From the NCBI GenBank assembly GCA_027692465.1, contig JAQEYU010000001.1, positions 1,063,338 through 1,127,337 on the forward strand: a DNA stretch of 64,000 nucleotides. Reading direction: 5' to 3'. Positions within the stretch are counted from its first letter, which is position 1; every line of letters starts with the position of its first letter. The position numbers were made by a program, and so were the translations under genes. Shown here in pieces: positions 1 to 64,000 of the stretch. This DNA is from Enterococcaceae bacterium OF42-14pH9A (GTDB lineage Bacteria > Bacillota > Bacilli > Lactobacillales > Enterococcaceae). The notes beneath the pieces were generated by a model, which did no database searches, had not been told where the DNA came from, and saw only the letters and a list, made by a program, of their open reading frames with translations.

Positions 1-804
1 CCTTACATCGTCGTATTCTTGAACAAAATGGACATGGTTGACGACGAAGAATTGCTGGAATTGGTAGAAATGGAAGTTCGCGACTTGTTGAGCGAATACG
101 ACTTCCCAGGCGATGACACTCCAGTTGTTGCTGGTTCTGCTTTGAAAGCTTTGGAAGGCGATCCTGTCTACGAAGAAAAAATCTTGGAATTGATGGCTGC
201 AGTTGACGAATACATCCCAACTCCGGTTCGTGATACTGACAAACCATTCATGATGCCAGTGGAAGACGTATTCTCAATCACAGGCCGTGGTACTGTTGCT
301 ACAGGTCGTGTTGAACGTGGACAAGTCCGCGTCGGTGATGAAGTAGAAATCGTTGGTATCGCTGAAGAAACTGCTAAAACTACTGTAACTGGTGTGGAAA
401 TGTTTCGTAAATTGTTGGATTACGCTGAAGCAGGCGACAACATCGGCGCATTGCTGCGTGGCGTGGCTCGTGAAGACATCCAACGTGGTCAAGTATTGGC
501 TAAACCAGGTTCAATTACTCCACATACAAAATTCTCTGCAGAAGTTTACGTTTTGACTAAAGAAGAAGGTGGACGTCATACTCCTTTCTTCACTAACTAC
601 CGTCCTCAGTTCTACTTCCGTACAACTGACGTAACCGGTGTTGTTGAATTGCCAGAAGGTACTGAAATGGTAATGCCTGGCGATAACGTAACTATGCAAG
701 TTGAATTGATCCACCCAATCGCGATCGAAGACGGTACTCGTTTCTCTATCCGTGAAGGCGGACGTACTGTTGGTTCAGGCGTTGTAACTACTATCCAAGC
801 TTAA
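1..804 (+). CDS. tuf: Elongation factor Tu, 3' part (partial at window start)
   Basis: GTPase that delivers aminoacyl-tRNA to the ribosomal A site. The window opens in frame inside the G domain, at the segment reading FLNKMD, which is the guanine-specificity NKxD motif. What follows is the rest of domain 1, then domain 2 ([18 protein letters not shown], about 90-108 of the visible 267 residues) and domain 3 ([20 protein letters not shown]), ending in VVTTIQA. About 130 N-terminal residues with the P-loop lie upstream of the window. The gene ends at a strong terminator, so it closes its operon; in this group tuf usually follows rpsL-rpsG-fusA. Codon use is strongly biased (TTG, CGT, GGT), as expected for a very highly expressed gene. 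Identity is certain; only the 5' end is missing. Confidence 0.98.
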
Positions 805-837
805 TCTGCTTAAGGAAAGTTTGCCTGACGACAAAAT

Positions 838-873
838 AAAACAGCAGCTGCATTTGCGGCTGCTGTTTTTTAC
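838..873 (+). terminator. Rho-independent terminator of tuf
   Basis: A 9-bp stem (CAGCAGCTG paired with CGGCTGCTG, one G-U pair) with a 6-nt loop is followed directly by a run of seven T. It starts about 35 nt after the tuf stop codon and separates tuf from trkA. Confidence 0.93.
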
Positions 874-966
874 ATAAAATGAAAAGGTAAGGAACCGTTC
901 TGTTATCGACAGGAGTCATGAGAGAACGCGGAGGTTTCGGATCGAAAAGACAAGGCGGTATGTGCT

Positions 967-2328
967 ATGCGGATCGTAATACTTGGGGCTGGAAAAGTGG
1001 GTGCGACTTTGACTGCTCAGTTGGTGGAAGAAGATCATGACCTGGTCATTATCGATCAACAAGAGGACAGAGTGGAGCGGTTGGTGGATCGCTTCGATGT
1101 GATGGGAATTACCGGTAACGGAGCGACCTTTGATGTCCTGGCGGCTGCTGAGATTGGTGAAACCGAGGTCTTTATTGCAGTGACTGAATCAGATGAACTG
1201 AATCTTTTGGCGGGGCTTTTGGCAAAACAACTGGGTGCCGCAAATTGTATCGTTCGTGTCAGAAATCCCGAATATCTTGAGCAGCGGGATTTCATGCGGG
1301 AGACAATGGGACTGTCTATGATTGTTAACCCGGAACTGGAAGCGGCCCATGCGATTCGCCGCATGATTCTTTTTCCGGCAGCAGTCAAAGTTGAGACGTT
1401 TGCCAATGGCAGGATTGAGTTGGCGGGCTTTCGTTTGACAAAAAACAGTCGCTTGAAGGGTGTCCGGTTGCGGGATCTGACAAAAATTTCTCGAGCCAAG
1501 GTACTGTTGTGTGCAGTGAAACGGGGCGAGACAGTTTTTATTCCTGACGGGGAGACCATTCTGGCAGAAGAGGACCGCATCTATGTGATCGGGCAGCACG
1601 ATAAACTGGTGAAATTCTGCCAGGATATCCGTCTTTTTGAACAGAAGCTCCGGCGGGTAATGATCGTTGGCGGCGGCAGGATTGCTTTTTATCTTGCCGG
1701 CCAGTTGGCTGATCTGGGGTTGCGGGTCAAAATAATCGAACATCAGATGGAACGGGCGCAAGAGCTTTCCCGAAAGTTTCCCCATCTAACCGTGATCCAG
1801 TCAGATGGCAGTGATGAGGTAATTTTGGAAGAAGAAGGCTTATCGGAAACCGATGCTTTTGTTGCTCTCACCGGTCTGGACGAAGAAAATATCATGATGG
1901 CGCTGTACGCAAAGCAACAACAGGTGAAAAAGACGATTTCGAAAGTCACTCGGATGGATTTTGCCACGGTACTGGATCAATTGGCGATCGACAGTGTTGT
2001 CTCCCCGAAACGGATCGTTGCAGATCAGATCCTCAGTTACATTCGGGCAAAAAATAATAAAGACGAAGCGACCGGTGTTCAACGGTTATATAAATTGGTG
2101 GATGATCAAATCGAGGCTTTGGAATTTATCGCAACGAACAAATTCGGCTTTTTGGAGCTCCCTCTAAAGCAGCTGGCAACCAAAGAAAATCTGCTGATTG
2201 CGGCGATCTTGCGGGGGAAACGGACGATTGTTCCCGGTGGGGAGACTGTAATCAAAAACGGTGATCATGTAATCATCATTGCCAAGAACCATAAAATACA
2301 AGCATTGGAAGATATTATCAAAAGGTAA
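967..2328 (+). CDS. trkA: Trk/Ktr potassium uptake regulatory protein TrkA
   Basis: Peripheral cytoplasmic subunit that gates the K+ channel subunit TrkH in response to NAD(H)/nucleotides. The 453 residues form two tandem RCK units: an N-terminal Rossmann fold with the nucleotide-binding GAGKVG at residues 7-12 and the acidic DQQEDR after strand 2, then a TrkA_C domain near 140-215; a second Rossmann fold starts with VGGGRI near 233, followed by a second TrkA_C domain up to about 450. This double-RCK length is typical of TrkA (KtrA is half as long). The ATG at 967 fits the family N terminus (MRIVILGAGKVG), but the ribosome binding site is weak. It is followed after 8 nt by trkH, so the two form an operon. 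No clear promoter is seen in the short gap after the tuf terminator. Confidence 0.94.
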   Translation: MRIVILGAGKVGATLTAQLVEEDHDLVIIDQQEDRVERLVDRFDVMGITGNGATFDVLAAAEIGETEVFIAVTESDELNLLAGLLAKQLGAANCIVRVRNPEYLEQRDFMRETMGLSMIVNPELEAAHAIRRMILFPAAVKVETFANGRIELAGFRLTKNSRLKGVRLRDLTKISRAKVLLCAVKRGETVFIPDGETILAEEDRIYVIGQHDKLVKFCQDIRLFEQKLRRVMIVGGGRIAFYLAGQLADLGLRVKIIEHQMERAQELSRKFPHLTVIQSDGSDEVILEEEGLSETDAFVALTGLDEENIMMALYAKQQQVKKTISKVTRMDFATVLDQLAIDSVVSPKRIVADQILSYIRAKNNKDEATGVQRLYKLVDDQIEALEFIATNKFGFLELPLKQLATKENLLIAAILRGKRTIVPGGETVIKNGDHVIIIAKNHKIQALEDIIKR

Positions 2329-2336
2329 CTAAATCG

Positions 2337-3776
2337 ATGAATAAAAAAATGATTGTGTACATTATCGGAAAATTATTGCAGGTGGAAGGGCTGCTGCTTT
2401 TGCTGCCGACGATTGTCGGGATTTTTTATCGGGAAAACGTGGCCGCAATCTATGCAGCTGTAGCAGCCGGGTTACTGCTTTTGGGAACGCTTGCCGGGCG
2501 AAAAGCGCCGGATGACCGCCGCTTTTTTGTAAAGGAAGGGTTGTTTATTGTCGGGATCAGTTGGTTTTTGTTGTCGCTGTTTGGCAGTTTGCCCTTGTGT
2601 TTTTCCGGTGAGATCCCGTCTTATGTCGATGCCTTTTTTGAGACAGTCTCCGGATTCACCACTACTGGTGCAACGATTTTGACAGATATCGACAGCCTCA
2701 GCCGTGCCAGCTTGTTTTGGCGCAGCTTTACACATTGGGTCGGGGGCATGGGGATTTTAGTATTCACCGTGGCTTTCATGCCGGTGGCTTCCGGGCGCAC
2801 GATGCACATTCTGAAGGCGGAAATGCCGGGGCCCACCGTAGGCAAACTGGTAGCGAAAACCCGTATCTCGGCGCGGATCTTGTATCTGCTTTACGGTGTA
2901 CTTTCTCTGGCAGAGGTGGTCCTGCTGCTTTTTGGCGGCATGCCCTTGTTTGACAGCCTGCTGAATACGTTCGCGACGGCGGGGACCGGCGGCTTCACCA
3001 TGTCAAATGCCGGAATCATCGGTTACCACAGCTCTTATATCGAAGCAATCTTAACGATTTTTATGATCTTGTTCGGAATCAATTTCAATATTTTATATTT
3101 TTTGCTGGTGCGAAAGATGGCTTCGGTTTTAAGAAACGAAGAGCTGTGCTGGTATTTGGGGATCATCGCGGCAGCGGTCCTGCTGGTGACTTGGAATATC
3201 GCCGGTATGTATGATACGGTAGCCACAGCTTTTCGTTATGCGGTCTTTCAGGTTGCCTCCATCATCACCACTACCGGTTTTGTGACGGCTGATTATGATC
3301 AATGGCCGATGTTTTCGCAAAATATTCTGTTGTTATTGATGTTTATCGGAGCCAGCTCAGGGTCGACCGGTGGCGGGATCAAAGTTTCCCGCGTGGTGAT
3401 GGTCATTAAAAGCGGTATCAAGGAAATCAAGCGGATGCTGCATCCTCACGGAATCGTGACAGTGGATTTTGAAGGGACTGCTGTTTCTGCCCGGACTCTG
3501 AACAATGTCCACAGCTATCTGGTGCTGTATGCGGTCGTTTTTGGGACGGCGTTGATGATCGTTTCATTGGAAAATCTGGATTTTCATACGACTTTTTCTG
3601 CGGTCGCAACTACCATCAACAATGTTGGACCGGGCTTCAACAAAGTCGGGGCAATGCAGAATTTCAGCGGATTGACGGACTTGTCGAAAGTGACCTTGTC
3701 AGTTACGATGCTGACGGGACGTTTAGAAATTTTTCCGGTTCTGCTGCTTTTTTCCAAGTATTTTTGGCGGGAGTAG
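2337..3776 (+). CDS. trkH: Trk-type potassium channel/transporter subunit TrkH
   Basis: Membrane pore subunit for K+ uptake, working with the adjacent TrkA. The 479-residue protein has the four pseudo-repeats of the superfamily of K+ transporters; the four selectivity-filter loops are visible as FTTTGAT, TAGTGGF, TTTGF and NNVGPG, each with the conserved glycine. It starts with an N-terminal hydrophobic segment (IVYIIGKLLQVEGLLLLLPT) and ends in FSKYFWRE, a usual TrkH/TrkG C terminus. The start ATG lies 8 nt after the trkA stop, so the pair is co-transcribed. The long loop after repeat 3 (KSGIKEIKRMLHPHG) is the known TrkH/KtrB feature. The length is the usual one and no frame damage is seen. 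Confidence 0.94.
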   Translation: MNKKMIVYIIGKLLQVEGLLLLLPTIVGIFYRENVAAIYAAVAAGLLLLGTLAGRKAPDDRRFFVKEGLFIVGISWFLLSLFGSLPLCFSGEIPSYVDAFFETVSGFTTTGATILTDIDSLSRASLFWRSFTHWVGGMGILVFTVAFMPVASGRTMHILKAEMPGPTVGKLVAKTRISARILYLLYGVLSLAEVVLLLFGGMPLFDSLLNTFATAGTGGFTMSNAGIIGYHSSYIEAILTIFMILFGINFNILYFLLVRKMASVLRNEELCWYLGIIAAAVLLVTWNIAGMYDTVATAFRYAVFQVASIITTTGFVTADYDQWPMFSQNILLLLMFIGASSGSTGGGIKVSRVVMVIKSGIKEIKRMLHPHGIVTVDFEGTAVSARTLNNVHSYLVLYAVVFGTALMIVSLENLDFHTTFSAVATTINNVGPGFNKVGAMQNFSGLTDLSKVTLSVTMLTGRLEIFPVLLLFSKYFWRE

Positions 3777-4253
3777 GACCAACTGGCGGTGCCTCTGCGC
3801 AGCGCTGCACGGATCGTTCTGCCGGGCAGCTGGCGCATCATTTGGACCTCTTTTGCAGGTGGGAAGTTTTTCAGCAAAATCTTTAACCGGATCCCTGCAG
3901 ACAGTGATTGCAGGTATTTGCAGCCATCCCCTAATCAGCGGTTACAGTCTCGGCAATAAACGGAACCCAAAAAGCAGGATCTGCCAGTTTGTACGACTGA
4001 CAGGTCCTGCTTTTTGCTGCTGTTTTTAGAACATCTCCGAAAATTCCTGAAGCAGCTGCCGCACCACGTAGGCTGCACTTTACAGATTTCGGCGGGGAAG
4101 TCTCGGATCCCGCTGGCCGGGAACGGTAACGTTTAGCCTGCGAACCGGCTTTGCAGCTTCGAAGGAAGTTCTTTATTTTCTAGTCTGGAACAGTTGTTTC
4201 CGGCTGCCTCTGAAAAGAAAATGACGGATAGTCGGTTTCTGTCGGAGATAAAA
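3777..4253. other. Intergenic region between convergent trkH and nitroreductase
   Basis: About 480 bp without a supported gene. It holds the bidirectional terminator at 3969-4015. A short minus-strand reading frame ending near 4026 would encode about 17 residues (ending QLLQEFSEMF) behind an in-frame stop; it is too short and has no recognisable homology. The rest (3777-3960 and 4030-4253) shows no promoter or repeat I can support. Confidence 0.5.
3969..4015. terminator. Bidirectional terminator between trkH and the nitroreductase gene
   Basis: Long hairpin: AAAAGCAGGATCTG pairs with CAGGTCCTGCTTTT (one G-U), and inside it CAGT pairs with ACTG around the loop TTGTACG. The A-run on the left and T-run on the right let it work for both convergent transcripts, although it lies about 190 nt after trkH and about 240 nt after the nitroreductase stop. 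Confidence 0.85.
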
Positions 4254-4982
4254 CTATTTCAAGAGACCGTGAGATTTTAAATAGTCATCAACCTTTTGAC
4301 TGGCTGGTCGGCTGAAGACATCGGCGAATTTTTGCGTCCAATCTTTGGTTTCCCGCAGTTCTCCGAATTTTTTCATTGTGGCGTCATAGTCTTCAATCTG
4401 GGAGTAGTCGTAATCCTGATACGTATCGAAATGGACGACGGCTGCTTGGGGCAGTCGCGGTTTGACCGCCATTGGGACAGTTGGTTTACCGATGCTCAAA
4501 CCGGCGACCGGGAAGACGTAATCCGGCAGCTGCAGAAGTTCGGCCACTTCGTCAATGTTGTTGCGGATGCTGCCGACGACGACGCTGCCCAGGCCCAATG
4601 CTTCGACAGCGTTGACGGCATTTTGCAGTGCAAAGGCTGCATCTGCCACCGCCACCAGTAAAGGATCGACACTTTGGCCGACATTGTAGTCGGTTTTTTT
4701 GTATTCGGCCACTTTTTGCGTGCGTTTCAGATCGGCGAGAAACACCAGGAAGACGGAGCTGTGGCGCATATGGGGATTGCCGGGATTCCAAGCGACCAGC
4801 TGCTCTCTGATCTGCGGATCTTTGATCACCAGGATTGAGTACAGCTGGCCGTTCATCCAGGTGGGTGCTTGGCGGGCACTGTCCAGGATCTGTTGCAGCT
4901 CCTGATCGGAAAGCTGATAGTCTTCGTCGAATTGGCGATAGGTGCGGTGGTTTTTCATTAAGCTGATTGTTTCGTCAGGCAT
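4254..4982 (-). CDS. NAD(P)H-dependent nitroreductase family flavoprotein (NfsA/FRP-like)
   Basis: Predicted FMN-dependent oxidoreductase of the NfsA/flavin reductase branch. The 242 residues begin MPDETISLMKNHRTYRQF; the SxRxF-like FMN phosphate-binding segment is HRTYRQF near residues 11-17. Further family marks are SARQAPTWMNGQL (about 36-48), the dimer helix DAAFALQNAVNAVEALGLGS (about 114-133) and the C-terminal half PVAGLSIGKPT. I chose the ATG at 4982 because AAAGGAG lies 8 nt upstream; an in-frame GTG three codons earlier would sit on that ribosome binding site. The ATG is 5 nt after the stop of the MocR-type regulator gene, so both are one transcript. Its place in a B6 locus suggests a role around pyridoxal/flavin chemistry, but the true substrate cannot be read from the sequence. 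Confidence 0.88.
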   Translation of the reverse strand: MPDETISLMKNHRTYRQFDEDYQLSDQELQQILDSARQAPTWMNGQLYSILVIKDPQIREQLVAWNPGNPHMRHSSVFLVFLADLKRTQKVAEYKKTDYNVGQSVDPLLVAVADAAFALQNAVNAVEALGLGSVVVGSIRNNIDEVAELLQLPDYVFPVAGLSIGKPTVPMAVKPRLPQAAVVHFDTYQDYDYSQIEDYDATMKKFGELRETKDWTQKFADVFSRPASQKVDDYLKSHGLLK

Positions 4983-4987
4983 AGGAG

Positions 4988-6412
4988 TCACTCCTTTTGT
5001 TTTAGTTTTTCCGTGACAGCGGCAAAGCGACGGGTGAATTCCGCCAGCTGATCGGCCGTCATGCGGGTATAGTTGACTCTCACAGACATTGTATCATTAC
5101 TGAAGAGAAACGAGGGCGCCACCAGCAGCTTTTCCTCTAAAAAGAGCGTCCAGTCACGGCGGCTCAGAGGCTGGTGACGCCAAGTAAGCCAGGTGTAAAG
5201 ACCGCCTTTAATCTGGCGCAGCTGCCAATTTGGGGCGGCAAATGCCAGCTGCTTGGAAAAAACGGCTGCCCGCTGCTGTAATTGAGTCATCAGGCGGGTG
5301 TGATTGCCTTGGTAGTCCGCAGAATGCAGAGCGCTGTCTGCCAGCAGCTGCGGAAAGATATTGGTTTCGGCATCCATGCGTTGTTTGGCGGCTGCCAGAT
5401 TGGTGATCAAATGCTGGGGACCCAAAAGCCAGCCGATTTTGATCGACGGCCCGAAGATCTTGGAAAGTGAACCCAGATAGATGACCTGATCCGGTGCCAG
5501 TGCCTTCAGCTTCGGTAATGGCGCAGCGAAATCCAATTCACCGAAGACGTCATCTTCAATGATGGGAATGTAGTGTTTGCGGCAGACGTCAATTACGGCC
5601 TGACGCCGGACCAGGCTCATCAGACGACCGGTAGGATTCTGAAACGTCGGGTTGAGGTACAAAAAGCGGATCTTCTTTTGAATGATGCAGCTCTCCAAGG
5701 CTTCCGGCAAAATCCCTTCTTCGTCGCAGCGTATTCCTTCCAAGTGGATACCCAGCGGCTGGAACAAAGGCAGTGCAAACAAAAAGGACGGCTCCTCAGT
5801 AGCGATGGTCTCGCCCGGGGTCAACAGAGTTTGCAGGATCAGTGAAATCCCTTGAGAGGACCCGGATGTGATGAGCAGGTCTTGCCCGGCAAGGTCAATC
5901 CGGTAATTGTCCTGCAAGCGAGCGAGTATAATCTCTTTAAGCGGCGCGTAGCCGGTGGGACCGGTACGGCGCTCAGCATTTAGGATATTCTCCCAGCGCA
6001 TCGCAGGAAAGCGGAAGTCGGGAATCAGTGAGGCCGGCAGCTCGCCGGTATACAAATCCAGGGCATCCGGGTCCGCTTTCAAAAGGTTCACCTCTGTCAG
6101 AAAGGGATCTGGTGTAAAAGGGGTCTGCCGCAACAGCTGCTGCCACTGGTAATGGGGCGTTTGGCGGCTGCCCCAGCGGCCTTTGGCGACTGCCGTTCCG
6201 CTGCCCTGGCGGCGGGTGATCCAGCCAAGGCTTACCAACTCCTCCAGCGCGTGATTGACTGTTGAACGGTTGACGCCGTACAATTCCGCCAATTTCCGTT
6301 CCGGCGGCAGCTTGTCCCCGGGGCTGAGCTGTCCTTCCTGGATGTAACGGATGATCTGGCCGATGATCTGTTGAAACAGGGGTGCTTTATCGCTGCGGTC
6401 CAATTGCCACAT
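4988..6412 (-). CDS. MocR/GabR-type GntR regulator with aminotransferase domain (PdxR-like)
   Basis: Transcription factor with an N-terminal winged helix of the GntR family (residues about 8-75, with LAELYGVNRSTVNHALEELV as the recognition part) and a C-terminal fold-type I aminotransferase-like domain (about 110-470) that binds PLP. Visible PLP-site marks are NPTFQNPTG (254-262), EDD (286-288) and the Schiff-base lysine in SLSK (K318). The 474-residue length is normal. The start is ATG 6412, seven nt after AAGGAGG; a longer reading frame to 6535 runs through the promoter region and lacks a ribosome binding site. It is divergent from pdxK, which points to a PdxR role: sensing PLP to control B6 supply. 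The link to B6 is inferred from context; other MocR members control taurine, GABA or ectoine genes. Confidence 0.9.
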   Translation of the reverse strand: MWQLDRSDKAPLFQQIIGQIIRYIQEGQLSPGDKLPPERKLAELYGVNRSTVNHALEELVSLGWITRRQGSGTAVAKGRWGSRQTPHYQWQQLLRQTPFTPDPFLTEVNLLKADPDALDLYTGELPASLIPDFRFPAMRWENILNAERRTGPTGYAPLKEIILARLQDNYRIDLAGQDLLITSGSSQGISLILQTLLTPGETIATEEPSFLFALPLFQPLGIHLEGIRCDEEGILPEALESCIIQKKIRFLYLNPTFQNPTGRLMSLVRRQAVIDVCRKHYIPIIEDDVFGELDFAAPLPKLKALAPDQVIYLGSLSKIFGPSIKIGWLLGPQHLITNLAAAKQRMDAETNIFPQLLADSALHSADYQGNHTRLMTQLQQRAAVFSKQLAFAAPNWQLRQIKGGLYTWLTWRHQPLSRRDWTLFLEEKLLVAPSFLFSNDTMSVRVNYTRMTADQLAEFTRRFAAVTEKLKQKE

Positions 6413-6638
6413 AGGGAAACCTCCTTGGGGTCTGTTTGAAGACGGCGATGAGAGCGAAAGCTGCGTCTTGCCGGCGTTGCCATTATTTTTTAAAGTCGTC
6501 AGAAAATTTAATTGGTTGGTTTCAAAATAAACCAATTGGTTGTTTTCGTCAAGTCTTTAGTGGACTATACTCGTAGAAGAACGAAGCGGGTCGGCTTTTG
6601 GAGCAGACCTGCGATCGAAAAAGACAGGGGTGTGGGTG
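6413..6638. promoter_or_regulatory. Divergent regulatory region between PdxR-like gene and pdxK
   Basis: Holds two exact direct repeats of AATTGGTTG at 6510-6518 and 6534-6542 (24 bp apart, about two helix turns), and between them the inverted pair TTGGTTT/AAACCAA. Direct repeats spaced like this are the usual operator layout of MocR regulators. A -10-like TATACT lies at 6566-6571 for the pdxK side, with no good -35 at the right distance, which fits an activated promoter. The operator assignment is inference. Confidence 0.6.
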
Positions 6639-7460
6639 ATGAAGAAAGTATTGACCATCGCAGGCTCCGACTCGACCGGCGGTGCCGGTCTGCAGGCGGA
6701 TTTGAAAACATTTGAGGAATACGGTGTCTTCGGATTTTCCAGTTTGACTTCGGTAGTGACGATGGACCCTGGTTCCGGCTGGTCCCATGAAGTGACGGAA
6801 ATACCGGTGGCGCTGTTGGAAAAGCAGCTGATCTCGGTGTTTGCCGGTGGTCCTGTATCGGCTTTGAAGACGGGCATGATGGGAAATGAAGCCAATATCG
6901 CCCTCGCCAGCGAATACATCGGTAAATATCCTGAAACCAAGGTAGTGATCGATCCGGTGATCGCTTGTAAAGGGACAGCGCAGATTCTGCAGCCGAAAAG
7001 TGTTGCTGCTATTAAAGAATACTTGCTGCCGCTGGCTTTGGTAACGACACCGAATCTGGTGGAGGCCGGGATCCTTTCAGAGTTGGGCGATCTGACATCG
7101 ATAGAAGATATGAAAAAAGCAGCCCATAATATTCATCTGCAGGGGGCCAAAAATGTTGTCGTCAAAGGCGGTCACCGGTTGGGCTCTGAAAAGGCGGTAG
7201 ATTTGTTGTATGACGGGCAGGAGTTTATCTTGTTGGAAAACGAGCTTTACCAAACCGATCGCAACCACGGCGCCGGCTGCACCTTTGCTGCGGCAATCAC
7301 CGCAGGATTGGCCAAAGGATTGTCGGCAGCTGCCGCTGTAAAACTGGCTAAAGCGTTTGTTGCGGCTGCCATCAAGCGCGGTGTAGAAGTCAATCCGTAT
7401 GTCGGCCACGTCTGGCATGGTGCTTACAATGCGGCCGAACACCGCATCACGCCGGAATAA
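6639..7460 (+). CDS. pdxK: Pyridoxine/pyridoxal kinase, ThiD-like PdxK
   Basis: Phosphorylates pyridoxine, pyridoxal or pyridoxamine with ATP to make the PLP coenzyme. The 273-residue ribokinase-fold protein has GSDSTGGAGLQADL (9-22), DPV (105-107), CKG (110-112) and the anion-hole/catalytic motif HGAGC (210-214). The whole sequence follows the Bacillus PdxK (ThiD-like) type, including TMDPGSGWSHEV and the end NPYVGHVWHGAY, rather than true ThiD, so B6 is preferred over HMP as substrate. The start ATG at 6639 has AGGGGT 7 nt upstream; a GTG three codons earlier is less likely. It is divergent from the PdxR-like regulator and followed by an ECF S component and a terminator (8328-8375), forming a two-gene salvage operon. 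Confidence 0.92.
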   Translation: MKKVLTIAGSDSTGGAGLQADLKTFEEYGVFGFSSLTSVVTMDPGSGWSHEVTEIPVALLEKQLISVFAGGPVSALKTGMMGNEANIALASEYIGKYPETKVVIDPVIACKGTAQILQPKSVAAIKEYLLPLALVTTPNLVEAGILSELGDLTSIEDMKKAAHNIHLQGAKNVVVKGGHRLGSEKAVDLLYDGQEFILLENELYQTDRNHGAGCTFAAAITAGLAKGLSAAAAVKLAKAFVAAAIKRGVEVNPYVGHVWHGAYNAAEHRITPE

Positions 7461-7591
7461 AAGGTATTTGCTGTTCCGAGTTTGACTCGGATAGCTGCAA
7501 TCATACATTTGAAGTGGGTGTTCGGCTGGTTACCGAAAATGCGGCTTCATCATTTTGTGAGTGGGTATATATTATAGAAGGAAGTGTAAAA

Positions 7592-8140
7592 ATGAAAAAA
7601 GAAATCAGTATCCAAAGTATCGTATTGGTGGCGTTGTTCACTGCGTTGACAGTGATCGGCACCACGATCAAGATTCCGTTGCCGACGGGAGCCTTCGTGC
7701 ATTTGGGGAATGCCGTGTTGTTACTGTCCGTTTTGCTGCTCGGTTATTTCAAAGGGTCGCTGGCAGGCGGCTTGGGCTTTTTCATCTTTGACATCATGAA
7801 CGGCTATGCGACCGAAGCGCCTTACTTTATTTTGGAAAGTTTCATCGTGGGTGCGGCTGCTTATGGGGCTTTTTACTTCTTCAAAAAGAAGCCGACGCAT
7901 ATTTGGCAGGTGATTGTTATCGGTATTTGTACAGGAGTCGCCAAGATCATCATGACTCAGATCAAAAACACGGTGATGAACCTGATCGCCGGTGCCAGCT
8001 TTGGTCCGGCTTTTGCCGGAGCATTTGCCAAGCTGCCGGCAACGCTGATCAATGTCAGCTTGACAGTGCTTATTGTCGCGCTGGTGTACTTCCCGTTGAA
8101 AGCAGCGATGCACCGGACCTTCCGGCGGGAATTTGTCTAA
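7592..8140 (+). CDS. pdxU: ECF transporter S component, probable pyridoxine-specific PdxU
   Basis: Integral membrane substrate-binding subunit of an energy-coupling factor transporter. The 182 residues contain about six hydrophobic segments; the first carries the ECF S-component pattern ALFTALTVIGTTIKIPLP followed by GAFVHLGNAV, and the third GGLGFFIFDIMNGYATE. It belongs to the COG4720-like group that includes PdxU and HmpT. The start ATG has GAAGGAAGTG upstream. The 131-nt gap to pdxK has no terminator, only a small hairpin (TCCGAG/CTCGGA at 7475-7491). Being behind pdxK and a PdxR-like regulator argues for pyridoxine; HMP or another vitamin is the main alternative. No ATPase is local, so it must use the EcfA1A2T module at 23.8-26.3 kb. 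Confidence 0.8.
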   Translation: MKKEISIQSIVLVALFTALTVIGTTIKIPLPTGAFVHLGNAVLLLSVLLLGYFKGSLAGGLGFFIFDIMNGYATEAPYFILESFIVGAAAYGAFYFFKKKPTHIWQVIVIGICTGVAKIIMTQIKNTVMNLIAGASFGPAFAGAFAKLPATLINVSLTVLIVALVYFPLKAAMHRTFRREFV

Positions 8141-8160
8141 GAAACAGAAAAGAAAATCGG

Positions 8161-8322
8161 AATGTGTCTGAAAACGCCGAGGGAATCCAGATTTTTGCGA
8201 TTTTTGCGGACCTGCCGAAATTAAGGCGTGAGGCGCGGCTGATATGACAAAGTTGCGTATTTGCGACGCAGATTGCGGTGAAAAGAACCAAAATATCTGC
8301 CGCTGGAGTTTTCAGATGCACC
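8161..8322. repeat. MITE-like element, copy A (about 162 bp)
   Basis: Ends are inverted repeats: left TGTGTCTGAAAACGCC, right complement TGCATCTGAAAACTCC. Read on the minus strand it matches copy B (36077-36242) over its full length, including TTCTTTTCACCGCAATC and GCAAAAATCTGGATTCC. It lies 20 nt after the pdxU stop and just before that operon's terminator. No transposase is encoded. Confidence 0.8.
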
Positions 8323-8327
8323 ATCTA

Positions 8328-8375
8328 TGCCCGAATCCTAAGAGCGGAATCTGCTTAAGGGATTGGGGCATTTTT
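8328..8375 (+). terminator. Terminator of the pdxK-pdxU operon
   Basis: TGCCCGAATCCTAAG pairs with CTTAAGGGATTGGGGCA (with one or two bulged bases) and is followed by five T. It lies beyond element copy A, so the element is part of the pdxU 3' untranslated region. Confidence 0.75.
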
Positions 8376-8437
8376 GTGCCTACTGCTGAAAGTATAGTAA
8401 ACTGTAAGAAGATACAGCGCAAAGGAGTGACGGAAAT

Positions 8438-8980
8438 TTGGAGATCTTACGGGATAGGGAACTGGCGGTGCGCCCCGCGACTGAGGCAGACAGCTATCTG
8501 CTGGCGAATTGGTGGAATGACGGAGCAGTGATGGCTCACGCCGGCTTTGTCGACGGTGTGAACACAACAATTGCCGAAGTCGCAGGCAAGTTGGCAAAAG
8601 ACAGCGATGAAACCGGTCGGCGTCTGATCCTGCTGCGAGAAGGTGAAGCAATCGGTGAGATGAATTATCGGATAATTGCTCCTCGCACAGCAGAAATCGG
8701 TATCAATATTTGCCGCAGCGATCGGCAGGAAAAAGGCTATGGACGCCGGTTTCTGACGTTATTGATTGATCACCTCTTTATTGTGGGCAACCAGCTGATT
8801 CAGTTGGACACGATGATAGAGAATGAACGGGCGCAACATGTCTATGAAAGTATCGGCTTTCGCAAGACGGCGATCCGGGACAACTGTTGGCAGGATCCTG
8901 CCGGGCGCTGGCGTACGGCGGTCGCCTATGAACTATCTGAGGCGGACTGGCAAAGTCGAAAAGAAAACAGGAAAATGTAA
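8438..8980 (+). CDS. GNAT family N-acetyltransferase
   Basis: Predicted acetyl-CoA-dependent N-acetyltransferase of 180 residues. The fold is visible as strand 1 with LAVRPATEADSYLLANWW, the central strand AEIGINICRSDRQEKGYGRRF (acetyl-CoA pyrophosphate loop of the R/Q-x-x-G-x-G/A type is RQEKGYGRR) and the last strands with NERAQHVYESIGFRKT. The start is TTG at 8438, supported by AAAGGAGTGA 7 nt upstream. It stands alone between the pdx terminator and its own terminator (9043-9076). The substrate cannot be told; relatives act on aminoglycosides, protein N termini or small amines. Confidence 0.85.
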   Translation: MEILRDRELAVRPATEADSYLLANWWNDGAVMAHAGFVDGVNTTIAEVAGKLAKDSDETGRRLILLREGEAIGEMNYRIIAPRTAEIGINICRSDRQEKGYGRRFLTLLIDHLFIVGNQLIQLDTMIENERAQHVYESIGFRKTAIRDNCWQDPAGRWRTAVAYELSEADWQSRKENRKM

Positions 8981-9042
8981 CGACGTCCGGGAGCGATACC
9001 GGCGGCTTTCCTGAAAATGAACAGTGACAGTTGACCGACTCT

Positions 9043-9076
9043 AAAAAATCCGCAGCGGTGTTTGCGGATTTTTTCT
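9043..9076 (+). terminator. Terminator after the acetyltransferase gene
   Basis: Perfect 12-bp stem AAAAAATCCGCA/TGCGGATTTTTT with a short loop, ending in a T-run; possibly bidirectional. Confidence 0.9.
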
Positions 9077-9163
9077 GTTCTTAAAGGAAAGTTTACCTGT
9101 CGCATCATGAAACCGATTACTCTGAAAACTCCCGGAAAAGCTTGTAAAACCAGCAAAAAATGC

Positions 9164-9192
9164 TTGCCATCAAGGTTGGGATGTACTATAAT
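9164..9192 (+). promoter_or_regulatory. Main promoter of the S10-spc-alpha ribosomal cluster
   Basis: TTGCCA (9164-9169), a 17-nt spacer and a perfect TATAAT (9187-9192). It is the only strong sigma-A type promoter upstream of rpsJ and puts the transcript start near 9199, giving a leader of about 165 nt. Confidence 0.88.
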
Positions 9193-9198
9193 CAGAAA

Positions 9199-9363
9199 GG
9201 TGCTGTTTACGGAAATGTGAAAAGCACTGGTGGGATAAGGTTTTATTCTGCCGGCTGTGAAATGAGAGGTTGCGACACGCCCGGACGCTTTGCCACGGAA
9301 AGGCGCGACGGAAATTTTCATGGAGCCATGTCTACTTTTAAAATAGGCGAAGGAGGGAAAATA
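9199..9363 (+). promoter_or_regulatory. rpsJ leader: S10 operon 5' leader
   Basis: About 165 nt untranslated leader between the promoter and rpsJ. It is G-rich and can fold locally, for example around GAGGTTGCGACACGCCCG and GCCACGGAAAGGCGCGACG. Such leaders are r-protein targets in several bacteria (L4 in enterobacteria); whether L4 acts here is unproven. The GAAGGAGGG ribosome binding site of rpsJ closes it. Confidence 0.5.
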
Positions 9364-9672
9364 ATGGCAAAACAAAAAATTCGTATCCGATTAAAAGCGT
9401 ATGAACATCGTATTCTGGATCAATCCGCGGACAAGATCGTTGAAACGGCAAAGAGAACTGGGGCTTCTGTGTCAGGTCCGATTCCGTTGCCAACTGAACG
9501 CAGCTTGTACACTGTTATCCGCGCGACTCACAAATACAAAGATTCACGCGAACAATTCGAAATGCGTACTCACAAACGTCTGATCGACATTGTGAATCCT
9601 ACACCAAAAACAGTTGATGCTTTGATGAAGCTTGACTTGCCAAGCGGTGTAAACATTGAAATCAAATTATAA
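9364..9672 (+). CDS. rpsJ: 30S ribosomal protein S10
   Basis: Head protein of the 30S subunit, also NusE in transcription antitermination. The 102-residue sequence is full length and typical: [20 protein letters not shown] at the start, the long loop [16 protein letters not shown], and the end SGVNIEIKL. The start ATG at 9364 follows GAAGGAGGG; an upstream extension of the reading frame runs through the leader and is not translated. First gene of the S10 operon; rplC follows after 28 nt. Confidence 0.98.
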
Positions 9673-9700
9673 TCATTAAAACAAAGATGGAGGTGTAATC

Positions 9701-10330
9701 ATGACCAAAGGAATCTTAGGGAAAAAAGTGGGAATGACTCAAATCTTCACCGAATCTGGCGAATTGATCCCGGTGACTGTTGTTGAAGCTACGCCAAACG
9801 TAGTGCTGCAAGTAAAAACTGTAGCAAACGACGGTTACGAAGCGGTCCAAGTCGGTTACCAAGATATGCGTGAAGTTTTGTCTAACAAACCTGCGAAAGG
9901 TCATGTTGCAAAAGCAAACACGGCTCCTAAGCGCTTCATTCGCGAATTCAAGAATGTAGAGCTTGAGGGCTTGGAAGTCGGTTCAGAAATCAAAGTTGAC
10001 ACATTCGCTGCAGGCGATATTGTCGACGTTACGGGTACTTCGAAGGGTAAAGGGTTCCAAGGCGTTATCAAACGTCACGGACAAAGCCGCGGCCCAATGG
10101 CACACGGTTCTCGTTACCACCGTCGTCCTGGTTCAATGGGTCCAGTAGCACCTAACCGGGTCTTCAAAAATAAACACTTGGCTGGTCGTATGGGCGGCAA
10201 CCGCGTAACGATGCAAAATCTTGAAATCGTACGTGTTGATGCTGAACGTAATGTTATCTTGATCAAAGGTAACGTACCAGGCGCGAAAAAATCATTGATT
10301 ACGATCAAATCTGCTGTTAAAGCAAAATAA
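9701..10330 (+). CDS. rplC: 50S ribosomal protein L3
   Basis: Early 50S assembly protein that binds 23S rRNA and reaches the peptidyl transferase centre with its extended loop. The 209 residues begin [16 protein letters not shown] and include the loop [19 protein letters not shown] (about 126-144), the region where pleuromutilin and linezolid resistance changes occur in other bacteria; it looks wild type. A GGAGGTG site precedes the ATG. Second gene of the S10 operon. Confidence 0.98.
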
Positions 10331-10357
10331 TCGCGAGAGGGAAGGAGGAACTAAGGA

Positions 10358-10981
10358 ATGCCAAACGTAGCATTATTCAAACAAGATGGTAGCCAAAATG
10401 GCGAAATCACATTGAACGAAGAAATTTTCGGTATTGAACCAAATGAATCAGTTGTCTATGATGCAATCATCATGCAACGGGCTTCATTGCGTCAAGGTAC
10501 GCACGCTGTGAAAAACCGCAGTGCAGTACGTGGCGGTGGCCGTAAACCATGGCGTCAAAAAGGTACTGGTCGTGCCCGTCAAGGTTCAATCCGTTCACCA
10601 CAATGGCGCGGAGGTGGCGTTGTCTTCGGACCAACTCCACGTTCTTACAGCTACAAGCTGCCTAAGAAAGTCCGTCGCTTAGCAATGAAATCTGTATTGT
10701 CTGAAAAAGTTGCTTCAAACAACTTGGTAGCTGTTGATGCTTTGAGCTTCGACGCACCGAAGACAAAAGAATTCAAACAAGTGCTTGCTAACTTGGATAT
10801 CGATGCCAAAGTATTGGTAGTTGTAGAAGCCGGCAACGACTTTGCAGCTTTGTCTGCCCGCAACCTGCCAAACGTTTCCGTAGTTACTGCTGACAACATC
10901 AGCGTATTGGACGTCGTTTCCGCAACTAAAGTGTTAGCAACTCAAACTGCTCTTACTCAGATCGAGGAGGTGCTTGCATAA
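10358..10981 (+). CDS. rplD: 50S ribosomal protein L4
   Basis: 50S protein lining the exit tunnel constriction and, in some bacteria, autogenous repressor of the S10 operon. The 207 residues have the bacterial pattern, with the tunnel loop [20 protein letters not shown] (about 59-78), the site of macrolide resistance changes in other species. Ribosome binding site GGAAGGAGG. Its stop codon overlaps the rplW start by one base (TAATG), so the two are translationally coupled. Confidence 0.98.
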
Positions 10982-11274
10982 TGAACTTACTAGACGTTAT
11001 CAAACGCCCAGTGATCACTGAAAAATCCATGCTTGCTATGGACGAAAAGAAATATACTTTCGAAGTGGACACCAAAGCGAACAAAACATTGGTAAAACAA
11101 GCTGTTGAAGCAGCTTTTGATGGTGTGAAGGTAGCAAACGTGAACATCATCAACGTGCGTCCAAAATTCAAACGCATGGGCAAATATGCAGGATATACAA
11201 AAAAACGTCGCAAAGCTGTTGTGACGTTGACTGAAGGCTCTAAAGAAATCCAACTGTTCGACGCTGCTGAATAA
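10981..11274 (+). CDS. rplW: 50S ribosomal protein L23
   Basis: Protein at the exit of the peptide tunnel, docking site for trigger factor and SRP. 97 residues, full length, beginning [17 protein letters not shown] and carrying the basic loop [19 protein letters not shown]. The start overlaps the last base of the rplD stop; the ribosome binding site GAGGAGGTG lies inside the rplD end. Confidence 0.98.
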
Positions 11275-11312
11275 GCAGTTGTTTGAAACAATACCATAGG
11301 AGGGAAAAAGAC

Positions 11313-12143
11313 GTGGCGATTAAAAAGTACAAACCTACCTCAAATGGTCGTCGTAACATGACAAGCTCTGACTTCGCTGAAATTACTACTTCAACGCCAG
11401 AGAAAACATTGTTGGCACCATTGAAAAACAACGCCGGTCGTAACAACAACGGACGCATCACTGTTCGTCATCAAGGTGGCGGTCACAAACGTCAATACCG
11501 TTTGATCGACTTCAAACGTAATAAAGACAACGTTGTAGCGGTAGTCAAAACTATCGAATACGATCCAAACCGTTCAGCTAACATCGCGTTATTACATTAT
11601 ACTGACGGGGTTAAAGCTTATATCTTGGCTCCTAAAGGCTTGGAAGTCGGCATGACTGTCGTTTCCGGTCCGGAAGCTGATATCAAAGTGGGGAACGCAT
11701 TGCCGTTGGAAAACATTCCAGTAGGTACTGTAATCCACAACATCGAAATGAAACCTGGTAAAGGCGGACAATTGATCCGTTCAGCCGGTACTTCTGCTCA
11801 AGTATTGGGTAAAGAAGGTAAATACGTATTGATCCGTTTGAACTCCGGTGAAGTACGGATGATCTTGGCAACTTGCCGTGCAACAGTTGGTGCTGTCGGT
11901 AACGAACAACACGAACTGATCAACATTGGTAAAGCCGGCCGTTCTCGTTGGATGCGCAAACGTCCTACTGTCCGCGGTAGCGTAATGAACCCTAACGATC
12001 ACCCACACGGTGGTGGTGAAGGTAAAGCGCCAATCGGTCGTAAAGCTCCTGTATCTCCATGGGGTCAACCTGCATTGGGTTACAAGACGCGTAACAAGAA
12101 AGCCAAATCTGACAAACTTATTGTTCGTCGTAAAACTAAATAA
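11313..12143 (+). CDS. rplB: 50S ribosomal protein L2
   Basis: Essential 50S protein next to the peptidyl transferase centre and the subunit interface. The 276 residues begin [15 protein letters not shown] after the start codon and contain the conserved [13 protein letters not shown] (with the histidine needed for activity) and the end [15 protein letters not shown]. The start is the GTG at 11313 behind AGGAGGG; an in-frame ATG ten codons earlier precedes this ribosome binding site and is not expected to be used. Confidence 0.98.
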
Positions 12144-12185
12144 TTTCATTGACCATGTGTCAACATTTTGTAAAGGAGGTTCACC

Positions 12186-12464
12186 ATGGGTCGTAGTTTG
12201 AAGAAGGGACCTTTCATTGACGAGCACTTGATGAAAAAGGTCGAAGCACAACAAGGCGCAGAAAAGAAAAAAGTGATCAAAACTTGGTCACGTCGTTCCA
12301 CGATTTTCCCGAATTTCATCGGCTTTACTATCGCTGTCTATGATGGACGTAAACATGTTCCTGTTTACATCCAAGAAGACATGGTAGGACATAAATTAGG
12401 TGAATTCGCACCAACAAGAACTTACCGTGGGCACGCTGCCGACGATAAGAAAACAAGACGCTAA
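12186..12464 (+). CDS. rpsS: 30S ribosomal protein S19
   Basis: 30S head protein contacting S13 and the A-site finger. 92 residues, full length: [15 protein letters not shown] at the start and [21 protein letters not shown] at the end. Preceded by AAAGGAGGT. The 42-nt gap from rplB contains no terminator. Confidence 0.98.
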
Positions 12465-12485
12465 TCTTGAGAGGAGGATTTTACA

Positions 12486-12833
12486 ATGGCTGAACAAATC
12501 ACATCAGCAAAAGCAACTGCCAAAACAGTTCGCGTGTCTCCTCGCAAATCTCGTCTAGTGATCGATTTGATCCGAGGAAAAAGCGTTGCTGACGCAATTG
12601 CAATCTTGAAATTCACACCAAATAAAGCTGCCGGAATCATCGAAAAAGTTTTGATGTCAGCAGTAGCGAATGCAGAAAACAATTTTGACTTAGATGTTGA
12701 AAACCTGTTCGTTTCTGAAGCCTTCATCAACGAAGGTCCTACTATGAAACGTTTCCGTCCACGGGCGAAAGGGTCAGCTTCACCAATCAACAAACGTACA
12801 AGTCACATTACTGTAGTCGTATCAGAAAAATAA
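12486..12833 (+). CDS. rplV: 50S ribosomal protein L22
   Basis: 50S protein whose long beta hairpin lines the exit tunnel. 115 residues with the hairpin tip [18 protein letters not shown] (about 85-102), where macrolide/ketolide resistance changes arise in other species; here it looks wild type. GAGGAGG upstream, 21 nt after rpsS. Confidence 0.98.
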
Positions 12834-12846
12834 GGAGGGACAATCA

Positions 12847-13512
12847 GTGGGTCAAAAAGTAAATCCTATTGGAATGCGTGTAGGCATCATCCGCGACTGG
12901 GATGCAAAGTGGTATGCTGAAAAAGAATATGCCGACTTCCTGCACGAAGATTTGAGAATCCGTAAATTTATCGCGACTAAACTTGCTGATGCTGCTGTGT
13001 CTAAAGTTGAGATCGAACGTGCGGCTAACCGCGTGAACGTTTCAATCCACACAGCTAAGCCTGGCATGGTCATCGGTAAAGGCGGATCTGAAGTCGAAAA
13101 CCTGAGAAAAGAATTGAACAACCTGACCGGTAAACGTGTCCACATCAACATCGTGGAAATCAAAAAACCGGATCTGGATGCTAAATTAGTAGGCGAAGGG
13201 ATCGCACGTCAGCTGGAAGGCCGTGTTGCTTTCCGTCGTGCCCAAAAACAAGCGATCCAACGCACAATGCGTTCCGGCGCTAAAGGAATCAAAACAATGG
13301 TATCCGGCCGTTTGAACGGTGCTGATATCGCGCGTTCTGAAGGCTATTCAGAAGGCACTGTTCCTCTTCATACTTTGCGTGCCGACATCGACTACGCATG
13401 GGAAGAAGCAAACACTACCTACGGAAAATTGGGAGTGAAAGTGTGGATCTATCGCGGCGAAGTATTGCCTGTGAAGAAGAACGCTCAAAACACTGAGAAA
13501 GGAGGGAAATAA
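12847..13512 (+). CDS. rpsC: 30S ribosomal protein S3
   Basis: 30S protein at the mRNA entry site. 221 residues; an N-terminal type II KH domain has the GKGG loop in [14 protein letters not shown] (about 74-87), followed by the S3 C-terminal domain. Starts with GTG at 12847 behind AAGGAGGG, 13 nt after rplV; rplP begins 2 nt after its stop. Confidence 0.98.
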
Positions 13513-13514
13513 AC

Positions 13515-13949
13515 ATGTTAGTACCTAAACGTGTTAAACACCGTCGTGAGTTCCGCGGAAAAATGCGCGGCGAAGCCAAAGGCGGTAAAGAAATCGCATT
13601 TGGTGAATTCGGTTTGCAAGCTGTTGAATCTCATTGGATCACCAACCGCCAAATCGAAGCATCTCGTATCGCCATGACTCGTTACATGAAACGTGGCGGG
13701 AAAGTATGGATCAAAATTTTCCCTCACAAATCATACACATCTAAAGCCATCGGCGTACGTATGGGTAAAGGTAAAGGGGCTCCTGAAGGTTGGGTTTCTC
13801 CAGTTAAACGCGGCAAGATCATGTTTGAAATCGCCGGCGTACCTGAAGACGTGGCTCGCGAAGCACTGCGTCTTGCCTCTCATAAATTACCCATGAAAAC
13901 TAAAATCGTGAAACGCGAAGAAATGGGTGGTGAATCGAATGAAGGTTAA
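13515..13949 (+). CDS. rplP: 50S ribosomal protein L16
   Basis: 50S protein under the central protuberance that positions tRNA in the A site. 144 residues with [13 protein letters not shown] and [16 protein letters not shown]. Its ribosome binding site GAAAGGAGGG lies in the rpsC end, and its own end overlaps rpmC by 11 nt, so rpsC-rplP-rpmC are tightly coupled. Confidence 0.98.
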
Positions 13950-14127
13950 AGATATCCGAGAATTAACCACTGCCGAAATGCTTGATCAAGAAAAGCAATT
14001 GAAGGAAGAATTGTTCAACTTGCGATTCCAACTTGCAACCGGTCAATTAGAAAACACTGCACGTATCAAAGAAGTACGTAAATCGATTGCACGCATCAAA
14101 ACTGTGCTGCGTGAACAAGCGAACTAA
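13939..14127 (+). CDS. rpmC: 50S ribosomal protein L29
   Basis: Small two-helix protein at the tunnel exit beside L23. 62 residues beginning [15 protein letters not shown] and ending with [15 protein letters not shown]. The start ATG at 13939 lies inside the rplP end, with a GGGTGG stretch as ribosome binding site; a GTG four codons upstream is less likely by family alignment. Confidence 0.97.
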
Positions 14128-14151
14128 TATTGGAAGGAGGCCATTAAGCGT

Positions 14152-14418
14152 ATGACTGAAGAAAGAAATCAACGCAAAGTTTACCAAGGACGCGTGGTAT
14201 CTGACAAAATGGACAAAACCATCTCTGTAGTGGTTGAAACCAAAAAGAATCACCCGATCTACGGCAAACGCATGAACTACTCTAAGAAATACAAAGCCCA
14301 CGATGAAAACAACGAAGCAAAAGTTGGCGATATCGTGCGCATTATGGAAACTCGTCCATTATCAGCTACTAAACGTTTCCGCTTGCTGGAAATCGTTGAA
14401 AAAGCAGTGATTATCTAA
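14152..14418 (+). CDS. rpsQ: 30S ribosomal protein S17
   Basis: Primary rRNA-binding 30S protein with an OB fold. 88 residues: [17 protein letters not shown] near the start and [20 protein letters not shown] in the middle. Preceded by GGAAGGAGG. End of the S10 part of the cluster. Confidence 0.98.
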
Positions 14419-14452
14419 TCACACGAGGTTTTCCTATATAGATTGGTACTGA

Positions 14453-14845
<393 letters not shown>

Positions 14846-14880
14846 CAGCCACTTATTCCCAAAGGAGGTGCGAAACAGAA

Positions 14881-15192
14881 ATGTTTGTTAAAAAAGGCGA
14901 TAAAGTTAAAGTTATCACTGGTAAAGACAAAAACAAGGAAGGCGTCGTATTAGAAGCTTTCCCTAAAAAAGACAAAGTGATCGTCGAAGGTGTCAACGTT
15001 GTGAAGAAACACCAAAAACCTTCACAGGCTGCTCCTCAAGGCGGGATCCTTGAAATCGAAGCACCGATTCATGTTTCCAACGTGATGGTGATCGATCCTT
15101 CAAACGGTCAAGCTACCCGTGTCGGTTACAAAGAAGTTGACGGCAAGAAAGTCCGCGTTTCTAAAAAAACCGGCGAAGTTCTGGATAAATAA
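14881..15192 (+). CDS. rplX: 50S ribosomal protein L24
   Basis: Assembly-initiating 50S protein. 103 residues with the KOW motif at the start ([20 protein letters not shown]) and [20 protein letters not shown] near the end. Strong AAAGGAGGTG site. Confidence 0.98.
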
Positions 15193-15218
15193 TCAGCTAG
15201 GAAAGGAGGAGCAAACGA

Positions 15219-15758
15219 ATGAACCGCCTGAAAGAAAAATACTCTAAAGAAGTTGTTCCAGCTTTAATGGAAAAATTCAACTATTCTTCTATTATGCAAG
15301 CACCGAAAGTTGACAAGATCGTAATCAACATGGGTGTGGGTGATGCAGTATCCAATGCCAAAAACTTGGATAAAGCAGTTGAAGAATTGGCTTTGATTTC
15401 TGGTCAAAAACCATTGATCACAAAAGCTAAAAAATCTATCGCAGGTTTCCGTCTGCGTGAAGGAATGCCTATCGGTGCCAAAGTTACTTTGCGTGGCGAC
15501 CGCATGTACGAATTCCTTGATAAATTGGTCAGTGTTTCACTGCCTCGTGTCCGTGACTTCCACGGTGTCAGCAAAAAGGCTTTTGACGGTCGCGGCAACT
15601 ACACTTTGGGTATCAAAGAACAATTGATCTTCCCTGAAGTCGATTATGATTTGGTAGACAAAGTCCGCGGGATGGATATCGTAATTGTGACAACTGCACA
15701 AACAGACGAAGAATCCCGTGAATTGTTGACTCAACTCGGCATGCCATTTGCAAAATAA
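15219..15758 (+). CDS. rplE: 50S ribosomal protein L5
   Basis: 5S rRNA-binding protein of the central protuberance, contacting P-site tRNA and S13. 179 residues, full length, with [20 protein letters not shown] and the end [23 protein letters not shown] upstream. Confidence 0.98.
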
Positions 15759-15776
15759 TAAAAGGAGGCGAACTAC

Positions 15777-15962
15777 GTGGCTAAAAAATCAATGATTGCT
15801 AAAAACAAACGCCCTGCTAAGTTCTCAACTCAAGCATACACTCGTTGCGAACGTTGCGGACGTCCACATTCAGTTTATCGTAAATTTCACCTTTGCCGTA
15901 TTTGCTTCCGCGAACTTGCCTATAAAGGTCAAATTCCCGGCGTGAAGAAAGCTAGCTGGTAA
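15777..15962 (+). CDS. rpsN: 30S ribosomal protein S14, zinc-binding type (S14 type Z)
   Basis: 30S head protein, 61 residues. Four cysteines form a zinc ribbon: C24, C27 (CERC) and C40, C43 (CRIC), so this is the zinc-dependent (C+) short form found in spc operons of Firmicutes; a zinc-free paralogue, if any, would be elsewhere. Start GTG at 15777 behind AAAGGAGG. Confidence 0.98.
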
Positions 15963-15997
15963 AACAGAAAACTCGCATAAAGGAGGTAAATCATCCA

Positions 15998-16396
15998 ATG
16001 GTCATGACAGATCCAATCGCAGACTTTCTGACGCGTATTCGTAACGCCAACATGGTGAAACACGAATCCCTGGAAGTGCCTGCATCAAAAATCAAACGTG
16101 ACATCGCTGAAATCCTGAAAAAAGAAGGATTTGTTCGCGATGTTGAGTATATCGAAGATGACAAACAAGGCGTGATCCGCGTTTTCCTGAAATACGGGAA
16201 AAACGGCGAACGCGTCATCACCAACTTGAAACGTATCTCCAAACCAGGCTTGCGGGCTTATGTCAAAGCTGACGAAGTGCCAAAAGTATTGAACGGTTTG
16301 GGTATCGCGATCTTGTCTACTTCTGAAGGTGTTATCACTGATAAAGAAGCTCGGGCGAAAAATATCGGCGGCGAAGTTGTCGCTTACGTATGGTAA
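15998..16396 (+). CDS. rpsH: 30S ribosomal protein S8
   Basis: Primary 16S rRNA-binding protein of the 30S platform; in E. coli it represses the spc operon. 132 residues, [18 protein letters not shown] at the start and the C-terminal [20 protein letters not shown]. The start ATG at 15998 follows AAAGGAGGT; a second ATG two codons later is also possible. Confidence 0.98.
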
Positions 16397-16426
16397 TCCA
16401 ATAATTACACAAGGAGGTGTCTTCAA

Positions 16427-16963
16427 GTGAGTCGTATCGGTAATAAAATCGTTGTGCTTCCTGCTGGCGTCGAAGTCAAGCAAGACGGCAACAACATCAC
16501 TGTCAAAGGTCCTAAAGGTGAATTGACTCGTCCTTTCTCTTCTGATATCAAAATGAATATCGAAGGAAACGAAGTAACATTCACTCGTCCTAACGACAGC
16601 AAAGAAATGAAAACAATCCACGGAACAACTCGTGCCAACTTCAACAACATGGTCGTAGGTGTTTCCGAAGGTTTCCAAAAAGCATTGGAACTCCAAGGTG
16701 TCGGTTATCGTGCTCAATTGCAAGGTAAAAAACTTGTATTGGCAGTCGGTTACTCTCATCCGGTAGAAATCGATGCACCGGCCGGGATCGATATCGAAGT
16801 ACCTAACAATACTTCAATCATCGTGAAAGGGATCAACAAAGAAGTTGTCGGCGAATTGGCTGCCAACATCCGTGGCGTTCGTCCGCCAGAACCTTACAAA
16901 GGCAAAGGGATCCGCTATGTTGGCGAATTCGTGCGTCGTAAAGAAGGTAAAACCGGTAAATAA
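16427..16963 (+). CDS. rplF: 50S ribosomal protein L6
   Basis: 50S protein near the factor-binding site. 178 residues made of two similar halves, ending [20 protein letters not shown] plus a short basic tail. Start GTG at 16427 behind AAGGAGGTG. It is followed by an unusually long gap (109 nt) with a hairpin before rplR. Confidence 0.98.
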
Positions 16964-16973
16964 TCGTTTGCAT

Positions 16974-17022
16974 AAAAGTCCGATTGCGTTTGAGGGCCGT
17001 TTGGTCGCAGACGGGGACTTTT
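16974..17022 (+). promoter_or_regulatory. Hairpin in the rplF-rplR gap inside the spc operon
   Basis: AAAAGTCC (16974-16981) pairs with GGACTTTT (17015-17022); inside, TGCG pairs with CGCA and GGCC can pair with GGTC. It looks like a weak terminator whose T-run is part of the stem, so it may be an attenuator, an RNA processing site or a protein-binding site. Confidence 0.55.
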
Positions 17023-17072
17023 GTTGTGAGCGTATCGCGGCTTAGGCCAGCAAATACAAAGAGGTGACAATT

Positions 17073-17429
17073 GTGATTACAAAACCAGATAAAAACAAAA
17101 CACGTCAAAAGCGCCATAGTCGTGTACGTAACAAAATCTCTGGTACTGCTGAGTGCCCACGCTTGAACGTTTTCCGTTCTAACAAAAACATCTACGCGCA
17201 AGTAATTGATGACGTAGCGGGTGTGACGCTAGCAAGTGCCTCTACCTTGGATAAAGAAATTTCAGGTAGCACAAAAACCGAACAAGCACAAGCTGTCGGG
17301 AAATTAGTTGCAGAACGTGCTGCAGCCAAAAATGTTAAAGTCGTTGTCTTTGACCGTGGTGGGTACCTTTACCATGGCCGTGTGCAAGCTTTGGCTGAAG
17401 CTGCACGCGAAAATGGACTTGAATTTTAA
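17073..17429 (+). CDS. rplR: 50S ribosomal protein L18
   Basis: 5S rRNA-binding protein. 118 residues, [20 protein letters not shown] at the start and [20 protein letters not shown] near the end. I take GTG at 17073, behind AGAGGTGA, because it gives the family N terminus; another GTG three codons earlier lies within the ribosome binding site. Confidence 0.97.
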
Positions 17430-17449
17430 GAGAAGGAGGAACACCATTC

Positions 17450-17950
17450 ATGACTTACATTGATCCAAAGCATTTGGAATTGGAAGATCGCGTTGTTGCC
17501 ATCAACCGCGTTACTAAAGTAGTTAAAGGTGGACGTCGTCTGCGTTTTGCGGCTCTGGTAGTCGTTGGTGACAAAAACGGTCATGTGGGCTTTGGTACCG
17601 GTAAAGCACAAGAAGTACCAGAAGCAATCCGCAAAGCTATCGAAGCTGCGAAGAAAAACCTGGTCGAAGTGCCAATGGTCGGTTCTACTATCCCTCACGA
17701 AGTCATCGGCGTATTCGGCGGCGGTCGCATCTTGATGAAACCAGCAGTAGAAGGTTCCGGAGTTGCAGCCGGCGGACCAGTTCGTGCGGTCTTGGAATTG
17801 GCCGGTGTCGTGGATATCACATCCAAATCACTTGGTTCCAACACCCCAATCAACGTAGTACGTGCCACTGTTGAAGGTTTGAAACAATTGAAACGGGCTG
17901 AAGAAGTTGCAGAACTTCGCGGCAAATCCGTTGAAGAATTGATCGGATAA
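17450..17950 (+). CDS. rpsE: 30S ribosomal protein S5
   Basis: 30S protein important for decoding fidelity and mRNA entry. 166 residues: dsRBD-like N-terminal part with [20 protein letters not shown] (spectinomycin loop region, wild-type looking) and C-terminal part ending [19 protein letters not shown] upstream, 14 nt before rpmD. Confidence 0.98.
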
Positions 17951-17964
17951 GGAGGACAAGCATA

Positions 17965-18144
17965 ATGGCTGAATTGAAAATCACTTTGAAGCGCAGCATT
18001 ATCGGTCGTCCTCAAAACCAACGGGACACCGCTAAAGCATTGGGCTTGAACAAAATCAACGCTACTGTAGTGAAACCTGCCAATGAAGCAATCAAAGGCA
18101 TGGTCAACACTATTTCCCACTTGGTAGAAGTCGAAGAAGTTTGA
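17965..18144 (+). CDS. rpmD: 50S ribosomal protein L30
   Basis: Small 50S protein of 59 residues ([20 protein letters not shown] at the start, [10 protein letters not shown] at the end). AAGGAGG lies 8 nt before the ATG. It fills the gap between rpsE and rplO exactly as in other spc operons. Easily missed because of its size. Confidence 0.97.
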
Positions 18145-18185
18145 TTCTTTGCTTCCCGCTATTTTGATTAAGGAGGTGCCAACCT

Positions 18186-18626
18186 ATGAAACTTCATGAA
18201 TTGAAACCTGCAGAAGGTTCTCGTCAAGTACGTAATCGTGTCGGTCGCGGAACTTCATCCGGTAACGGTAAAACTTCCGGCCGCGGACAAAAAGGTCAAA
18301 AATCCCGTTCAGGCGGTGGTGTACGTTTAGGCTTTGAAGGGGGACAAACACCATTGTTCCGTCGCTTGCCAAAACGCGGCTTTACCAACATCAACCGTAA
18401 AGAATACGCAGTTATCAACTTGGATGTCTTGAATCGATTTGAAGACGGAACTGAAGTGACTCCTGTTACTTTGGTAGAAGCTGGAATCGTGAAATCCGAA
18501 AAAGCCGGGATTAAAGTCCTTGCTAACGGCGAATTGACTAAGAAATTGACTGTGAAAGCAGCTAAATTCTCAAAAGCAGCTGAAGAAGCTATCGTCGCTG
18601 CCGGCGGATCTATCGAGGTGATCTGA
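18186..18626 (+). CDS. rplO: 50S ribosomal protein L15
   Basis: 50S assembly protein. 146 residues with the glycine/arginine-rich N-terminal tail [20 protein letters not shown] and the globular C-terminal part. AAGGAGGTG upstream. Its TGA stop overlaps the secY ATG by one base, so secY is coupled to it. Confidence 0.98.
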
Positions 18627-19921
18627 TGATTAAGCTGTTGCGGGACTCCTTTAAAGTCAAAGAGATCCGTTCAAAGATATTCTTTACAATCTTTGCCTTG
18701 TTCGTCTTTCGTCTTGGTGCCCATGTTACGGTACCAGGCGTAGACGCCAGCCGTCTGCAAAGTATCTCAGAACTGCCTTTTTTGAACATGTTGAATATCG
18801 TAAGTGGTAGCGCAATGCAAAACTTCTCGATTTTCGCCATGGGGGTTTCGCCTTACATTACGGCTTCGATCGTGATCCAGCTGTTGCAGATGGATATCAT
18901 TCCGAAGTTTGTAGAGTGGTCGAAACAAGGGGAAGTCGGCCGTCGCAAGTTGAATCAGGCGACGCGGATTCTGACCCTGATCCTGGGCTTTGTTCAGTCC
19001 ATCGGGATTACATTCGGTTTCAACTCTTTCACCCAGTTGGGCTTTGTCAAAGATACGACAGTCACGAACTTCGCTGTGATTGGCCTGATTTTGACAGCCG
19101 GGACGATGTTTGTCACCTGGTTGGGAGAACAGATCACTGAAAAAGGCGTCGGAAACGGCGTGTCCATGATCATCTTTGCCGGGATCATTTCCCGGATGCC
19201 TACCGATATCAAAACTCTGATTGAGGATTACTTCATCAATATCGAGTCTTCTGAAATCTGGAAGTCAGCTATCTTTATGGCAGTGCTGATCATTGCGATC
19301 TTGATCATCGTGACCTTGGTGACCTATGTGCAGCAAGCGGAACGCAAGATCCCAATCCAATATACAAAACGGGTGCAAGGTGCGCCAACCAGCAGCTATC
19401 TGCCAATCAAGGTGAATGCTGCCGGCGTTATCCCGGTCATTTTTGCCAGCTCCTTCATTGCTACGCCGAATGCTATTTTGCAAGCGGTAGCGACCAACCA
19501 TCAGGGCGAAGGCTGGTATGAAGTGATGACTCAGATCTTCAGCTACAATACGGTCCCCGGTGCCATCATCTACACCGTGCTGATCGTTGCCTTTACTTTC
19601 TTCTATGCGTTTGTGCAGGTCAACCCCGAGAAATTGGCGGAAAACTTGCAGAAACAAGGCAGCTACATCCCAAGTGTGCGGCCGGGTAAAGGAACTGAAG
19701 ATTACGTTTCCGGACTGCTGATGCGCTTGAGCGCTGTCGGTGCTGTTTTCCTCGGTATAGTAGCTTTGCTGCCAATCGTGGCGCAAATGGTATGGAATCT
19801 GCCTCAATCCATTGGCTTGGGGGGGACAAGTTTATTGATCGTTATCGGTGTTGCGCTGGAAACTGCTAAACAGTTGGAAGGCTTGATGTTGAAACGGAAA
19901 TATACTGGTTTTATCAATTAA
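18626..19921 (+). CDS. secY: Protein translocase channel subunit SecY
   Basis: Central pore of the Sec translocon in the cytoplasmic membrane. 431 residues with ten predicted membrane spans; family marks include FRLGAHVTVPGVDAS (start of the first loop and plug), SIFAMGVSPYITASIVIQLL, the C4/C5 cytosolic loops QQAERKIPIQYTKRVQG and QKQGSYIPSVRPGKGTEDY that contact SecA and the ribosome, and the C-terminal LEGLMLKRKYTGFI. Coupled to rplO by a one-base overlap. Confidence 0.98.
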   Translation: MIKLLRDSFKVKEIRSKIFFTIFALFVFRLGAHVTVPGVDASRLQSISELPFLNMLNIVSGSAMQNFSIFAMGVSPYITASIVIQLLQMDIIPKFVEWSKQGEVGRRKLNQATRILTLILGFVQSIGITFGFNSFTQLGFVKDTTVTNFAVIGLILTAGTMFVTWLGEQITEKGVGNGVSMIIFAGIISRMPTDIKTLIEDYFINIESSEIWKSAIFMAVLIIAILIIVTLVTYVQQAERKIPIQYTKRVQGAPTSSYLPIKVNAAGVIPVIFASSFIATPNAILQAVATNHQGEGWYEVMTQIFSYNTVPGAIIYTVLIVAFTFFYAFVQVNPEKLAENLQKQGSYIPSVRPGKGTEDYVSGLLMRLSAVGAVFLGIVALLPIVAQMVWNLPQSIGLGGTSLLIVIGVALETAKQLEGLMLKRKYTGFIN

Positions 19922-20626
<705 letters not shown>

Positions 20627-20814
20627 CGAATGCTGCCACAGCCGACTTGCAACCCTAAAACTTTCTCTTGCGAAGTTTGACATAGTGTGATAAAATATGT
20701 CAGTCCGACTTCTAGCGTTCGTTAGAAGCAACTTTTTTGAGAATCTCAGGTGGGAACCCCGGTGTTTCCGCCATTTTATCGTGTGAAAATCACAAGTACA
20801 AGGAGGTACTGTGC
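20627..20814 (+). promoter_or_regulatory. infA promoter and leader with possible attenuator
   Basis: TTGCGA (20668-20673), 17-nt spacer, TAAAAT (20691-20696) make a good internal promoter for infA and the alpha operon. Downstream, CTTCTAG pairs with TTAGAAG (20709-20728) and is followed by CAACTTTTTT, which resembles a short attenuator in the leader. The leader of about 110 nt ends in AAGGAGG before infA. Confidence 0.65.
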
Positions 20815-21033
20815 GTGGCAAAAGAAGATGTGATCGAAATCGAAGGTACAGTCGTCGAAACTTTGCCGAATGCAATGTTTAAAGTGGAGTTGGAAAACGG
20901 ACACCAAGTGCTGGCTACAGTTTCCGGAAAGATTCGGATGCACTACATCCGCATTCTGCCTGGTGACAAAGTGACTGTGGAGTTGTCTCCATATGATCTT
21001 TCCCGCGGCCGCATCACTTACCGCTTTAAATAA
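20815..21033 (+). CDS. infA: Translation initiation factor IF-1
   Basis: OB-fold protein that blocks the A site during initiation. 72 residues, the standard length, with [20 protein letters not shown] and [20 protein letters not shown]. The start is GTG at 20815, six nt after AAGGAGG; an upstream in-frame extension covers the leader hairpin and is not expected to be translated. Confidence 0.98.
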
Positions 21034-21065
21034 TTGTACTCCGTAAAACTACAGGAGGTATTATC

Positions 21066-21182
21066 ATGAAAGTAAGACCATCAGTAAAACCAATGTGCGA
21101 ACATTGTAAAGTGATCCGTCGTAAAGGTCGGGTCATGGTGATTTGCCCAGCAAATCCAAAACATAAACAACGTCAAGGATAA
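21066..21182 (+). CDS. rpmJ: 50S ribosomal protein L36, zinc-binding type
   Basis: 38-residue zinc-ribbon protein of the 50S subunit: [20 protein letters not shown] at the start; C11, C14, C27 and H33 are the zinc ligands (C+ type). ACAGGAGGT precedes the ATG. It sits between infA and rpsM as usual. Too short for routine ORF finding. Confidence 0.98.
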
Positions 21183-21200
21183 TCGGAGGTGTAACAAAGT

Positions 21201-21566
21201 ATGGCTCGTATTGCAGGAGTAGATATTCCTCGTGATAAACGCGTAGTCGTTTCCCTTACTTATATTTACGGTATTGGTAACACTACTGCGAAACAAGTTT
21301 TAGCTAATGTTGGTGTTTCTGAAGACGTACGTGTTCGTGATTTGACTAACGAACAAACAGACGCTATCCGTGCTGAAATTGATAAATTAAAAGTTGAAGG
21401 TGACCTTCGTCGTGAAGTCAACCTGAACATCAAACGACTGATGGAAATCGGTTCATACCGTGGTATCCGTCACCGTCGCGGCCTGCCTGTTCGCGGTCAA
21501 AACACCAAGAACAACGCACGTACCCGCAAAGGCCCTTCTAAAACAGTGGCTGGTAAGAAAAAATAA
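21201..21566 (+). CDS. rpsM: 30S ribosomal protein S13
   Basis: 30S head protein contacting P-site tRNA and L5. 121 residues: [20 protein letters not shown] at the start, [20 protein letters not shown] (about 89-108) and the basic end [20 protein letters not shown] upstream, 18 nt after rpmJ. Confidence 0.98.
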
Positions 21567-21593
21567 TTCCTAAGTGAAGGAGGTTAAAACTTC

Positions 21594-21983
21594 ATGGCAG
21601 CAAAAAAAGTGAGTCGCAAACGCCGTGTGAAAAAGAATATTGAAGCGGGTATCGCGCATATCCACTCAACATTCAACAATACAATCGTTATGATCACTGA
21701 TGTTCACGGAAATGCATTGGCATGGTCATCAGCTGGTTCTCTGGGCTTCAAAGGTTCTAAAAAATCTACTCCTTTCGCAGCACAAATGGCAGCAGAAACT
21801 GCTACTAAAGCCGCAATGGAACATGGTTTGAGAACTGTAGAAGTAACCGTTAAAGGACCTGGTTCAGGACGTGAAGCAGCAATTCGTTCTTTACAAGCAG
21901 CAGGTTTGGAAGTATCTGCTATCCGTGACGTAACTCCAGTTCCTCATAATGGATGCCGCCCTCCAAAACGCCGTCGTGTTTAA
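21594..21983 (+). CDS. rpsK: 30S ribosomal protein S11
   Basis: 30S platform protein near the E site. 129 residues with [20 protein letters not shown] and the end [27 protein letters not shown] upstream. An 81-nt gap separates it from rpoA. Confidence 0.98.
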
Positions 21984-22064
21984 TGAGTGCTGCTCATCTT
22001 GAGTGCAACAAAGTAACGTCATTAAGCAGGACACTTTTCGTTTTGAAAGGGGTAAAAGATAAGA

Positions 22065-23003
22065 ATGATTGAATTCGAAAAACCAAGAATCGCTAAGATT
22101 GATGAAGAAAAAGATTATGGCAAGTTCGTTGTAGAACCTCTGGAAAGAGGCTACGGGACTACTTTAGGCAATTCCCTGCGTCGTATTTTACTTTCTTCTT
22201 TGCCAGGTGCAGCAATCACAAGCATCCAGATCGATGGTGTTTTACACGAATTCTCTACTGTCAAAGGTGTACGGGAAGACGTGGCACAGATCATCTTGAA
22301 CATCAAAGGCCTCGCCCTGAAGATGTACACACAAGAAGAAAAAACCCTTGAAATCGACATTACCGGACCGGCAACCGTAACTGCCGGCGATATCATCGTC
22401 GACAGTGATGTAGAGATCTTGAATAAAGATATGTACATCTGCTCTGTTTCCGAAGGTGCGACTTTCCACGCTCGTTTGACCGTTAAACCGGGCCGTGGCT
22501 ATGTTCAAGCTGACGAAAACAAAAAAGAAGACATGCCAATCGGCGTTCTTCCGGTTGATTCAATCTATACCCCCGTTCATCGTGTCAACTATCAAGTTGA
22601 AAATACACGGGTCGGACGTCGGGATGATTTCGATAAATTGACGATGGAAATCTGGACAGACGGATCCATTTTGCCATTAGAAGCTATGAGTCTGGCTGCG
22701 AAGATCATGACTGAGCATTTGGATATTTTTGTGAATCTGACGGATGAAGCGAAAAACGCTGAAATCATGATTGAAAAAGAAGAAACACAAAAAGAAAAAA
22801 TGCTTGAGATGACCATCGAAGAACTGGACTTGTCCGTTCGTTCCTATAACTGTCTGAAACGTGCCGGCATCAATACTGTTCAAGAGTTGACCAACAAGTC
22901 TGAACCGGAAATGATCAAAGTACGTAACCTGGGCCGCAAATCTCTTGAAGAAGTCAAGGCAAAACTCCATGACTTGGGACTTGGTCTGCGTAAAGACGAC
23001 TAG
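22065..23003 (+). CDS. rpoA: DNA-directed RNA polymerase alpha subunit
   Basis: Assembly platform of RNA polymerase and contact for regulators and UP elements. 312 residues: N-terminal dimerisation domain (about 1-230) with [20 protein letters not shown], a linker rich in E/K ([13 protein letters not shown]) and the C-terminal DNA-binding domain (about 245-310) with [19 protein letters not shown] and [19 protein letters not shown] precedes the ATG. In the alpha operon between rpsK and rplQ. Confidence 0.98.
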
Positions 23004-23033
23004 GAAAGTAATTTGGAATAGGAGGAAACCCAC

Positions 23034-23414
23034 GTGAGTTACCGCAAATTAGGACGCACATCCAGCCAACGTAAAGCGATGTTGCGTGATTTGACTACTG
23101 ATTTAATCATCAACGAACGCATCGTGACGACAGAAGCTCGCGCGAAAGAAGTTCGCTCAACTGCTGAAAAAATGATCACTCTTGGGAAACGTGGAGATCT
23201 GCATGCACGTCGCCAAGCTGCTGCTTTCGTACGTAACGAAGTCGCAAGCATTCGCGAAGAAAACGAAGAAATCGTTATCGAATCTGCTTTGCAAAAGCTG
23301 TTCAATGACGTTGCCCCTCGTTATGCAGAACGCCAAGGTGGATACACTCGTATCCTGAAAACTGAACCACGTCGCGGCGATGCTGCACCAATGGTTATTT
23401 TGGAACTGGTTTAA
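23034..23414 (+). CDS. rplQ: 50S ribosomal protein L17
   Basis: 50S protein near the tunnel exit. 126 residues: [20 protein letters not shown] after the GTG start, with the Gram-positive insertion in the middle, and [14 protein letters not shown] at the end. AGGAGGAA upstream. Last gene of the long ribosomal cluster. Confidence 0.98.
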
Positions 23415-23502
23415 AATCACACTTAACATCACTTTATGGATGAACTTTCAGAGTGTTATGATGTTGGAAGGCTTGATATCTTTCCGAGTCTAGCTCAGCG
23501 CT

Positions 23503-23555
23503 GCATCCCGGCTTTTGTCGGGATGTATGCACTCATCATAAAGTGCTTTTTTTTT
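23503..23555 (+). terminator. Terminator of the ribosomal protein cluster
   Basis: Two hairpins in series: CATCCCG/CGGGATG (23504-23525), then GCACT/AGTGC (23529-23546) followed by nine T. They lie about 90 nt after the rplQ stop. Confidence 0.85.
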
Positions 23556-23820
23556 GCCCTGAATCTGTGTCAAGACAGCTGCTCCGCATCGATCATTTGC
23601 GGAGTTCTATTCGTTATAGCTTGTTTTGAGCTGTCCGATGTTCGCCGTTTCTTTAAAATTCCGGAAGCAGCCTGCATCGGAGAGCTTGAAAAGGGCAGAT
23701 ATATTTGAAATGAGCGGCTTTTTTTGGTAGATTGATGAAGTATGTAAGTAGTTGTGAAAAAGCGGCGGAAGATTACGAAAATGCCGTATTTCGTGTGTGC
23801 ACATATATAGGAGAATGACT
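23556..23820. other. Intergenic region upstream of the ecf operon
   Basis: About 265 bp. An imperfect inverted repeat, TTTTGAGCTGTCCGATG near 23623-23640 and CATCGGAGAGCTTGAAAAG near 23676-23694, encloses about 36 bp. It could be a degenerate small repeat element or an operator. No sigma-A promoter with good boxes could be placed, although the ecf operon is expected to start here. Confidence 0.4.
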
Positions 23821-24660
23821 ATGGATCCGATCATCGAGTTAGCAGATATCACATTTAAATACGACCCTGAAGATTCACGACCGGCGCTGAACGGTGTGTC
23901 CTTGACGATTGAGCGGGGAGAATGGGTGGCGATCATCGGCCACAACGGTTCCGGTAAATCGACGCTGGCCAAAACAATCAACGGTCTGCTGCTGCCGCAA
24001 GCGGGAACCGTCAAAGTCGGCGGGCTGGCTCTCAATGAAGAAAACATTTGGGAAATCCGTAAAATGGTGGGAATGGTTTTCCAAAATCCTGACAACCAGT
24101 TTGTGGGTTCGACGGTCGAAGATGATGTGGCCTTCGGAATGGAAAACCAAGGGATTCCTCGAGAAGAAATGCTGGTGCGAGTCCAACAAGCCTTGGAACA
24201 AGTAAAGATGACTGATTTTAAGACACGGGAACCGGCACGGCTGTCCGGTGGTCAAAAACAGCGGGTGGCTATCGCCGGTGTGGTTGCTTTGAGTCCCGAT
24301 ATCATCATCTTGGACGAGGCTACAAGTATGCTGGATCCGGAGGGGCGGGAAGAAGTTATCGCGACCATCCAGAAGATCAAAGAACAAAATGATCTGACGG
24401 TCCTGTCCATCACCCACGACATCGACGAGGCGGCAAACGCCAGCCGGGTACTGGTGATGAAGGAAGGGCAGTTGATTGACGAAGGAACACCGGAAAAGAT
24501 TTTCTCAGCCGGTCCGAAGCTGATCGAGCGGGGGTTGGATTTGCCGTTTCCTGAAAAACTGAAAGCTGCATTGAAAGCTCGCGGAGTTGACGTTCCCCGC
24601 GAATACTTGACGGAAGAAAGGATGGTGGACTGGCTATGGACATCCGTTTTGAAAAAGTAG
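23821..24660 (+). CDS. ecfA1: ECF transporter ATPase EcfA1
   Basis: One of the two ATPases that drive all group II ECF vitamin transporters. 279 residues: Walker [10 protein letters not shown] (40-48), Q-loop [11 protein letters not shown], signature [13 protein letters not shown], Walker [17 protein letters not shown], switch histidine in SITHDIDEA. The ATG at 23821 has AGGAGA 6 nt upstream; an ATG two codons earlier is too close to that site. Its end overlaps ecfA2 by 25 nt. Together with EcfA2 and EcfT it forms the shared energising module. Confidence 0.95.
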
Positions 24661-25502
24661 ACTATACGTATCAGCCCGGGACACCTTTTGAGACGCGGGC
24701 CTTGTTCGATATCGATCTGGCGGTCCTGGAGGGCTCCTACACGGCTTTGGTGGGACATACCGGTAGCGGCAAGTCAACGCTGCTGCAGCACCTCAACGCG
24801 CTCTTAAAGCCTACTTCCGGCGTTGTAAAGATCGGTGACCGGGTTATCAAGCCGGACACCGACAATAAAAACCTGAAACCGGTCCGCAAAAAAGTCGGTA
24901 TCGTCTTCCAATTTCCCGAAGCTCAGTTGTTTGAAGAAACAGTCGCCAAAGATATTGCCTTTGGTCCGAAAAACTTCGGCATATCCGAGGAAGAGGCGAC
25001 TAAGCTGGCAGAGGAGTATCTGGGGTTGGTAGGCTTGGATGCTGATTATATGGAGCGTTCGCCTTTCGATCTTTCCGGCGGACAGATGCGGCGGGTAGCC
25101 ATTGCCGGTGTGTTGGCGATGGAGCCGGAAGTCCTGGTGTTGGACGAGCCGACAGCCGGTTTGGATCCTCAGGGACGTAAAGAAATGATGGAGATGTTTT
25201 GGCGGCTGCACAAAGAAAAGCAGATGACCATCGTGCTGGTGACCCATTTGATGGACGACGTGGCGGATTATGCCGATTATGTCTATGTGCTGGAAAAAGG
25301 CCGAATCGCCAAGTGCGGTACCCCGCAAGAAGTCTTTGAGGATGTCCGCTGGGTGGAAGAAAAGCAGATTGGCGTGCCGACTGCGACTGCCTTTGCTGAG
25401 AAGCTGCAGGCAAAAGGGCTGGCTTTCGATCATCTGCCTTTGACAGCGGAGGAGCTGGCTGATCGGCTGCTCATGATGGGAGGGTTGTCCCATGATGAAT
25501 AA
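24636..25502 (+). CDS. ecfA2: ECF transporter ATPase EcfA2
   Basis: Second ATPase of the ECF module. 288 residues: Walker [10 protein letters not shown] (40-48), [11 protein letters not shown] as Q-loop, signature [13 protein letters not shown], Walker [17 protein letters not shown], switch histidine in LVTHLMDDV. Overlaps ecfA1 by 25 nt and ecfT by 11 nt, so all three are translationally coupled and should be made in fixed ratio. Confidence 0.95.
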
Positions 25503-26289
25503 ACTGATTTTCGGGCGCTATATTCCGGGCGACTCACTGATCCACAAGCTGGATCCGCGGGCGAAGCTGATCGCCAGCTTCTATTTTATCGGAATAATCT
25601 TTTTGGCGAATAACTGGCAGACCTATCTGTTTGCGGCAGCCTTTACGCTGGGGTGTGTACTGTGTTCCAAGATCAGTCTCGGCTTCTTTATCCGCGGCGT
25701 GCGGCCACTGATCTGGCTGATCCTTTTTACGGTAGCGCTGCAGATGTTCTTTACTACCGGTGGGACGGTCTATTGGAGCTGGTGGATCTTTACTTTGACT
25801 GAATTCGGTCTGAAAAACGGGATCTTCATCTTCTGCCGTTTTATTTTGATCATCTTTATGTCTACGCTTTTGACCCTGACGACGGCACCTTTGGAACTAT
25901 CAGATGCAATCGAGTACATCTTGCGGCCGCTGAAAGTGATTCGTTTTCCGGTGCATGAAATCTCTTTGATGCTGTCCATTGCACTGCGTTTCGTACCGAC
26001 CTTGATGGATGAGACCGAAAAGATCATGAATGCGCAACGAGCGCGCGGGGTCGACTTTGGGGAAGGCAATCTGATTCAGAAGATGAAGGCAGTCATTCCG
26101 CTTTTGATTCCATTGTTTGTTTCCAGTTTCAACCGGGCAGAAGACCTGGCAACTGCGATGGAGGCCCGGGGATACAACGGTGGCGAAGGTCGAACGAAAT
26201 ACCGCAAGCTGGATTGGCACCTGCGGGATACGGTGACGATCTTAGTCTTTGCCGCGTTCACAGTCGGACTGGTCTTTTTACGAAATTAG
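25492..26289 (+). CDS. ecfT: ECF transporter transmembrane scaffold EcfT
   Basis: Membrane T component that couples EcfA1A2 to exchangeable S components. 265 residues, hydrophobic N-terminal part and two cytoplasmic coupling helices that carry the diagnostic A-R-G motifs: [10 protein letters not shown] and [14 protein letters not shown]. Starts inside the ecfA2 end. The TAG stop lies within the first bases of MITE-like copy C. In this window PdxU and QueT are likely clients. Confidence 0.95.
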
Positions 26290-26437
26290 GATATGTTTGA
26301 AACCGGCAGCGGCAGATCTTTTGGTCCTGTTATTGCAATCAGCAGTTTTAACGCCACAGGAGCGGGCTTTAGTCCGGGCTTGTGGCAAAAGAAGGACTCA
26401 AGAATCTGAAGCCCGCTGGCATTTTCAGACACGCGGG
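26286..26437. repeat. MITE-like element, copy C (divergent)
   Basis: Begins TTAGGATATGTTTGAAAC and ends ATTTTCAGACACGCGGG, both close to the family end. The first 55 bp match copies A and B (CAGCGGCAGATCTTTTGG; TATTGCAATC), but the middle differs and holds its own stem AGCGGGCTT/AAGCCCGCT. The left end supplies the ecfT stop codon. Confidence 0.65.
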
Positions 26438-26469
26438 ACATGTCCTAAGTCCTGAATAATCGGATACGG

Positions 26470-26500
26470 CGCAGTCGGTTTTTGGCCGGCTGCGTTTTTT
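26470..26500 (+). terminator. Terminator of the ecf operon
   Basis: CGCAGTCGG pairs with CCGGCTGCG (one mismatch) over a 7-nt loop, followed by six T; it lies beyond element copy C. Confidence 0.88.
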
Positions 26501-26639
26501 GCAGGAAACAAAAGCTGTCCAAAAGCGGCAGTAAAAGGTCGTTGGACCCGGCTTGGCAAAAGAGCGGCAGCGGCGGCAAGTAAATGATTTTTGTCAGAGC
26601 GGCTGCCAGAGCAGAGAGTTTTGGAAGGGAGCGAAAAAA

Positions 26640-27428
26640 ATGGTACGCTACAAAGCGGTCATTATGTATGATGGAACAAATTTCAGCGGATTTCAGCGCC
26701 AGCCAAACGGTCGCACCGTGCAGGAGGAGTTGGAGCAGCTGCTGACGAAGATGGCAGACGGCACGCCAATTCAGGTACACGGCTCCGGTCGGACGGATGC
26801 CGGTGTGCATGCGTTGGGACAGGTGATCCACTTTGATTTTCCTTATGAACGGCCATTGGAGCGGCTGCGTTTTGCGTTGGATACCCAGTCACCGGAAGAT
26901 ATCGCGGTGCGGCAAGTAGAGCTGGTGGACGAAAATTTTCATGCTCGTTATCTGGTGACGGAAAAAACTTATCAGTTCAAGGTCGATATCGGCAAACCGC
27001 GAAGCCCTTTTCGACGGAATTATGCCAACTATTATCCTTACCCACTGGACCTGGAGCTGATGCGACAGGCGTTGCCGGATTTGTTGGGGACTCACGATTT
27101 TACTTCGTTTTGTGCTAGCGGAAGTTCTGTCGAGGATAAAGTCCGGACGATTCATGAGGCTTCGCTGGCTGTCAATCCGGCCGGCGACCAGTTGACCTTC
27201 ACCTTCAGAGGAGACGGCTTCTTGTATAAAATGATCCGGATTCTGGTAGGAACGCTGTTGAAGATCGGTAACGGCCGTCTGGCAGCGGACAGTCTGCCAG
27301 CGATTATCGCCGCTAAAAATCGCAATCTGGCAGGTCCCACCGCCCATCCGGAAGGGCTGTATCTGGTGGAGGTGCGCTACGACGGCAGTAAAGGTGTCGA
27401 CCATCTGAAGCTTGCGGAGAAAAGATAA
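26640..27428 (+). CDS. truA: tRNA pseudouridine(38-40) synthase
   Basis: Isomerises uridines 38-40 in the anticodon arm of many tRNAs. 262 residues: YDGTNFSGFQRQPNGRTVQE at the start and the catalytic aspartate D53 in GSGRTDAGVHALGQ; the end carries GPTAHPEGLYLVEVRY, a TruA mark. The ATG at 26640 follows AAGGGAG by 8 nt. In many Firmicutes truA follows ecfT; here a terminator and about 140 nt separate them, so it probably has its own weak promoter, which I could not place. Confidence 0.96.
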   Translation: MVRYKAVIMYDGTNFSGFQRQPNGRTVQEELEQLLTKMADGTPIQVHGSGRTDAGVHALGQVIHFDFPYERPLERLRFALDTQSPEDIAVRQVELVDENFHARYLVTEKTYQFKVDIGKPRSPFRRNYANYYPYPLDLELMRQALPDLLGTHDFTSFCASGSSVEDKVRTIHEASLAVNPAGDQLTFTFRGDGFLYKMIRILVGTLLKIGNGRLAADSLPAIIAAKNRNLAGPTAHPEGLYLVEVRYDGSKGVDHLKLAEKR

Positions 27429-27436
27429 AATAAAAC

Positions 27437-27484
27437 GATCCCTCTGTCGCTGTGCCTCAAAACGCAGGCATTGACAGAGGGATC
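27437..27484. terminator. Bidirectional terminator between truA and yfhO
   Basis: Perfect 12-bp stem GATCCCTCTGTC/GACAGAGGGATC with a second inner stem TGCCT/AGGCA. It serves the convergent truA (plus) and yfhO (minus) transcripts. Confidence 0.88.
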
Positions 27485-27532
27485 TTTGGTTATGGGAAGT
27501 GTTTTTTTAAAACGGACGCTTGACGGCAGATG

Positions 27533-30175
27533 TCACTCCGGATGATGCGGTTGGGCTGATTTGGAGACAGCTTCGAGCTTTTTGCGGCGTTTGCCATAGC
27601 CGAAATCCAATAAAACGAACAGGAGTGTACAACCGAAGAACAAGCTGACACCGGCTTTGAAGCCTTGCGGAGCATAGCTGAATTTGACTTCATGCTTGCC
27701 GGCCGGAATCTTGACGGAGACAAAGGCATCCTGGAAGGCTTGAACAGGCGCTGTTTGTCCGTCGATGGTCACGCTCCAGCCTTTTTCGTAAGGGATAGTG
27801 GTCACTAAAAGCTGCTCGTGAGCTGCCGTAACGGTGCCGGTGGCGTCGCTTTTGCCGACTTTCAGAGCCACGCCCTGTGTCTTCAGCTTGTCCATTGCCT
27901 GCTGGTAAGCGCCGGTGTCCAAAAAGAGGGCTTGTGGGTTTTGGAAGCTGATTTCGGAGGTGCCGTAAAAGCTGGCGGTGAAAGTGACGATTGTCTCTTT
28001 GTCGTAGTAGCCCAGATCGTAATATTGACCAGTGATATTGATCTGGCTTTTACGTTGGGTCCCGTTGACGTAGATGGTGGCACTGGAGCTCTTCAGTTGG
28101 CCGAAATCTTTCGGATACAAGCTGAGGTAAACCTGCTTGTGGGCCGGCACTGTGACTTCCCAAGTGACATCTTTGGCGACGTTGGGCTTTTCTTCTTTGA
28201 TGCTGGTATAGATGCCACTGTTGGTAACGACGGCATTGGCAGTTTCCTTCAAAACCAGCGGCTGGAAAGTGAAATACTGCAGCTCAAGTCCCGCCAAACC
28301 GTTCAAGAGATTTGTCTGGCAGGTGAGATTATCGTTTTCCGGCTGGACGACAGCAGCTGCAGCAGGGTCGGTCAGAATCCCCAGCGGCAGTGCATTGGCA
28401 TTTTCGTAGGACAGGTAGTTTTCTGTCTCGCCGTTTTGGGTAAAGCCGTATTTGCTGAGGGCTTCTTTGGTCAGGTTGTATTTGATTCCCAGCAGGCTGT
28501 CACCGATCAACGTGTTGTTGGCGTAGCGAATGTTCAGATTGGTGCCGCGGGAGCGAAAGCCCAGCTTGTTCAGGTAACCGGAGGAATGGCGATTACGGAT
28601 GGAGGAGAACATGCTGATGCCGCTGTAGCCGTAGTTCAAGCCGTCGTTTGAAGAGACCGCATCGAGATTTTCCAAGCGGAAAAAGCTGTCATTGGCGGCG
28701 GTGTTTTTGTCCACCAGCTTCTTGATCTCGGGATACGGCTCGGTGTAAAGACTGCGAGAAGCGTAATTCCAGTCCTGCAGGATGCCCCGTACCATGCCGC
28801 CGGTATTCACCGCTACTTCACCGCAGACTGCAACCAGCAGCAGGATGGTGAAGGTTTTTTGGCTGACTGCACCGATTTTTTGGCAGGTAAACAAGGCCAG
28901 GTATAACAATAAAAAGCAGAGGGTCAAAATGAAGGAAGAAAATTTCAGGTACTCGTAACTGCCGGCCGGACGCATCCCAAAAACCAGGCAAAAGGCTGCC
29001 GCCAAAAGCAGCAGTAACGCCGCAAAGAGCTGCCAGTCCTTGAGCTGCAGCTGTTCCCAACCGTAACCTGCCAGCATCACTACCAGGAAGGAAAAGAGAA
29101 AGGCGTAGCGGAACAAAAACATATTCGGCGCATGCATCCCGTGCCAGAACAGGTTCAACGGGGCCAGATAAAAACTGGTGATCAAGACTGCGAAGAGGAG
29201 GGCATACAGCAGTTTGTCCCACAAGCGGATCTTGCGACTGGCAAAGTAAAAAAGGCACAGAGCCAGTGGCAGCAGGCCGACATAAACAAAGGGGATGGAG
29301 CCGTACTTGGTGGTGTCGTAAACGCCGATCATATTTTTGACCAAAAGATCGAGGGGCGCCGTGGCTTCTGTTTTCAGCTTGGTAATGGGAGTCAACGTCT
29401 CACCGTTTGCGGCCAGATCCAGGACCGCCGGCAGGATCATGACCATAGCAGCACCGCCGGATAAAAGTGCTGTCGCCCCGTAAGGCAGTACATAGCGAAG
29501 ATTGCGCTTGGGGGCCATCAGGAAACGGATGATAAAATACAAGGCCGAAAAAATCGCAATCATAAAACCGGTGTAAAAGCTGGTGACAAACATCAGCAAG
29601 TAGCTGCAAAACAGCAGCCGCCCACTTTTTCCCGCCAGAATCCGATCGATCCCCCAGATGATCAGCGGCAGCCAGACGAAGGCATCCAGCCACATGATCA
29701 ACTCCGAGTGGGCAGTGACAAAGGACATCAGGCTGTAAAAGACTGCCAGGATCACATGGTAGGCTCGAGGCAGCTTAAAGGTGTGCTTTGCGTAAAACCA
29801 GAAAGCCAAACCCGCCGAGCCGATCTTGATCAGCGTCAGAAAGTAAAGAGCATCCGGCATCAGGCGGTTGGGAAAGAAGATTACCAACGGAGTGAACAAC
29901 CCGCCCAGGTAATAAGAGACCAAGGAGAGGTAGTTCAGTCCCAAAGAAGCGTTCCAAGTATAAAGTGCTCCCTGGCGACCCAACAGCATATTGCGGTAGC
30001 TGGCGTGAAAGTTGGAGAATTGGGAAAAGGCATCACTGGCCAGTACGCTGCGGGCGCTGCCGGGATAAATCCCGATGGTCAGATAGACCAGCGCCATGAG
30101 AGCGAAAGGAATAAAAAAGCTGGCCAGCAGATAGCGGCGGTTTTCTTTAATAAAACGTTGTTGTTTGGAGAACAT
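27533..30175 (-). CDS. yfhO: YfhO family membrane protein (glycosylation of cell-surface polymers)
   Basis: Large polytopic membrane protein of 880 residues. The N-terminal two thirds hold about a dozen hydrophobic spans with GT-C-like features: an early extracytoplasmic loop DAFSQFSNFHASYRNML and YTWNASLGLNYLSLVSYYLG. After about residue 560 comes a large extracytoplasmic beta-rich domain, one last span (GVSLFFGCTLLFVLLDFGY) and a basic cytoplasmic tail. B. subtilis YfhO acts in lipoteichoic acid glycosylation, so a similar role here is a family-based inference. The start MFSKQQRF at 30175 has AAAGGGTGA 5 nt upstream; the 50-codon longer frame lacks a ribosome binding site. Transcribed alone. 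Confidence 0.85.
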   Translation of the reverse strand: MFSKQQRFIKENRRYLLASFFIPFALMALVYLTIGIYPGSARSVLASDAFSQFSNFHASYRNMLLGRQGALYTWNASLGLNYLSLVSYYLGGLFTPLVIFFPNRLMPDALYFLTLIKIGSAGLAFWFYAKHTFKLPRAYHVILAVFYSLMSFVTAHSELIMWLDAFVWLPLIIWGIDRILAGKSGRLLFCSYLLMFVTSFYTGFMIAIFSALYFIIRFLMAPKRNLRYVLPYGATALLSGGAAMVMILPAVLDLAANGETLTPITKLKTEATAPLDLLVKNMIGVYDTTKYGSIPFVYVGLLPLALCLFYFASRKIRLWDKLLYALLFAVLITSFYLAPLNLFWHGMHAPNMFLFRYAFLFSFLVVMLAGYGWEQLQLKDWQLFAALLLLLAAAFCLVFGMRPAGSYEYLKFSSFILTLCFLLLYLALFTCQKIGAVSQKTFTILLLVAVCGEVAVNTGGMVRGILQDWNYASRSLYTEPYPEIKKLVDKNTAANDSFFRLENLDAVSSNDGLNYGYSGISMFSSIRNRHSSGYLNKLGFRSRGTNLNIRYANNTLIGDSLLGIKYNLTKEALSKYGFTQNGETENYLSYENANALPLGILTDPAAAAVVQPENDNLTCQTNLLNGLAGLELQYFTFQPLVLKETANAVVTNSGIYTSIKEEKPNVAKDVTWEVTVPAHKQVYLSLYPKDFGQLKSSSATIYVNGTQRKSQINITGQYYDLGYYDKETIVTFTASFYGTSEISFQNPQALFLDTGAYQQAMDKLKTQGVALKVGKSDATGTVTAAHEQLLVTTIPYEKGWSVTIDGQTAPVQAFQDAFVSVKIPAGKHEVKFSYAPQGFKAGVSLFFGCTLLFVLLDFGYGKRRKKLEAVSKSAQPHHPE

Positions 30176-30435
30176 GTCGTCACCCTTTGTGTAAGATTGC
30201 CGGCAGCAGTCACGTGGCAGTAAGCCGCTGTCGTAACGTCCGGATTCATTGTTCAGTGTACCATATCTAAAGAAGGATTTTGAAAAAACTGTCTGCACTC
30301 CGGCGCCAGCACGATTGTTTTTCAAAAAACATAAAACTATCTCTGACGATGGATTTATAAAGTATTTTAGTTATTTAATTTTTTGGAATCAGAAATATAT
30401 CTGGCAACTGTCTGTGTTTTAGATTAAAGAATGTC

Positions 30436-30553
30436 TTGACATTTAATTTTTGATGTTGTATTTTAAGAGTATAAAAAAACATATTAATTTTGCGCTGGCG
30501 AGGCGGCACATATACTGAAACTGTCGGGGACATTTAGTCTGCGGCAGTTTTTT
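30436..30553 (+). ncRNA. Candidate small RNA of about 85 nt
   Basis: TTGACA (30436-30441), 17-nt spacer and TATTTT (30459-30464) predict a start near 30471 on the plus strand, opposite to both neighbours. A hairpin with AAACTG/CAGTTT (outer) and GAC/GTC (inner) at 30518-30553 ends in six T. No reading frame with a ribosome binding site lies between. It could also be only a chance promoter plus a degenerate terminator. Confidence 0.35.
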
Positions 30554-30565
30554 CTTATCTGGGCA

Positions 30566-30598
30566 ACAAAAAAACCGCCTGCAGAGTGCAGACGGTTT
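30566..30598 (-). terminator. Terminator of rpmB
   Basis: On the minus strand AAACCG-T-CTGCA pairs with TGCAG-G-CGGTTT and is followed by a T-run (A-run 30566-30574 on the plus strand), 14 nt after the rpmB stop. Confidence 0.9.
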
Positions 30599-30611
30599 GA
30601 AGGTCGTAAGA

Positions 30612-30800
30612 TTAAACGCGCTCAACTTTTCCTGATTTCAAAGCACGAGCTGAAACCCAAACTTTCTTAGGTTTGCCATCGATCAATACGCGTACTTTTT
30701 GCAAGTTAGGTTTAACTGTGCGTTTTGTAGCGTTCAGCGCATGGGAGCGGTTGTTTCCGCTGGTTGTTTTACGTCCTGTAAAGTAACAAACTTTAGCCAT
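30612..30800 (-). CDS. rpmB: 50S ribosomal protein L28
   Basis: 62-residue 50S protein, [20 protein letters not shown] at the start and [11 protein letters not shown] at the end. The second position cysteine is present, but the later CxxC of zinc-binding L28 forms is absent, so it is a zinc-free type. AAAGGAGG precedes the ATG. It stands alone, divergent from the asp23-fakA operon, with its own promoter and terminator. Confidence 0.97.
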
Positions 30801-30858
30801 GTTAATTGTTCCTCCTTTGCCTTGATGTCAGAGCGCATAATTTCGCTCATACCAAAAG

Positions 30859-30887
30859 AATTTACCACAATTCTCAAAGTTTTGCAA
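30859..30887 (-). promoter_or_regulatory. rpmB promoter
   Basis: Read on the minus strand: TTGCAA (30887-30882), 17-nt spacer, TAAATT (30864-30859), about 58 nt before the rpmB start. Confidence 0.8.
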
Positions 30888-30906
30888 GGGGATTTTCCGT
30901 GAAACA

Positions 30907-30935
30907 TTGACATTTACCGACAAACCATGTAAATT
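30907..30935 (+). promoter_or_regulatory. Promoter toward the asp23-like/fakA operon
   Basis: TTGACA (30907-30912), 17-nt spacer, TAAATT (30930-30935), back to back with the rpmB promoter. It leaves a leader of about 260 nt before 31201, with a small hairpin CCTTG/CAAGG near 30961-30975 and a second -10-like TAGAAT near 31009, so there may be two starts. Confidence 0.7.
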
Positions 30936-31200
30936 TAAGTCCGTCCTGTGACAGTTGCGGCCTTGAATAACAAGGGACGCGGCTTTTATTTAAGACATCC
31001 CTATGATAGAATACTATAGAAGAAACGGGCGCTTTTTCCTTTGATGACGGTCTTTTTGTGACTTTGTCATTTTCGAGGAACGAAAAGGCGCATTTTGCAG
31101 TAAATTGATTTTCAGGACACGTCCGGAAATTCCGTTGACGGTATTTTCAGACCCGCCTGAACAGGTACTGATCAGAATAATTTAGCAAGGGGGCTATTTC

Positions 31201-31563
31201 ATGGCTGTAAAAATCAAGACCCAGGCCGGGACCATCGAAATCACCAATGATGTGATCGCTACAGTGGTAGGCGGCGCGGCTACAGATGTTTTCGGGATCG
31301 TCGGCATGGCCAGTAAAAAGCAGATTAAAGACAATATCAATGAAATCCTGAAACGGGAAAACTACTCTCGCGGCGTAGTCGTACGACAAGAGGAAAACGG
31401 CATCGCAGTCGATGTCTACACGATCGTCAGCTACGGGACGAAGATCTCCGAGGTCTCTCGCAACGTGCAGGAAAAAGTAAAATACAACTTGGAAACAATG
31501 CTGGGCGTGACGGCTAATTCCGTCAATGTCTTTGTCCAAGGGGTACGTGTACTGCCTGACTAG
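31201..31563 (+). CDS. Asp23/Gls24 family envelope stress protein (YloU-like)
   Basis: Asp23/DUF322 protein of 120 residues: an N-terminal segment IKTQAGTIEITNDVIATVVG and the core AATDVFGIVGMASKKQIKDN, then VDVYTIVSYGTKISEVSRNV and NVFVQGVRVL. YloU-type proteins sit in front of fakA (yloV) throughout Firmicutes. The family is membrane-associated in staphylococci through partner proteins and linked to envelope homeostasis; the exact job is unknown. ATG behind AAGGGGG; fakA follows after 52 nt with a good ribosome binding site, so the two form an operon. Confidence 0.92.
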   Translation: MAVKIKTQAGTIEITNDVIATVVGGAATDVFGIVGMASKKQIKDNINEILKRENYSRGVVVRQEENGIAVDVYTIVSYGTKISEVSRNVQEKVKYNLETMLGVTANSVNVFVQGVRVLPD

Positions 31564-31615
31564 AGAGGCAGCGATCCGCCTGTTAGTGAGGCGGTGGATT
31601 TGAAGGAGGATTACT

Positions 31616-33304
31616 GTGAATCAAACGAATATCACTGCCGGCCAGTTTTCTGAAATGGTGCAGGCGGGCGCAAACCGCTTACAAGCAAATGCCGAGTATG
31701 TCAACTCGCTGAACGTTTTTCCGGTGCCGGACGGCGATACCGGGACCAATATGAATATGTCGATGCAATCCGGTGCCAAAGCGGTGTCTGATTCCCCTTC
31801 CGAAAAGGTGGGCGAATTGGCTCAAGTTCTGGCACGGGGTCTTTTGATGGGGGCGCGGGGAAATTCCGGCGTAATCCTGTCACAATTGTTCCGCGGCTTT
31901 TCCAAACAGGTCGTGACTTTTGATGAACTGAATGCGGCACAACTGGCACAAGCCTTTACCCACGGGGTAGAAACGGCCTATAAAGCTGTTATGAAGCCGG
32001 TCGAAGGGACCATTTTGACGGTCGCCCGGGTAGCGGCTGAATTCGGCGAGCGCAAAGCAGCCGAAACCGATGATGTCATCGACGTGATGAAAGCTGTCGT
32101 TAACGGCGGCAAGCGGGCATTAGCTAAAACACCGGATCTGCTGCCGGTCTTGAAGGAAGTCGGTGTGGTGGACAGCGGCGGTCAGGGACTGCTGTATGTC
32201 TATGAAGGCTTTTTGGCAGCGTTGACCGGTGAGTATCAGGCAGATGAAACCTTTGAGCCGACCCCGGCAGCCATGGATGAAATGGTGAATGCCGAACATC
32301 ACCGCAGCATCCAAGGTCAGCTGGCTACCGAAGATATCAAATTCGGTTATTGTACCGAGATCATGGTGAATATCGGCGAAGGGCCGACTGTGGACGATAC
32401 CTTCGATTATGAAACGTTCCGTAACTATCTGAATGAACTGGGGGATTCCCTGCTGGTGGTCAATGATGACGAGATTATCAAAGTCCATGTCCACACCGAA
32501 CATCCGGGAGAAGTCATGAACTACGGTCAGAAGTTCGGCTCACTGGTCAAGGTCAAGGTCGACAATATGCGCCTGCAGCATGAAACGATTTTGGAACATG
32601 ACCAACAGGTGGAAGCTTTTGCCGCTGATGCAGCACCGGCGCCACGGGTACCGTATGCTGTGATTGCAATCGCAGCCGGTGAAGGTGTGGGCCAGCTGTT
32701 CAAGAGCCTGGGAGCCAGCTACATCATCAACGGCGGTCAGACGATGAATCCGAGTACCGAGGATATTTTGAAGGCGATTGAAGAAGTCAATGCCGACAAA
32801 GTCATCCTTTTGCCGAACAATAAAAATATCTTTATGGCAGCAGATCAGGCAGCGGAAGTAGCTGAGATCCCGGTGGCTGTCGTACCGGCTAAGACGATTC
32901 CTCAAGGGATGACAGCGATGCTTTCCTTCAATGAACAGGCTGATTTGGAAACTAACAAAGAAGCCATGACAGAAGCGCTGGAAAGTGTTGTTTCCGGTTC
33001 GGTGACCCATGCCATCCGCAATACGTCCATCGACGGAATCGAGATCACAGAAGGCGACTTCATCGGTATGGTGGACAGCAAAATCGTCGTTTCCGAAAAA
33101 GATCGGGTACAGACTGCAGTGGACACGTTGAATAAGATGCTCAATGAAGAAACTGAAATTGTGACCATCATCTTCGGCGACGAAGCCAAAGAAAAAGAAG
33201 CGCAAGCCATCGCAGATCAGCTGACTGCAGCTCATCCGGATCTGGAAGTTGAGATCCATCAAGGGGATCAGCCGGTGTATCCGTATCTGTTTGCTGCTGA
33301 ATAA
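31616..33304 (+). CDS. fakA: Fatty acid kinase catalytic subunit FakA (DAK2/YloV family)
   Basis: Phosphorylates fatty acids bound to FakB, making acyl-phosphate for PlsX/PlsY. 562 residues: an N-terminal DhaL-like ATP-binding domain with NVFPVPDGDTGTNMNMSM (aspartates for Mg-ATP) and LLMGARGNSGVILSQLFRG, a central FakA domain (about 220-330; KFGYCTEIMVNIGEG, HVHTEHPGEV), and a C-terminal DegV-like domain with NGGQTMNPSTEDIL and VILLPNNKNI. Starts with GTG at 31616 behind AAGGAGG. No FakB gene lies in the window; plsX and acpP 3-4 kb downstream complete the pathway. Confidence 0.94.
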   Translation: MNQTNITAGQFSEMVQAGANRLQANAEYVNSLNVFPVPDGDTGTNMNMSMQSGAKAVSDSPSEKVGELAQVLARGLLMGARGNSGVILSQLFRGFSKQVVTFDELNAAQLAQAFTHGVETAYKAVMKPVEGTILTVARVAAEFGERKAAETDDVIDVMKAVVNGGKRALAKTPDLLPVLKEVGVVDSGGQGLLYVYEGFLAALTGEYQADETFEPTPAAMDEMVNAEHHRSIQGQLATEDIKFGYCTEIMVNIGEGPTVDDTFDYETFRNYLNELGDSLLVVNDDEIIKVHVHTEHPGEVMNYGQKFGSLVKVKVDNMRLQHETILEHDQQVEAFAADAAPAPRVPYAVIAIAAGEGVGQLFKSLGASYIINGGQTMNPSTEDILKAIEEVNADKVILLPNNKNIFMAADQAAEVAEIPVAVVPAKTIPQGMTAMLSFNEQADLETNKEAMTEALESVVSGSVTHAIRNTSIDGIEITEGDFIGMVDSKIVVSEKDRVQTAVDTLNKMLNEETEIVTIIFGDEAKEKEAQAIADQLTAAHPDLEVEIHQGDQPVYPYLFAAE

Positions 33305-34046
33305 GAATGATTCGGTCGGGCCTTTCAAGGTGTGTTGAAGACGCCTGGTATTTCATCTGGACAGGAATTAAAGTAATCGGTCGAGTGCCGAAAAGTTTCA
33401 GAAGGCTCTCCGATCTGATCCCCGGTGTACAGCCGCCGGCCGAAGCCAACGAGAAATTCCACTTGAAAGGCAGCGGAAATTTCTCATTGTCTTGAGCCTA
33501 TTGACTTCAAACTGACAGTAACGCCACTGATTTTTCAAATCAGCAGCGAACTGTCAGTAATTCACTCAAACGGTAAAATCTGTACGCCGGGGTCAGTCTC
33601 CGAGCCTTCTGAAACTTTTCTGGATGTATCCACTGAGAAGACGGAAGAGACAGCGCATGGCAATATCGTAGTGCACTTCAAGGGGGATGTGGAATTAGTC
33701 ACTGTTAGTTTGCGTAAGCGAACTTTACAGTGAGTTTGACACATTTAGGCGTAAAACTCAGCTTGCTGAGGTTGAAGCCGACCGTGCACCACGATGATTG
33801 GCATGCCGGCTGGCTCTGGAGTCTTTGGAAAAATTGTTTTGATTTCTGTCTGGATATAGCATTGGTCCGGACGGGAAATAATGCAAGCTTGTGGACCGCT
33901 GATAGTCTCCGTCACCAAAGGAGATTTTCAGCGGTTTTTTGGATAAAAGAAGCTGCAGCAGCTGCCATCGCCTTATCTGACGGCAACATACAGCTGATAG
34001 TGCTGACCAGGTATCTTGCAAAAGTGAATTTGACGGAGGTGACTAC
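33305..34046. repeat. Composite palindromic repeat region between fakA and recG
   Basis: 742 bp without a gene. Parts in order: a degenerate MITE-like end TGTGTTGAAGACGCC (33331-33345); repeat R1 inverted (33391-33430) and direct (33582-33620); a hairpin GAGAAATTCC/GGAAATTTCTC (33451-33484); a long palindrome ACTGACAGT/ACTGTCAGT with inner CTGATTT/AAATCAG (33511-33558); a palindrome TCACTGT/ACAGTGA (33699-33733); CTCAGC/GCTGAG (33758-33771); repeat R2 (33771-33865) shared with 58.83-58.92 kb; and the terminator at 33895-33940. Any recG promoter is hidden here. Confidence 0.7.
33895..33940 (+). terminator. Terminator upstream of recG
   Basis: ACCGCTGA pairs with TCAGCGGT, inner TCTCC pairs with GGAGA, followed by six T. 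It ends whatever is transcribed from the fakA side, so recG needs a start between 33940 and 34047 or read-through. Confidence 0.85.
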
Positions 34047-36080
34047 ATGAGCGGTTTGGAACAATCAGTCCAGTATTTAAAAGGGGTCGGAGAAAAACGG
34101 GCCCAGGACTTGGCTAGTTTAGGTATCGAGACAATCGGTGATCTGTTGGGCTATTATCCCTTTCGCTACGAAGATATCCAGGAACGAAGTATCGAAGAAA
34201 TCGGTGATCAGGAAAAAGTGACTTTAAAAGGGGTCGTCGTCTCGCCGCCAGTGGTCAACCGTTTTGGATATAAAAAATCAATGTTGAAATTTCGTATGAT
34301 GCAGGAACACGCGGTTTTCAACGTTTCTTTTTTCAACCAACCCTATTTGAAAGATAAAGTGGAATTGGGGGAAGAGTTGGCTGTCTATGGCAAGTGGGAC
34401 GCCAAGAAAAAGGCCATGACCGGAATGAAGATTCTGGGCAGCGGACAGCAGGGAGAGTTTGCGCCCATCTATCATGTCTCCCAAAAAGTGAAGCAAAAAA
34501 CACTAATCCCGTTGATCCGGCAAGCCTTCGAAGATTTCGGCGATGAGATCGAAGAAAATCTGCCCTTGTCTTTACAAGAAAAGTATCGGCTGTTGGATCG
34601 CCGGCAAGCGATGTATGCCATGCACTTTCCGGTAGATCCTGCGCAACATCACCAAGCCAAACGCCGGGTTGTTTTTGAGGAGTTTTTCTTGTTTCAGATG
34701 AAGCTTCAAGGCTTGAAACAGCAGGAAAAAGCGGCCGCCAATGGCTTAGCAATCTCCTACGACAATGAACGTTTGAAGGGTTTCATCGCCACGCTGCCCT
34801 TTGAATTGACGGCAGCGCAAAAGCGAGTAACCAATGAGATCTGCAGTGACATGAAAAGTCCTCAGCACATGCAGCGGCTTTTGCAGGGGGATGTAGGGAG
34901 CGGCAAAACCGTGGTAGCAGCCATCGTCTTGTTTGCAGCGGTGACAGCCGGTTTTCAAGGGGCACTGATGGTACCAACGGAGATCTTGGCACAGCAGCAC
35001 ATGGAAAGTTTGAATGGGTTGTTTGATCCTTTAGAAGTCCGGACGGCGTTGCTGACCGGGTCGACCAGTGCCAAGGAGCGAAAAGCTTTACTGGCGGAAC
35101 TTGCTGCCGGCGAAATCGACATTGTCGTGGGGACCCATGCATTGATCCAAGACGGTGTGGACTTTCGTAATCTGGGATTGGTGATTACCGATGAGCAGCA
35201 TCGTTTCGGCGTTAACCAGCGGCGGGTCCTGCGGGAAAAAGGCTGGCGACCTGACGTGCTCTTTATGACGGCGACCCCAATCCCCCGTACATTGGCGATT
35301 ACCGCCTATGGGGAAATGGATGTATCGGTTATTGATGAGCTGCCTGCCGGTCGAATTCCAATTGAAACTCGCTGGGTTCGCCCCAGCCAATTGGACAGTA
35401 TTTTGGACTGGAGTCGGCGAGAGTTGCAAGCCGGTCACCAGATGTATGTCATTTGCCCGTTGATTGAGGAGTCGGAGATGCTGGATGTCAAAAATGCCAC
35501 CGAGGTATATGAACACCTGCAGGCTTTTTTTGCTCCGGAAGGCTACGGGGTCGGCTTGCTGCATGGACGTATGAAAAACGGCGAGAAAGATGCCATTATG
35601 GAAGAATTCAAAGACGGTGGAACTCGGATTCTGGTTTCAACGACAGTAATCGAAGTCGGGGTCAACGTGCCGAATGCCACGGTGATGCTGATTATCGATG
35701 CCGACCGCTTCGGACTGGCCCAGCTCCACCAGTTGCGGGGGCGGGTCGGCCGCGGGGCGGATGCGTCTTATTGTATTCTGGTAGCTGATCCGAAAAACGA
35801 GTATGGTCAGGAGCGGATGAAAATCATGACAGAGACTAACAACGGCTTTTTACTGAGCGAAAAAGATCTGGAGCTGCGGGGGCCGGGAGAAGTATTCGGT
35901 TTCCGTCAGTCGGGGCTGCCTCAGTTTGTGGCGGGGGATCTGGTCGCCGACGCCAACATCTTGGAAGTCGCCCGAGAAGAAGCCGCAGCTGTCTGGCAGC
36001 TGGACAATTGGCAGCTGTTGCCGGCGTACCGAGGCTTAGCTAAAGCGGTGACGGCACCGGAGAAACAATTTTTTGATTAA
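34047..36080 (+). CDS. recG: ATP-dependent DNA helicase RecG
   Basis: Branch-migrating helicase that regresses stalled replication forks and processes Holliday junctions. 677 residues: N-terminal helices and the OB-fold wedge domain (about 60-150, FRYEDIQERS, VNRFGYKKSMLKFRM), then SF2 helicase motors with Walker A GDVGSGKT (281-288), DEQH (382-385), FMTATPIPRT, and the motif VI region QLRGRVGRGADASY; the C-terminal part has ELRGPGEVFGFRQSGLP, a RecG mark. ATG behind GGAGGTG. The TAA stop is formed by the first bases of MITE-like copy B. Gene order recG-plsX-acpP is as in other enterococci. Confidence 0.97.
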   Translation: MSGLEQSVQYLKGVGEKRAQDLASLGIETIGDLLGYYPFRYEDIQERSIEEIGDQEKVTLKGVVVSPPVVNRFGYKKSMLKFRMMQEHAVFNVSFFNQPYLKDKVELGEELAVYGKWDAKKKAMTGMKILGSGQQGEFAPIYHVSQKVKQKTLIPLIRQAFEDFGDEIEENLPLSLQEKYRLLDRRQAMYAMHFPVDPAQHHQAKRRVVFEEFFLFQMKLQGLKQQEKAAANGLAISYDNERLKGFIATLPFELTAAQKRVTNEICSDMKSPQHMQRLLQGDVGSGKTVVAAIVLFAAVTAGFQGALMVPTEILAQQHMESLNGLFDPLEVRTALLTGSTSAKERKALLAELAAGEIDIVVGTHALIQDGVDFRNLGLVITDEQHRFGVNQRRVLREKGWRPDVLFMTATPIPRTLAITAYGEMDVSVIDELPAGRIPIETRWVRPSQLDSILDWSRRELQAGHQMYVICPLIEESEMLDVKNATEVYEHLQAFFAPEGYGVGLLHGRMKNGEKDAIMEEFKDGGTRILVSTTVIEVGVNVPNATVMLIIDADRFGLAQLHQLRGRVGRGADASYCILVADPKNEYGQERMKIMTETNNGFLLSEKDLELRGPGEVFGFRQSGLPQFVAGDLVADANILEVAREEAAAVWQLDNWQLLPAYRGLAKAVTAPEKQFFD

Positions 36081-36242
36081 GGCGCGTCTAAAAACACCAG
36101 TGGCAGCTATTTTGATTCTTTTCACCGCAATCGGCGTCATAAAGGTGCAACTTTGCACCACATCAGCTGCGCTTTACTCCTTGATTTCGGCAAAAAGCCC
36201 GCAAAAATCTGGATTCCTCCGACGTTTTCAGACACACCCTAA
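36077..36242. repeat. MITE-like element, copy B (166 bp)
   Basis: Starts TTAAGGCGCGTCTAAAAAC and ends GTTTTCAGACACACCCTAA, inverted copies of each other with a few changes; TA at both outer ends could be a target duplication. The interior matches copy A throughout and has a small inner stem GGTGCAA/TTGCACC. It begins at the recG stop codon and ends 7 nt before the terminator. Confidence 0.85.
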
Positions 36243-36248
36243 ATTTGG

Positions 36249-36298
36249 AAAAGCCGGCCTGTCAGCGGGGAGTTATTCCCAAAGGCAGACCGGCTTTT
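36249..36298 (+). terminator. Terminator after recG
   Basis: AAAAGCCGG (36249-36257) pairs with CCGGCTTTT (36290-36298), with CTGT/GGCAG continuing inward. It follows element copy B directly. Confidence 0.78.
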
Positions 36299-36576
36299 GG
36301 GAGGGCTTGGTTTCAAATGGTGAAAGGTCGGGCTCAAAAAACTGTGAATGTTTCGTTGATTTGATTTAAGGAGAATGCTTAAATGCAGCGGCAAACATTC
36401 CGAAAGTCGAAGGAAAGCCTCCTGTAAAAAGGTCATTTATCTGTTGCGTGCAAGCCGCTGTCAGCGGGAAATTCGGTTGTTTTTTCAGAGGGGATATTGT
36501 AAAGTTGTGATAAGATCGTACTTGTGTCTATGTGGCAAGTACACCCGGTTTGCGGGATGAGTGGAGGAAAACGACA

Positions 36577-37596
36577 ATGATGAGAATCGCAGTGGACGCG
36601 ATGGGCGGCGACAATGCACCAAAAGCCATCGTGGAAGGTGTCGTACTGGCGAAGAAAAACTTCCCGGACATCGAGTTCCAGTTATACGGCAAAGAAGCCG
36701 AAATCAAAAAATACCTGGATGATGAGAAAAATATCAAAATTATCCATACCGATGAAAAAATCAACAGTGACGATGAGCCGGTAAAAGCCATCCGCCGCAA
36801 GAAAAATGCTTCCATGGTCTTGGCAGCCCAAGCGGTCAAAAACGGTGAAGCGGATGCCGTCTTTTCTGCCGGCAACACCGGCGCTCTGCTGGCAGCCGGC
36901 CTTTTTATCGTCGGACGGATCAAAGGAATCGAGCGTCCCGGTTTGATGTCCACGCTGCCGGTGATGGGCAAGTCCACCGGCTTTGATATGCTGGACCTGG
37001 GTGCCAATGCCGACAATAAGGCAGAGCACCTGCATCAATACGCGATTCTGGGTTCCTTCTATGCCCGCAATGTACGCAAGGTTCAAAATCCCCGCGTCGG
37101 CCTGTTGAACAACGGGACCGAAGAAACCAAGGGCAGTGAGCTGACTAAAAAAGCTTTTGAGCTTTTGTCCAATGAACCGGCAATCAATTTTATCGGCAAC
37201 GTGGAAGCCCGCGAGCTTTTGAACGGTGCTGCTGATGTCGTCGTGACTGACGGCTTTACCGGTAATGCGGTGCTGAAATCCATCGAAGGAACAGCATTGA
37301 ATCTGATGGCCCTTTTGAAGGATGCTATCAAAGGATCCGGGGCTAAAGGTAAATTGGGTGCATTGTTCTTGAAAGACAGCCTCTACACGCTGAAAGACGC
37401 GTTGGATTATTCCCAATACGGCGGTGCGGTCCTTTTCGGCTTGAAGGCGCCGGTAGTGAAAACCCACGGAGCGACCGGTCCGGAAGCTGTGGCCCACACG
37501 ATCAAACAGATTCACACGATGCTTGAAACAGATGTAGTAAATGAGTTGGTGAAGCAGTTTGAGGCGGCAGAATCAGCTGATGATCAGCAATCTTAA
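36577..37596 (+). CDS. plsX: Phosphate acyltransferase PlsX
   Basis: Interconverts acyl-ACP and acyl-phosphate to feed phospholipid synthesis; peripheral membrane enzyme. 339 residues beginning [20 protein letters not shown], with [38 protein letters not shown] and [18 protein letters not shown], all PlsX marks. The ATG at 36577 has GGAGGA 8 nt upstream; the next codon is also ATG. The longer frame from 36532 lies before this ribosome binding site. It has its own upstream region after the recG terminator and precedes acpP. Confidence 0.96.
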
Positions 37597-37629
37597 TGAA
37601 ATTTTTGTAACATTTTTGCAAAAATAGAC

Positions 37630-37658
37630 TGGACAAACAATTTTAAAAAAAGTACAAT
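37630..37658 (+). promoter_or_regulatory. acpP promoter
   Basis: TGGACA (37630-37635), 17-nt A-rich spacer, TACAAT (37653-37658), 53 nt before the acpP start, giving acpP a separate transcript from plsX. Confidence 0.75.
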
Positions 37659-37710
37659 GCTTTGTAGCTATCTTTTCTTTTGTTGGTCAAAAGCGTGGAG
37701 GTGAATGCAA

Positions 37711-37956
37711 TTGACGCGTGAAGAAGTATTTAAAAAAGTAGCAAATGTGATCGCCAATCACTTTGAGGTGGATGCTGATACAGTGACCGATCCGATGAGT
37801 ATCAAAGACGATCTGAATGCTGATTCGATCAGTGTCATGGAATTTGTATTGGAGCTTGAAGACGAGTTCGGTACGGAGATTTCTGACGAAGATGCAGAAC
37901 AAATCCAGACAGTTGGTGGCGCGGTAGATTATATCTACAGCCATTTGAACAAGTAA
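37711..37956 (+). CDS. acpP: Acyl carrier protein
   Basis: Carrier of acyl chains on phosphopantetheine. 81 residues, acidic, four-helix pattern; the attachment serine is S39 in LNADSISVMEFVLELEDEFG. I take the TTG at 37711 as start because GGAGG lies 9 nt upstream and MTREEV is the enterococcal N terminus; the ATG two codons earlier touches the ribosome binding site. Together with PlsX and FakA it covers acyl transfer into phospholipids. A second ACP for de novo synthesis may exist elsewhere, as in other enterococci. Confidence 0.95.
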   Translation: MTREEVFKKVANVIANHFEVDADTVTDPMSIKDDLNADSISVMEFVLELEDEFGTEISDEDAEQIQTVGGAVDYIYSHLNK

Positions 37957-37964
37957 GCACACCG

Positions 37965-37990
37965 GAGCCGCAGCGATGCGGCTCTTTTTT
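37965..37990 (+). terminator. Terminator after acpP
   Basis: GAGCCGCA/TGCGGCTC 8-bp stem closed by a GCGA tetraloop and followed by six T, right after the acpP stop. Confidence 0.93.
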
Positions 37991-38678
37991 ACTCCCGCGC
38001 AAGCTTACCCGAATAACCGGAGCAGCGCACCAGAAGCAGGCTGTTGCATCGGCAGGGGGAGGGATTTACCGTTTTCGGCCGCAGCTCTGCAGCCAATCTG
38101 TGTGAGATTTCATGACGCGAAGAAAAATGACAGTTTCCGCTACTGGGACCCGGATGAAAGGAATAATCCCCGTCCTTATCAGAAAATAACGGCATCCCGG
38201 TGATGACATCCAGTAGCAAAGTGACGTCTCATGACTTTTTCAAGGATAAATTATGACTGTTTTTATAGACAGTTTGCTTTTTTTTTATTACAATAAGCCC
38301 TAGATATTTTCGGAAAATTTGGTTTGTTCAAATAAAATCCCTTTATTAGAAAACTGCTTGTTTTTTGATGAAGGAATTTTAGCGAAAATTTATTTTCGGA
38401 GATTTTTTGGCAGAACAGTTAAGAATTTTTCATGATTATTTTTTTCACGAGCGGATTTTAATAATTATAAAATCAAGGTTTATCACTCCTTTTGCAAGAA
38501 AAAGGAATGAAAACTTCCAGAGAAACCGTGAAAGCGCATGAAGTTTTTTTATCGCTCATTTGTCAGATAATTCAAAAATAATAGATTTTTCCATTTGACA
38601 AACCTACGATATTTCGATAATATCTCAATAATTTCATAAATTGGTTTGTTATGAAAAAGGAAAATTGGAGGTATGGAC
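37991..38678. promoter_or_regulatory. Long upstream region of the opp operon
   Basis: About 690 bp. 37991-38230 is GC-rich with no supported gene. 38230-38660 is strongly A/T-rich. A near-consensus promoter lies at 38595-38623: TTGACA, 17-nt spacer, TAATAT, giving a leader of about 50 nt. A CodY-like box TATTTTCGGAAAATT (38305-38319; two changes from AATTTTCWGAAAATT) and a weaker one TATTTTCGGAGATTT (38391-38405) lie 190-290 bp upstream of it. CodY control of opp is known in lactococci; here it is inference. Confidence 0.65.
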
Positions 38679-40679
38679 ATGAAAATGAAGAAAGTGCTGG
38701 CATCATTGCTGGCAGCGACATTCGTGCTGGGCGCGTGTGGCGGTGGCGGCGGAAACTCTAGCAGCGGTTCAGGATCAAGCGGTTCTGCAGAAGGGGAAAA
38801 GGGTTCTGTAGATACTTACAGCTATGTTTTTTCTACGGATATCGAAACGTTGGACTATCTTTTCTCCCAACGGAACACAAACAGTCAACATTATAGTAAC
38901 TTTGTAGACGGCTTGATGGAATGGGATCCAGAAGGACAACTGGTTCCGGCATTGGCTGAATCATATGAAGTAAGTGACGACGGTTTGACTTATACCTACA
39001 AGATCCGCGAAGGTGTGCCATGGGTGGACAGCGAAGGCAACGAATACGGTGCCGACGTAACAGCCAATGACTGGGTAGCCGGACTGAAACACGCTGTTGA
39101 AAAGAAATCAGAAACACTGTATATCGTTGCAGACAGTATCAAAGGCCTGTCTGATTATGTCGCAGGTAAGACTGACGACTTCTCTACTGTCGGTGTCAAA
39201 GCGGTAGACGATCATACTTTGGAATACACATTGAACAAGCCGGAATCTTATTGGAACTCTAAATTGACATACGGTATCTTGTATCCGGTCAATGAAGAAT
39301 TCCTGAAAGAAAAAGGCGACGATTTTGGGAAACCGACTCCGGATTCCATCCTTTATAATGGTCCTTACATCTTGACTGAAAACACATCTAAATCTGCCAT
39401 TGAATACGGTCCTAACGAATCTTACTGGGATCAAGATAATGTTCACGTTAAAAATGTGAAATTCATCTATTTTGACGGCTCTGATCCGGACTGGTTGTTC
39501 AAACAATACGATGGCGGGGAATTCACTTCTGCCCGTGTTTATCCGAACTCTGCCGGTTATAAAGATGTAGAAGCAAAATACAAAGACGCTATCAACTTCT
39601 CTTTGCCAGGGTCCTCGACTTTCAACATGACCTTCAACTTCAATCGTCAAGCGTACGAAAATACGTCTAAAACGACTGACAAGCAAAAAGAAGATACTAA
39701 AAAAGCGATCATGAATCTGAACTTCCGGAAAGCTTTCCAATTTGCCTTCGACAAGAAAGCTTACCGTGCACAAAATGTCGGTGACGCCGGTGCGGAAAAA
39801 GCATTGCGTAACACACTGGTTCCAACTGATTTCGTACAAATCGACGGCAAACCATTTGGTGAAGTCGTGCAAGAAAAAGTGCGCGCTGCTGATTCCGAAG
39901 CGTTCGGCGAAGTAAACTTGGCAGAAGGTCAAGATGGCACGTACAAACCCGAGTTGGCTAAGAAATATATGGACTTGGCTAAAAAAGAACTGGAAGCTGA
40001 AGGCGTTGAGTTCCCGATTCATTTGGATCTGCCGGAACAAGAAACTGCAGAAGTTCTTGTAAATGCCGACAAGTCTATGAAGCAGTCTGTTGAAGCCTCT
40101 CTTGGCAAAGACAATGTTGTGATCGATATCCAATTGCTTAATGAAGATGCTTACTATGCAGCAACTTATCAAGCAACATCCTCCGCGGCTACTGACTACG
40201 ATATCTCTACTGCTTCCGGTTGGGGTCCTGACTATATTGATCCATCTTCTTACCTGAATATCTACAACTCCCACTCCGGTGATATGTTGACGACTTTGGG
40301 TCTGGATGCTGATGCGACTGTTCAAGGAGAAGATCCTGGTAAAGCAGCCAAAGAAGCATTGAAATTTGAAGAGTACGATCAACTGCTTGACAAAGCGGGT
40401 GCTATCAATGATGATGTGAACAAACGTTACGAAGCCTATGCTGAAGCAGAAGCATGGTTGGTGGAAAATGTAATCCAAATCCCGATTTTTGCAAGTTTGG
40501 CGACTCCGTCAGTTTCCAACATCGTACCGTTCACTGCACCGTATGCCTATGCCGGTTTGGGTGATTATCGTTACAAATACATGGAGATCCAAGATTCCGC
40601 TGTTACAACGGAGCAATGGAACAAACTTCATGACGAATGGTCTGCTAAGCGTGAAGCAGCAGCCAAAGAAGCAAAATAA
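38679..40679 (+). CDS. oppA: Oligopeptide ABC transporter substrate-binding lipoprotein
   Basis: Cell-surface lipoprotein that captures peptides for OppBCDF. 666 residues with a lipoprotein signal peptide MKMKKVLASLLAATFVLGAC; C20 is the lipid anchor in LGAC, followed by a G/S-rich linker. The SBP family 5 core starts near 45 (YVFSTDIETLDYLFSQRNTN) and contains GLTYTYKIREGVPWVDSEGN. ATG 38679 has GGAGG 7 nt upstream; an ATG two codons earlier is too close. Codon use is more biased than in the neighbours, fitting high expression. Two hairpins follow before oppB. Confidence 0.95.
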   Translation: MKMKKVLASLLAATFVLGACGGGGGNSSSGSGSSGSAEGEKGSVDTYSYVFSTDIETLDYLFSQRNTNSQHYSNFVDGLMEWDPEGQLVPALAESYEVSDDGLTYTYKIREGVPWVDSEGNEYGADVTANDWVAGLKHAVEKKSETLYIVADSIKGLSDYVAGKTDDFSTVGVKAVDDHTLEYTLNKPESYWNSKLTYGILYPVNEEFLKEKGDDFGKPTPDSILYNGPYILTENTSKSAIEYGPNESYWDQDNVHVKNVKFIYFDGSDPDWLFKQYDGGEFTSARVYPNSAGYKDVEAKYKDAINFSLPGSSTFNMTFNFNRQAYENTSKTTDKQKEDTKKAIMNLNFRKAFQFAFDKKAYRAQNVGDAGAEKALRNTLVPTDFVQIDGKPFGEVVQEKVRAADSEAFGEVNLAEGQDGTYKPELAKKYMDLAKKELEAEGVEFPIHLDLPEQETAEVLVNADKSMKQSVEASLGKDNVVIDIQLLNEDAYYAATYQATSSAATDYDISTASGWGPDYIDPSSYLNIYNSHSGDMLTTLGLDADATVQGEDPGKAAKEALKFEEYDQLLDKAGAINDDVNKRYEAYAEAEAWLVENVIQIPIFASLATPSVSNIVPFTAPYAYAGLGDYRYKYMEIQDSAVTTEQWNKLHDEWSAKREAAAKEAK

Positions 40680-40702
40680 TTTTTAAATGAATTACTCTGT
40701 CA

Positions 40703-40729
40703 CCCTCGCAGGTGCTCAGCCTGCGGGGG
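40703..40729 (+). terminator. GC-rich hairpin after oppA
   Basis: CCCTCGCAGG/CCTGCGGGG stem with a short loop, no proper T-run. More likely an mRNA-stabilising 3' structure or partial terminator that raises oppA over oppBCDF. Confidence 0.6.
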
Positions 40730-40769
40730 GACTCGTTGTTTTCCATCTAAATAGTTGATCTACTGGTAC

Positions 40770-40804
40770 AAAAGGCTGCCGGCAATCGCTGCAAAGCCTT
40801 TTTT
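40770..40804 (+). terminator. Second hairpin in the oppA-oppB gap
   Basis: AAAAGGCT (40770-40777) pairs with AGCCTTTT (40795-40802) over a 17-nt loop and runs into six T. It would end most oppA transcripts. Confidence 0.65.
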
Positions 40805-40992
40805 ACTTGACGGCATCGGGTCTCTTCCCGAAGCTGTACGAATTGGTTCGAAGTAAAGCGGACTTTAGCTGTTGACGACCATGAAGCTCAATTTTGCGTC
40901 AAAGGCAATCATTGCTCCCGAGTCTTGATAGCCGTTTACAGCTAGAGGACTGCTTCACTTATAGATGCAGTATAGAAAGTAGGAGATTTATC

Positions 40993-42483
40993 GTGAAAAG
41001 ATACCTGTTTTTCCGGATCCTGAGATCGATCCTAAGTATCTTCTTAGTAACGACCTTGACTTACGGCGTGATCTACAGCTTGATCCCTCGAAAGACCATT
41101 TTTCAAAACGACGTCACTTATGGCAAATTGAAGTCCAAACCGGACGATATGAAAGACTATGAGAATACGGCGTTTAGCAAAATGGGTTACTTGGACTACT
41201 TTCCTTCCAAGGAATTAGTAGCAGAAGTCAAAAAAGACCATCCCGAAGTGACCGCAGAAGTGAGCGATGCCAACACGAAGATTTATAAAGAGTGGGCAGA
41301 GAAAAACGGCTTTGAACTGGAACAATATCCAGTGAGCAAGGGCTATTATGCAGTGAAAGAGCTGCCTTTGTATACCCGTGTTTTCCGCTTCTACAAAAAC
41401 ATGATCCAAGTGGACCACCCATGGAAGATCAACGACCCTGACAACAAAGACATGAAGCGGGGCTATAAAATTGAAAATGATCCGATGGCCGGCTGGGCGT
41501 TGGTGGGCTCCGGTACGCAATACAAGTACCAGATCTACTTCAACAGCCAATTTCCTTTTATCCATCAGAATATCTTCAAATTGAATCTGGGCACTTCGTA
41601 TCCAACTTTCGCAGGCCAACCGGTGACTCAGGTGATCGGTGGCGGCCAAGGGAAAGCCGATTCCCAAGAAGTCACTTTTGAGACCGGACGTACATCGAAA
41701 ACGGCAGTGGATGTTTATTCCCGCCAGTATCAGATGACAGCCAACCTGTCTTCTCGTGACAAAAATATGTATAAAGACAATTACACAATCACTGTCAACA
41801 ATTACCAGGATCCTTCCATGGTGGGCAACTCCATGCGTATGGGGATCATCGCGGTAATCATCTCTTATGGCTTGGCTGTGCCGATGTCCATGCTGATGTC
41901 CCGCTTCAAGGGCAAACTGCCGGATAAAGTCGGGATCGCATTGGTGACGGTTTTGATTTCCGTTCCGTCATTGGCGTTCATCTACTTCTTCCGTTTTATC
42001 GGCTCCAGCTTGTTTAATCTGCCGGATCTGTTCCCGACTCTGGGAGCAAGCGACATTCGGTCGTATATCCTGCCTACGGTGATTCTCGGGCTTTTGGCAG
42101 TATCCGGTATCGTAATCTGGCTGCGCCGCTACATGATCGACCAGCAGTCGGCCGACTACGTCAAATTTGCCAAAGCAAAAGGCTTGAGCTCCGGAGAAAT
42201 CACCCGCAAGCACATCTTCAAAAATGCTGCGATTCCATTGGTGAACGGGATTCCGTCTGCAGTTATCGGGACTATCGCCGGTGCCACCATCACTGAAACC
42301 GTCTTTGCGGCTCCTGGTATGGGTAAAATGCTGCCGGATGCAATCAAGTCTCACAACAATCCGATTGTTATCGGACTGGTCTTCATCTTTACAACAATTT
42401 CGATCTTCTCGATCCTGTTAGGGGATATCGCCATGACCATGGTTGACCCTCGTATCAATCTGTCAGAGAAAGGGGGCAAGTAA
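40993..42483 (+). CDS. oppB: Oligopeptide ABC transporter permease OppB
   Basis: Membrane permease with six spans in the usual DppB/OppB arrangement, but 496 residues long. After the first span (ILRSILSIFLVTTLTYGVIY) comes an extracytoplasmic domain of about 250 residues (up to SMVGNSMRMG) before the remaining spans; this insert is known from OppB of lactic acid bacteria. The EAA loop is QQSADYVKFAKAKGLSSGEI. The GTG start at 40993 follows TAGGAGA; the longer frame upstream overlaps untranslated sequence. The gap of about 310 bp from oppA holds two hairpins and no strong promoter, so oppBCDF may depend on read-through. Confidence 0.93.
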   Translation: MKRYLFFRILRSILSIFLVTTLTYGVIYSLIPRKTIFQNDVTYGKLKSKPDDMKDYENTAFSKMGYLDYFPSKELVAEVKKDHPEVTAEVSDANTKIYKEWAEKNGFELEQYPVSKGYYAVKELPLYTRVFRFYKNMIQVDHPWKINDPDNKDMKRGYKIENDPMAGWALVGSGTQYKYQIYFNSQFPFIHQNIFKLNLGTSYPTFAGQPVTQVIGGGQGKADSQEVTFETGRTSKTAVDVYSRQYQMTANLSSRDKNMYKDNYTITVNNYQDPSMVGNSMRMGIIAVIISYGLAVPMSMLMSRFKGKLPDKVGIALVTVLISVPSLAFIYFFRFIGSSLFNLPDLFPTLGASDIRSYILPTVILGLLAVSGIVIWLRRYMIDQQSADYVKFAKAKGLSSGEITRKHIFKNAAIPLVNGIPSAVIGTIAGATITETVFAAPGMGKMLPDAIKSHNNPIVIGLVFIFTTISIFSILLGDIAMTMVDPRINLSEKGGK

Positions 42484-42484
42484 G

Positions 42485-43423
42485 GTGGAAGTGCAAAAAG
42501 ACGATATCCAACAAAGCGACTTTAGTTTCGTTAAAATGGACGAACATGCTTCTGAACGGATCGACGCCCCGGTCTATTCTTATTGGCGGGCGGTCGGTCG
42601 CAAGTTCTTTTCCAGTAAAGTAGCAATCTCGATGCTGATCTTGATGGTGGCCATCTTGCTGATGTCCTTTATTCAGCCAATGGTTTCCGGATACGACTAT
42701 ATGAGTGTTGAAGGGATCAATGACTTTGCTAAGCGATACAATCCACCGAGTGCCCAATATTGGTTCGGTACCGATGCTAACGGACACTCGCTCTTTGATG
42801 CAGTTTGGGCCGGTGCTAAAACTTCAATCTCGATTTCTGTGATCTCAACATTGGTATGTACCATAATCGGTGTTGTCGTAGGTGCCATCTGGGGGACCTC
42901 CAAGAAAATCGACCGCTTCATGATCGAAGTCTACAACATTTTCTCAAACGTACCGCAACTGCTGATCATCATGGTCCTGTCTTATTCATTCGGCAGCGGC
43001 TTTTGGAACCTGATCTTTGCTATGTGTCTGACCAGCTGGTTGGGGACGGCCTATTTCATTCGTGTCCAAGTTATGATCATGCGCGACCGGGAATACAATC
43101 TGGCTTCCCGGACATTGGGTACGCCACCATTGCGGTTGATTTTCCGTAATATCCTGCCGTACCTGACGTCTGTCATCGTGACAGATGTTTCCCGGACCTT
43201 GCCGGCATTTATTTCCTACGAAACCTTCCTGTCCTTCTTGGGTGTTGGTTTGAGTGCCAATGTGCCGTCATTAGGGAAATTAATTTCAAAATACACTGCA
43301 AATATGAGCAACTATCCGTATCTGTTCTGGATCCCGGTAGCCGTTTTGGCCTTGGTATCAGTTTCACTGTATATCGTTGGGCAGACACTGGCTGATGCCG
43401 CTGATCCGCGGACACACATGTAA
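42485..43423 (+). CDS. oppC: Oligopeptide ABC transporter permease OppC
   Basis: Second permease, 312 residues, with the N-terminal OppC domain (KFFSSKVAISMLILMVAILL), the short loop AQYWFGTDANGHSLFDAVWAG carrying the FGTDxxG motif, and the EAA loop REYNLASRTLGTPPLRLIFR. GTG start at 42485, right after the oppB stop, behind AAAGGGGG. oppD follows after 15 nt. Confidence 0.94.
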   Translation: MEVQKDDIQQSDFSFVKMDEHASERIDAPVYSYWRAVGRKFFSSKVAISMLILMVAILLMSFIQPMVSGYDYMSVEGINDFAKRYNPPSAQYWFGTDANGHSLFDAVWAGAKTSISISVISTLVCTIIGVVVGAIWGTSKKIDRFMIEVYNIFSNVPQLLIIMVLSYSFGSGFWNLIFAMCLTSWLGTAYFIRVQVMIMRDREYNLASRTLGTPPLRLIFRNILPYLTSVIVTDVSRTLPAFISYETFLSFLGVGLSANVPSLGKLISKYTANMSNYPYLFWIPVAVLALVSVSLYIVGQTLADAADPRTHM

Positions 43424-43438
43424 AGAGGAGGGGACAAC

Positions 43439-44542
43439 ATGGAAAAAGCAACAGTATTGTCCGTTGAAAATCTCTCCGTCGGCTTTACCGTCCGTAATCG
43501 TGAGTTAAAAGCGATCCGCAATGTTTCTTTGGAAATCAAAGAGCAGGAAACGCTGGCCATCGTAGGAGAATCCGGCTCCGGCAAGTCTGTTTTGACAAAG
43601 ACTTTCACCGGAATGCTGGAACAAAACGGCAAAATCACCAATGGTACGATCAAATACCATGACAAGATCCTGAGCGATCTGAAAAAAGACAAAGATTGGG
43701 AAGGAATCCGCGGTAAAGAGATCGCGACCATTTTCCAAGATCCGATGACTTCTCTGAACCCGATCAAAACGATCGGCTCCCAGATTTCCGAAGTCATCAT
43801 CAAGCATCAGGGCAAGTCTGCCAAAGAAGCCAAAGATATGGCTATTGATCTGATGAAACGTACCGGTATTCCCAATGCGGAAAGCCGCTACAATGAATAC
43901 CCGTTCCAATACTCCGGTGGGATGCGTCAACGGATTGTTATCGCGATTGCATTGGCCTGCCGTCCGAAGATTTTAATCTGTGACGAACCGACTACGGCAT
44001 TGGATGTCACAATCCAAGCCCAGATCCTGGACCTGATCCGGGAGCTGCAAAAGGAATACAAGTTTACTACAATCTTTATCACCCATGATTTGGGTGTGGT
44101 AGCAGCGATTGCTGATAAAGTGGCTGTTATGTATTCCGGTCAGATCATCGAGACCGGTACAGTGGAAGATATCTTCTACAACGCCAAACATCCCTACACT
44201 TGGGCCCTCTTGAGTTCATTGCCGCAGCTGAGCCAAAAAGGCGCAGAGCTGTATTCAGTTCCCGGCACGCCGCCTTCTCTGTACAAAGATATTGCAGGGG
44301 ATGCTTTTGCACCGCGAAATCCGTTTGCGATGGAGATCGACTTTAAGAAAGAACCGCCAATGTTCCAAGTCAGTGAGACCCACTTTGCCAAGACTTGGCT
44401 GATGGATCCGCGAGCACCGCAAGTGGAAAAACCGCAGGCTATCCAAAACCTGCATGAGAAACTGGTGGCCCTCCAAGAAGAGATCGCACCGGAAGATTAC
44501 GAAGCACAAGATTTGGCAGATGGAGGTATGACCGTTGGCTAA
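43439..44542 (+). CDS. oppD: Oligopeptide ABC transporter ATPase OppD
   Basis: ATP-binding subunit, 367 residues: Walker [10 protein letters not shown] (43-51), signature [15 protein letters not shown], Walker [16 protein letters not shown], switch histidine FITHDLGVV, and the C-terminal oligopeptide/dipeptide domain ([14 protein letters not shown]). Its end overlaps oppF by 8 nt. The usual C-terminal Fe-S cysteines of some OppD proteins are not seen. Confidence 0.95.
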
Positions 44543-45470
44543 CGAAAAAGAAGTATTGCTGTCCATCAAAGACCTGGAAATCGCATTCGGTGAAGGAAAA
44601 AACCGTTTTGTGGCAGTACAGGATGCCAATTTCGACATCTACAAAGGGGAAACCTTCTCGCTGGTAGGCGAATCCGGTTCCGGCAAGACCACTATCGGCC
44701 GTGCTGTGCTGGGTTTGAACGATACCTCCAACGGCGATATCATCTTTGAAGGAAAAAAGATCAACAAAAAGCTGAGTAAAAAAGAGCAGGATGATGTGAT
44801 CCGCAAGATTCAAATGATTTTCCAAGATCCATCCGCTTCTCTGAATGAACGGGCGACGGTTGACTATATCATTTCCGAAGGGCTCTACAATTTCCATCTG
44901 TTCAAATCGGAAGAAGATCGTCGTGAAAAGGTCGAACGGATCATCGAAGAAGTCGGTTTATTGCCGGAACATTTGAACCGTTATCCCCATGAGTTCTCCG
45001 GTGGTCAGCGCCAACGGATCGGGATTGCCCGGGCCTTGGTGATGGAACCGGAATTGGTGGTCGCTGACGAACCGATTTCAGCCTTGGATGTGTCAATCCG
45101 GGCACAGGTCTTGAACCTGCTGAAAGAATTCCAACGGGAGCTGGGTGTGACTTACTTCTTTGTCGCCCATGACTTGTCGGTGGTGCGCTTCATTTCAGAC
45201 CGGATTGCTGTAATTCGTTCCGGTCGGATCGTTGAATTGGCGGAAGCCGAAGAACTTTTCCGCAACCCGCTGCATCCTTATACTAAAGCACTGCTTTCTG
45301 CGGTGCCGGTGCCGGATCCGATCCTGGCCCGTAAAAAAGAACTGCATGTCTACGATCCTGACATGCACGACTATTCCGTCAACAAACCAAGCTTTGTTGA
45401 AGTCATCCCTGGTCATTACGTTTACGGTAATGAACAGGAAATCGCCGGGTATCGAGAAGCTGTGAAATAA
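44535..45470 (+). CDS. oppF: Oligopeptide ABC transporter ATPase OppF
   Basis: Second ATPase, 311 residues: Walker [10 protein letters not shown] (45-53), signature [15 protein letters not shown], Walker [17 protein letters not shown], switch histidine [10 protein letters not shown]-terminal [18 protein letters not shown] start at 44535, eight nt after GGAGG inside oppD. Last gene of the operon; a strong terminator follows. Confidence 0.95.
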
Positions 45471-45515
45471 TCAGCCTCTATTCACATACCACTTTCTGTA
45501 CCAAACTATTTAGAG

Positions 45516-45556
45516 GCAAAACAGGCAGATACCGTTTCGGTACCTGCCTGTTTTGT
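45516..45556 (+). terminator. Terminator of the opp operon
   Basis: 11-bp stem AAAACAGGCAG/CTGCCTGTTTT with an inner ACC/GGT pair; T-rich right arm. Confidence 0.9.
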
Positions 45557-45795
45557 GCTGTACGCTGGGATCAGTCTCCGAGTCTTCTGAAGCTTTTCAG
45601 CACTTGGCTGATTCGGTTTGGAAACCGACCGGCTGACGTGCTGAGAATAACAGAAAAACCTCCGCAATGCTGGAAGTAGCGGATGCTTGTAAACCTGTGG
45701 ATAAATCTTTAAAGGTTTCGCTTCTGAGATTTTATTTATGGCGGAAAACCAGTATAATGAAACAGTATTGAATAAATTAGAAGGACTGAAGACTA
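45557..45795. repeat. Intergenic repeat R1 copy and palindrome upstream of rnc
   Basis: 45560-45598 carries repeat R1 (GTACGCTGGGATCAGTCTCC, then AGTCTTCTGAAGC), also present twice at 33.4-33.6 kb. The next bases, TTCAGCACTTGGCTGATTCG, continue the match to the inverted 33.4 kb copy and form a palindrome with TCAGCAC/GTGCTGA ends (45597-45645). A -10 TATAAT at 45753-45758 is the likely rnc promoter; its -35 is poor. Confidence 0.6.
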
Positions 45796-46485
45796 ATGGA
45801 CAATCAGTTGGCAAATCTGCTTAAAGAAAAATTCGGGATCGTGTTTAGCGACATCAATCTCGTTGATCAGTCCTTCACCCATTCTTCTTATGTGAATGAG
45901 CACCGTAACCTGCATCTGTCAGACAACGAGCGTTTGGAATTCTTGGGGGATGCTGTTTTGGAATTATTGGTATCCCAATACCTGTATCGGGAATTTCCGC
46001 AACTGCCGGAAGGAAAACTTACCAAGACCCGTGCAGCAATCGTCCGTGAAGAAAGCTTGGCCCAGTTTGCCAAGGATTGCGGCTTTGATCGGTTCGTGAA
46101 GCTGGGCAAAGGGGAAGAAAATTCCGGAGGACGCACTCGTCCAGCACTGTTGTGCGACTTGTTTGAAGCTTTTTTAGGGGCATTGTATCTGGATCAGGGG
46201 CTGGAAGCAGTTCTGCACTTTTTGGAAACAGTAGTTTATCCGCAAGTGCAGGCCGGTGTTTTTTCACATGAGCGGGATCATAAGACCCGTCTGCAGGAAG
46301 TCCTGCAGCGTTCCGGTGATGTGTTGATCGATTATCGACTGGTGCGAGAGGAAGGCCCCGCCCATGAGCGAATCTTCCATACAGAAGTTTATTGTGATGG
46401 CGAGCTGATCGGTGAAGGTCAGGGGACGTCCAAGAAAAATGCCGAGCAGTCTGCCGCCGCCAACGCATTGAAGCGCTTGTCGTAG
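45796..46485 (+). CDS. rnc: Ribonuclease III
   Basis: Double-strand-specific RNase for rRNA and mRNA processing. 229 residues: signature NERLEFLGDAV (44-54) with catalytic E48 and D52, and D121/E124 in CDLFEAFLGAL; the C-terminal dsRNA-binding domain covers about 158-227 (TRLQEVLQRSGDVLIDYRLV and GQGTSKKNAEQSAAANAL). ATG behind AGAAGGA. In the conserved order rnc-smc-HAD-ftsY. Confidence 0.96.
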   Translation: MDNQLANLLKEKFGIVFSDINLVDQSFTHSSYVNEHRNLHLSDNERLEFLGDAVLELLVSQYLYREFPQLPEGKLTKTRAAIVREESLAQFAKDCGFDRFVKLGKGEENSGGRTRPALLCDLFEAFLGALYLDQGLEAVLHFLETVVYPQVQAGVFSHERDHKTRLQEVLQRSGDVLIDYRLVREEGPAHERIFHTEVYCDGELIGEGQGTSKKNAEQSAAANALKRLS

Positions 46486-46685
46486 GCAATCGGCGATCTG
46501 CTGAAAAAGATGCATTTTACAGGACCTGTTGCGGCAGGTTCTATCGGACCTGCGCCAGCCGGTTGCAATTGCAGCTCTTGGTCATGCCGTGTTTTGTGGG
46601 CGAATCGGTCGAATGATCATGTGACTGAGCAGCGTTTTTTCAATGGCAGCCGCTGCAGCAGGTTTATTGAGAGGGGAAACTATTT
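46486..46685. other. Gap between rnc and smc
   Basis: 200 bp with no terminator or promoter that I can support and no repeat. rnc and smc are probably co-transcribed. Confidence 0.4.
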
Positions 46686-49600
46686 GTGTATTTGAAGAAA
46701 ATCGAGATCGCCGGCTTCAAGTCTTTTGCCGACCGGACGGTGATCGATTTTGAAAACAGCGTGACTGCTGTAGTCGGGCCGAACGGTTCCGGCAAAAGCA
46801 ATATCACCGAAGCGATCCGCTGGGTCTTGGGGGAACAGTCCGCCAAGAGTTTGCGGGGCGGTAAGATGCCGGATATTATTTTTGCCGGTTCCGATTCCCG
46901 AAAAGCACTGAATATTGCCGAAGTAACCGTGGTGTTGGATAACAGCGACCATTACCTGCCGCTGGATTTCACCGAAATCAGCGTGACCCGCCGCTATCGC
47001 CGTACCGGTGAGAGCGACTTTTTTATCAATAAACAAGCTTGTCGTCTCAAAGATATCACGGATCTGTTCATGGATTCCGGATTGGGGAAAGAATCCTTCT
47101 CCATTATTTCCCAAGGGAAGGTGGAGGCGATCTTTGCCAGCAAACCGGAGGACCGTCGGGGGATTTTTGAAGAAGCGGCGGGTGTGTTGAAGTACAAGCA
47201 GCGCAAGAAAAAAGCGGAACAGAAGCTGTTCGAAACCGAAGATAATCTCAGCCGGGTGCAGGATATTGTTTATGAGCTGGAAGACCAGCTGACCCCCTTG
47301 GCAGAGCAGAGTCAAACAGCAGCAGCATACCTGCGTCTGAAAGAGAAATTGACTCGGGTGGATGCGGCGTATGCGGTGACGGAGATCCAGAGAGCTAAAC
47401 AGATTTGGGATGCTGCGGAACAAAGACTGGCTCAACTGGACGAAGAACTGAAGGTGACCGGGCAGACAATTGCAGCCGGTGAAGCTCGATTGGCGGAAAA
47501 ACGACAGGAACGTACTCAGCTGGATGAATGGCTGGAAGAGGGCAACCAGCAGCTGCTGACGGTAACCGAGGCCTTAAAACAGGCGGAAGGACAGCAGGAG
47601 TTGCTGAAGGAACGTTCTAAGAACACGTTGCAGAGCTCCCGGGAATACCGGAAAAACATCGAAGAGGCTGCGCAGCGAATCGCTGATCTGGAGGATGACA
47701 AAGCGGCTCTGATCAGCCAATTGTCGGAGAAAAATCGGCAGCACCAGCAGTTGGAAGAGACCATCCGCACGACCCAGACTGAGCTTGCGAAATATCAAAA
47801 ATCGACTAAAGAAGTCTTGGAAGAACTGCGGGGGCAATATGTCGACCGGATGCAGGAACACGCCAATATCGGCAATGACCTGAAATACTTGGAACGGCAG
47901 TATACGCAGGAAGTGGTTAAAAATCAGAAAGCTCTCCAAAAACAAGGAGAGCTTACGTCTGCCATCCGCTCCGGACAGGAACAAAAGACCGCACTGGATG
48001 AAGCCGTGAGACAGGCAAAAAGTCGTTTGGAGACTCAGCGAAAAGAGTACCTGCTGCTGCAGGATCAGCTGAAAACCGCTAAGAGCAGCTTTGACAGTGA
48101 ACAAAAGAAGATGTACAGCCTGATGAACCAGGTGCAGCAGGTGCGGGCCAAAGAAAAAAGCCTGCAGGATATCCAAGACAATTACACCGGCTTTTATCAG
48201 GGGCCACGGATGGTGCTGCAGCATAAAGACCGCCTCCGAGGAGTAGTAGGTGCGGTTGCTGAACTGATCGATGTGCCGGCCGAGTACGCAGTTGCTGTTG
48301 AAACGGCGTTGGGTGCCAGTGCTCAGCATGTTATTGTTGAGACGGAAAAAGATGCCCGCCAAGCCATCACCTTCTTGAAAGAACAGCGGGGAGGACGGGC
48401 GACCTTTCTGCCTTTGACGACAATCCAAGCCCGGAATGTCGCTCCGGTTCAGCTGAATGCGGCCAAACAGACGGCCGGCTTTTTAGGGGTGGCTTCCGAG
48501 ATCGTCAGCTTTGATCCCGCACTGCAGAACATCATGGAGAATCTGCTGGGAGCAATCTTGCTGGCCCAAGATCTCCAGAGTGCCAATGCAATCGCGCGGG
48601 CGGTCAATTACCGTTATCGGGTTGTCTCCTTAGAGGGCGATGTTATGAATGCCGGCGGGTCCATGACCGGTGGTGCCACCAGAAAAGGCGGACAGGGCAA
48701 TCTGTTTGCTCAGAGCAATGAGCTGGCGGCCTTGAAAGAACAGCATCAGCAGCTGGATCAGCGCTTGCAGAATACCGAAAAACAGGTGGCCCGGCTGGAA
48801 GGTGAGACCCGTGACAAACAGGCCCGACTGGAAACGCTGCGGGAAGAAGGCGAAAGTGCTCGTCTGAAGCTGCAGGAGCTGGAAAATCAGCTGCAAAACA
48901 CAGCGGCAGATTTGAACCGGCTGGAAAAAGAGCAGCGTATCTTTACTTTTGAAAATCGTGAAGTCCAGGCTTTTTTGGAAGAATACGAAGAAAAGAAAGC
49001 CGGCTATCTCAAAGCACAGGCTGAAGTTGAAGCGGATCGCCTGGCTATCAACGAAGAAATCCAGGAGATCAACCGAACAGAAGATCTGATTGAAGCCAAG
49101 CGGGCTGAGGTCAGCGAAGCACTGGCGAGTCAGCAGGCGGAACTGGCGGTCTTGAACCAGCAGATTCTGCATCTTAAAGGGTTGATCCAGGACAAGCAGG
49201 GTGATTTGGAAGCAGCAGAGGCCCGCCACAGCAGTCTCGAGATTCAGCTGGCTGCCTTGAACAGTGATTTTTCCCATCATGAACTGTCAGAAGAGTCATT
49301 GCAAAAACAAGTCGTTGAATTTAGCGCAAAACGAGAACAGCTGCAGGCAGAATTGACGGCCAAGCGGCAAAACCGTTTGGAACTGCAGACACAGATCACA
49401 GCCGGCGATACCGATTTGAGTGAGAAAAATCAGCAGCAAAAGCTTCTGCTCTCACAAAAGACCAAAGTCGAAGTGGAGAAAAACCGGGCGGATATCCAAT
49501 TGGACAATCTCCTGGCTCACCTGCAGGAAGAATATGCAATGTCATATGAACTGGCTGCCGCGACGTATGGCGTCGTGGATGATCCGGAAGCTGCCCGGGG

Positions 49601-50282
49601 GACGATCCAATCCCTGAAGCGGGAGATTGAGCGCCTGGGTCCGGTGAACCTCAATGCCATTCAGCAATATGAACAAGTCAAAGAGCGTTATGACTTTTTG
49701 ACCGGTCAGCGGGATGATTTGCTGCAGGCGAAAGATCAGCTCTTTACGACGATGAACGAGATGGATGAAGAGGTGAAGATCCGCTTCAGTGAGGTCTTCG
49801 AGGCAATCCGCGACAAGTTCAAAGAAGTTTTCCCAAACATGTTCGGGGGCGGTCGGGCCGAGCTGGTCTTAACGGATCCGACTGATCTGTTGAACACCGG
49901 CATCGAAATCGAAGCACAACCTCCCGGGAAAAAATTACAGAGCTTGAGCCTGCTTTCCGGCGGGGAACGGGCATTGACGGCGATCGCCCTGCTGTTTTCC
50001 ATCATCCAAGTACGGCCGGTACCGTTTTGTGTGCTGGATGAAGTGGAAGCTGCTTTGGATGAGGCCAATGTGACTCGTTTTGGTCAATACCTCAGCCGCT
50101 TCCAAAATGATACCCAGTTCATCGTGGTCACTCACCGCAAAGGAACGATGGAAGCAGCTGATGTCCTCTATGGCGTGACCATGCAGGAATCCGGCGTGTC
50201 CAAGATTGTATCGGTGCGCCTGGAGGATGTCAAAGAGGGCGGCCGGATCGTAGCCGCCGAGGAACAAGACAGCCGCGTCTGA
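46686..50282 (+). CDS. smc: Chromosome segregation ATPase SMC
   Basis: Condensin core that organises and segregates the chromosome with ScpA and ScpB. 1198 residues: N-terminal ATPase half with Walker A GPNGSGKS (31-38) and the Q-loop region, coiled coil about 165-500, hinge about 500-680 (GVVGAVAELIDVPAEYAVAV; GGSMTGGATRKGGQGNLF), second coiled coil to about 1020, and the C-terminal ATPase half with LSGGERALTAIALLF and Walker B FCVLDEVEAALDEANV. Start GTG at 46686 behind GAGGGG. No scpAB in the window. Confidence 0.97.
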   Translation: MYLKKIEIAGFKSFADRTVIDFENSVTAVVGPNGSGKSNITEAIRWVLGEQSAKSLRGGKMPDIIFAGSDSRKALNIAEVTVVLDNSDHYLPLDFTEISVTRRYRRTGESDFFINKQACRLKDITDLFMDSGLGKESFSIISQGKVEAIFASKPEDRRGIFEEAAGVLKYKQRKKKAEQKLFETEDNLSRVQDIVYELEDQLTPLAEQSQTAAAYLRLKEKLTRVDAAYAVTEIQRAKQIWDAAEQRLAQLDEELKVTGQTIAAGEARLAEKRQERTQLDEWLEEGNQQLLTVTEALKQAEGQQELLKERSKNTLQSSREYRKNIEEAAQRIADLEDDKAALISQLSEKNRQHQQLEETIRTTQTELAKYQKSTKEVLEELRGQYVDRMQEHANIGNDLKYLERQYTQEVVKNQKALQKQGELTSAIRSGQEQKTALDEAVRQAKSRLETQRKEYLLLQDQLKTAKSSFDSEQKKMYSLMNQVQQVRAKEKSLQDIQDNYTGFYQGPRMVLQHKDRLRGVVGAVAELIDVPAEYAVAVETALGASAQHVIVETEKDARQAITFLKEQRGGRATFLPLTTIQARNVAPVQLNAAKQTAGFLGVASEIVSFDPALQNIMENLLGAILLAQDLQSANAIARAVNYRYRVVSLEGDVMNAGGSMTGGATRKGGQGNLFAQSNELAALKEQHQQLDQRLQNTEKQVARLEGETRDKQARLETLREEGESARLKLQELENQLQNTAADLNRLEKEQRIFTFENREVQAFLEEYEEKKAGYLKAQAEVEADRLAINEEIQEINRTEDLIEAKRAEVSEALASQQAELAVLNQQILHLKGLIQDKQGDLEAAEARHSSLEIQLAALNSDFSHHELSEESLQKQVVEFSAKREQLQAELTAKRQNRLELQTQITAGDTDLSEKNQQQKLLLSQKTKVEVEKNRADIQLDNLLAHLQEEYAMSYELAAATYGVVDDPEAARGTIQSLKREIERLGPVNLNAIQQYEQVKERYDFLTGQRDDLLQAKDQLFTTMNEMDEEVKIRFSEVFEAIRDKFKEVFPNMFGGGRAELVLTDPTDLLNTGIEIEAQPPGKKLQSLSLLSGGERALTAIALLFSIIQVRPVPFCVLDEVEAALDEANVTRFGQYLSRFQNDTQFIVVTHRKGTMEAADVLYGVTMQESGVSKIVSVRLEDVKEGGRIVAAEEQDSRV

Positions 50283-50546
50283 TCGCTGCTCGGCAAGCCC
50301 CTCAGTATCGTTGTCGCATCTTCACCGGGGCCTGTTGGATCATCAGTGGAGGCGGGTTAGGGGCAGAAGGAAGCGCCGACAGGATTCGGATTGTTACAGG
50401 TTTGTCGTGTCCTGGGAGTCAAGCGTCGCTGAAATGATTCATAAGCGAGCGTTTGTGGTGAAATGGAGCGAACACCGTTGTCGGTAATCTTTTTTCTGCC
50501 GGTCCCGGCGAAAACAGCCTTTTACTATTGTCAGGAGGAAGAATCT
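50283..50546. other. Gap between smc and the HAD phosphatase gene
   Basis: 264 bp. No clear terminator, promoter or repeat. An in-frame extension of the HAD gene from 50463 lacks a ribosome binding site. Confidence 0.4.
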
Positions 50547-51374
50547 TTGATTAAACTTGTCGCCATCGATTTGGATGGTACGTTGTTGAACAGTAAAAAA
50601 GAAATCACGCCGGAGAACAAACGCGTACTGGCAGCGGCACAAAAGGTCGGTGTCAAAATCGTAATCTGTACCGGTCGGCCGCTGCGAGCGATCCGTCCGT
50701 ATTTGGAGGAGCTGGATCTGAAAAAGCCCGGCGACTATGCCATCACTTTTAACGGTGGCCTGGTACAAAAAAATGACACCGGTGAAGTCATAGAAAAGGC
50801 GGCCCTGTCTTTTGATGAAGTGCAGGCGCTGATTCAGATTGCCGGAGAGCTGGCATTGCCGTTGGATGTCGTATCTGATGAAATCGTCTGGTCGCTCCCG
50901 ACAGCTCCCGCTCATCCTTCGATTTACGGACAGCTGAATCCGCTGCTGGATGTACAGCCGGCGGAATTTTCGCAGTTGGATCCGGAAGCACTGTACAATA
51001 AAGCCGTCGTGGCCTACGAACAGGTTTATCTGGATCAACAGATTGCGTTGATTCCTGAGCGTGTCAGAGAGCAGTTCGAGGTCATCAAGACCCGCGAAGT
51101 TTTGTTGGAATTCATGCCAAAGGGGATTACGAAAGCTTATGGGATCGCCCTGTTGGCTAAAGACCTGGGGATTACTGCTGACGAAGTTATGGCGATCGGA
51201 GACGAAGAAAATGATCTGCCGATGATCGAATACGCCGGGGTCGGGGTTGCCATGAGTAATGCTGTAGCACCTGTCAAAGCTGCGGCTGATGTCATCACCG
51301 ATTCCAATGAAGCAGACGGCGTAGCCAAAGTCATTGAAAAATACGTTTTACAAGCCGGTACCGCCGGCAACTGA
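50547..51374 (+). CDS. Cof-type HAD-IIB family phosphatase (YidA-like)
   Basis: Predicted Mg-dependent phosphatase for sugar phosphates or similar metabolites. 275 residues: motif I DLDGT with nucleophile D8 and D10, motif II in IVICTGRPL, motif III lysine in GITKAYGIALL, motif IV GDEENDLPMIEYAG. The C2B cap lies about 85-190. The start is TTG at 50547, 8 nt after AGGAGG. It lies between smc and ftsY, as in several enterococci and streptococci; substrate unknown. Confidence 0.93.
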   Translation: MIKLVAIDLDGTLLNSKKEITPENKRVLAAAQKVGVKIVICTGRPLRAIRPYLEELDLKKPGDYAITFNGGLVQKNDTGEVIEKAALSFDEVQALIQIAGELALPLDVVSDEIVWSLPTAPAHPSIYGQLNPLLDVQPAEFSQLDPEALYNKAVVAYEQVYLDQQIALIPERVREQFEVIKTREVLLEFMPKGITKAYGIALLAKDLGITADEVMAIGDEENDLPMIEYAGVGVAMSNAVAPVKAAADVITDSNEADGVAKVIEKYVLQAGTAGN

Positions 51375-51406
51375 TTTTTAATTTATCACACAAGGAGGGC
51401 AAAGCA

Positions 51407-53008
51407 ATGGGCTTTTTCGATAAGATCAAAAAGGCGCTCATGGGCAAAGAAGAACCAGAGCAGTCACCGGTAGTACCGGAAGAAATACCCGCAGAAGAGA
51501 CCGACGAAACAGCGGCAGGTGAACAGCAAAAGACTACTGCCGCCACAACTGAGACACCTCAGGAAGATACCTCGGAACAGGAGCCGGCTGCTGATACAAG
51601 GGAAACCAAGGCTCACCGTCCCGTTGCTCCCGCAGCGACAGCGGCGACCTCTTTTCAAGAAGAAGCGCGGCAACCGGAAGATCTGGCCGACGAACAATTG
51701 ACGTCAATCACTTCCGAGTCAACGGCTGAAACAGCGGCTGAGACCGGGGCTGGTAACACATCTGCCGCCCAAGTGTTACCTGAGGTCCAAGACGATGATT
51801 CGCCGACTGCTGCTGAAGGGACCGGGCTGGACTCCCTGCAGCCGCTGGAGGAGTCTCCCGCTGCAGCTGAAGAAGCGACAGCTCAGGTACAACCGGTCGC
51901 TGAAACAGAGGATTCGTGGCGATCGGACTTTAAAACCGTGGAAGTACCTGAAGCCGCAGTTGAACCTAATCACAATCAGTCAGCCGCTGATGCTGCACCT
52001 ACTGCTGAAAGTCTGATGCGTGAAGCGGAGTCTGCCCAGCCGGCAGCACCGATTGATCCACAGCCGCAGCCCACCGTTGAAGAAAAATATGACAAGGGGC
52101 TGAAAAAGAGTCGAAAAACCTTTGGCCAACGCTTGAATGAGCTTTTTGCCAATTTCCGCAGTGTTGATGAAGACTTCTTTGAAGAAGTGGAAGAAACCCT
52201 GATTGGTGCCGATGTCGGCTTTGATGCAGCCATGCAGATCGCAGACGAAATGCGCCAGGAAGTCAAATTGCAAAACGTGAAAAAACCTAAAGATGTCCAG
52301 AACGTGATCATCGAGAAACTGGTGAATCTGTACGACGAAGCCGGCGAAGGGGAGAACCATGCCCTCAACCTGCAGCCAAACGGTCCGACAGTGATGCTGT
52401 TTGTCGGTGTCAACGGTGTCGGCAAGACCACCAGCATCGGCAAGCTGGCTTACGAGTATCGAATGGCCGGCAAAAAAGTCCTGATGGCTGCAGCAGATAC
52501 CTTCCGAGCCGGAGCCATCGATCAGCTGGTAGTCTGGGGCGAACGGGCCGGTGTGGAAGTTGTCCGGCACAAAGCCGGCGGTGACCCGGCGGCAGTCGTT
52601 TTCGATGCGGTTCAAAAAGCCAAAGATGAACACTATGACATCCTGTTGGTAGATACTGCCGGTCGTCTTCAGAACAAAGTCAATCTGATGAAAGAGTTGG
52701 ACAAGATCAAACGAGTGATCCAGCGGGAGCTCCCAGAGGCCCCGCATGAAGTGCTGTTGGTGGTGGATGCCACTACCGGACAAAATGCTATGGTCCAAGC
52801 CAAACAGTTCAAAGAAACCACCGATGTTTCCGGAATCGTTTTGACCAAGCTGGACGGAACCGCCAAAGGGGGGATCGTCCTAGCCATCAGAAATGAGCTC
52901 CACCTGCCGGTAAAACTGGTCGGTCTGGGAGAAGGGATCGATGACCTGGAGCCTTTCGATCCGAATCAATTTGTGATTGGCCTGTTCAAGGGCCTGATCC
53001 AGGAATAG
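51407..53008 (+). CDS. ftsY: Signal recognition particle receptor FtsY with long acidic N-terminal domain
   Basis: SRP receptor GTPase that hands ribosomes to SecYEG. 533 residues. After a basic N-terminal helix (MGFFDKIKKALMGKEE) comes a low-complexity region of about 205 residues (20-225) rich in E, A, T, P and Q; then the NG domain: N helices with RLNELFANFRSVDEDFFEEV, P-loop GVNGVGKTT (334-342), DTAGR (416-420), TKLDG and GLGEGIDDLEPFDP at the end. The NG core is standard, the acidic domain is long for a Firmicute and resembles enterobacterial FtsY in style. AAGGAGGG upstream. Confidence 0.96.
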   Translation: MGFFDKIKKALMGKEEPEQSPVVPEEIPAEETDETAAGEQQKTTAATTETPQEDTSEQEPAADTRETKAHRPVAPAATAATSFQEEARQPEDLADEQLTSITSESTAETAAETGAGNTSAAQVLPEVQDDDSPTAAEGTGLDSLQPLEESPAAAEEATAQVQPVAETEDSWRSDFKTVEVPEAAVEPNHNQSAADAAPTAESLMREAESAQPAAPIDPQPQPTVEEKYDKGLKKSRKTFGQRLNELFANFRSVDEDFFEEVEETLIGADVGFDAAMQIADEMRQEVKLQNVKKPKDVQNVIIEKLVNLYDEAGEGENHALNLQPNGPTVMLFVGVNGVGKTTSIGKLAYEYRMAGKKVLMAAADTFRAGAIDQLVVWGERAGVEVVRHKAGGDPAAVVFDAVQKAKDEHYDILLVDTAGRLQNKVNLMKELDKIKRVIQRELPEAPHEVLLVVDATTGQNAMVQAKQFKETTDVSGIVLTKLDGTAKGGIVLAIRNELHLPVKLVGLGEGIDDLEPFDPNQFVIGLFKGLIQE

Positions 53009-53109
53009 CCAGGCTTGCGGGACAGCGGCTGCAACAGTCTGGCCGCCCCGCTTGTAGTTTTTTCGTTTATGGTAAAGCAACTGTCTGAAAGAAATGAGGA
53101 ATCTGCACT

Positions 53110-53790
53110 ATGACCAAACGACAACCGCTGCTCTGGCGGATCCTGTTTTTTATCGGCTTCTTTTTTGTACAAAACCTGTCGACTGTAGTGCTCACGTTGG
53201 GGTCGACACAAGATGGCCTGCAGATGGCGCCACTGCTGTTTGCGCTGCTCATCTCGCTGGTCTTTGTGGGAGTCATGGCCTTTTTTATCCACAGCTATCA
53301 GCGGCAGCTTCAGGAATACAATCCGAGAAGCTTCGGCCACGACCTCTCTATGCGGGGGAAAATCAAATGGATCATTTTGACTGTAGTTGTTATCTATGGC
53401 TTTTTGATCGTGATGACGCCTTTACTGCCGGCATCTGAGTCAGACAACCAGCAGGTGATCGACAGCATGTTTCGCTCCCAGGCATTGGGTCTGACCTTGT
53501 ACGGCGTTATTTTAGGGCCCATCATCGAGGAGCTGTTGTACCGTGGAATCTTTATGAACTATTTCTGGAATCGCAACGATCGCACCAGTGATGTGCTGGC
53601 AGTCGTGACTTCGGGGCTATTTTTCGGTCTGCTGCATGAGCCCAGACTTTCCTTGTTTCTGGTGGTCTATACGGTGATCGGTATCAGTTTTGGGGTTTTG
53701 TATCTGAAAACCAAGGATATCCGCTGCAGTATGATTGCACATATGCTCTATAACGGGATCACCTTTATGGCCATGTGGTCGACTTTGTAA
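53110..53790 (+). CDS. CPBP family intramembrane metalloprotease-like protein (Abi/Rce1 family)
   Basis: 226-residue membrane protein with about six spans. The three CPBP motifs are present: EELLYR (140-145, EExxxR), FGLLH with H176 (FxxxH) and HMLYN (211-215, HxxxN/D). Family members are Rce1-type proteases, bacteriocin self-immunity factors or membrane adaptors; no bacteriocin gene is near, so its job is open. ATG behind GAGGA-like sequence; the next gene follows after 12 nt, probably one transcript. Confidence 0.88.
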   Translation: MTKRQPLLWRILFFIGFFFVQNLSTVVLTLGSTQDGLQMAPLLFALLISLVFVGVMAFFIHSYQRQLQEYNPRSFGHDLSMRGKIKWIILTVVVIYGFLIVMTPLLPASESDNQQVIDSMFRSQALGLTLYGVILGPIIEELLYRGIFMNYFWNRNDRTSDVLAVVTSGLFFGLLHEPRLSLFLVVYTVIGISFGVLYLKTKDIRCSMIAHMLYNGITFMAMWSTL

Positions 53791-53802
53791 GGAGGGAAAT
53801 CA

Positions 53803-54180
53803 GTGAAAAAGAAAAACCTGCTGCTGTCGACCTTGGCGGCAGCAATTTTATTGACAGTCATCCTGGGCTTTGCGCCGGTTAAAGACCTGGTCTATTCGGA
53901 TAACTGGCCGCGAAAAATCATCGGGGTTCTGTTGTTTGTTGCCTTGCTGATTTTTTGGTTGCGGGGATTGCGCAAGTCCCGCCAGTTCCATAAAGAATTC
54001 CAGTATTATGTGACTGCCCATGATCTGACTCCGGAAAAATTAGCCCGCATGACCGGCTTTACAAAATTTGATTTTTCCTATGACGGAGATGAGCTGCTGT
54101 TTATGAACGCAACGCCGGAAAATCGGGAGCGGCTCCTGCAGAATTTGCGGGAACAATACGGTCCGCTGCCCAAAGAATGA
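53803..54180 (+). CDS. Small membrane protein of unknown function
   Basis: 125 residues, family not recognised. Two hydrophobic segments (about 6-24 LLLSTLAAAILLTVILGF and 39-55 IIGVLLFVALLIFWLRG) form a hairpin; the rest is a cytoplasmic domain (KEFQYYVTAHDLTPEKLARM; GFTKFDFSYDGDELLFMNAT). GTG start behind AAGGAGGG, 12 nt after the CPBP gene. A strong terminator follows directly. Confidence 0.8.
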   Translation: MKKKNLLLSTLAAAILLTVILGFAPVKDLVYSDNWPRKIIGVLLFVALLIFWLRGLRKSRQFHKEFQYYVTAHDLTPEKLARMTGFTKFDFSYDGDELLFMNATPENRERLLQNLREQYGPLPKE

Positions 54181-54188
54181 CCTCTCGT

Positions 54189-54227
54189 AAGGCGCGCCTG
54201 ATGGATTCAGTCAGGTGCGCCTTTTTT
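54189..54227 (+). terminator. Terminator after the CPBP/small membrane protein pair
   Basis: AAGGCGCGCCTGA pairs with TCAGGTGCGCCTT (one G-U) and is followed by six T. Confidence 0.93.
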
Positions 54228-54386
54228 AGTTGTGGAGTATTCATGACCGCGTCGCCCCGGGAATCTGAGGAGGATTTCAGAAAAATAACGGCTGCCGATC
54301 AGCTGCCTTGGCGAACCGCTGGCGGCAGCTGTGAAAAAAGGCTGCTGAATACAGCTGGAGCGGTTCAGTTTCGGCGGTGAATCCTC

Positions 54387-54392
54387 TATAAT
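54387..54392 (+). promoter_or_regulatory. -10 element of gshF
   Basis: Perfect TATAAT 54 nt before the gshF start; the -35 region (TTCAGT at 54364-54369, 17 nt away) is poor. Confidence 0.55.
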
Positions 54393-54445
54393 GGACAAAA
54401 AGAGTATCTGTGACAAAGAAACTACAGACAAAAGAGGAAGACAAC

Positions 54446-56743
54446 ATGGATCTGAAAAAAATGATGCAGGCCCCCAAAGCCCGGGCCAATATGCTCGCTG
54501 CCGGCTTCGGTGTTGAGCGGGAAGGACAGCGGGTTCAGCTGAGTGACGGACAACTGGCAGAGACACCTCATCCCCAAACTGTCGGAAACCGCAGCTACCA
54601 TCCTTATATCCAGACAGACTTTGCTGAAACCCAGCTGGAGTTGATCACACCGGTTACGTATTCACCTGCCGAGCTTTTGAAATGGCTGGCAGCGATTCAT
54701 GATGTGACTTACCGATCGCTGCCGCAAACAGAAGCGCTGTGGCCGCTGAGTATGCCGCCGGCGCTGCCGGAAAATACCTGCGGGATCAAGCTGGCGCAGT
54801 TGGATCATTTCGAGGATGTTCTTTACCGGCGCTATCTGGCGCGCCAATACGGCCGCCGCAAGCAGATGGTCTCCGGCATCCATTTTAATTTTGAATTCGG
54901 CGAAGAACTGATTGAGGCGCTGTTTTTGCAGCAGCAGGAGTTTAGTGAGCGGCGCCGCTTCAAGACCGAGCTGTATATGAAAGTGACCCGCAACTATCTG
55001 CGCTATCGTTGGTTGATTACCTATTTGTACGGCGCATCCCCTGCCAGTGAAAAAAATTACTTTGTCGAACAGGCGGGACCGGAAGAGCCGGTCCGCAGCA
55101 TCCGCAACAGTGCTTACGGCTACCGCAATCACGAAGATGTCGTGGTTTCTTATGAAAGCCTGGAACGCTATCTGGCTGATATCGCCCGCATGGTAGAAAT
55201 CGGGCGGCTTTCCGAGGAGAAAGAATTCTATTCGCCATTGCGGCTGCGGGGAGGCAAGCGGGTACAGGATCTGGCTGAAACCGGGATTCGTTATATCGAG
55301 CTGCGGAACATCGATTTGCAGCCTTTTGACCGCTACGGCTTCACCGAAGAAGAAGCCCGCTTCCTGCAGGTTTTCCTGCTGCTGATGATGTGGCTGCCGG
55401 AAGAAGCCCCAGCGGATGAATGGGTAGCTGTCGGGGATCGCTTGAACGATGCAGTGGCCTTGGAGCGGCCGGATGAAACGCCCGCTTGTCTGGCAGAAGG
55501 GGAATGGCTGCTGGCACAATTGGAACAGATGATTGCAGCCCTGGAGTTGCCGCTGCCGGCTGATTTTCTCAGTAATCTGGCGGTTTGCCTGGCAGATCCC
55601 CAAACGACGCCGGCCGCCCAACTGTGGCTGGCGTCACAAGAGAATGGACGTTCTCAGCACAAGGTAGCTGCTGATTTGACTCGCCGCAACCAGCAAAAAG
55701 CCTGGGCCCGCCCCTACCAACTGGCGGGATTCACCGGGATGGAGCTGTCCACTCAGATTTTTATGTTCGATGCCATTCAAAAAGGGGTCTGCGTAAATGT
55801 GCTGGATGAGACAGATCAGTTTTTGCAGCTGCGCTTGGGTGAGCATGTCGAGTATGTAAAAAATGCCAATATGACTGCCAAAGATACCTATGTGGTCCCG
55901 TTGATGATGGCAAATAAAACAGTCACCAAAAAAGTCTTGGCACAAGCCGGCTATCGAGTGCCCGGAGGTGGGGAATACGCGGATCCGGCAGCAGCCCTTG
56001 CCGACTTTCCCCGCTATGCCGGCCAAGCGGTGGTCGTAAAGCCCAAGAGTACCAACTACGGTCTGGGGATCTCTGTTTTCAAAGAACCACCGGCAGCCGA
56101 AGATTACGAAACGGCGGTAGCGATTGCCTTTGCAGAAGATGACGCTATTCTGGTGGAGGAGTTCATGGCAGGGACCGAATACCGTTTCTTCGTGCTGGCA
56201 GGCGAGGTGCGGGCTATCATGCTGCGCGTGCCTGCCAATGTCGTCGGTGACGGAAAACAGACGATCACCCAGCTGGTCGCAGCCAAAAATGCCGATCCGC
56301 TGCGAGGGACGCATCATCGTTCGCCGTTGGAACTGATCCAACTGGGGGAGCTCGAAAAGCTGATGCTAAAGGAGCAGGGCTATACTCCGGATTCGATACC
56401 ACAGGAGGGAATCACCGTTTACCTGCGGGAAAACTCCAATATTTCTACCGGTGGCGATTCCATCGACATGACAGATCAGTTCAATGAGGATTACAAAAAG
56501 GTCGCAGTTGAGGCGGTCGCGGCGCTGGGGGCAGCTGTCAGCGGTATCGATCTGATCATTCCCGACAAGTCTCGTCCGGCGGCAGAACCGGGTGCTTACG
56601 GGATCATCGAAGCCAACTTCAATCCGGCGATGCACATGCACGTCTATCCTTACGCAGGACAAGGACGGCGCTTGACGATGGCTGTCTTGAATTTTTTGTA
56701 TCCGGAGCTGGCTGAGCTGAACGATCAACCGACAGAAGAATAA
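54446..56743 (+). CDS. gshF: Bifunctional glutamate-cysteine ligase/glutathione synthetase GshF (GshAB)
   Basis: Makes glutathione from Glu, Cys and Gly in one fused enzyme. 765 residues: N-terminal gamma-glutamylcysteine ligase part (about 1-470) with FGVEREGQRVQLSDGQLAET, HPYIQTDFAETQLELITPV and RYIELRNIDLQPFDRYG, and a C-terminal ATP-grasp part (about 490-755) with VVVKPKSTNYGLGISVFKEP, LVEEFMAGTEYRFFVLAGEV and IIEANFNPAMHMHVYP. This fusion is typical of enterococci, streptococci and listeriae. ATG 54446 behind AGAGGAAG; a longer frame starts before the -10 transcript start region's ribosome binding site and is unlikely. Single-gene transcript. Confidence 0.95.
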   Translation: MDLKKMMQAPKARANMLAAGFGVEREGQRVQLSDGQLAETPHPQTVGNRSYHPYIQTDFAETQLELITPVTYSPAELLKWLAAIHDVTYRSLPQTEALWPLSMPPALPENTCGIKLAQLDHFEDVLYRRYLARQYGRRKQMVSGIHFNFEFGEELIEALFLQQQEFSERRRFKTELYMKVTRNYLRYRWLITYLYGASPASEKNYFVEQAGPEEPVRSIRNSAYGYRNHEDVVVSYESLERYLADIARMVEIGRLSEEKEFYSPLRLRGGKRVQDLAETGIRYIELRNIDLQPFDRYGFTEEEARFLQVFLLLMMWLPEEAPADEWVAVGDRLNDAVALERPDETPACLAEGEWLLAQLEQMIAALELPLPADFLSNLAVCLADPQTTPAAQLWLASQENGRSQHKVAADLTRRNQQKAWARPYQLAGFTGMELSTQIFMFDAIQKGVCVNVLDETDQFLQLRLGEHVEYVKNANMTAKDTYVVPLMMANKTVTKKVLAQAGYRVPGGGEYADPAAALADFPRYAGQAVVVKPKSTNYGLGISVFKEPPAAEDYETAVAIAFAEDDAILVEEFMAGTEYRFFVLAGEVRAIMLRVPANVVGDGKQTITQLVAAKNADPLRGTHHRSPLELIQLGELEKLMLKEQGYTPDSIPQEGITVYLRENSNISTGGDSIDMTDQFNEDYKKVAVEAVAALGAAVSGIDLIIPDKSRPAAEPGAYGIIEANFNPAMHMHVYPYAGQGRRLTMAVLNFLYPELAELNDQPTEE

Positions 56744-56787
56744 AAAAATCTGCTGCGACCGTTTTGAAGTCGCAGCAGATTTTTTTG
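56744..56787. terminator. Bidirectional terminator between gshF and the LCP gene
   Basis: Perfect stem AAAAAATCTGCTGCGAC/GTCGCAGCAGATTTTTT with a 9-nt loop; A- and T-runs on the two sides serve both convergent genes. Confidence 0.93.
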
Positions 56788-56840
56788 CAGCTGGAGATGT
56801 CTGTTGCAAACAGCGCAGACCTTCCTGCCGCCGTTCAGAT

Positions 56841-57992
56841 TTATTCTGAATCGAAATTTTCGGAGGACTGGAAGTCGTCACTGGTGTTGTTTGTAGTGCT
56901 GTCGTCTGATTCGGAGTCGCTGGAAGCAGAGGATTCCGGTCGCTCGGCAGGATAGCCTTCAAAATTCGGGGCAAATTGGATGTTGACAGTGCGTTCCGGC
57001 TCATCCCAACCGGCATCAGGAGCCAAGTTGCTGTCATCGTACAGCCGCTGATCGGGATCGCTGATCAGCGACAGGCTTTCCTCCGGTGCCAGGTTTAATT
57101 GCTCCCGCAGCCGGTTTTGTGCTTCCAAGGTCCCGTAATACGGTGGAATCTGATAGTAGCCGCCGTTCAGCATATAGCCTTGGCCGCCAATCTGGATGGA
57201 TTCGATATCAGTGAGTGCCGCCTGATAATTGGTGGCCATGTCCAGCATCTGGTTCCAGGTCAGATCGGTGGTGACATTGTCTCCCAACGCATCCAAAACT
57301 TTGGTGTAGTATTTTACGGTATTGACGCTGGCCAGTTTTTCAACGACTTTGGTCAGCACTTCCCGCTGCCGAGCCTGACGCCCCATATCGCCGGTGCCGT
57401 CGTCTTTACGCATCCGAGCATAGGCCAGACCTTTTTCACCGTCCAGAGTAATCTTGCCGGCAGGTACGTGGATGCCGTCCAAAGTGAAGTCGATCTTGTT
57501 GTCCACTTCGATTCCGCCCACTGCATCGATCAGATCTTCCAGCCCTTGCAAGTTGATGGTGGCGTAGTGGTTAATCGGGACATTCAGGAAATTCTCCAGC
57601 GTATCAATGGTCATTTCCACGCCGCCATAGGCATATGCCGAATTCAGCTTGTCGTGCCGGTCTTTACCAACGATTTTGATCAGAAAATCCCGGTCGACAC
57701 TGGTGATGGTTGTGGTTTTCTTCTGGGGATTGATGGTCACCACCATCGTCGTATCCGAACGCCCCTGATCCGTCCGTCCCAGCCCGCCGGAGTCGATTCC
57801 CAAAAGCAGGATTGAAAAAGGTTCGGCAGCAGCTGTATCGATTGCCTTGCCGTTGTGGTCCAGGGGTTTATACATTCTGTCAGCAGCATTGCGGGCTTGA
57901 TTGGCCGCATACATGCCGAAGCCGCTGATGACCGCAATCACCAGAGTCACGACCCCGACGATGATCAGAACGGTTTTTTGTACTTTACTCAT
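56841..57992 (-). CDS. LytR-CpsA-Psr (LCP) family cell-wall polymer ligase
   Basis: Extracytoplasmic enzyme that attaches teichoic acid or polysaccharide to peptidoglycan. 383 residues: N-terminal membrane anchor (about 7-28, VLIIVGVVTLVIAVISGFGM), LCP domain about 58-230 with LLLGIDSGG, RSDTTMVVTINPQKKTTTIT, LNSAYAYGGVEMTIDTLENF and LAYARMRKDDGTGDMGRQAR. The usual SxPRD motif reads SVDRD, with Asp in place of Pro. The C-terminal about 50 residues are a Ser/Asp/Glu-rich tail. Start ATG at 57992; own transcript on the minus strand, ended by the shared terminator with gshF. Confidence 0.92.
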   Translation of the reverse strand: MSKVQKTVLIIVGVVTLVIAVISGFGMYAANQARNAADRMYKPLDHNGKAIDTAAAEPFSILLLGIDSGGLGRTDQGRSDTTMVVTINPQKKTTTITSVDRDFLIKIVGKDRHDKLNSAYAYGGVEMTIDTLENFLNVPINHYATINLQGLEDLIDAVGGIEVDNKIDFTLDGIHVPAGKITLDGEKGLAYARMRKDDGTGDMGRQARQREVLTKVVEKLASVNTVKYYTKVLDALGDNVTTDLTWNQMLDMATNYQAALTDIESIQIGGQGYMLNGGYYQIPPYYGTLEAQNRLREQLNLAPEESLSLISDPDQRLYDDSNLAPDAGWDEPERTVNIQFAPNFEGYPAERPESSASSDSESDDSTTNNTSDDFQSSENFDSE

Positions 57993-58127
57993 AGGTCACC
58001 TCGTAAAAAGATTTCTTTCTGAAGTTTACTCTTTAAACCTCAAAACGCTAACCAACTTTTTGATTTATCTGTAAATTTAGGGAAAAATTAAAAAAATCCG
58101 GAGTTGACAGCCGTTTTTTTCGCTGAT
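57993..58127. other. Upstream region of the LCP gene
   Basis: A/T-rich stretch that must hold the LCP promoter on the minus strand; no pair of boxes with correct spacing could be chosen. TTGACA on the plus strand near 58104 has no matching -10. Confidence 0.35.
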
Positions 58128-58186
58128 GCAGACAAAAAGAGAGTGCTCCGCCGTTCTCGAAAAAAGAAAAGGGCGGGAGCACCGTC
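58128..58186 (-). terminator. Terminator after the unknown minus-strand gene
   Basis: On the minus strand GTGCTCCCGCC pairs with GGCGGAGCAC across an A/T-rich loop and leads into TCTCTTTTTG. Confidence 0.7.
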
Positions 58187-58191
58187 GGCAA

Positions 58192-58605
58192 TCAATATTC
58201 GAATTCTTTGATCTCGATTGTTTGTTTTGTTTCGCAGACCTGCAGCCCTGTCGTTTTTTCCCACCAAGCTTTCATATCTTTTTCGTAGGTGGTTGGAAAA
58301 GAGTCGACGATATCCAAAAGCGGGGTATCGTTGATCTTGGCGTAAGGAAAGTTCAATGTCAGATTGTATTTCAGCTCTGTCAGCAGGCTGTAGTATTGGA
58401 ACATCTGATAATTCATCTCTTCCGGGTCTTCAGCGGACAGGACTTTCGGTGCCCGGTCCAGCATAAAGCCGAAGCTGCGCATCATGAACATGATTCCATC
58501 CAGATGTTCAGCTTGGATATAAGAGGCATCTTTCAAGATGTCGATGTGAGTATCCAATGCCAGCAGCAGTTCATCTTTTAACGTTTGATAATCCGGTGTA
58601 GCCAT
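58192..58605 (-). CDS. Conserved-looking protein of unknown function
   Basis: 137 residues, acidic, no signal peptide or membrane span, probably all-helical and cytoplasmic. No family recognised. Features: MATPDYQTLKDELLLALDTH at the start, a Met-rich helix LDGIMFMMRSFGFMLD (about 36-51), and WWEKTTGLQVCETKQ near the end. Start ATG 58605 lies 9 nt after AAGGGGG; the longer frame to 58671 has no ribosome binding site. It is flanked by a terminator on one side and repeat sequence on the other, so it is its own transcript. Coding status rests on the good ribosome binding site, terminator and protein-like composition. Confidence 0.75.
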   Translation of the reverse strand: MATPDYQTLKDELLLALDTHIDILKDASYIQAEHLDGIMFMMRSFGFMLDRAPKVLSAEDPEEMNYQMFQYYSLLTELKYNLTLNFPYAKINDTPLLDIVDSFPTTYEKDMKAWWEKTTGLQVCETKQTIEIKEFEY

Positions 58606-58991
58606 AAGTATTTTCCCCCTTGTCGGCAGTCTGACAGGGCTGGCGGCAAAATGCAGTACCGTATCCCGCAAAAAGCGGACCCTTTCAAGCTGTCGAAAAT
58701 TAGTTTTCTGTTTTGATAAAGCCGTTCGTAGTAAAACTTTCCGTGAGCCTTAGGGTGTGACTGAAAACATCGCCGCAGCCCAACCTTAATTGAACAAAGC
58801 AGCGCAGCCTCCTTAAACTTCCCCCTAGTGTTCTATCCGGACAGAAATCAGAGCAATTTATCCGAAGACTTCAGAGCCAGCTGGCATGCCAACCATCGTG
58901 GTGCACGGTCGGCTCCAACTGCTGTCTCTTCCGTCTTCTGAAACTTGTCGATAAACTGATTTATTACCTTGAAAACAGTCCTGATAGCGGG
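58606..58991. repeat. Intergenic repeats: solo MITE-like end and R2 copy
   Basis: 58750-58768 reads TTAGGGTGTGACTGAAAAC, one end of the MITE-like family, with no matching right end. 58827-58920 (read on the minus strand) is repeat R2, identical at 75 of 84 positions to 33771-33854, and 58921-58939 matches 33636-33654 exactly (19 bp). The 58192 gene promoter should lie in 58606-58700 but has no clear boxes. Confidence 0.7.
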
Positions 58992-59447
58992 TCAGTCCTT
59001 CGAGTGGAACAAGCGGTCAAAAAAGCCGGTTTTTTTGGCCGGTTTGTCAGCTGTCTCAGCGGTTTCTTCCGGATATTTCTGATCGATATCAATCACCGGT
59101 TCGTTGACCGCTTCTTTTGAGACGACCAAAAGCCCGAGACTGTCCGGGTCAGTGCCGACAAAGTCGTTGACGATGGTGAATTTGCGGTCGGCTTTGGTAA
59201 TCAGCTGGATGTACTCCCCTTGCAGGGAATCCGAAAGCCTGCCGTTCATCAATACTTGAGCATCGGGGTCTTTGGCCAATTCCGTAAGCAGGTTGTCTTT
59301 GTTGTCTTTTTCTTTCATTTGCGCCAAGGTCATGCTCAAATAGCAGCGTTCCCGAAAGGTCCCCATATATTTGTGCTGTTCGTCGGGATTTACCAGCGGA
59401 CTGCCGTACATCCCTTTGTCCAAATGTTTCTGCAACTCATCTGCCAA
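58992..59447 (-). CDS. YueI family protein (DUF1694)
   Basis: 151 residues with the YueI pattern: YGSPLVNPDEQHKYMGTFRE near the start (residues about 14-33), YLSMTLAQMKEK, and LLVVSKEAVNEP. The function of the family is unknown. It ends in a low-complexity linker (EETAETADKPAKK) and an amphipathic basic end TGFFDRLFHSKD. The start is TTG at 59447, 8 nt after AGGAG. Minus-strand -10 TATAAT lies near 59510-59515. Confidence 0.85.
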   Translation of the reverse strand: MADELQKHLDKGMYGSPLVNPDEQHKYMGTFRERCYLSMTLAQMKEKDNKDNLLTELAKDPDAQVLMNGRLSDSLQGEYIQLITKADRKFTIVNDFVGTDPDSLGLLVVSKEAVNEPVIDIDQKYPEETAETADKPAKKTGFFDRLFHSKD

Positions 59448-59587
59448 TCACACCACTCCTCAATCCTTCGGCGGCTTGGTGGTAGCCGCTGAATCGCTTT
59501 CTCTTCTTGATTATATCACGACCGCGGAAAAAGCAAAGTGGCAGCGCTGTATTGGCTCGGTTTTACCGGTACTATACAGAAAAAAAC

Positions 59588-59635
59588 TAGGGCGTGTCTG
59601 AAAAATCTGTCACTGGAGTTTTCAGACACGCCCTA
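59588..59635. repeat. Minimal palindromic MITE-like element, copy D (48 bp)
   Basis: Perfect 17-bp inverted repeat: TAGGGCGTGTCTGAAAA and its complement TTTTCAGACACGCCCTA around the 14-nt centre ATCTGTCACTGGAG; TA at both ends. The centre ACTGGAG is the same as the inner flank of copy A's right end. It lies between yueI-like and the second acetyltransferase gene and could also act as a terminator-like hairpin. Confidence 0.85.
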
Positions 59636-59751
59636 ATAAGCCGCTGTTTTTTATTTCCGCTGCGGTTGCGTTATAATCAGTTATATGAAAAGCAGAGACG
59701 GCCGGCAAAGAACAGTCTTGCAGATGTCGACTGCCTAAAAGGAGGAACAGG

Positions 59752-60321
59752 ATGGATTCAAAAGTACAGCTCCAACTGAAATTTGCAGAAAATACCCGCT
59801 TGGAAACCGAACGCTTGATTTTGCGGCCGCTGACATTGGCCGATGCTGCGGATATGTTCGAATATGCAGGGGATGAAGAGACCACAGAATACGTCTTCCC
59901 ACAGCACCAGTCTTTGACGGAGACGCAGGAAACCATCGCTGCCGTCTTTATGGCGGAGCCCTTAGGAAAGTATGCGCTGGAAGAAAAAGCCGGCGGAAAG
60001 ATGATCGGGACCATCGATCTTCGAGTGAATCCGACCGCTATGCGAGGGGAGATCGGTTATGCCTTGAATAAAAGCCGCTGGGGCCAAGGGTTGATGCCGG
60101 AAGCCGCTATGGCGATTTTGGCATTGGGTTTTGATGAGCTGAAGCTGGTGCACATCCAGGCTTTTCACAATCTGGCAAATGAAAAATCCGGCCGCGTCAT
60201 GCAGAAGATCGGCATGAAAAAAGTAGCTGAACTGCCGCTGTCTCGGCTCTGGAAAGGCAAGCCGGTAGGAGAGGCCATGTACGGGATCACCAGCACAGAC
60301 TGGCACAAACGGGTGATGTGA
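59752..60321 (+). CDS. GNAT family N-acetyltransferase (RimJ/RimL type)
   Basis: 189 residues of the Acetyltransf_3 group that modifies protein N termini or small molecules. Marks: LETERLILRPLTLADAADMF (18-37), GEIGYALNKSRWGQGLMPEA (acetyl-CoA loop NKSRWGQGLMPEA), ALGFDELKLVHIQAFHNLAN and EKSGRVMQKIGMKKVAELPL. AAAGGAGG precedes the ATG by 5 nt; -10 TATAAT at 59672-59677. Substrate unknown. Confidence 0.88.
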   Translation: MDSKVQLQLKFAENTRLETERLILRPLTLADAADMFEYAGDEETTEYVFPQHQSLTETQETIAAVFMAEPLGKYALEEKAGGKMIGTIDLRVNPTAMRGEIGYALNKSRWGQGLMPEAAMAILALGFDELKLVHIQAFHNLANEKSGRVMQKIGMKKVAELPLSRLWKGKPVGEAMYGITSTDWHKRVM

Positions 60322-60394
60322 AGACAGCTGCAGTGAACGTATGAAAGACTGAATCTGCCGGGAGAAAGGCTTGCAAAAGAAAGAAGGTATCATT

Positions 60395-60793
60395 ATGGAA
60401 TTGACTATCGATCCCAAAGTCGTTGCATTGATCAAAAAGAAACGCATGCCGGGAGATCGGATGTATCTGGATTTTGAAGACGGCGACGGTCCATTTGCCA
60501 ATACCGGTCTTTCCTGCCGGCTGGACCTGAGCTTTCGTTTTATTATAACACCGGAAAACTATCCGGCGACCGGACTGGCGGTCTATAATGACAGCGTGGA
60601 AACAGCAGTAGGACCGGTCAGACTCAAGCAGAGTTCTGAAGTTTATCTGGATGCAAAAACGCGACTGGTGCTGGGGGCAACCGGCGCACTGCAGCTCAAA
60701 GGTGCCTCGGGGATTCTGGCTGACAATATCCCAATCCTGCGTATCGAGCAGCAGACAGCAGGTGAAAGAAAGCTGTCAGGTGGTCCCTGTTGA
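60395..60793 (+). CDS. Iron-sulfur cluster biosynthesis (HesB/IscA-like) family protein
   Basis: 132 residues resembling the Lactobacillales branch of the Fe-S_biosyn fold: MELTIDPKVVALIKKKRMPG, YLDFEDGDGPFANTGLSC and an RFIITPENYPATGLAVYNDS stretch. The three conserved cysteines of true IscA/SufA are missing; only C41 and a C-terminal cysteine remain, so cluster transfer by the usual route is doubtful. ATG 60395 behind GAAGGT. Its stop overlaps the next gene's TTG start by 4 nt, so the two are coupled. Confidence 0.78.
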   Translation: MELTIDPKVVALIKKKRMPGDRMYLDFEDGDGPFANTGLSCRLDLSFRFIITPENYPATGLAVYNDSVETAVGPVRLKQSSEVYLDAKTRLVLGATGALQLKGASGILADNIPILRIEQQTAGERKLSGGPC

Positions 60794-61716
60794 AGCGTCT
60801 GGCGGTGATTAGTGATCTGCACGTGGATATCAATCGATTTTCCGATGATGAGCTGGAGCTGTTGGCCGAAATCTTAAAGCAGGGGGAAGTCGATCACCTG
60901 CATTTGGACGGCGATATCGCTAATAAAACCCCGCGTGCATTGGCAGTTGTAGATTTTTTTCAGACCAGAGGGATCCGTACCACCTTCAACTGGGGCAATC
61001 ATGAGATGGCAGATCTGACTGAAGACAGCATCGAAGCCTATCCCAGCCCGGCATTTTTGAATCTGCAGACTTGGGAGCTGACTGCTGATACGGTGCTTCT
61101 GGGCTACAACGGCTGGTACGATTATCTGTTTGCGGCTGATTACGATCCGCCAAAGATCCGGCAGTTAAAGGAGCTTTACTGGTATGACCGGGTGATCCCA
61201 AGAGAAGGCAGCGATCCCGAGGTGGAGGCGCGCTTGCGGGGCCGACTGAAGCTGGTTTTGGACCGTTTGCAGGCAACCGGTAAGAAGGTGATTCTGGCTA
61301 CGCATTTCGTACCGAAGCGGGAGTTCATCGTCTATCAGGAAAAGCGGGAGTTTCTCCGCTGGAACGATCTCAACGCATTTTTGGGATCGGCGGGTCTGGG
61401 AGAGCTGCTGGACCGTTATGATAACGTGACCAACTGTATTTTCGGACATACTCACCGGCGTTTTGCTGATCAACTGCTGCAAGGGACCCGATACAGCTGC
61501 CGTCCACTGGGGTATTTTTTCGAGTGGGAACTCACCAAGGTATTCGTCTTTGAAAACGAGCTAGTGAGCGAATACCGTCCGGCCAAGTTGCGGAGCGTAT
61601 TGAAAAAACATCAGGAAGCCTTCGATGCCTACCGTAAAGAACATTTGGCAGAAGAATTCCGCAAGGGGATGACGTTGATTGACATCCCGGAAAAAACTGA
61701 AGAAACAGCCGACTGA
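60790..61716 (+). CDS. Calcineurin-like metallophosphoesterase
   Basis: 308 residues with the five metallophosphoesterase blocks: D9-x-H11 in SDLHVD, GD (41-42) in LDGDIANK, GNHE (69-72), ATHFVPKRE, and GHTHRR. Two-metal hydrolase acting on a phosphoester; the substrate cannot be read. Starts with TTG inside the end of the Fe-S family gene. Ends at a terminator that overlaps the stop codon. Confidence 0.92.
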   Translation: MKRLAVISDLHVDINRFSDDELELLAEILKQGEVDHLHLDGDIANKTPRALAVVDFFQTRGIRTTFNWGNHEMADLTEDSIEAYPSPAFLNLQTWELTADTVLLGYNGWYDYLFAADYDPPKIRQLKELYWYDRVIPREGSDPEVEARLRGRLKLVLDRLQATGKKVILATHFVPKREFIVYQEKREFLRWNDLNAFLGSAGLGELLDRYDNVTNCIFGHTHRRFADQLLQGTRYSCRPLGYFFEWELTKVFVFENELVSEYRPAKLRSVLKKHQEAFDAYRKEHLAEEFRKGMTLIDIPEKTEETAD

Positions 61717-61765
61717 CTCACCGTACCCAAACGGTCTGGTCAGGCGGCTGTTTTCGGCTTATAAT
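61703..61765 (+). promoter_or_regulatory. Overlapping terminator and promoter between phosphoesterase and DUF2829 genes
   Basis: Terminator: AAACAGCCG (61703-61711) pairs with CGGCTGTTT (61745-61753), with TGAC/GTCA inside. Promoter for the next operon: TGGTCA (61737-61742), 17-nt spacer that runs through the terminator right arm, TATAAT (61760-61765). Leader of about 145 nt before 61916. Confidence 0.65.
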
Positions 61766-61915
61766 AAAGAGACTTTGACGACCGCCATACGCAACAGCGG
61801 GATTGTCGCTGCTGCGACCGAGAATCACCGGAAAGCTCAGGGGAATTTGCGGGCATTCAGGTGTTTTGAGGCGGTACTTGAAAAACTGTTATCACCTACC
61901 AAAGGAGTGTAAAAA

Positions 61916-62137
61916 ATGACATTTGAAGAGATCCTGCCGCAACTGAAAGCCGGCAAAAAAATCATTCGTAAAGGCTGGAGCGGCTTTGAACTGTATGTCA
62001 CATTGGTTTCCGGGGAAGTCTATGACGGCGCACCGGTGACTCCCTATCTGCTCATCAAAACCAGCGATGAAGGCTTTTCCAGCTTTGCACCGACTGTTTG
62101 CGATATTCTGGCAGATGATTGGGAGATCGTGGCATGA
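61916..62137 (+). CDS. DUF2829 protein, Tad2 (Thoeris anti-defence 2)-like
   Basis: 73 residues covering one complete DUF2829 domain: MTFEEILPQLKAGKKIIRKG at the start with the RKGW element (18-21), FAPT (57-60) and the diagnostic C-terminal DILADDWEIV (63-72). In phages, Tad2 proteins of this family form tetramers that bind and sequester immune cyclic nucleotides (Thoeris gcADPR, and others). Here it is the first gene of a chromosomal operon, with AAAGGAGTG before the ATG, and its TGA overlaps the dehydrogenase ATG (ATGA). No phage gene is near. The family call is firm from the motifs; sequestering activity is inference. Confidence 0.82.
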   Translation: MTFEEILPQLKAGKKIIRKGWSGFELYVTLVSGEVYDGAPVTPYLLIKTSDEGFSSFAPTVCDILADDWEIVA

Positions 62138-62922
62138 CCCTGCAGGGAACAGCTGATTTCAGCTTTGAAGGAGCGGTCGTGTTGGTGACCGGGGCTGCTT
62201 CCGGTATCGGACAGGCACAGGCACGGGCCTTTTTGGCTGCCGGTGCCTGTGTCTTTGCCGTTGACATCCAAGATGATTTTTCAGCTTTGCTGACTGCTGC
62301 CAAAACAATCGGTGCAAAAGCAGTCAGCCGATTGGTGTGCTGGACCGCCGATGTTTCGCAGCCGGAACAGTGCCTGAGTACAGCTGCAAAATGCCGGGAA
62401 CAGTTCGGGCCGGTGTCGATTCTGTTGAACACGGCCGGTAAGTTGGACGGTTATAAAAACATTTTAGAGACTGATGAAGACCTCTGGCATACAGTTTTAC
62501 GCACGGATCTGGACAGCATGTTTTATTTGACCAAAGCCTTGTTACCCGACATGCTGGCAGCCGGACAAGGTACAGTCATCAATATGGCATCGGTGGCCAG
62601 TTTTGTCGGGGGCGGCGGTGGGATCGCCTACACTACAGCGAAACATGCCGTCGCCGGCTTCACCAAGCAGTTGGCTTTGGATCACGGGGCTGCCGGAATC
62701 CGGGTCTTGGCGTTGGCTCCCGGAGCAATCCGAACTCCCATGAATGCAGCGGATTTTGCCGGTGATGCCGCGATGGCTAAATGGGTTGCCGAAGAAACGC
62801 CCTTAAAGCGCTGGGCTGAGCCGGAAGAGGTGGCAGAAGTGACCTTGTTTGCAGCCAGTCGCGGTGCCGGTTATATGCAGGGAAATATCATTGAAATCGA
62901 CGGAGGCTGGCTGCTGAAATGA
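62134..62922 (+). CDS. Short-chain dehydrogenase/reductase (FabG-like SDR)
   Basis: 262-residue classical SDR: NAD(P)-binding TGAASGIG (19-26), NTAG (99-102), catalytic S153, Y166 and K170 in YTTAK, and PGAIRTPM. Acts on a hydroxyl/keto group of an unknown substrate; often named 3-oxoacyl-ACP reductase by similarity, but it is not in a fab operon. D43 after strand 2 (FAVDIQ) suggests NAD preference. ATG 62134 overlaps the DUF2829 stop and its own TGA overlaps the next ATG, so three genes are coupled. Confidence 0.9.
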   Translation: MTLQGTADFSFEGAVVLVTGAASGIGQAQARAFLAAGACVFAVDIQDDFSALLTAAKTIGAKAVSRLVCWTADVSQPEQCLSTAAKCREQFGPVSILLNTAGKLDGYKNILETDEDLWHTVLRTDLDSMFYLTKALLPDMLAAGQGTVINMASVASFVGGGGGIAYTTAKHAVAGFTKQLALDHGAAGIRVLALAPGAIRTPMNAADFAGDAAMAKWVAEETPLKRWAEPEEVAEVTLFAASRGAGYMQGNIIEIDGGWLLK

Positions 62923-63491
62923 AAGAGGAATTGACAGAAACACAAGCTGCGGCTTGGATCGCCGAGGATCCGAAGCTGATGGCAATTTTGCGGATCATTG
63001 CCGATTGGAATCTGTCGGAGGGTTGGCTGACCGCCGGTACGCTCCGTAATTATTTGTGGGATCGACTGGCAGGTTCGAAAACAGCACATGCGTCCAATGA
63101 TGTGGATGTTGCTTTTTTTGATCCCGGACTGGACTATGAGGAAAGTGAGACTTTAGGACGTCAGTTGGCCGCCCATTGGCCCCAATACAACTGGGAGATC
63201 AAAAATCAGGCCCACATGCACACCCATAATTTTTCCGAGGAGCCGTCTTACACCGGGACGTTGGATGCCGTCAGCAAATATCCGGAAACCTGTACTGCGT
63301 TGGCCTGCCGGCTGGATGATGCAGGATACCCGCAGTTCCGAGCTTTATGGGGCCTGGCTGATCTGGCGGCTTTTGAAGTTCGCCCAACGCCGCATTTTTT
63401 GAGTGCTCCTCGACGAATGGCTGTCTATCAAAAGCGGGTCGCTACTAAAAATTGGCAGGAAAGCTGGCCGCAATTAAAAATCCGCTCTTGA
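62919..63491 (+). CDS. Nucleotidyltransferase-like family protein (NTP_transf_6 type)
   Basis: 190 residues of the PF06042-like group of small proteins with a nucleotidyltransferase fold: AGTLRNYLWDRL (39-50) and the metal-binding DVDVAFFD with D61 and D63; the C-terminal half has QFRALWGLADLAAFEVRPTP and LSAPRRMAVYQKRVATKNW. Function unknown. Starts inside the SDR stop codon (ATGA). Confidence 0.82.
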   Translation: MKEELTETQAAAWIAEDPKLMAILRIIADWNLSEGWLTAGTLRNYLWDRLAGSKTAHASNDVDVAFFDPGLDYEESETLGRQLAAHWPQYNWEIKNQAHMHTHNFSEEPSYTGTLDAVSKYPETCTALACRLDDAGYPQFRALWGLADLAAFEVRPTPHFLSAPRRMAVYQKRVATKNWQESWPQLKIRS

Positions 63492-63540
63492 AAAAACAAA
63501 GCCGCTTCAGTTATTATAATTACCAGCGGCTGGTCCGCAC

Positions 63541-63598
63541 TGCACCACTTCAATCCTTTGGGTGCAGCTTATTACCGGGAAAGTCCCGTAAAGGAGAA
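63541..63598 (+). ncRNA. preQ1-II riboswitch upstream of queT
   Basis: Stem TGCACC (63541-63546) with GGTGCA (63561-63566); the loop has TCCTTT (63554-63559), complementary to AAAGGA (63590-63595) of the ribosome binding site, which gives the pseudoknot; joining segment GCTTATTA; small hairpin CGGGA/TCCCG (63576-63588). This is the layout of the Lactobacillales preQ1-II (COG4708) riboswitch: ligand binding hides the ribosome binding site. The gene behind it, queT, fits. Confidence 0.85.
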
Positions 63599-63604
63599 CG
63601 ACAA

Positions 63605-64000
63605 ATGAATAATCCTGAAAAACTGCGTTCAGAATCTGTCTGGACCACACAAGAATTGACCAAGATGGCGTTGGTGGCTGCTCTGTATGTAGCGGTAACT
63701 TTCGTCTTGCAGCCGGTAGGATATGGTAATATCCAGTTTCGTGTCGCTGAGATGTTCAACTTTCTGGCACTGTACAACAAGCGCTATGTCTGGGCCGTGA
63801 CAATCGGGTGCGCTATCGCCAACTTGGCTTCCCCTAATGGGATTCTTGATGTAGTGGTCGGCGGTATCTGTACGCTTTTTGTGTTGCTTTTGTGCCGATA
63901 TGTGACCCGTAACCTTAAAGATCTGCGGGTCAAAATTGCCATTACCGCAGTGATTTTTGCTGTTTCTATGTTCACTGTCGCAGCTCAGCTGACGATCTTG
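63605..64000 (+). CDS. queT: Queuosine precursor ECF transporter S component QueT (partial at window end)
   Basis: The first 132 residues are in the window. After a polar start (MNNPEKLRSESVWTTQELTK) come hydrophobic spans with ALVAALYVAVTFVLQPVGYG, NIQFRVAEMFNFLALYNKRY and GCAIANLASPNGILDVVVGG, the pattern of QueT. It imports preQ1/preQ0-type queuosine precursors and needs the EcfA1A2T module (23.8-26.3 kb). The ATG is preceded by AAAGGAG, which is the pseudoknot partner of the preQ1-II riboswitch. -10-like TATAAT at 63515-63520. Confidence 0.92.
   Translation, partial: MNNPEKLRSESVWTTQELTKMALVAALYVAVTFVLQPVGYGNIQFRVAEMFNFLALYNKRYVWAVTIGCAIANLASPNGILDVVVGGICTLFVLLLCRYVTRNLKDLRVKIAITAVIFAVSMFTVAAQLTIL

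Follow-up and report, generated by a model that had tools for sequence, protein, structure and literature searches.

Near the end of the window, by which we mean the whole 64,000-nucleotide stretch of Enterococcaceae bacterium OF42-14pH9A DNA analysed here, a gene for a DUF2829 protein opens a row of genes read in the same direction (Table 1). Its reading frame is intact over 73 codons, and an AAAGGAG motif is visible by eye shortly 5' of the start. Stop and start overlap in an ATGA at the junction with an SDR oxidoreductase gene and again between the latter and a PF06042 gene, just as the preliminary description had stated for each gene of the operon. The start of queT was placed at the ATG with which the riboswitch match closes; the PF06177 match (104.1 bits) falls on residues 67-176 of a longer open frame, 63458-64000. 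The consensus promoter scan returned five sites in the region versus 1.5 in shuffles, and these sites are not evidence of function.

Table 1. Features of the DUF2829 locus, with one RNA element from elsewhere in the window
Feature	Position	Strand	Basis
L17DE ribosomal-protein downstream RNA element	23450..23525		59.5 bits vs cut-off 37
TGGTCA-17-TATAAT, promoter-like site 5' of the DUF2829 unit	61737..61765	+	consensus scan
DUF2829/Tad2-like protein, chromosomal type, 73 aa, ATG start	61916..62137	+	PF11195, predicted fold, tree
ATGA overlap, DUF2829 stop/SDR start	62134..62137		
SDR oxidoreductase, NF005118/PRK06550 type	62134..62922	+	313 bits vs NCBIfam cut-off 270
ATGA overlap, SDR stop/PF06042 gene start	62919..62922		
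PF06042 NTP_transf_6 protein	62919..63491	+	161.8 bits
preQ1-II riboswitch-like leader of queT	63507..63607	+	36.3 bits vs Rfam gathering 47, E 5.4e-4
queT, preQ1 ECF transporter S component, truncated at the end of the window	63605..64000	+	PF06177

The nearest relatives, L032 and L033, have the same gene order. The PF06042 gene was found in only 4 of the 80 named related loci and in 3 of 30 further ones, and therefore lies outside the conserved unit; the third gene, described earlier as having a nucleotidyltransferase fold, is indeed coupled to the SDR here, but it is not a SMODS protein and does not belong to that unit. A Pfam scan of the eight proteins encoded between 58992 and 64000 found no phage family except the Tad2-like domain itself. 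Together with the conservation of the locus, this agrees with the initial view of a host gene outside any visible prophage.

The match of the window protein to the Tad2-like family (Pfam PF11195) spans residues 1-72 and, with 82.9 bits against a gathering cut-off of 25 and an E-value of 2.3e-23, is far beyond chance, so that the complete 73-residue DUF2829 domain first described is borne out. An AlphaFold model of the protein has a pLDDT of 94.8, and the top Foldseek and VIA matches of this predicted structure are Tad2/AcrIIA7. The closest solved structures include Tad2 bound to His-ADPR and to gcADPR, and a sequence comparison with solved structures gave seven matches, each of them a Tad2 protein or AcrIIA7. 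As modelled, the window protein is thus a member of the Tad2 fold. The known Tad2 proteins (Thoeris anti-defence 2; SPO1 gp34.65, MoTad2 and HgmTad2/AcrIIA7, all PF11195) are phage-encoded, and their ligands comprise the NAD-derived gcADPR and His-ADPR, among others (PMC13299392, in excerpt). The window protein differs from them in being chromosomal and coupled to an SDR. It is also shorter: the matched Tad2 chains have 88-104 residues (one AcrIIA7 construct has 158), whereas 121 of 124 distinct sequences of the chromosomal type have 73-79. In alignments to 8v3e and 8sme it lacks the 12-residue insertion between b2 and b5 that is reported to bind cyclic dinucleotides in solved Tad2s, an insertion also absent from a few short phage-type proteins (71-72 aa).

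The pocket-forming segments have changed as well. The gcADPR pocket is built by the loops b1-b2, b3-b4 and b4-a3, strand b4 and helix a3 (PMC12043709, in excerpt). At positions 22, 24, 25, 26, 52, 57, 60 and 62 the chromosomal type is unlike 116 distinct phage-type sequences, a comparison set weighted to one lineage. The phage motif N22-K24-G25-M26 reads S/G-x-E-L in the chromosomal type, and E25 and C62 are invariant in 124 of 124 distinct sequences. Judged from the alignments, the differences from phage Tad2 in these segments are themselves conserved, the comparison being by segment and not by individual ligand contact. The preliminary description had held that a lack of Tad2 pocket residues would speak against its proposal, and at the level of sequence this is what we found.

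The SDR gene lies directly 3' of the DUF2829 gene in all 131 distinct junctions, drawn from 179 bacterial loci, and immediately 3' of it in each of the named loci (80/80, the best 80 of 406); chromosomal-type loci fetched later, where the contig was long enough, likewise have it directly downstream. Stop and start overlap by 4 bases in 59 of the 131 junctions and by 1 base in 17, with a median spacing of -4 and a maximum gap of 167, single values being rough because start codons were picked mechanically. The comparison of whole genomes leads to the same picture. Among 59 relatives, the nearest of which shares 24% of sampled words, 34 have a PF11195 match (33 of the chromosomal type) and 34 an SDR over the cut-off; the two genes are adjacent on the same strand in 33 and both absent in 25 (Fisher p 9e-16, uncorrected for kinship). 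The one SDR-only genome, G057, keeps a queT-SDR arrangement without any PF11195 match, so the SDR can do without DUF2829. No fusion of the two proteins was found among the best 120 of 443 matches (7995 candidates scored). In almost all genomes examined DUF2829 and SDR thus come as an inseparable genetic pair, and the conservation that had been proposed as a check turns out to run deep. Two tandem copies of the DUF2829-SDR-QueT block occur in Virgibacillus proomii (L089, 8992-10646 and 13391-15045), and Enterococcus sp. 10A9_DIV0425 has two DUF2829 copies, one whole and the other apparently split, both with the SDR after them (L034 2644-2859, L085 8808-9165).

The SDR retains the active-site S, Y and K and an Asp after beta-2, all conserved across 132 aligned rows; we take this Asp to be of the NAD type. 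The protein passes the cut-off of the PRK06550/NF005118 model, named '3-oxoacyl-ACP reductase'. This name is the annotation of the model's members, and nothing in our analysis supports a role in fatty-acid metabolism.

Within the best 80 of 406 matches, the closest named copies are those of enterococci such as E. diestrammenae, and named loci reach as far as Lysinibacillus, Virgibacillus, Kurthia, Gracilibacillus and Sporosarcina. PF11195 matches occur in 130 of 295 sampled Lactobacillales genomes, one of which has the phage type only, and a control genome of Lactococcus lactis has matches to both PF11195 and QueT. Among the 59 relatives, one (G013) carries the longer phage-type gene as its sole copy, amid apparent head and terminase genes (L166) and without the chromosomal module, and another (G018) carries both types. 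The phage-type proteins noted in Enterococcaceae are encoded at L166 5653-5922 and L167 5246-5515. In a tree of 66 proteins the sampled chromosomal type forms one side of a 100/100 branch; this tree is unrooted, with few columns and an unsettled bootstrap, and is compatible with descent from host to phage or from phage to host.

Some copies in viral collections appear to be bacterial. Ten 'viral' loci of IMG/VR (L115-L124) have a DUF2829 gene of the chromosomal type, and four of these loci retain the SDR next to it. In L115 (6734-8219) an element with integrase and replication-type genes ends about 95 bp 5' of a Streptococcus-type DUF2829 gene, the gene ending 95 bp upstream being an integrase, so that a chromosomal gene is entered as viral in the collection; L116-L124 have this gene type too. 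A further locus (L132), truncated at the contig end, is of the chromosomal type by its residues. An SDR was looked for alongside the gene in nine phage-type viral loci (L125-L131, L133 and L134), and none was found. Three phage records have 80-90% identity to the DUF2829 protein, including 'Listeria phage LM 4-14-1' (OR848486.1; L226 4645-5621), an unverified wastewater contig with DUF2829 and SDR that looks like bacterial contamination within a phage collection.

These observations bear on two readings that start from phage biology. In one, the gene is a phage sponge domesticated and kept by the host, which would bind cyclic ADP-ribose-type or cyclic-dinucleotide signals and thereby tune or guard the host's own Thoeris or CBASS. 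The Tad2 fold and the His-ADPR- and gcADPR-bound Tad2 among the nearest solved structures speak for it, and domestication was among the initial proposals for this gene; we now regard it as very unlikely. Tad2 sponges are encoded by phages or prophages, and here the gene has a conserved chromosomal locus and its own side of the tree; the residues typical of the Tad2 pocket segments are replaced in the window protein; and the b2-b5 insertion tied to cyclic dinucleotides is missing, all 12 residues of it. A search of the 59 genomes for the Thoeris STALD and CBASS SMODS families, a check suggested at the outset, detected STALD in two, one with and one without the chromosomal gene, and SMODS in four, split two and two, so that neither marker tracks DUF2829. 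The constant SDR partner would also be left unaccounted for. In the other reading, a decayed or mobile prophage remnant sits beside an SDR gene by chance. Related genomes do hold prophage Tad2-like genes, as in L166, but the conserved length, the unfailing SDR neighbour, the presence in 33 of 59 genomes and the nine phage-type viral loci with no SDR alongside make such an origin barely credible, and we reject it.

A third gene recurs with the pair, namely queT, which encodes a PF06177 preQ1 ECF transporter and has riboswitch leaders in many loci, a context out of sight in the preliminary description. Across 19 divergent loci, the SDR is present within about 6.5 kb in all 19, QueT in 18 and every other listed neighbour in at most eight; these loci were hand-chosen, all by DUF2829, with ORF calling recovering DUF2829 in 18 and neighbours compared against all ORFs of the fetched loci. 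In a wider set of 118 distinct loci, two of which end too soon on their contigs, QueT is near the pair in 82 of the 116 that can be assessed (75 downstream and 7 upstream) and absent nearby in 34, Streptococcus-type loci included. The order thus changes while the linkage stays. Two QueT matches are present in 23 of 33 genomes with the pair versus 2 of 26 without it (p 1e-6). A tree of 77 QueT proteins (57 linked, 20 unlinked) requires 2 label changes versus 17.8 in shuffles; 19 of the 20 unlinked proteins form one clade (100/99) apart from the 57 linked ones, and the remaining one, of Streptococcus type and on a long branch, is placed apart. This separation indicates that the linked QueT did not arise by recent copying of the unlinked one, though the linked copies need not be a single clade. 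The epoxyqueuosine reductases QueG and QueH occur both with and without the pair, which therefore fills no missing queuosine step, and a full-length QueC is present in two Lysinibacillus carriers, which may thus synthesise preQ0 themselves.

queT is governed by preQ1 riboswitches, in which ligand binding reduces expression (PMC12519234 and PMC11625349, in excerpt). We found preQ1-II-like leaders just 5' of queT in 11 of 20 and 3 of 11 loci (14/31), all below the Rfam cut-off. In the usual gene order, which is also that of the window, this leader lies 3' of the pair and ahead of queT, so that the pair would not be under its control. Seven loci have queT first, 2-24 nt from DUF2829 where the gap is resolved. 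An above-cut-off riboswitch occurs in just two of these, both from related lactobacilli: preQ1-I elements precede queT-DUF2829-SDR in L098 (Ligilactobacillus agilis; 49.1 bits) and L185 (47.6 bits), where queT and DUF2829 are separated by 12 and 13 nt, respectively. Two others have preQ1-I matches below the cut-off (L179, 27.2 bits; L093, 18.8 bits), L181 and L170 have preQ1-I-like and preQ1-II-like leaders recognised by eye only, and L180 has neither a preQ1 riboswitch match nor a by-eye leader. Unlinked QueTs carry preQ1 riboswitch matches too (8 of 20, above the cut-off in 3), so such a leader does not set the DUF2829-SDR module apart.

Because the chromosomal protein is conserved alongside a single oxidoreductase and, in many loci, a preQ1 transporter, its job is probably metabolic and not one in anti-defence. 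Our preferred reading, to which we give an even chance, is that it is a long-established Tad2-fold protein devoted to one SDR as its small partner in a queuosine-precursor step. DUF2829 and the SDR would be made together and would bind each other or pass substrate between them; the Tad2-like pocket, its specificity reshaped around E25, E52 and C62, would hold a purine-like metabolite, for which a 7-deazaguanine (queuosine precursor or derivative) is the most plausible candidate, and the SDR would oxidise or reduce this metabolite to feed the preQ1 pool. As preQ1 is expected to lower expression of the riboswitch-led arrangement, the module should serve the acquisition or synthesis of preQ1. The queuosine link is favoured because the linkage survives rearrangement and because the pair stands, in two genomes, behind a riboswitch that preQ1 should switch off. 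It is weakened by the loci without a nearby QueT, by the indifference of QueG/QueH to the pair, by the leaders on unlinked QueTs and by QueC in the two Lysinibacillus. A narrower version, which we put forward tentatively and consider rather unlikely, is that DUF2829 binds the nucleobase as a subunit of an oxidoreductase, undescribed so far, for the salvage of queuosine precursors: a 7-deazaguanine would enter through QueT, DUF2829 would grip its purine-like ring, and redox chemistry by the SDR on the side chain would lead to usable preQ1. The SDR might, for instance, oxidise the cyclopentenediol of queuine and thereby release the amine, preQ1.

It is also conceivable, if somewhat doubtful, that the SDR and its partner act in an unrelated metabolic step, with QueT nearby through conserved gene order and no shared pathway. 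The link to the SDR is universal in the loci examined and that to QueT is not (missing in 34 of 116), a riboswitch-like leader of its own frequently precedes queT (11 of 20 loci), and the window has a separate promoter-like site for it. Such a reading fits poorly with QueT being linked even in the seven rearranged loci, with its staying beside the SDR in G057, where DUF2829 is absent, and with the separate clade of 19 of the 20 unlinked QueTs. A sensor or regulator that binds an ADP-ribose-like NAD derivative and gates the SDR would suit the NAD-derived ligands of Tad2 and the NAD-type Asp of the SDR; we judge it improbable, as E25 and E52 are acidic and lie in segments that, we infer, hold the diphosphate ligand in phage Tad2, and QueT would go unexplained. 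As the sensor and buffer roles first suggested would have it, the protein may still bind a nucleotide-like ligand of some kind.

The open-licence PMC literature, in the portions accessible, yielded no description of a DUF2829-SDR-QueT module. The term 'dehydrogenase' does not occur in the main texts of three QueT/preQ1 papers (PMC11130926, PMC12519234, PMC11625349), nor do 'DUF' or 'DUF2829' in those of the first two; the listed papers pairing 'Tad2' with 'queuosine' appear, from titles and the beginnings of abstracts, to concern an unrelated tRNA deaminase. At the family level, DUF2829 proteins have been detected in the proteomes of E. faecalis (PMC10533825, in excerpt) and S. suis (PMC8125046, in excerpt). 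Pfam and UniRef name such proteins 'Thoeris anti-defence 2-like'. A large branch of the family appears to serve a metabolic enzyme in a housekeeping role; these names may therefore mislead, as may any count of 'viral' Tad2. The chromosomal branch provides a testable lead on the origin of the Tad2 sponge fold, and the module is a candidate step in queuosine-precursor salvage by lactic-acid and related bacteria. If the salvage proposal is true, phage Tad2 sponges and a host enzyme subunit would be two branches of one fold, of which the host branch is possibly the older.
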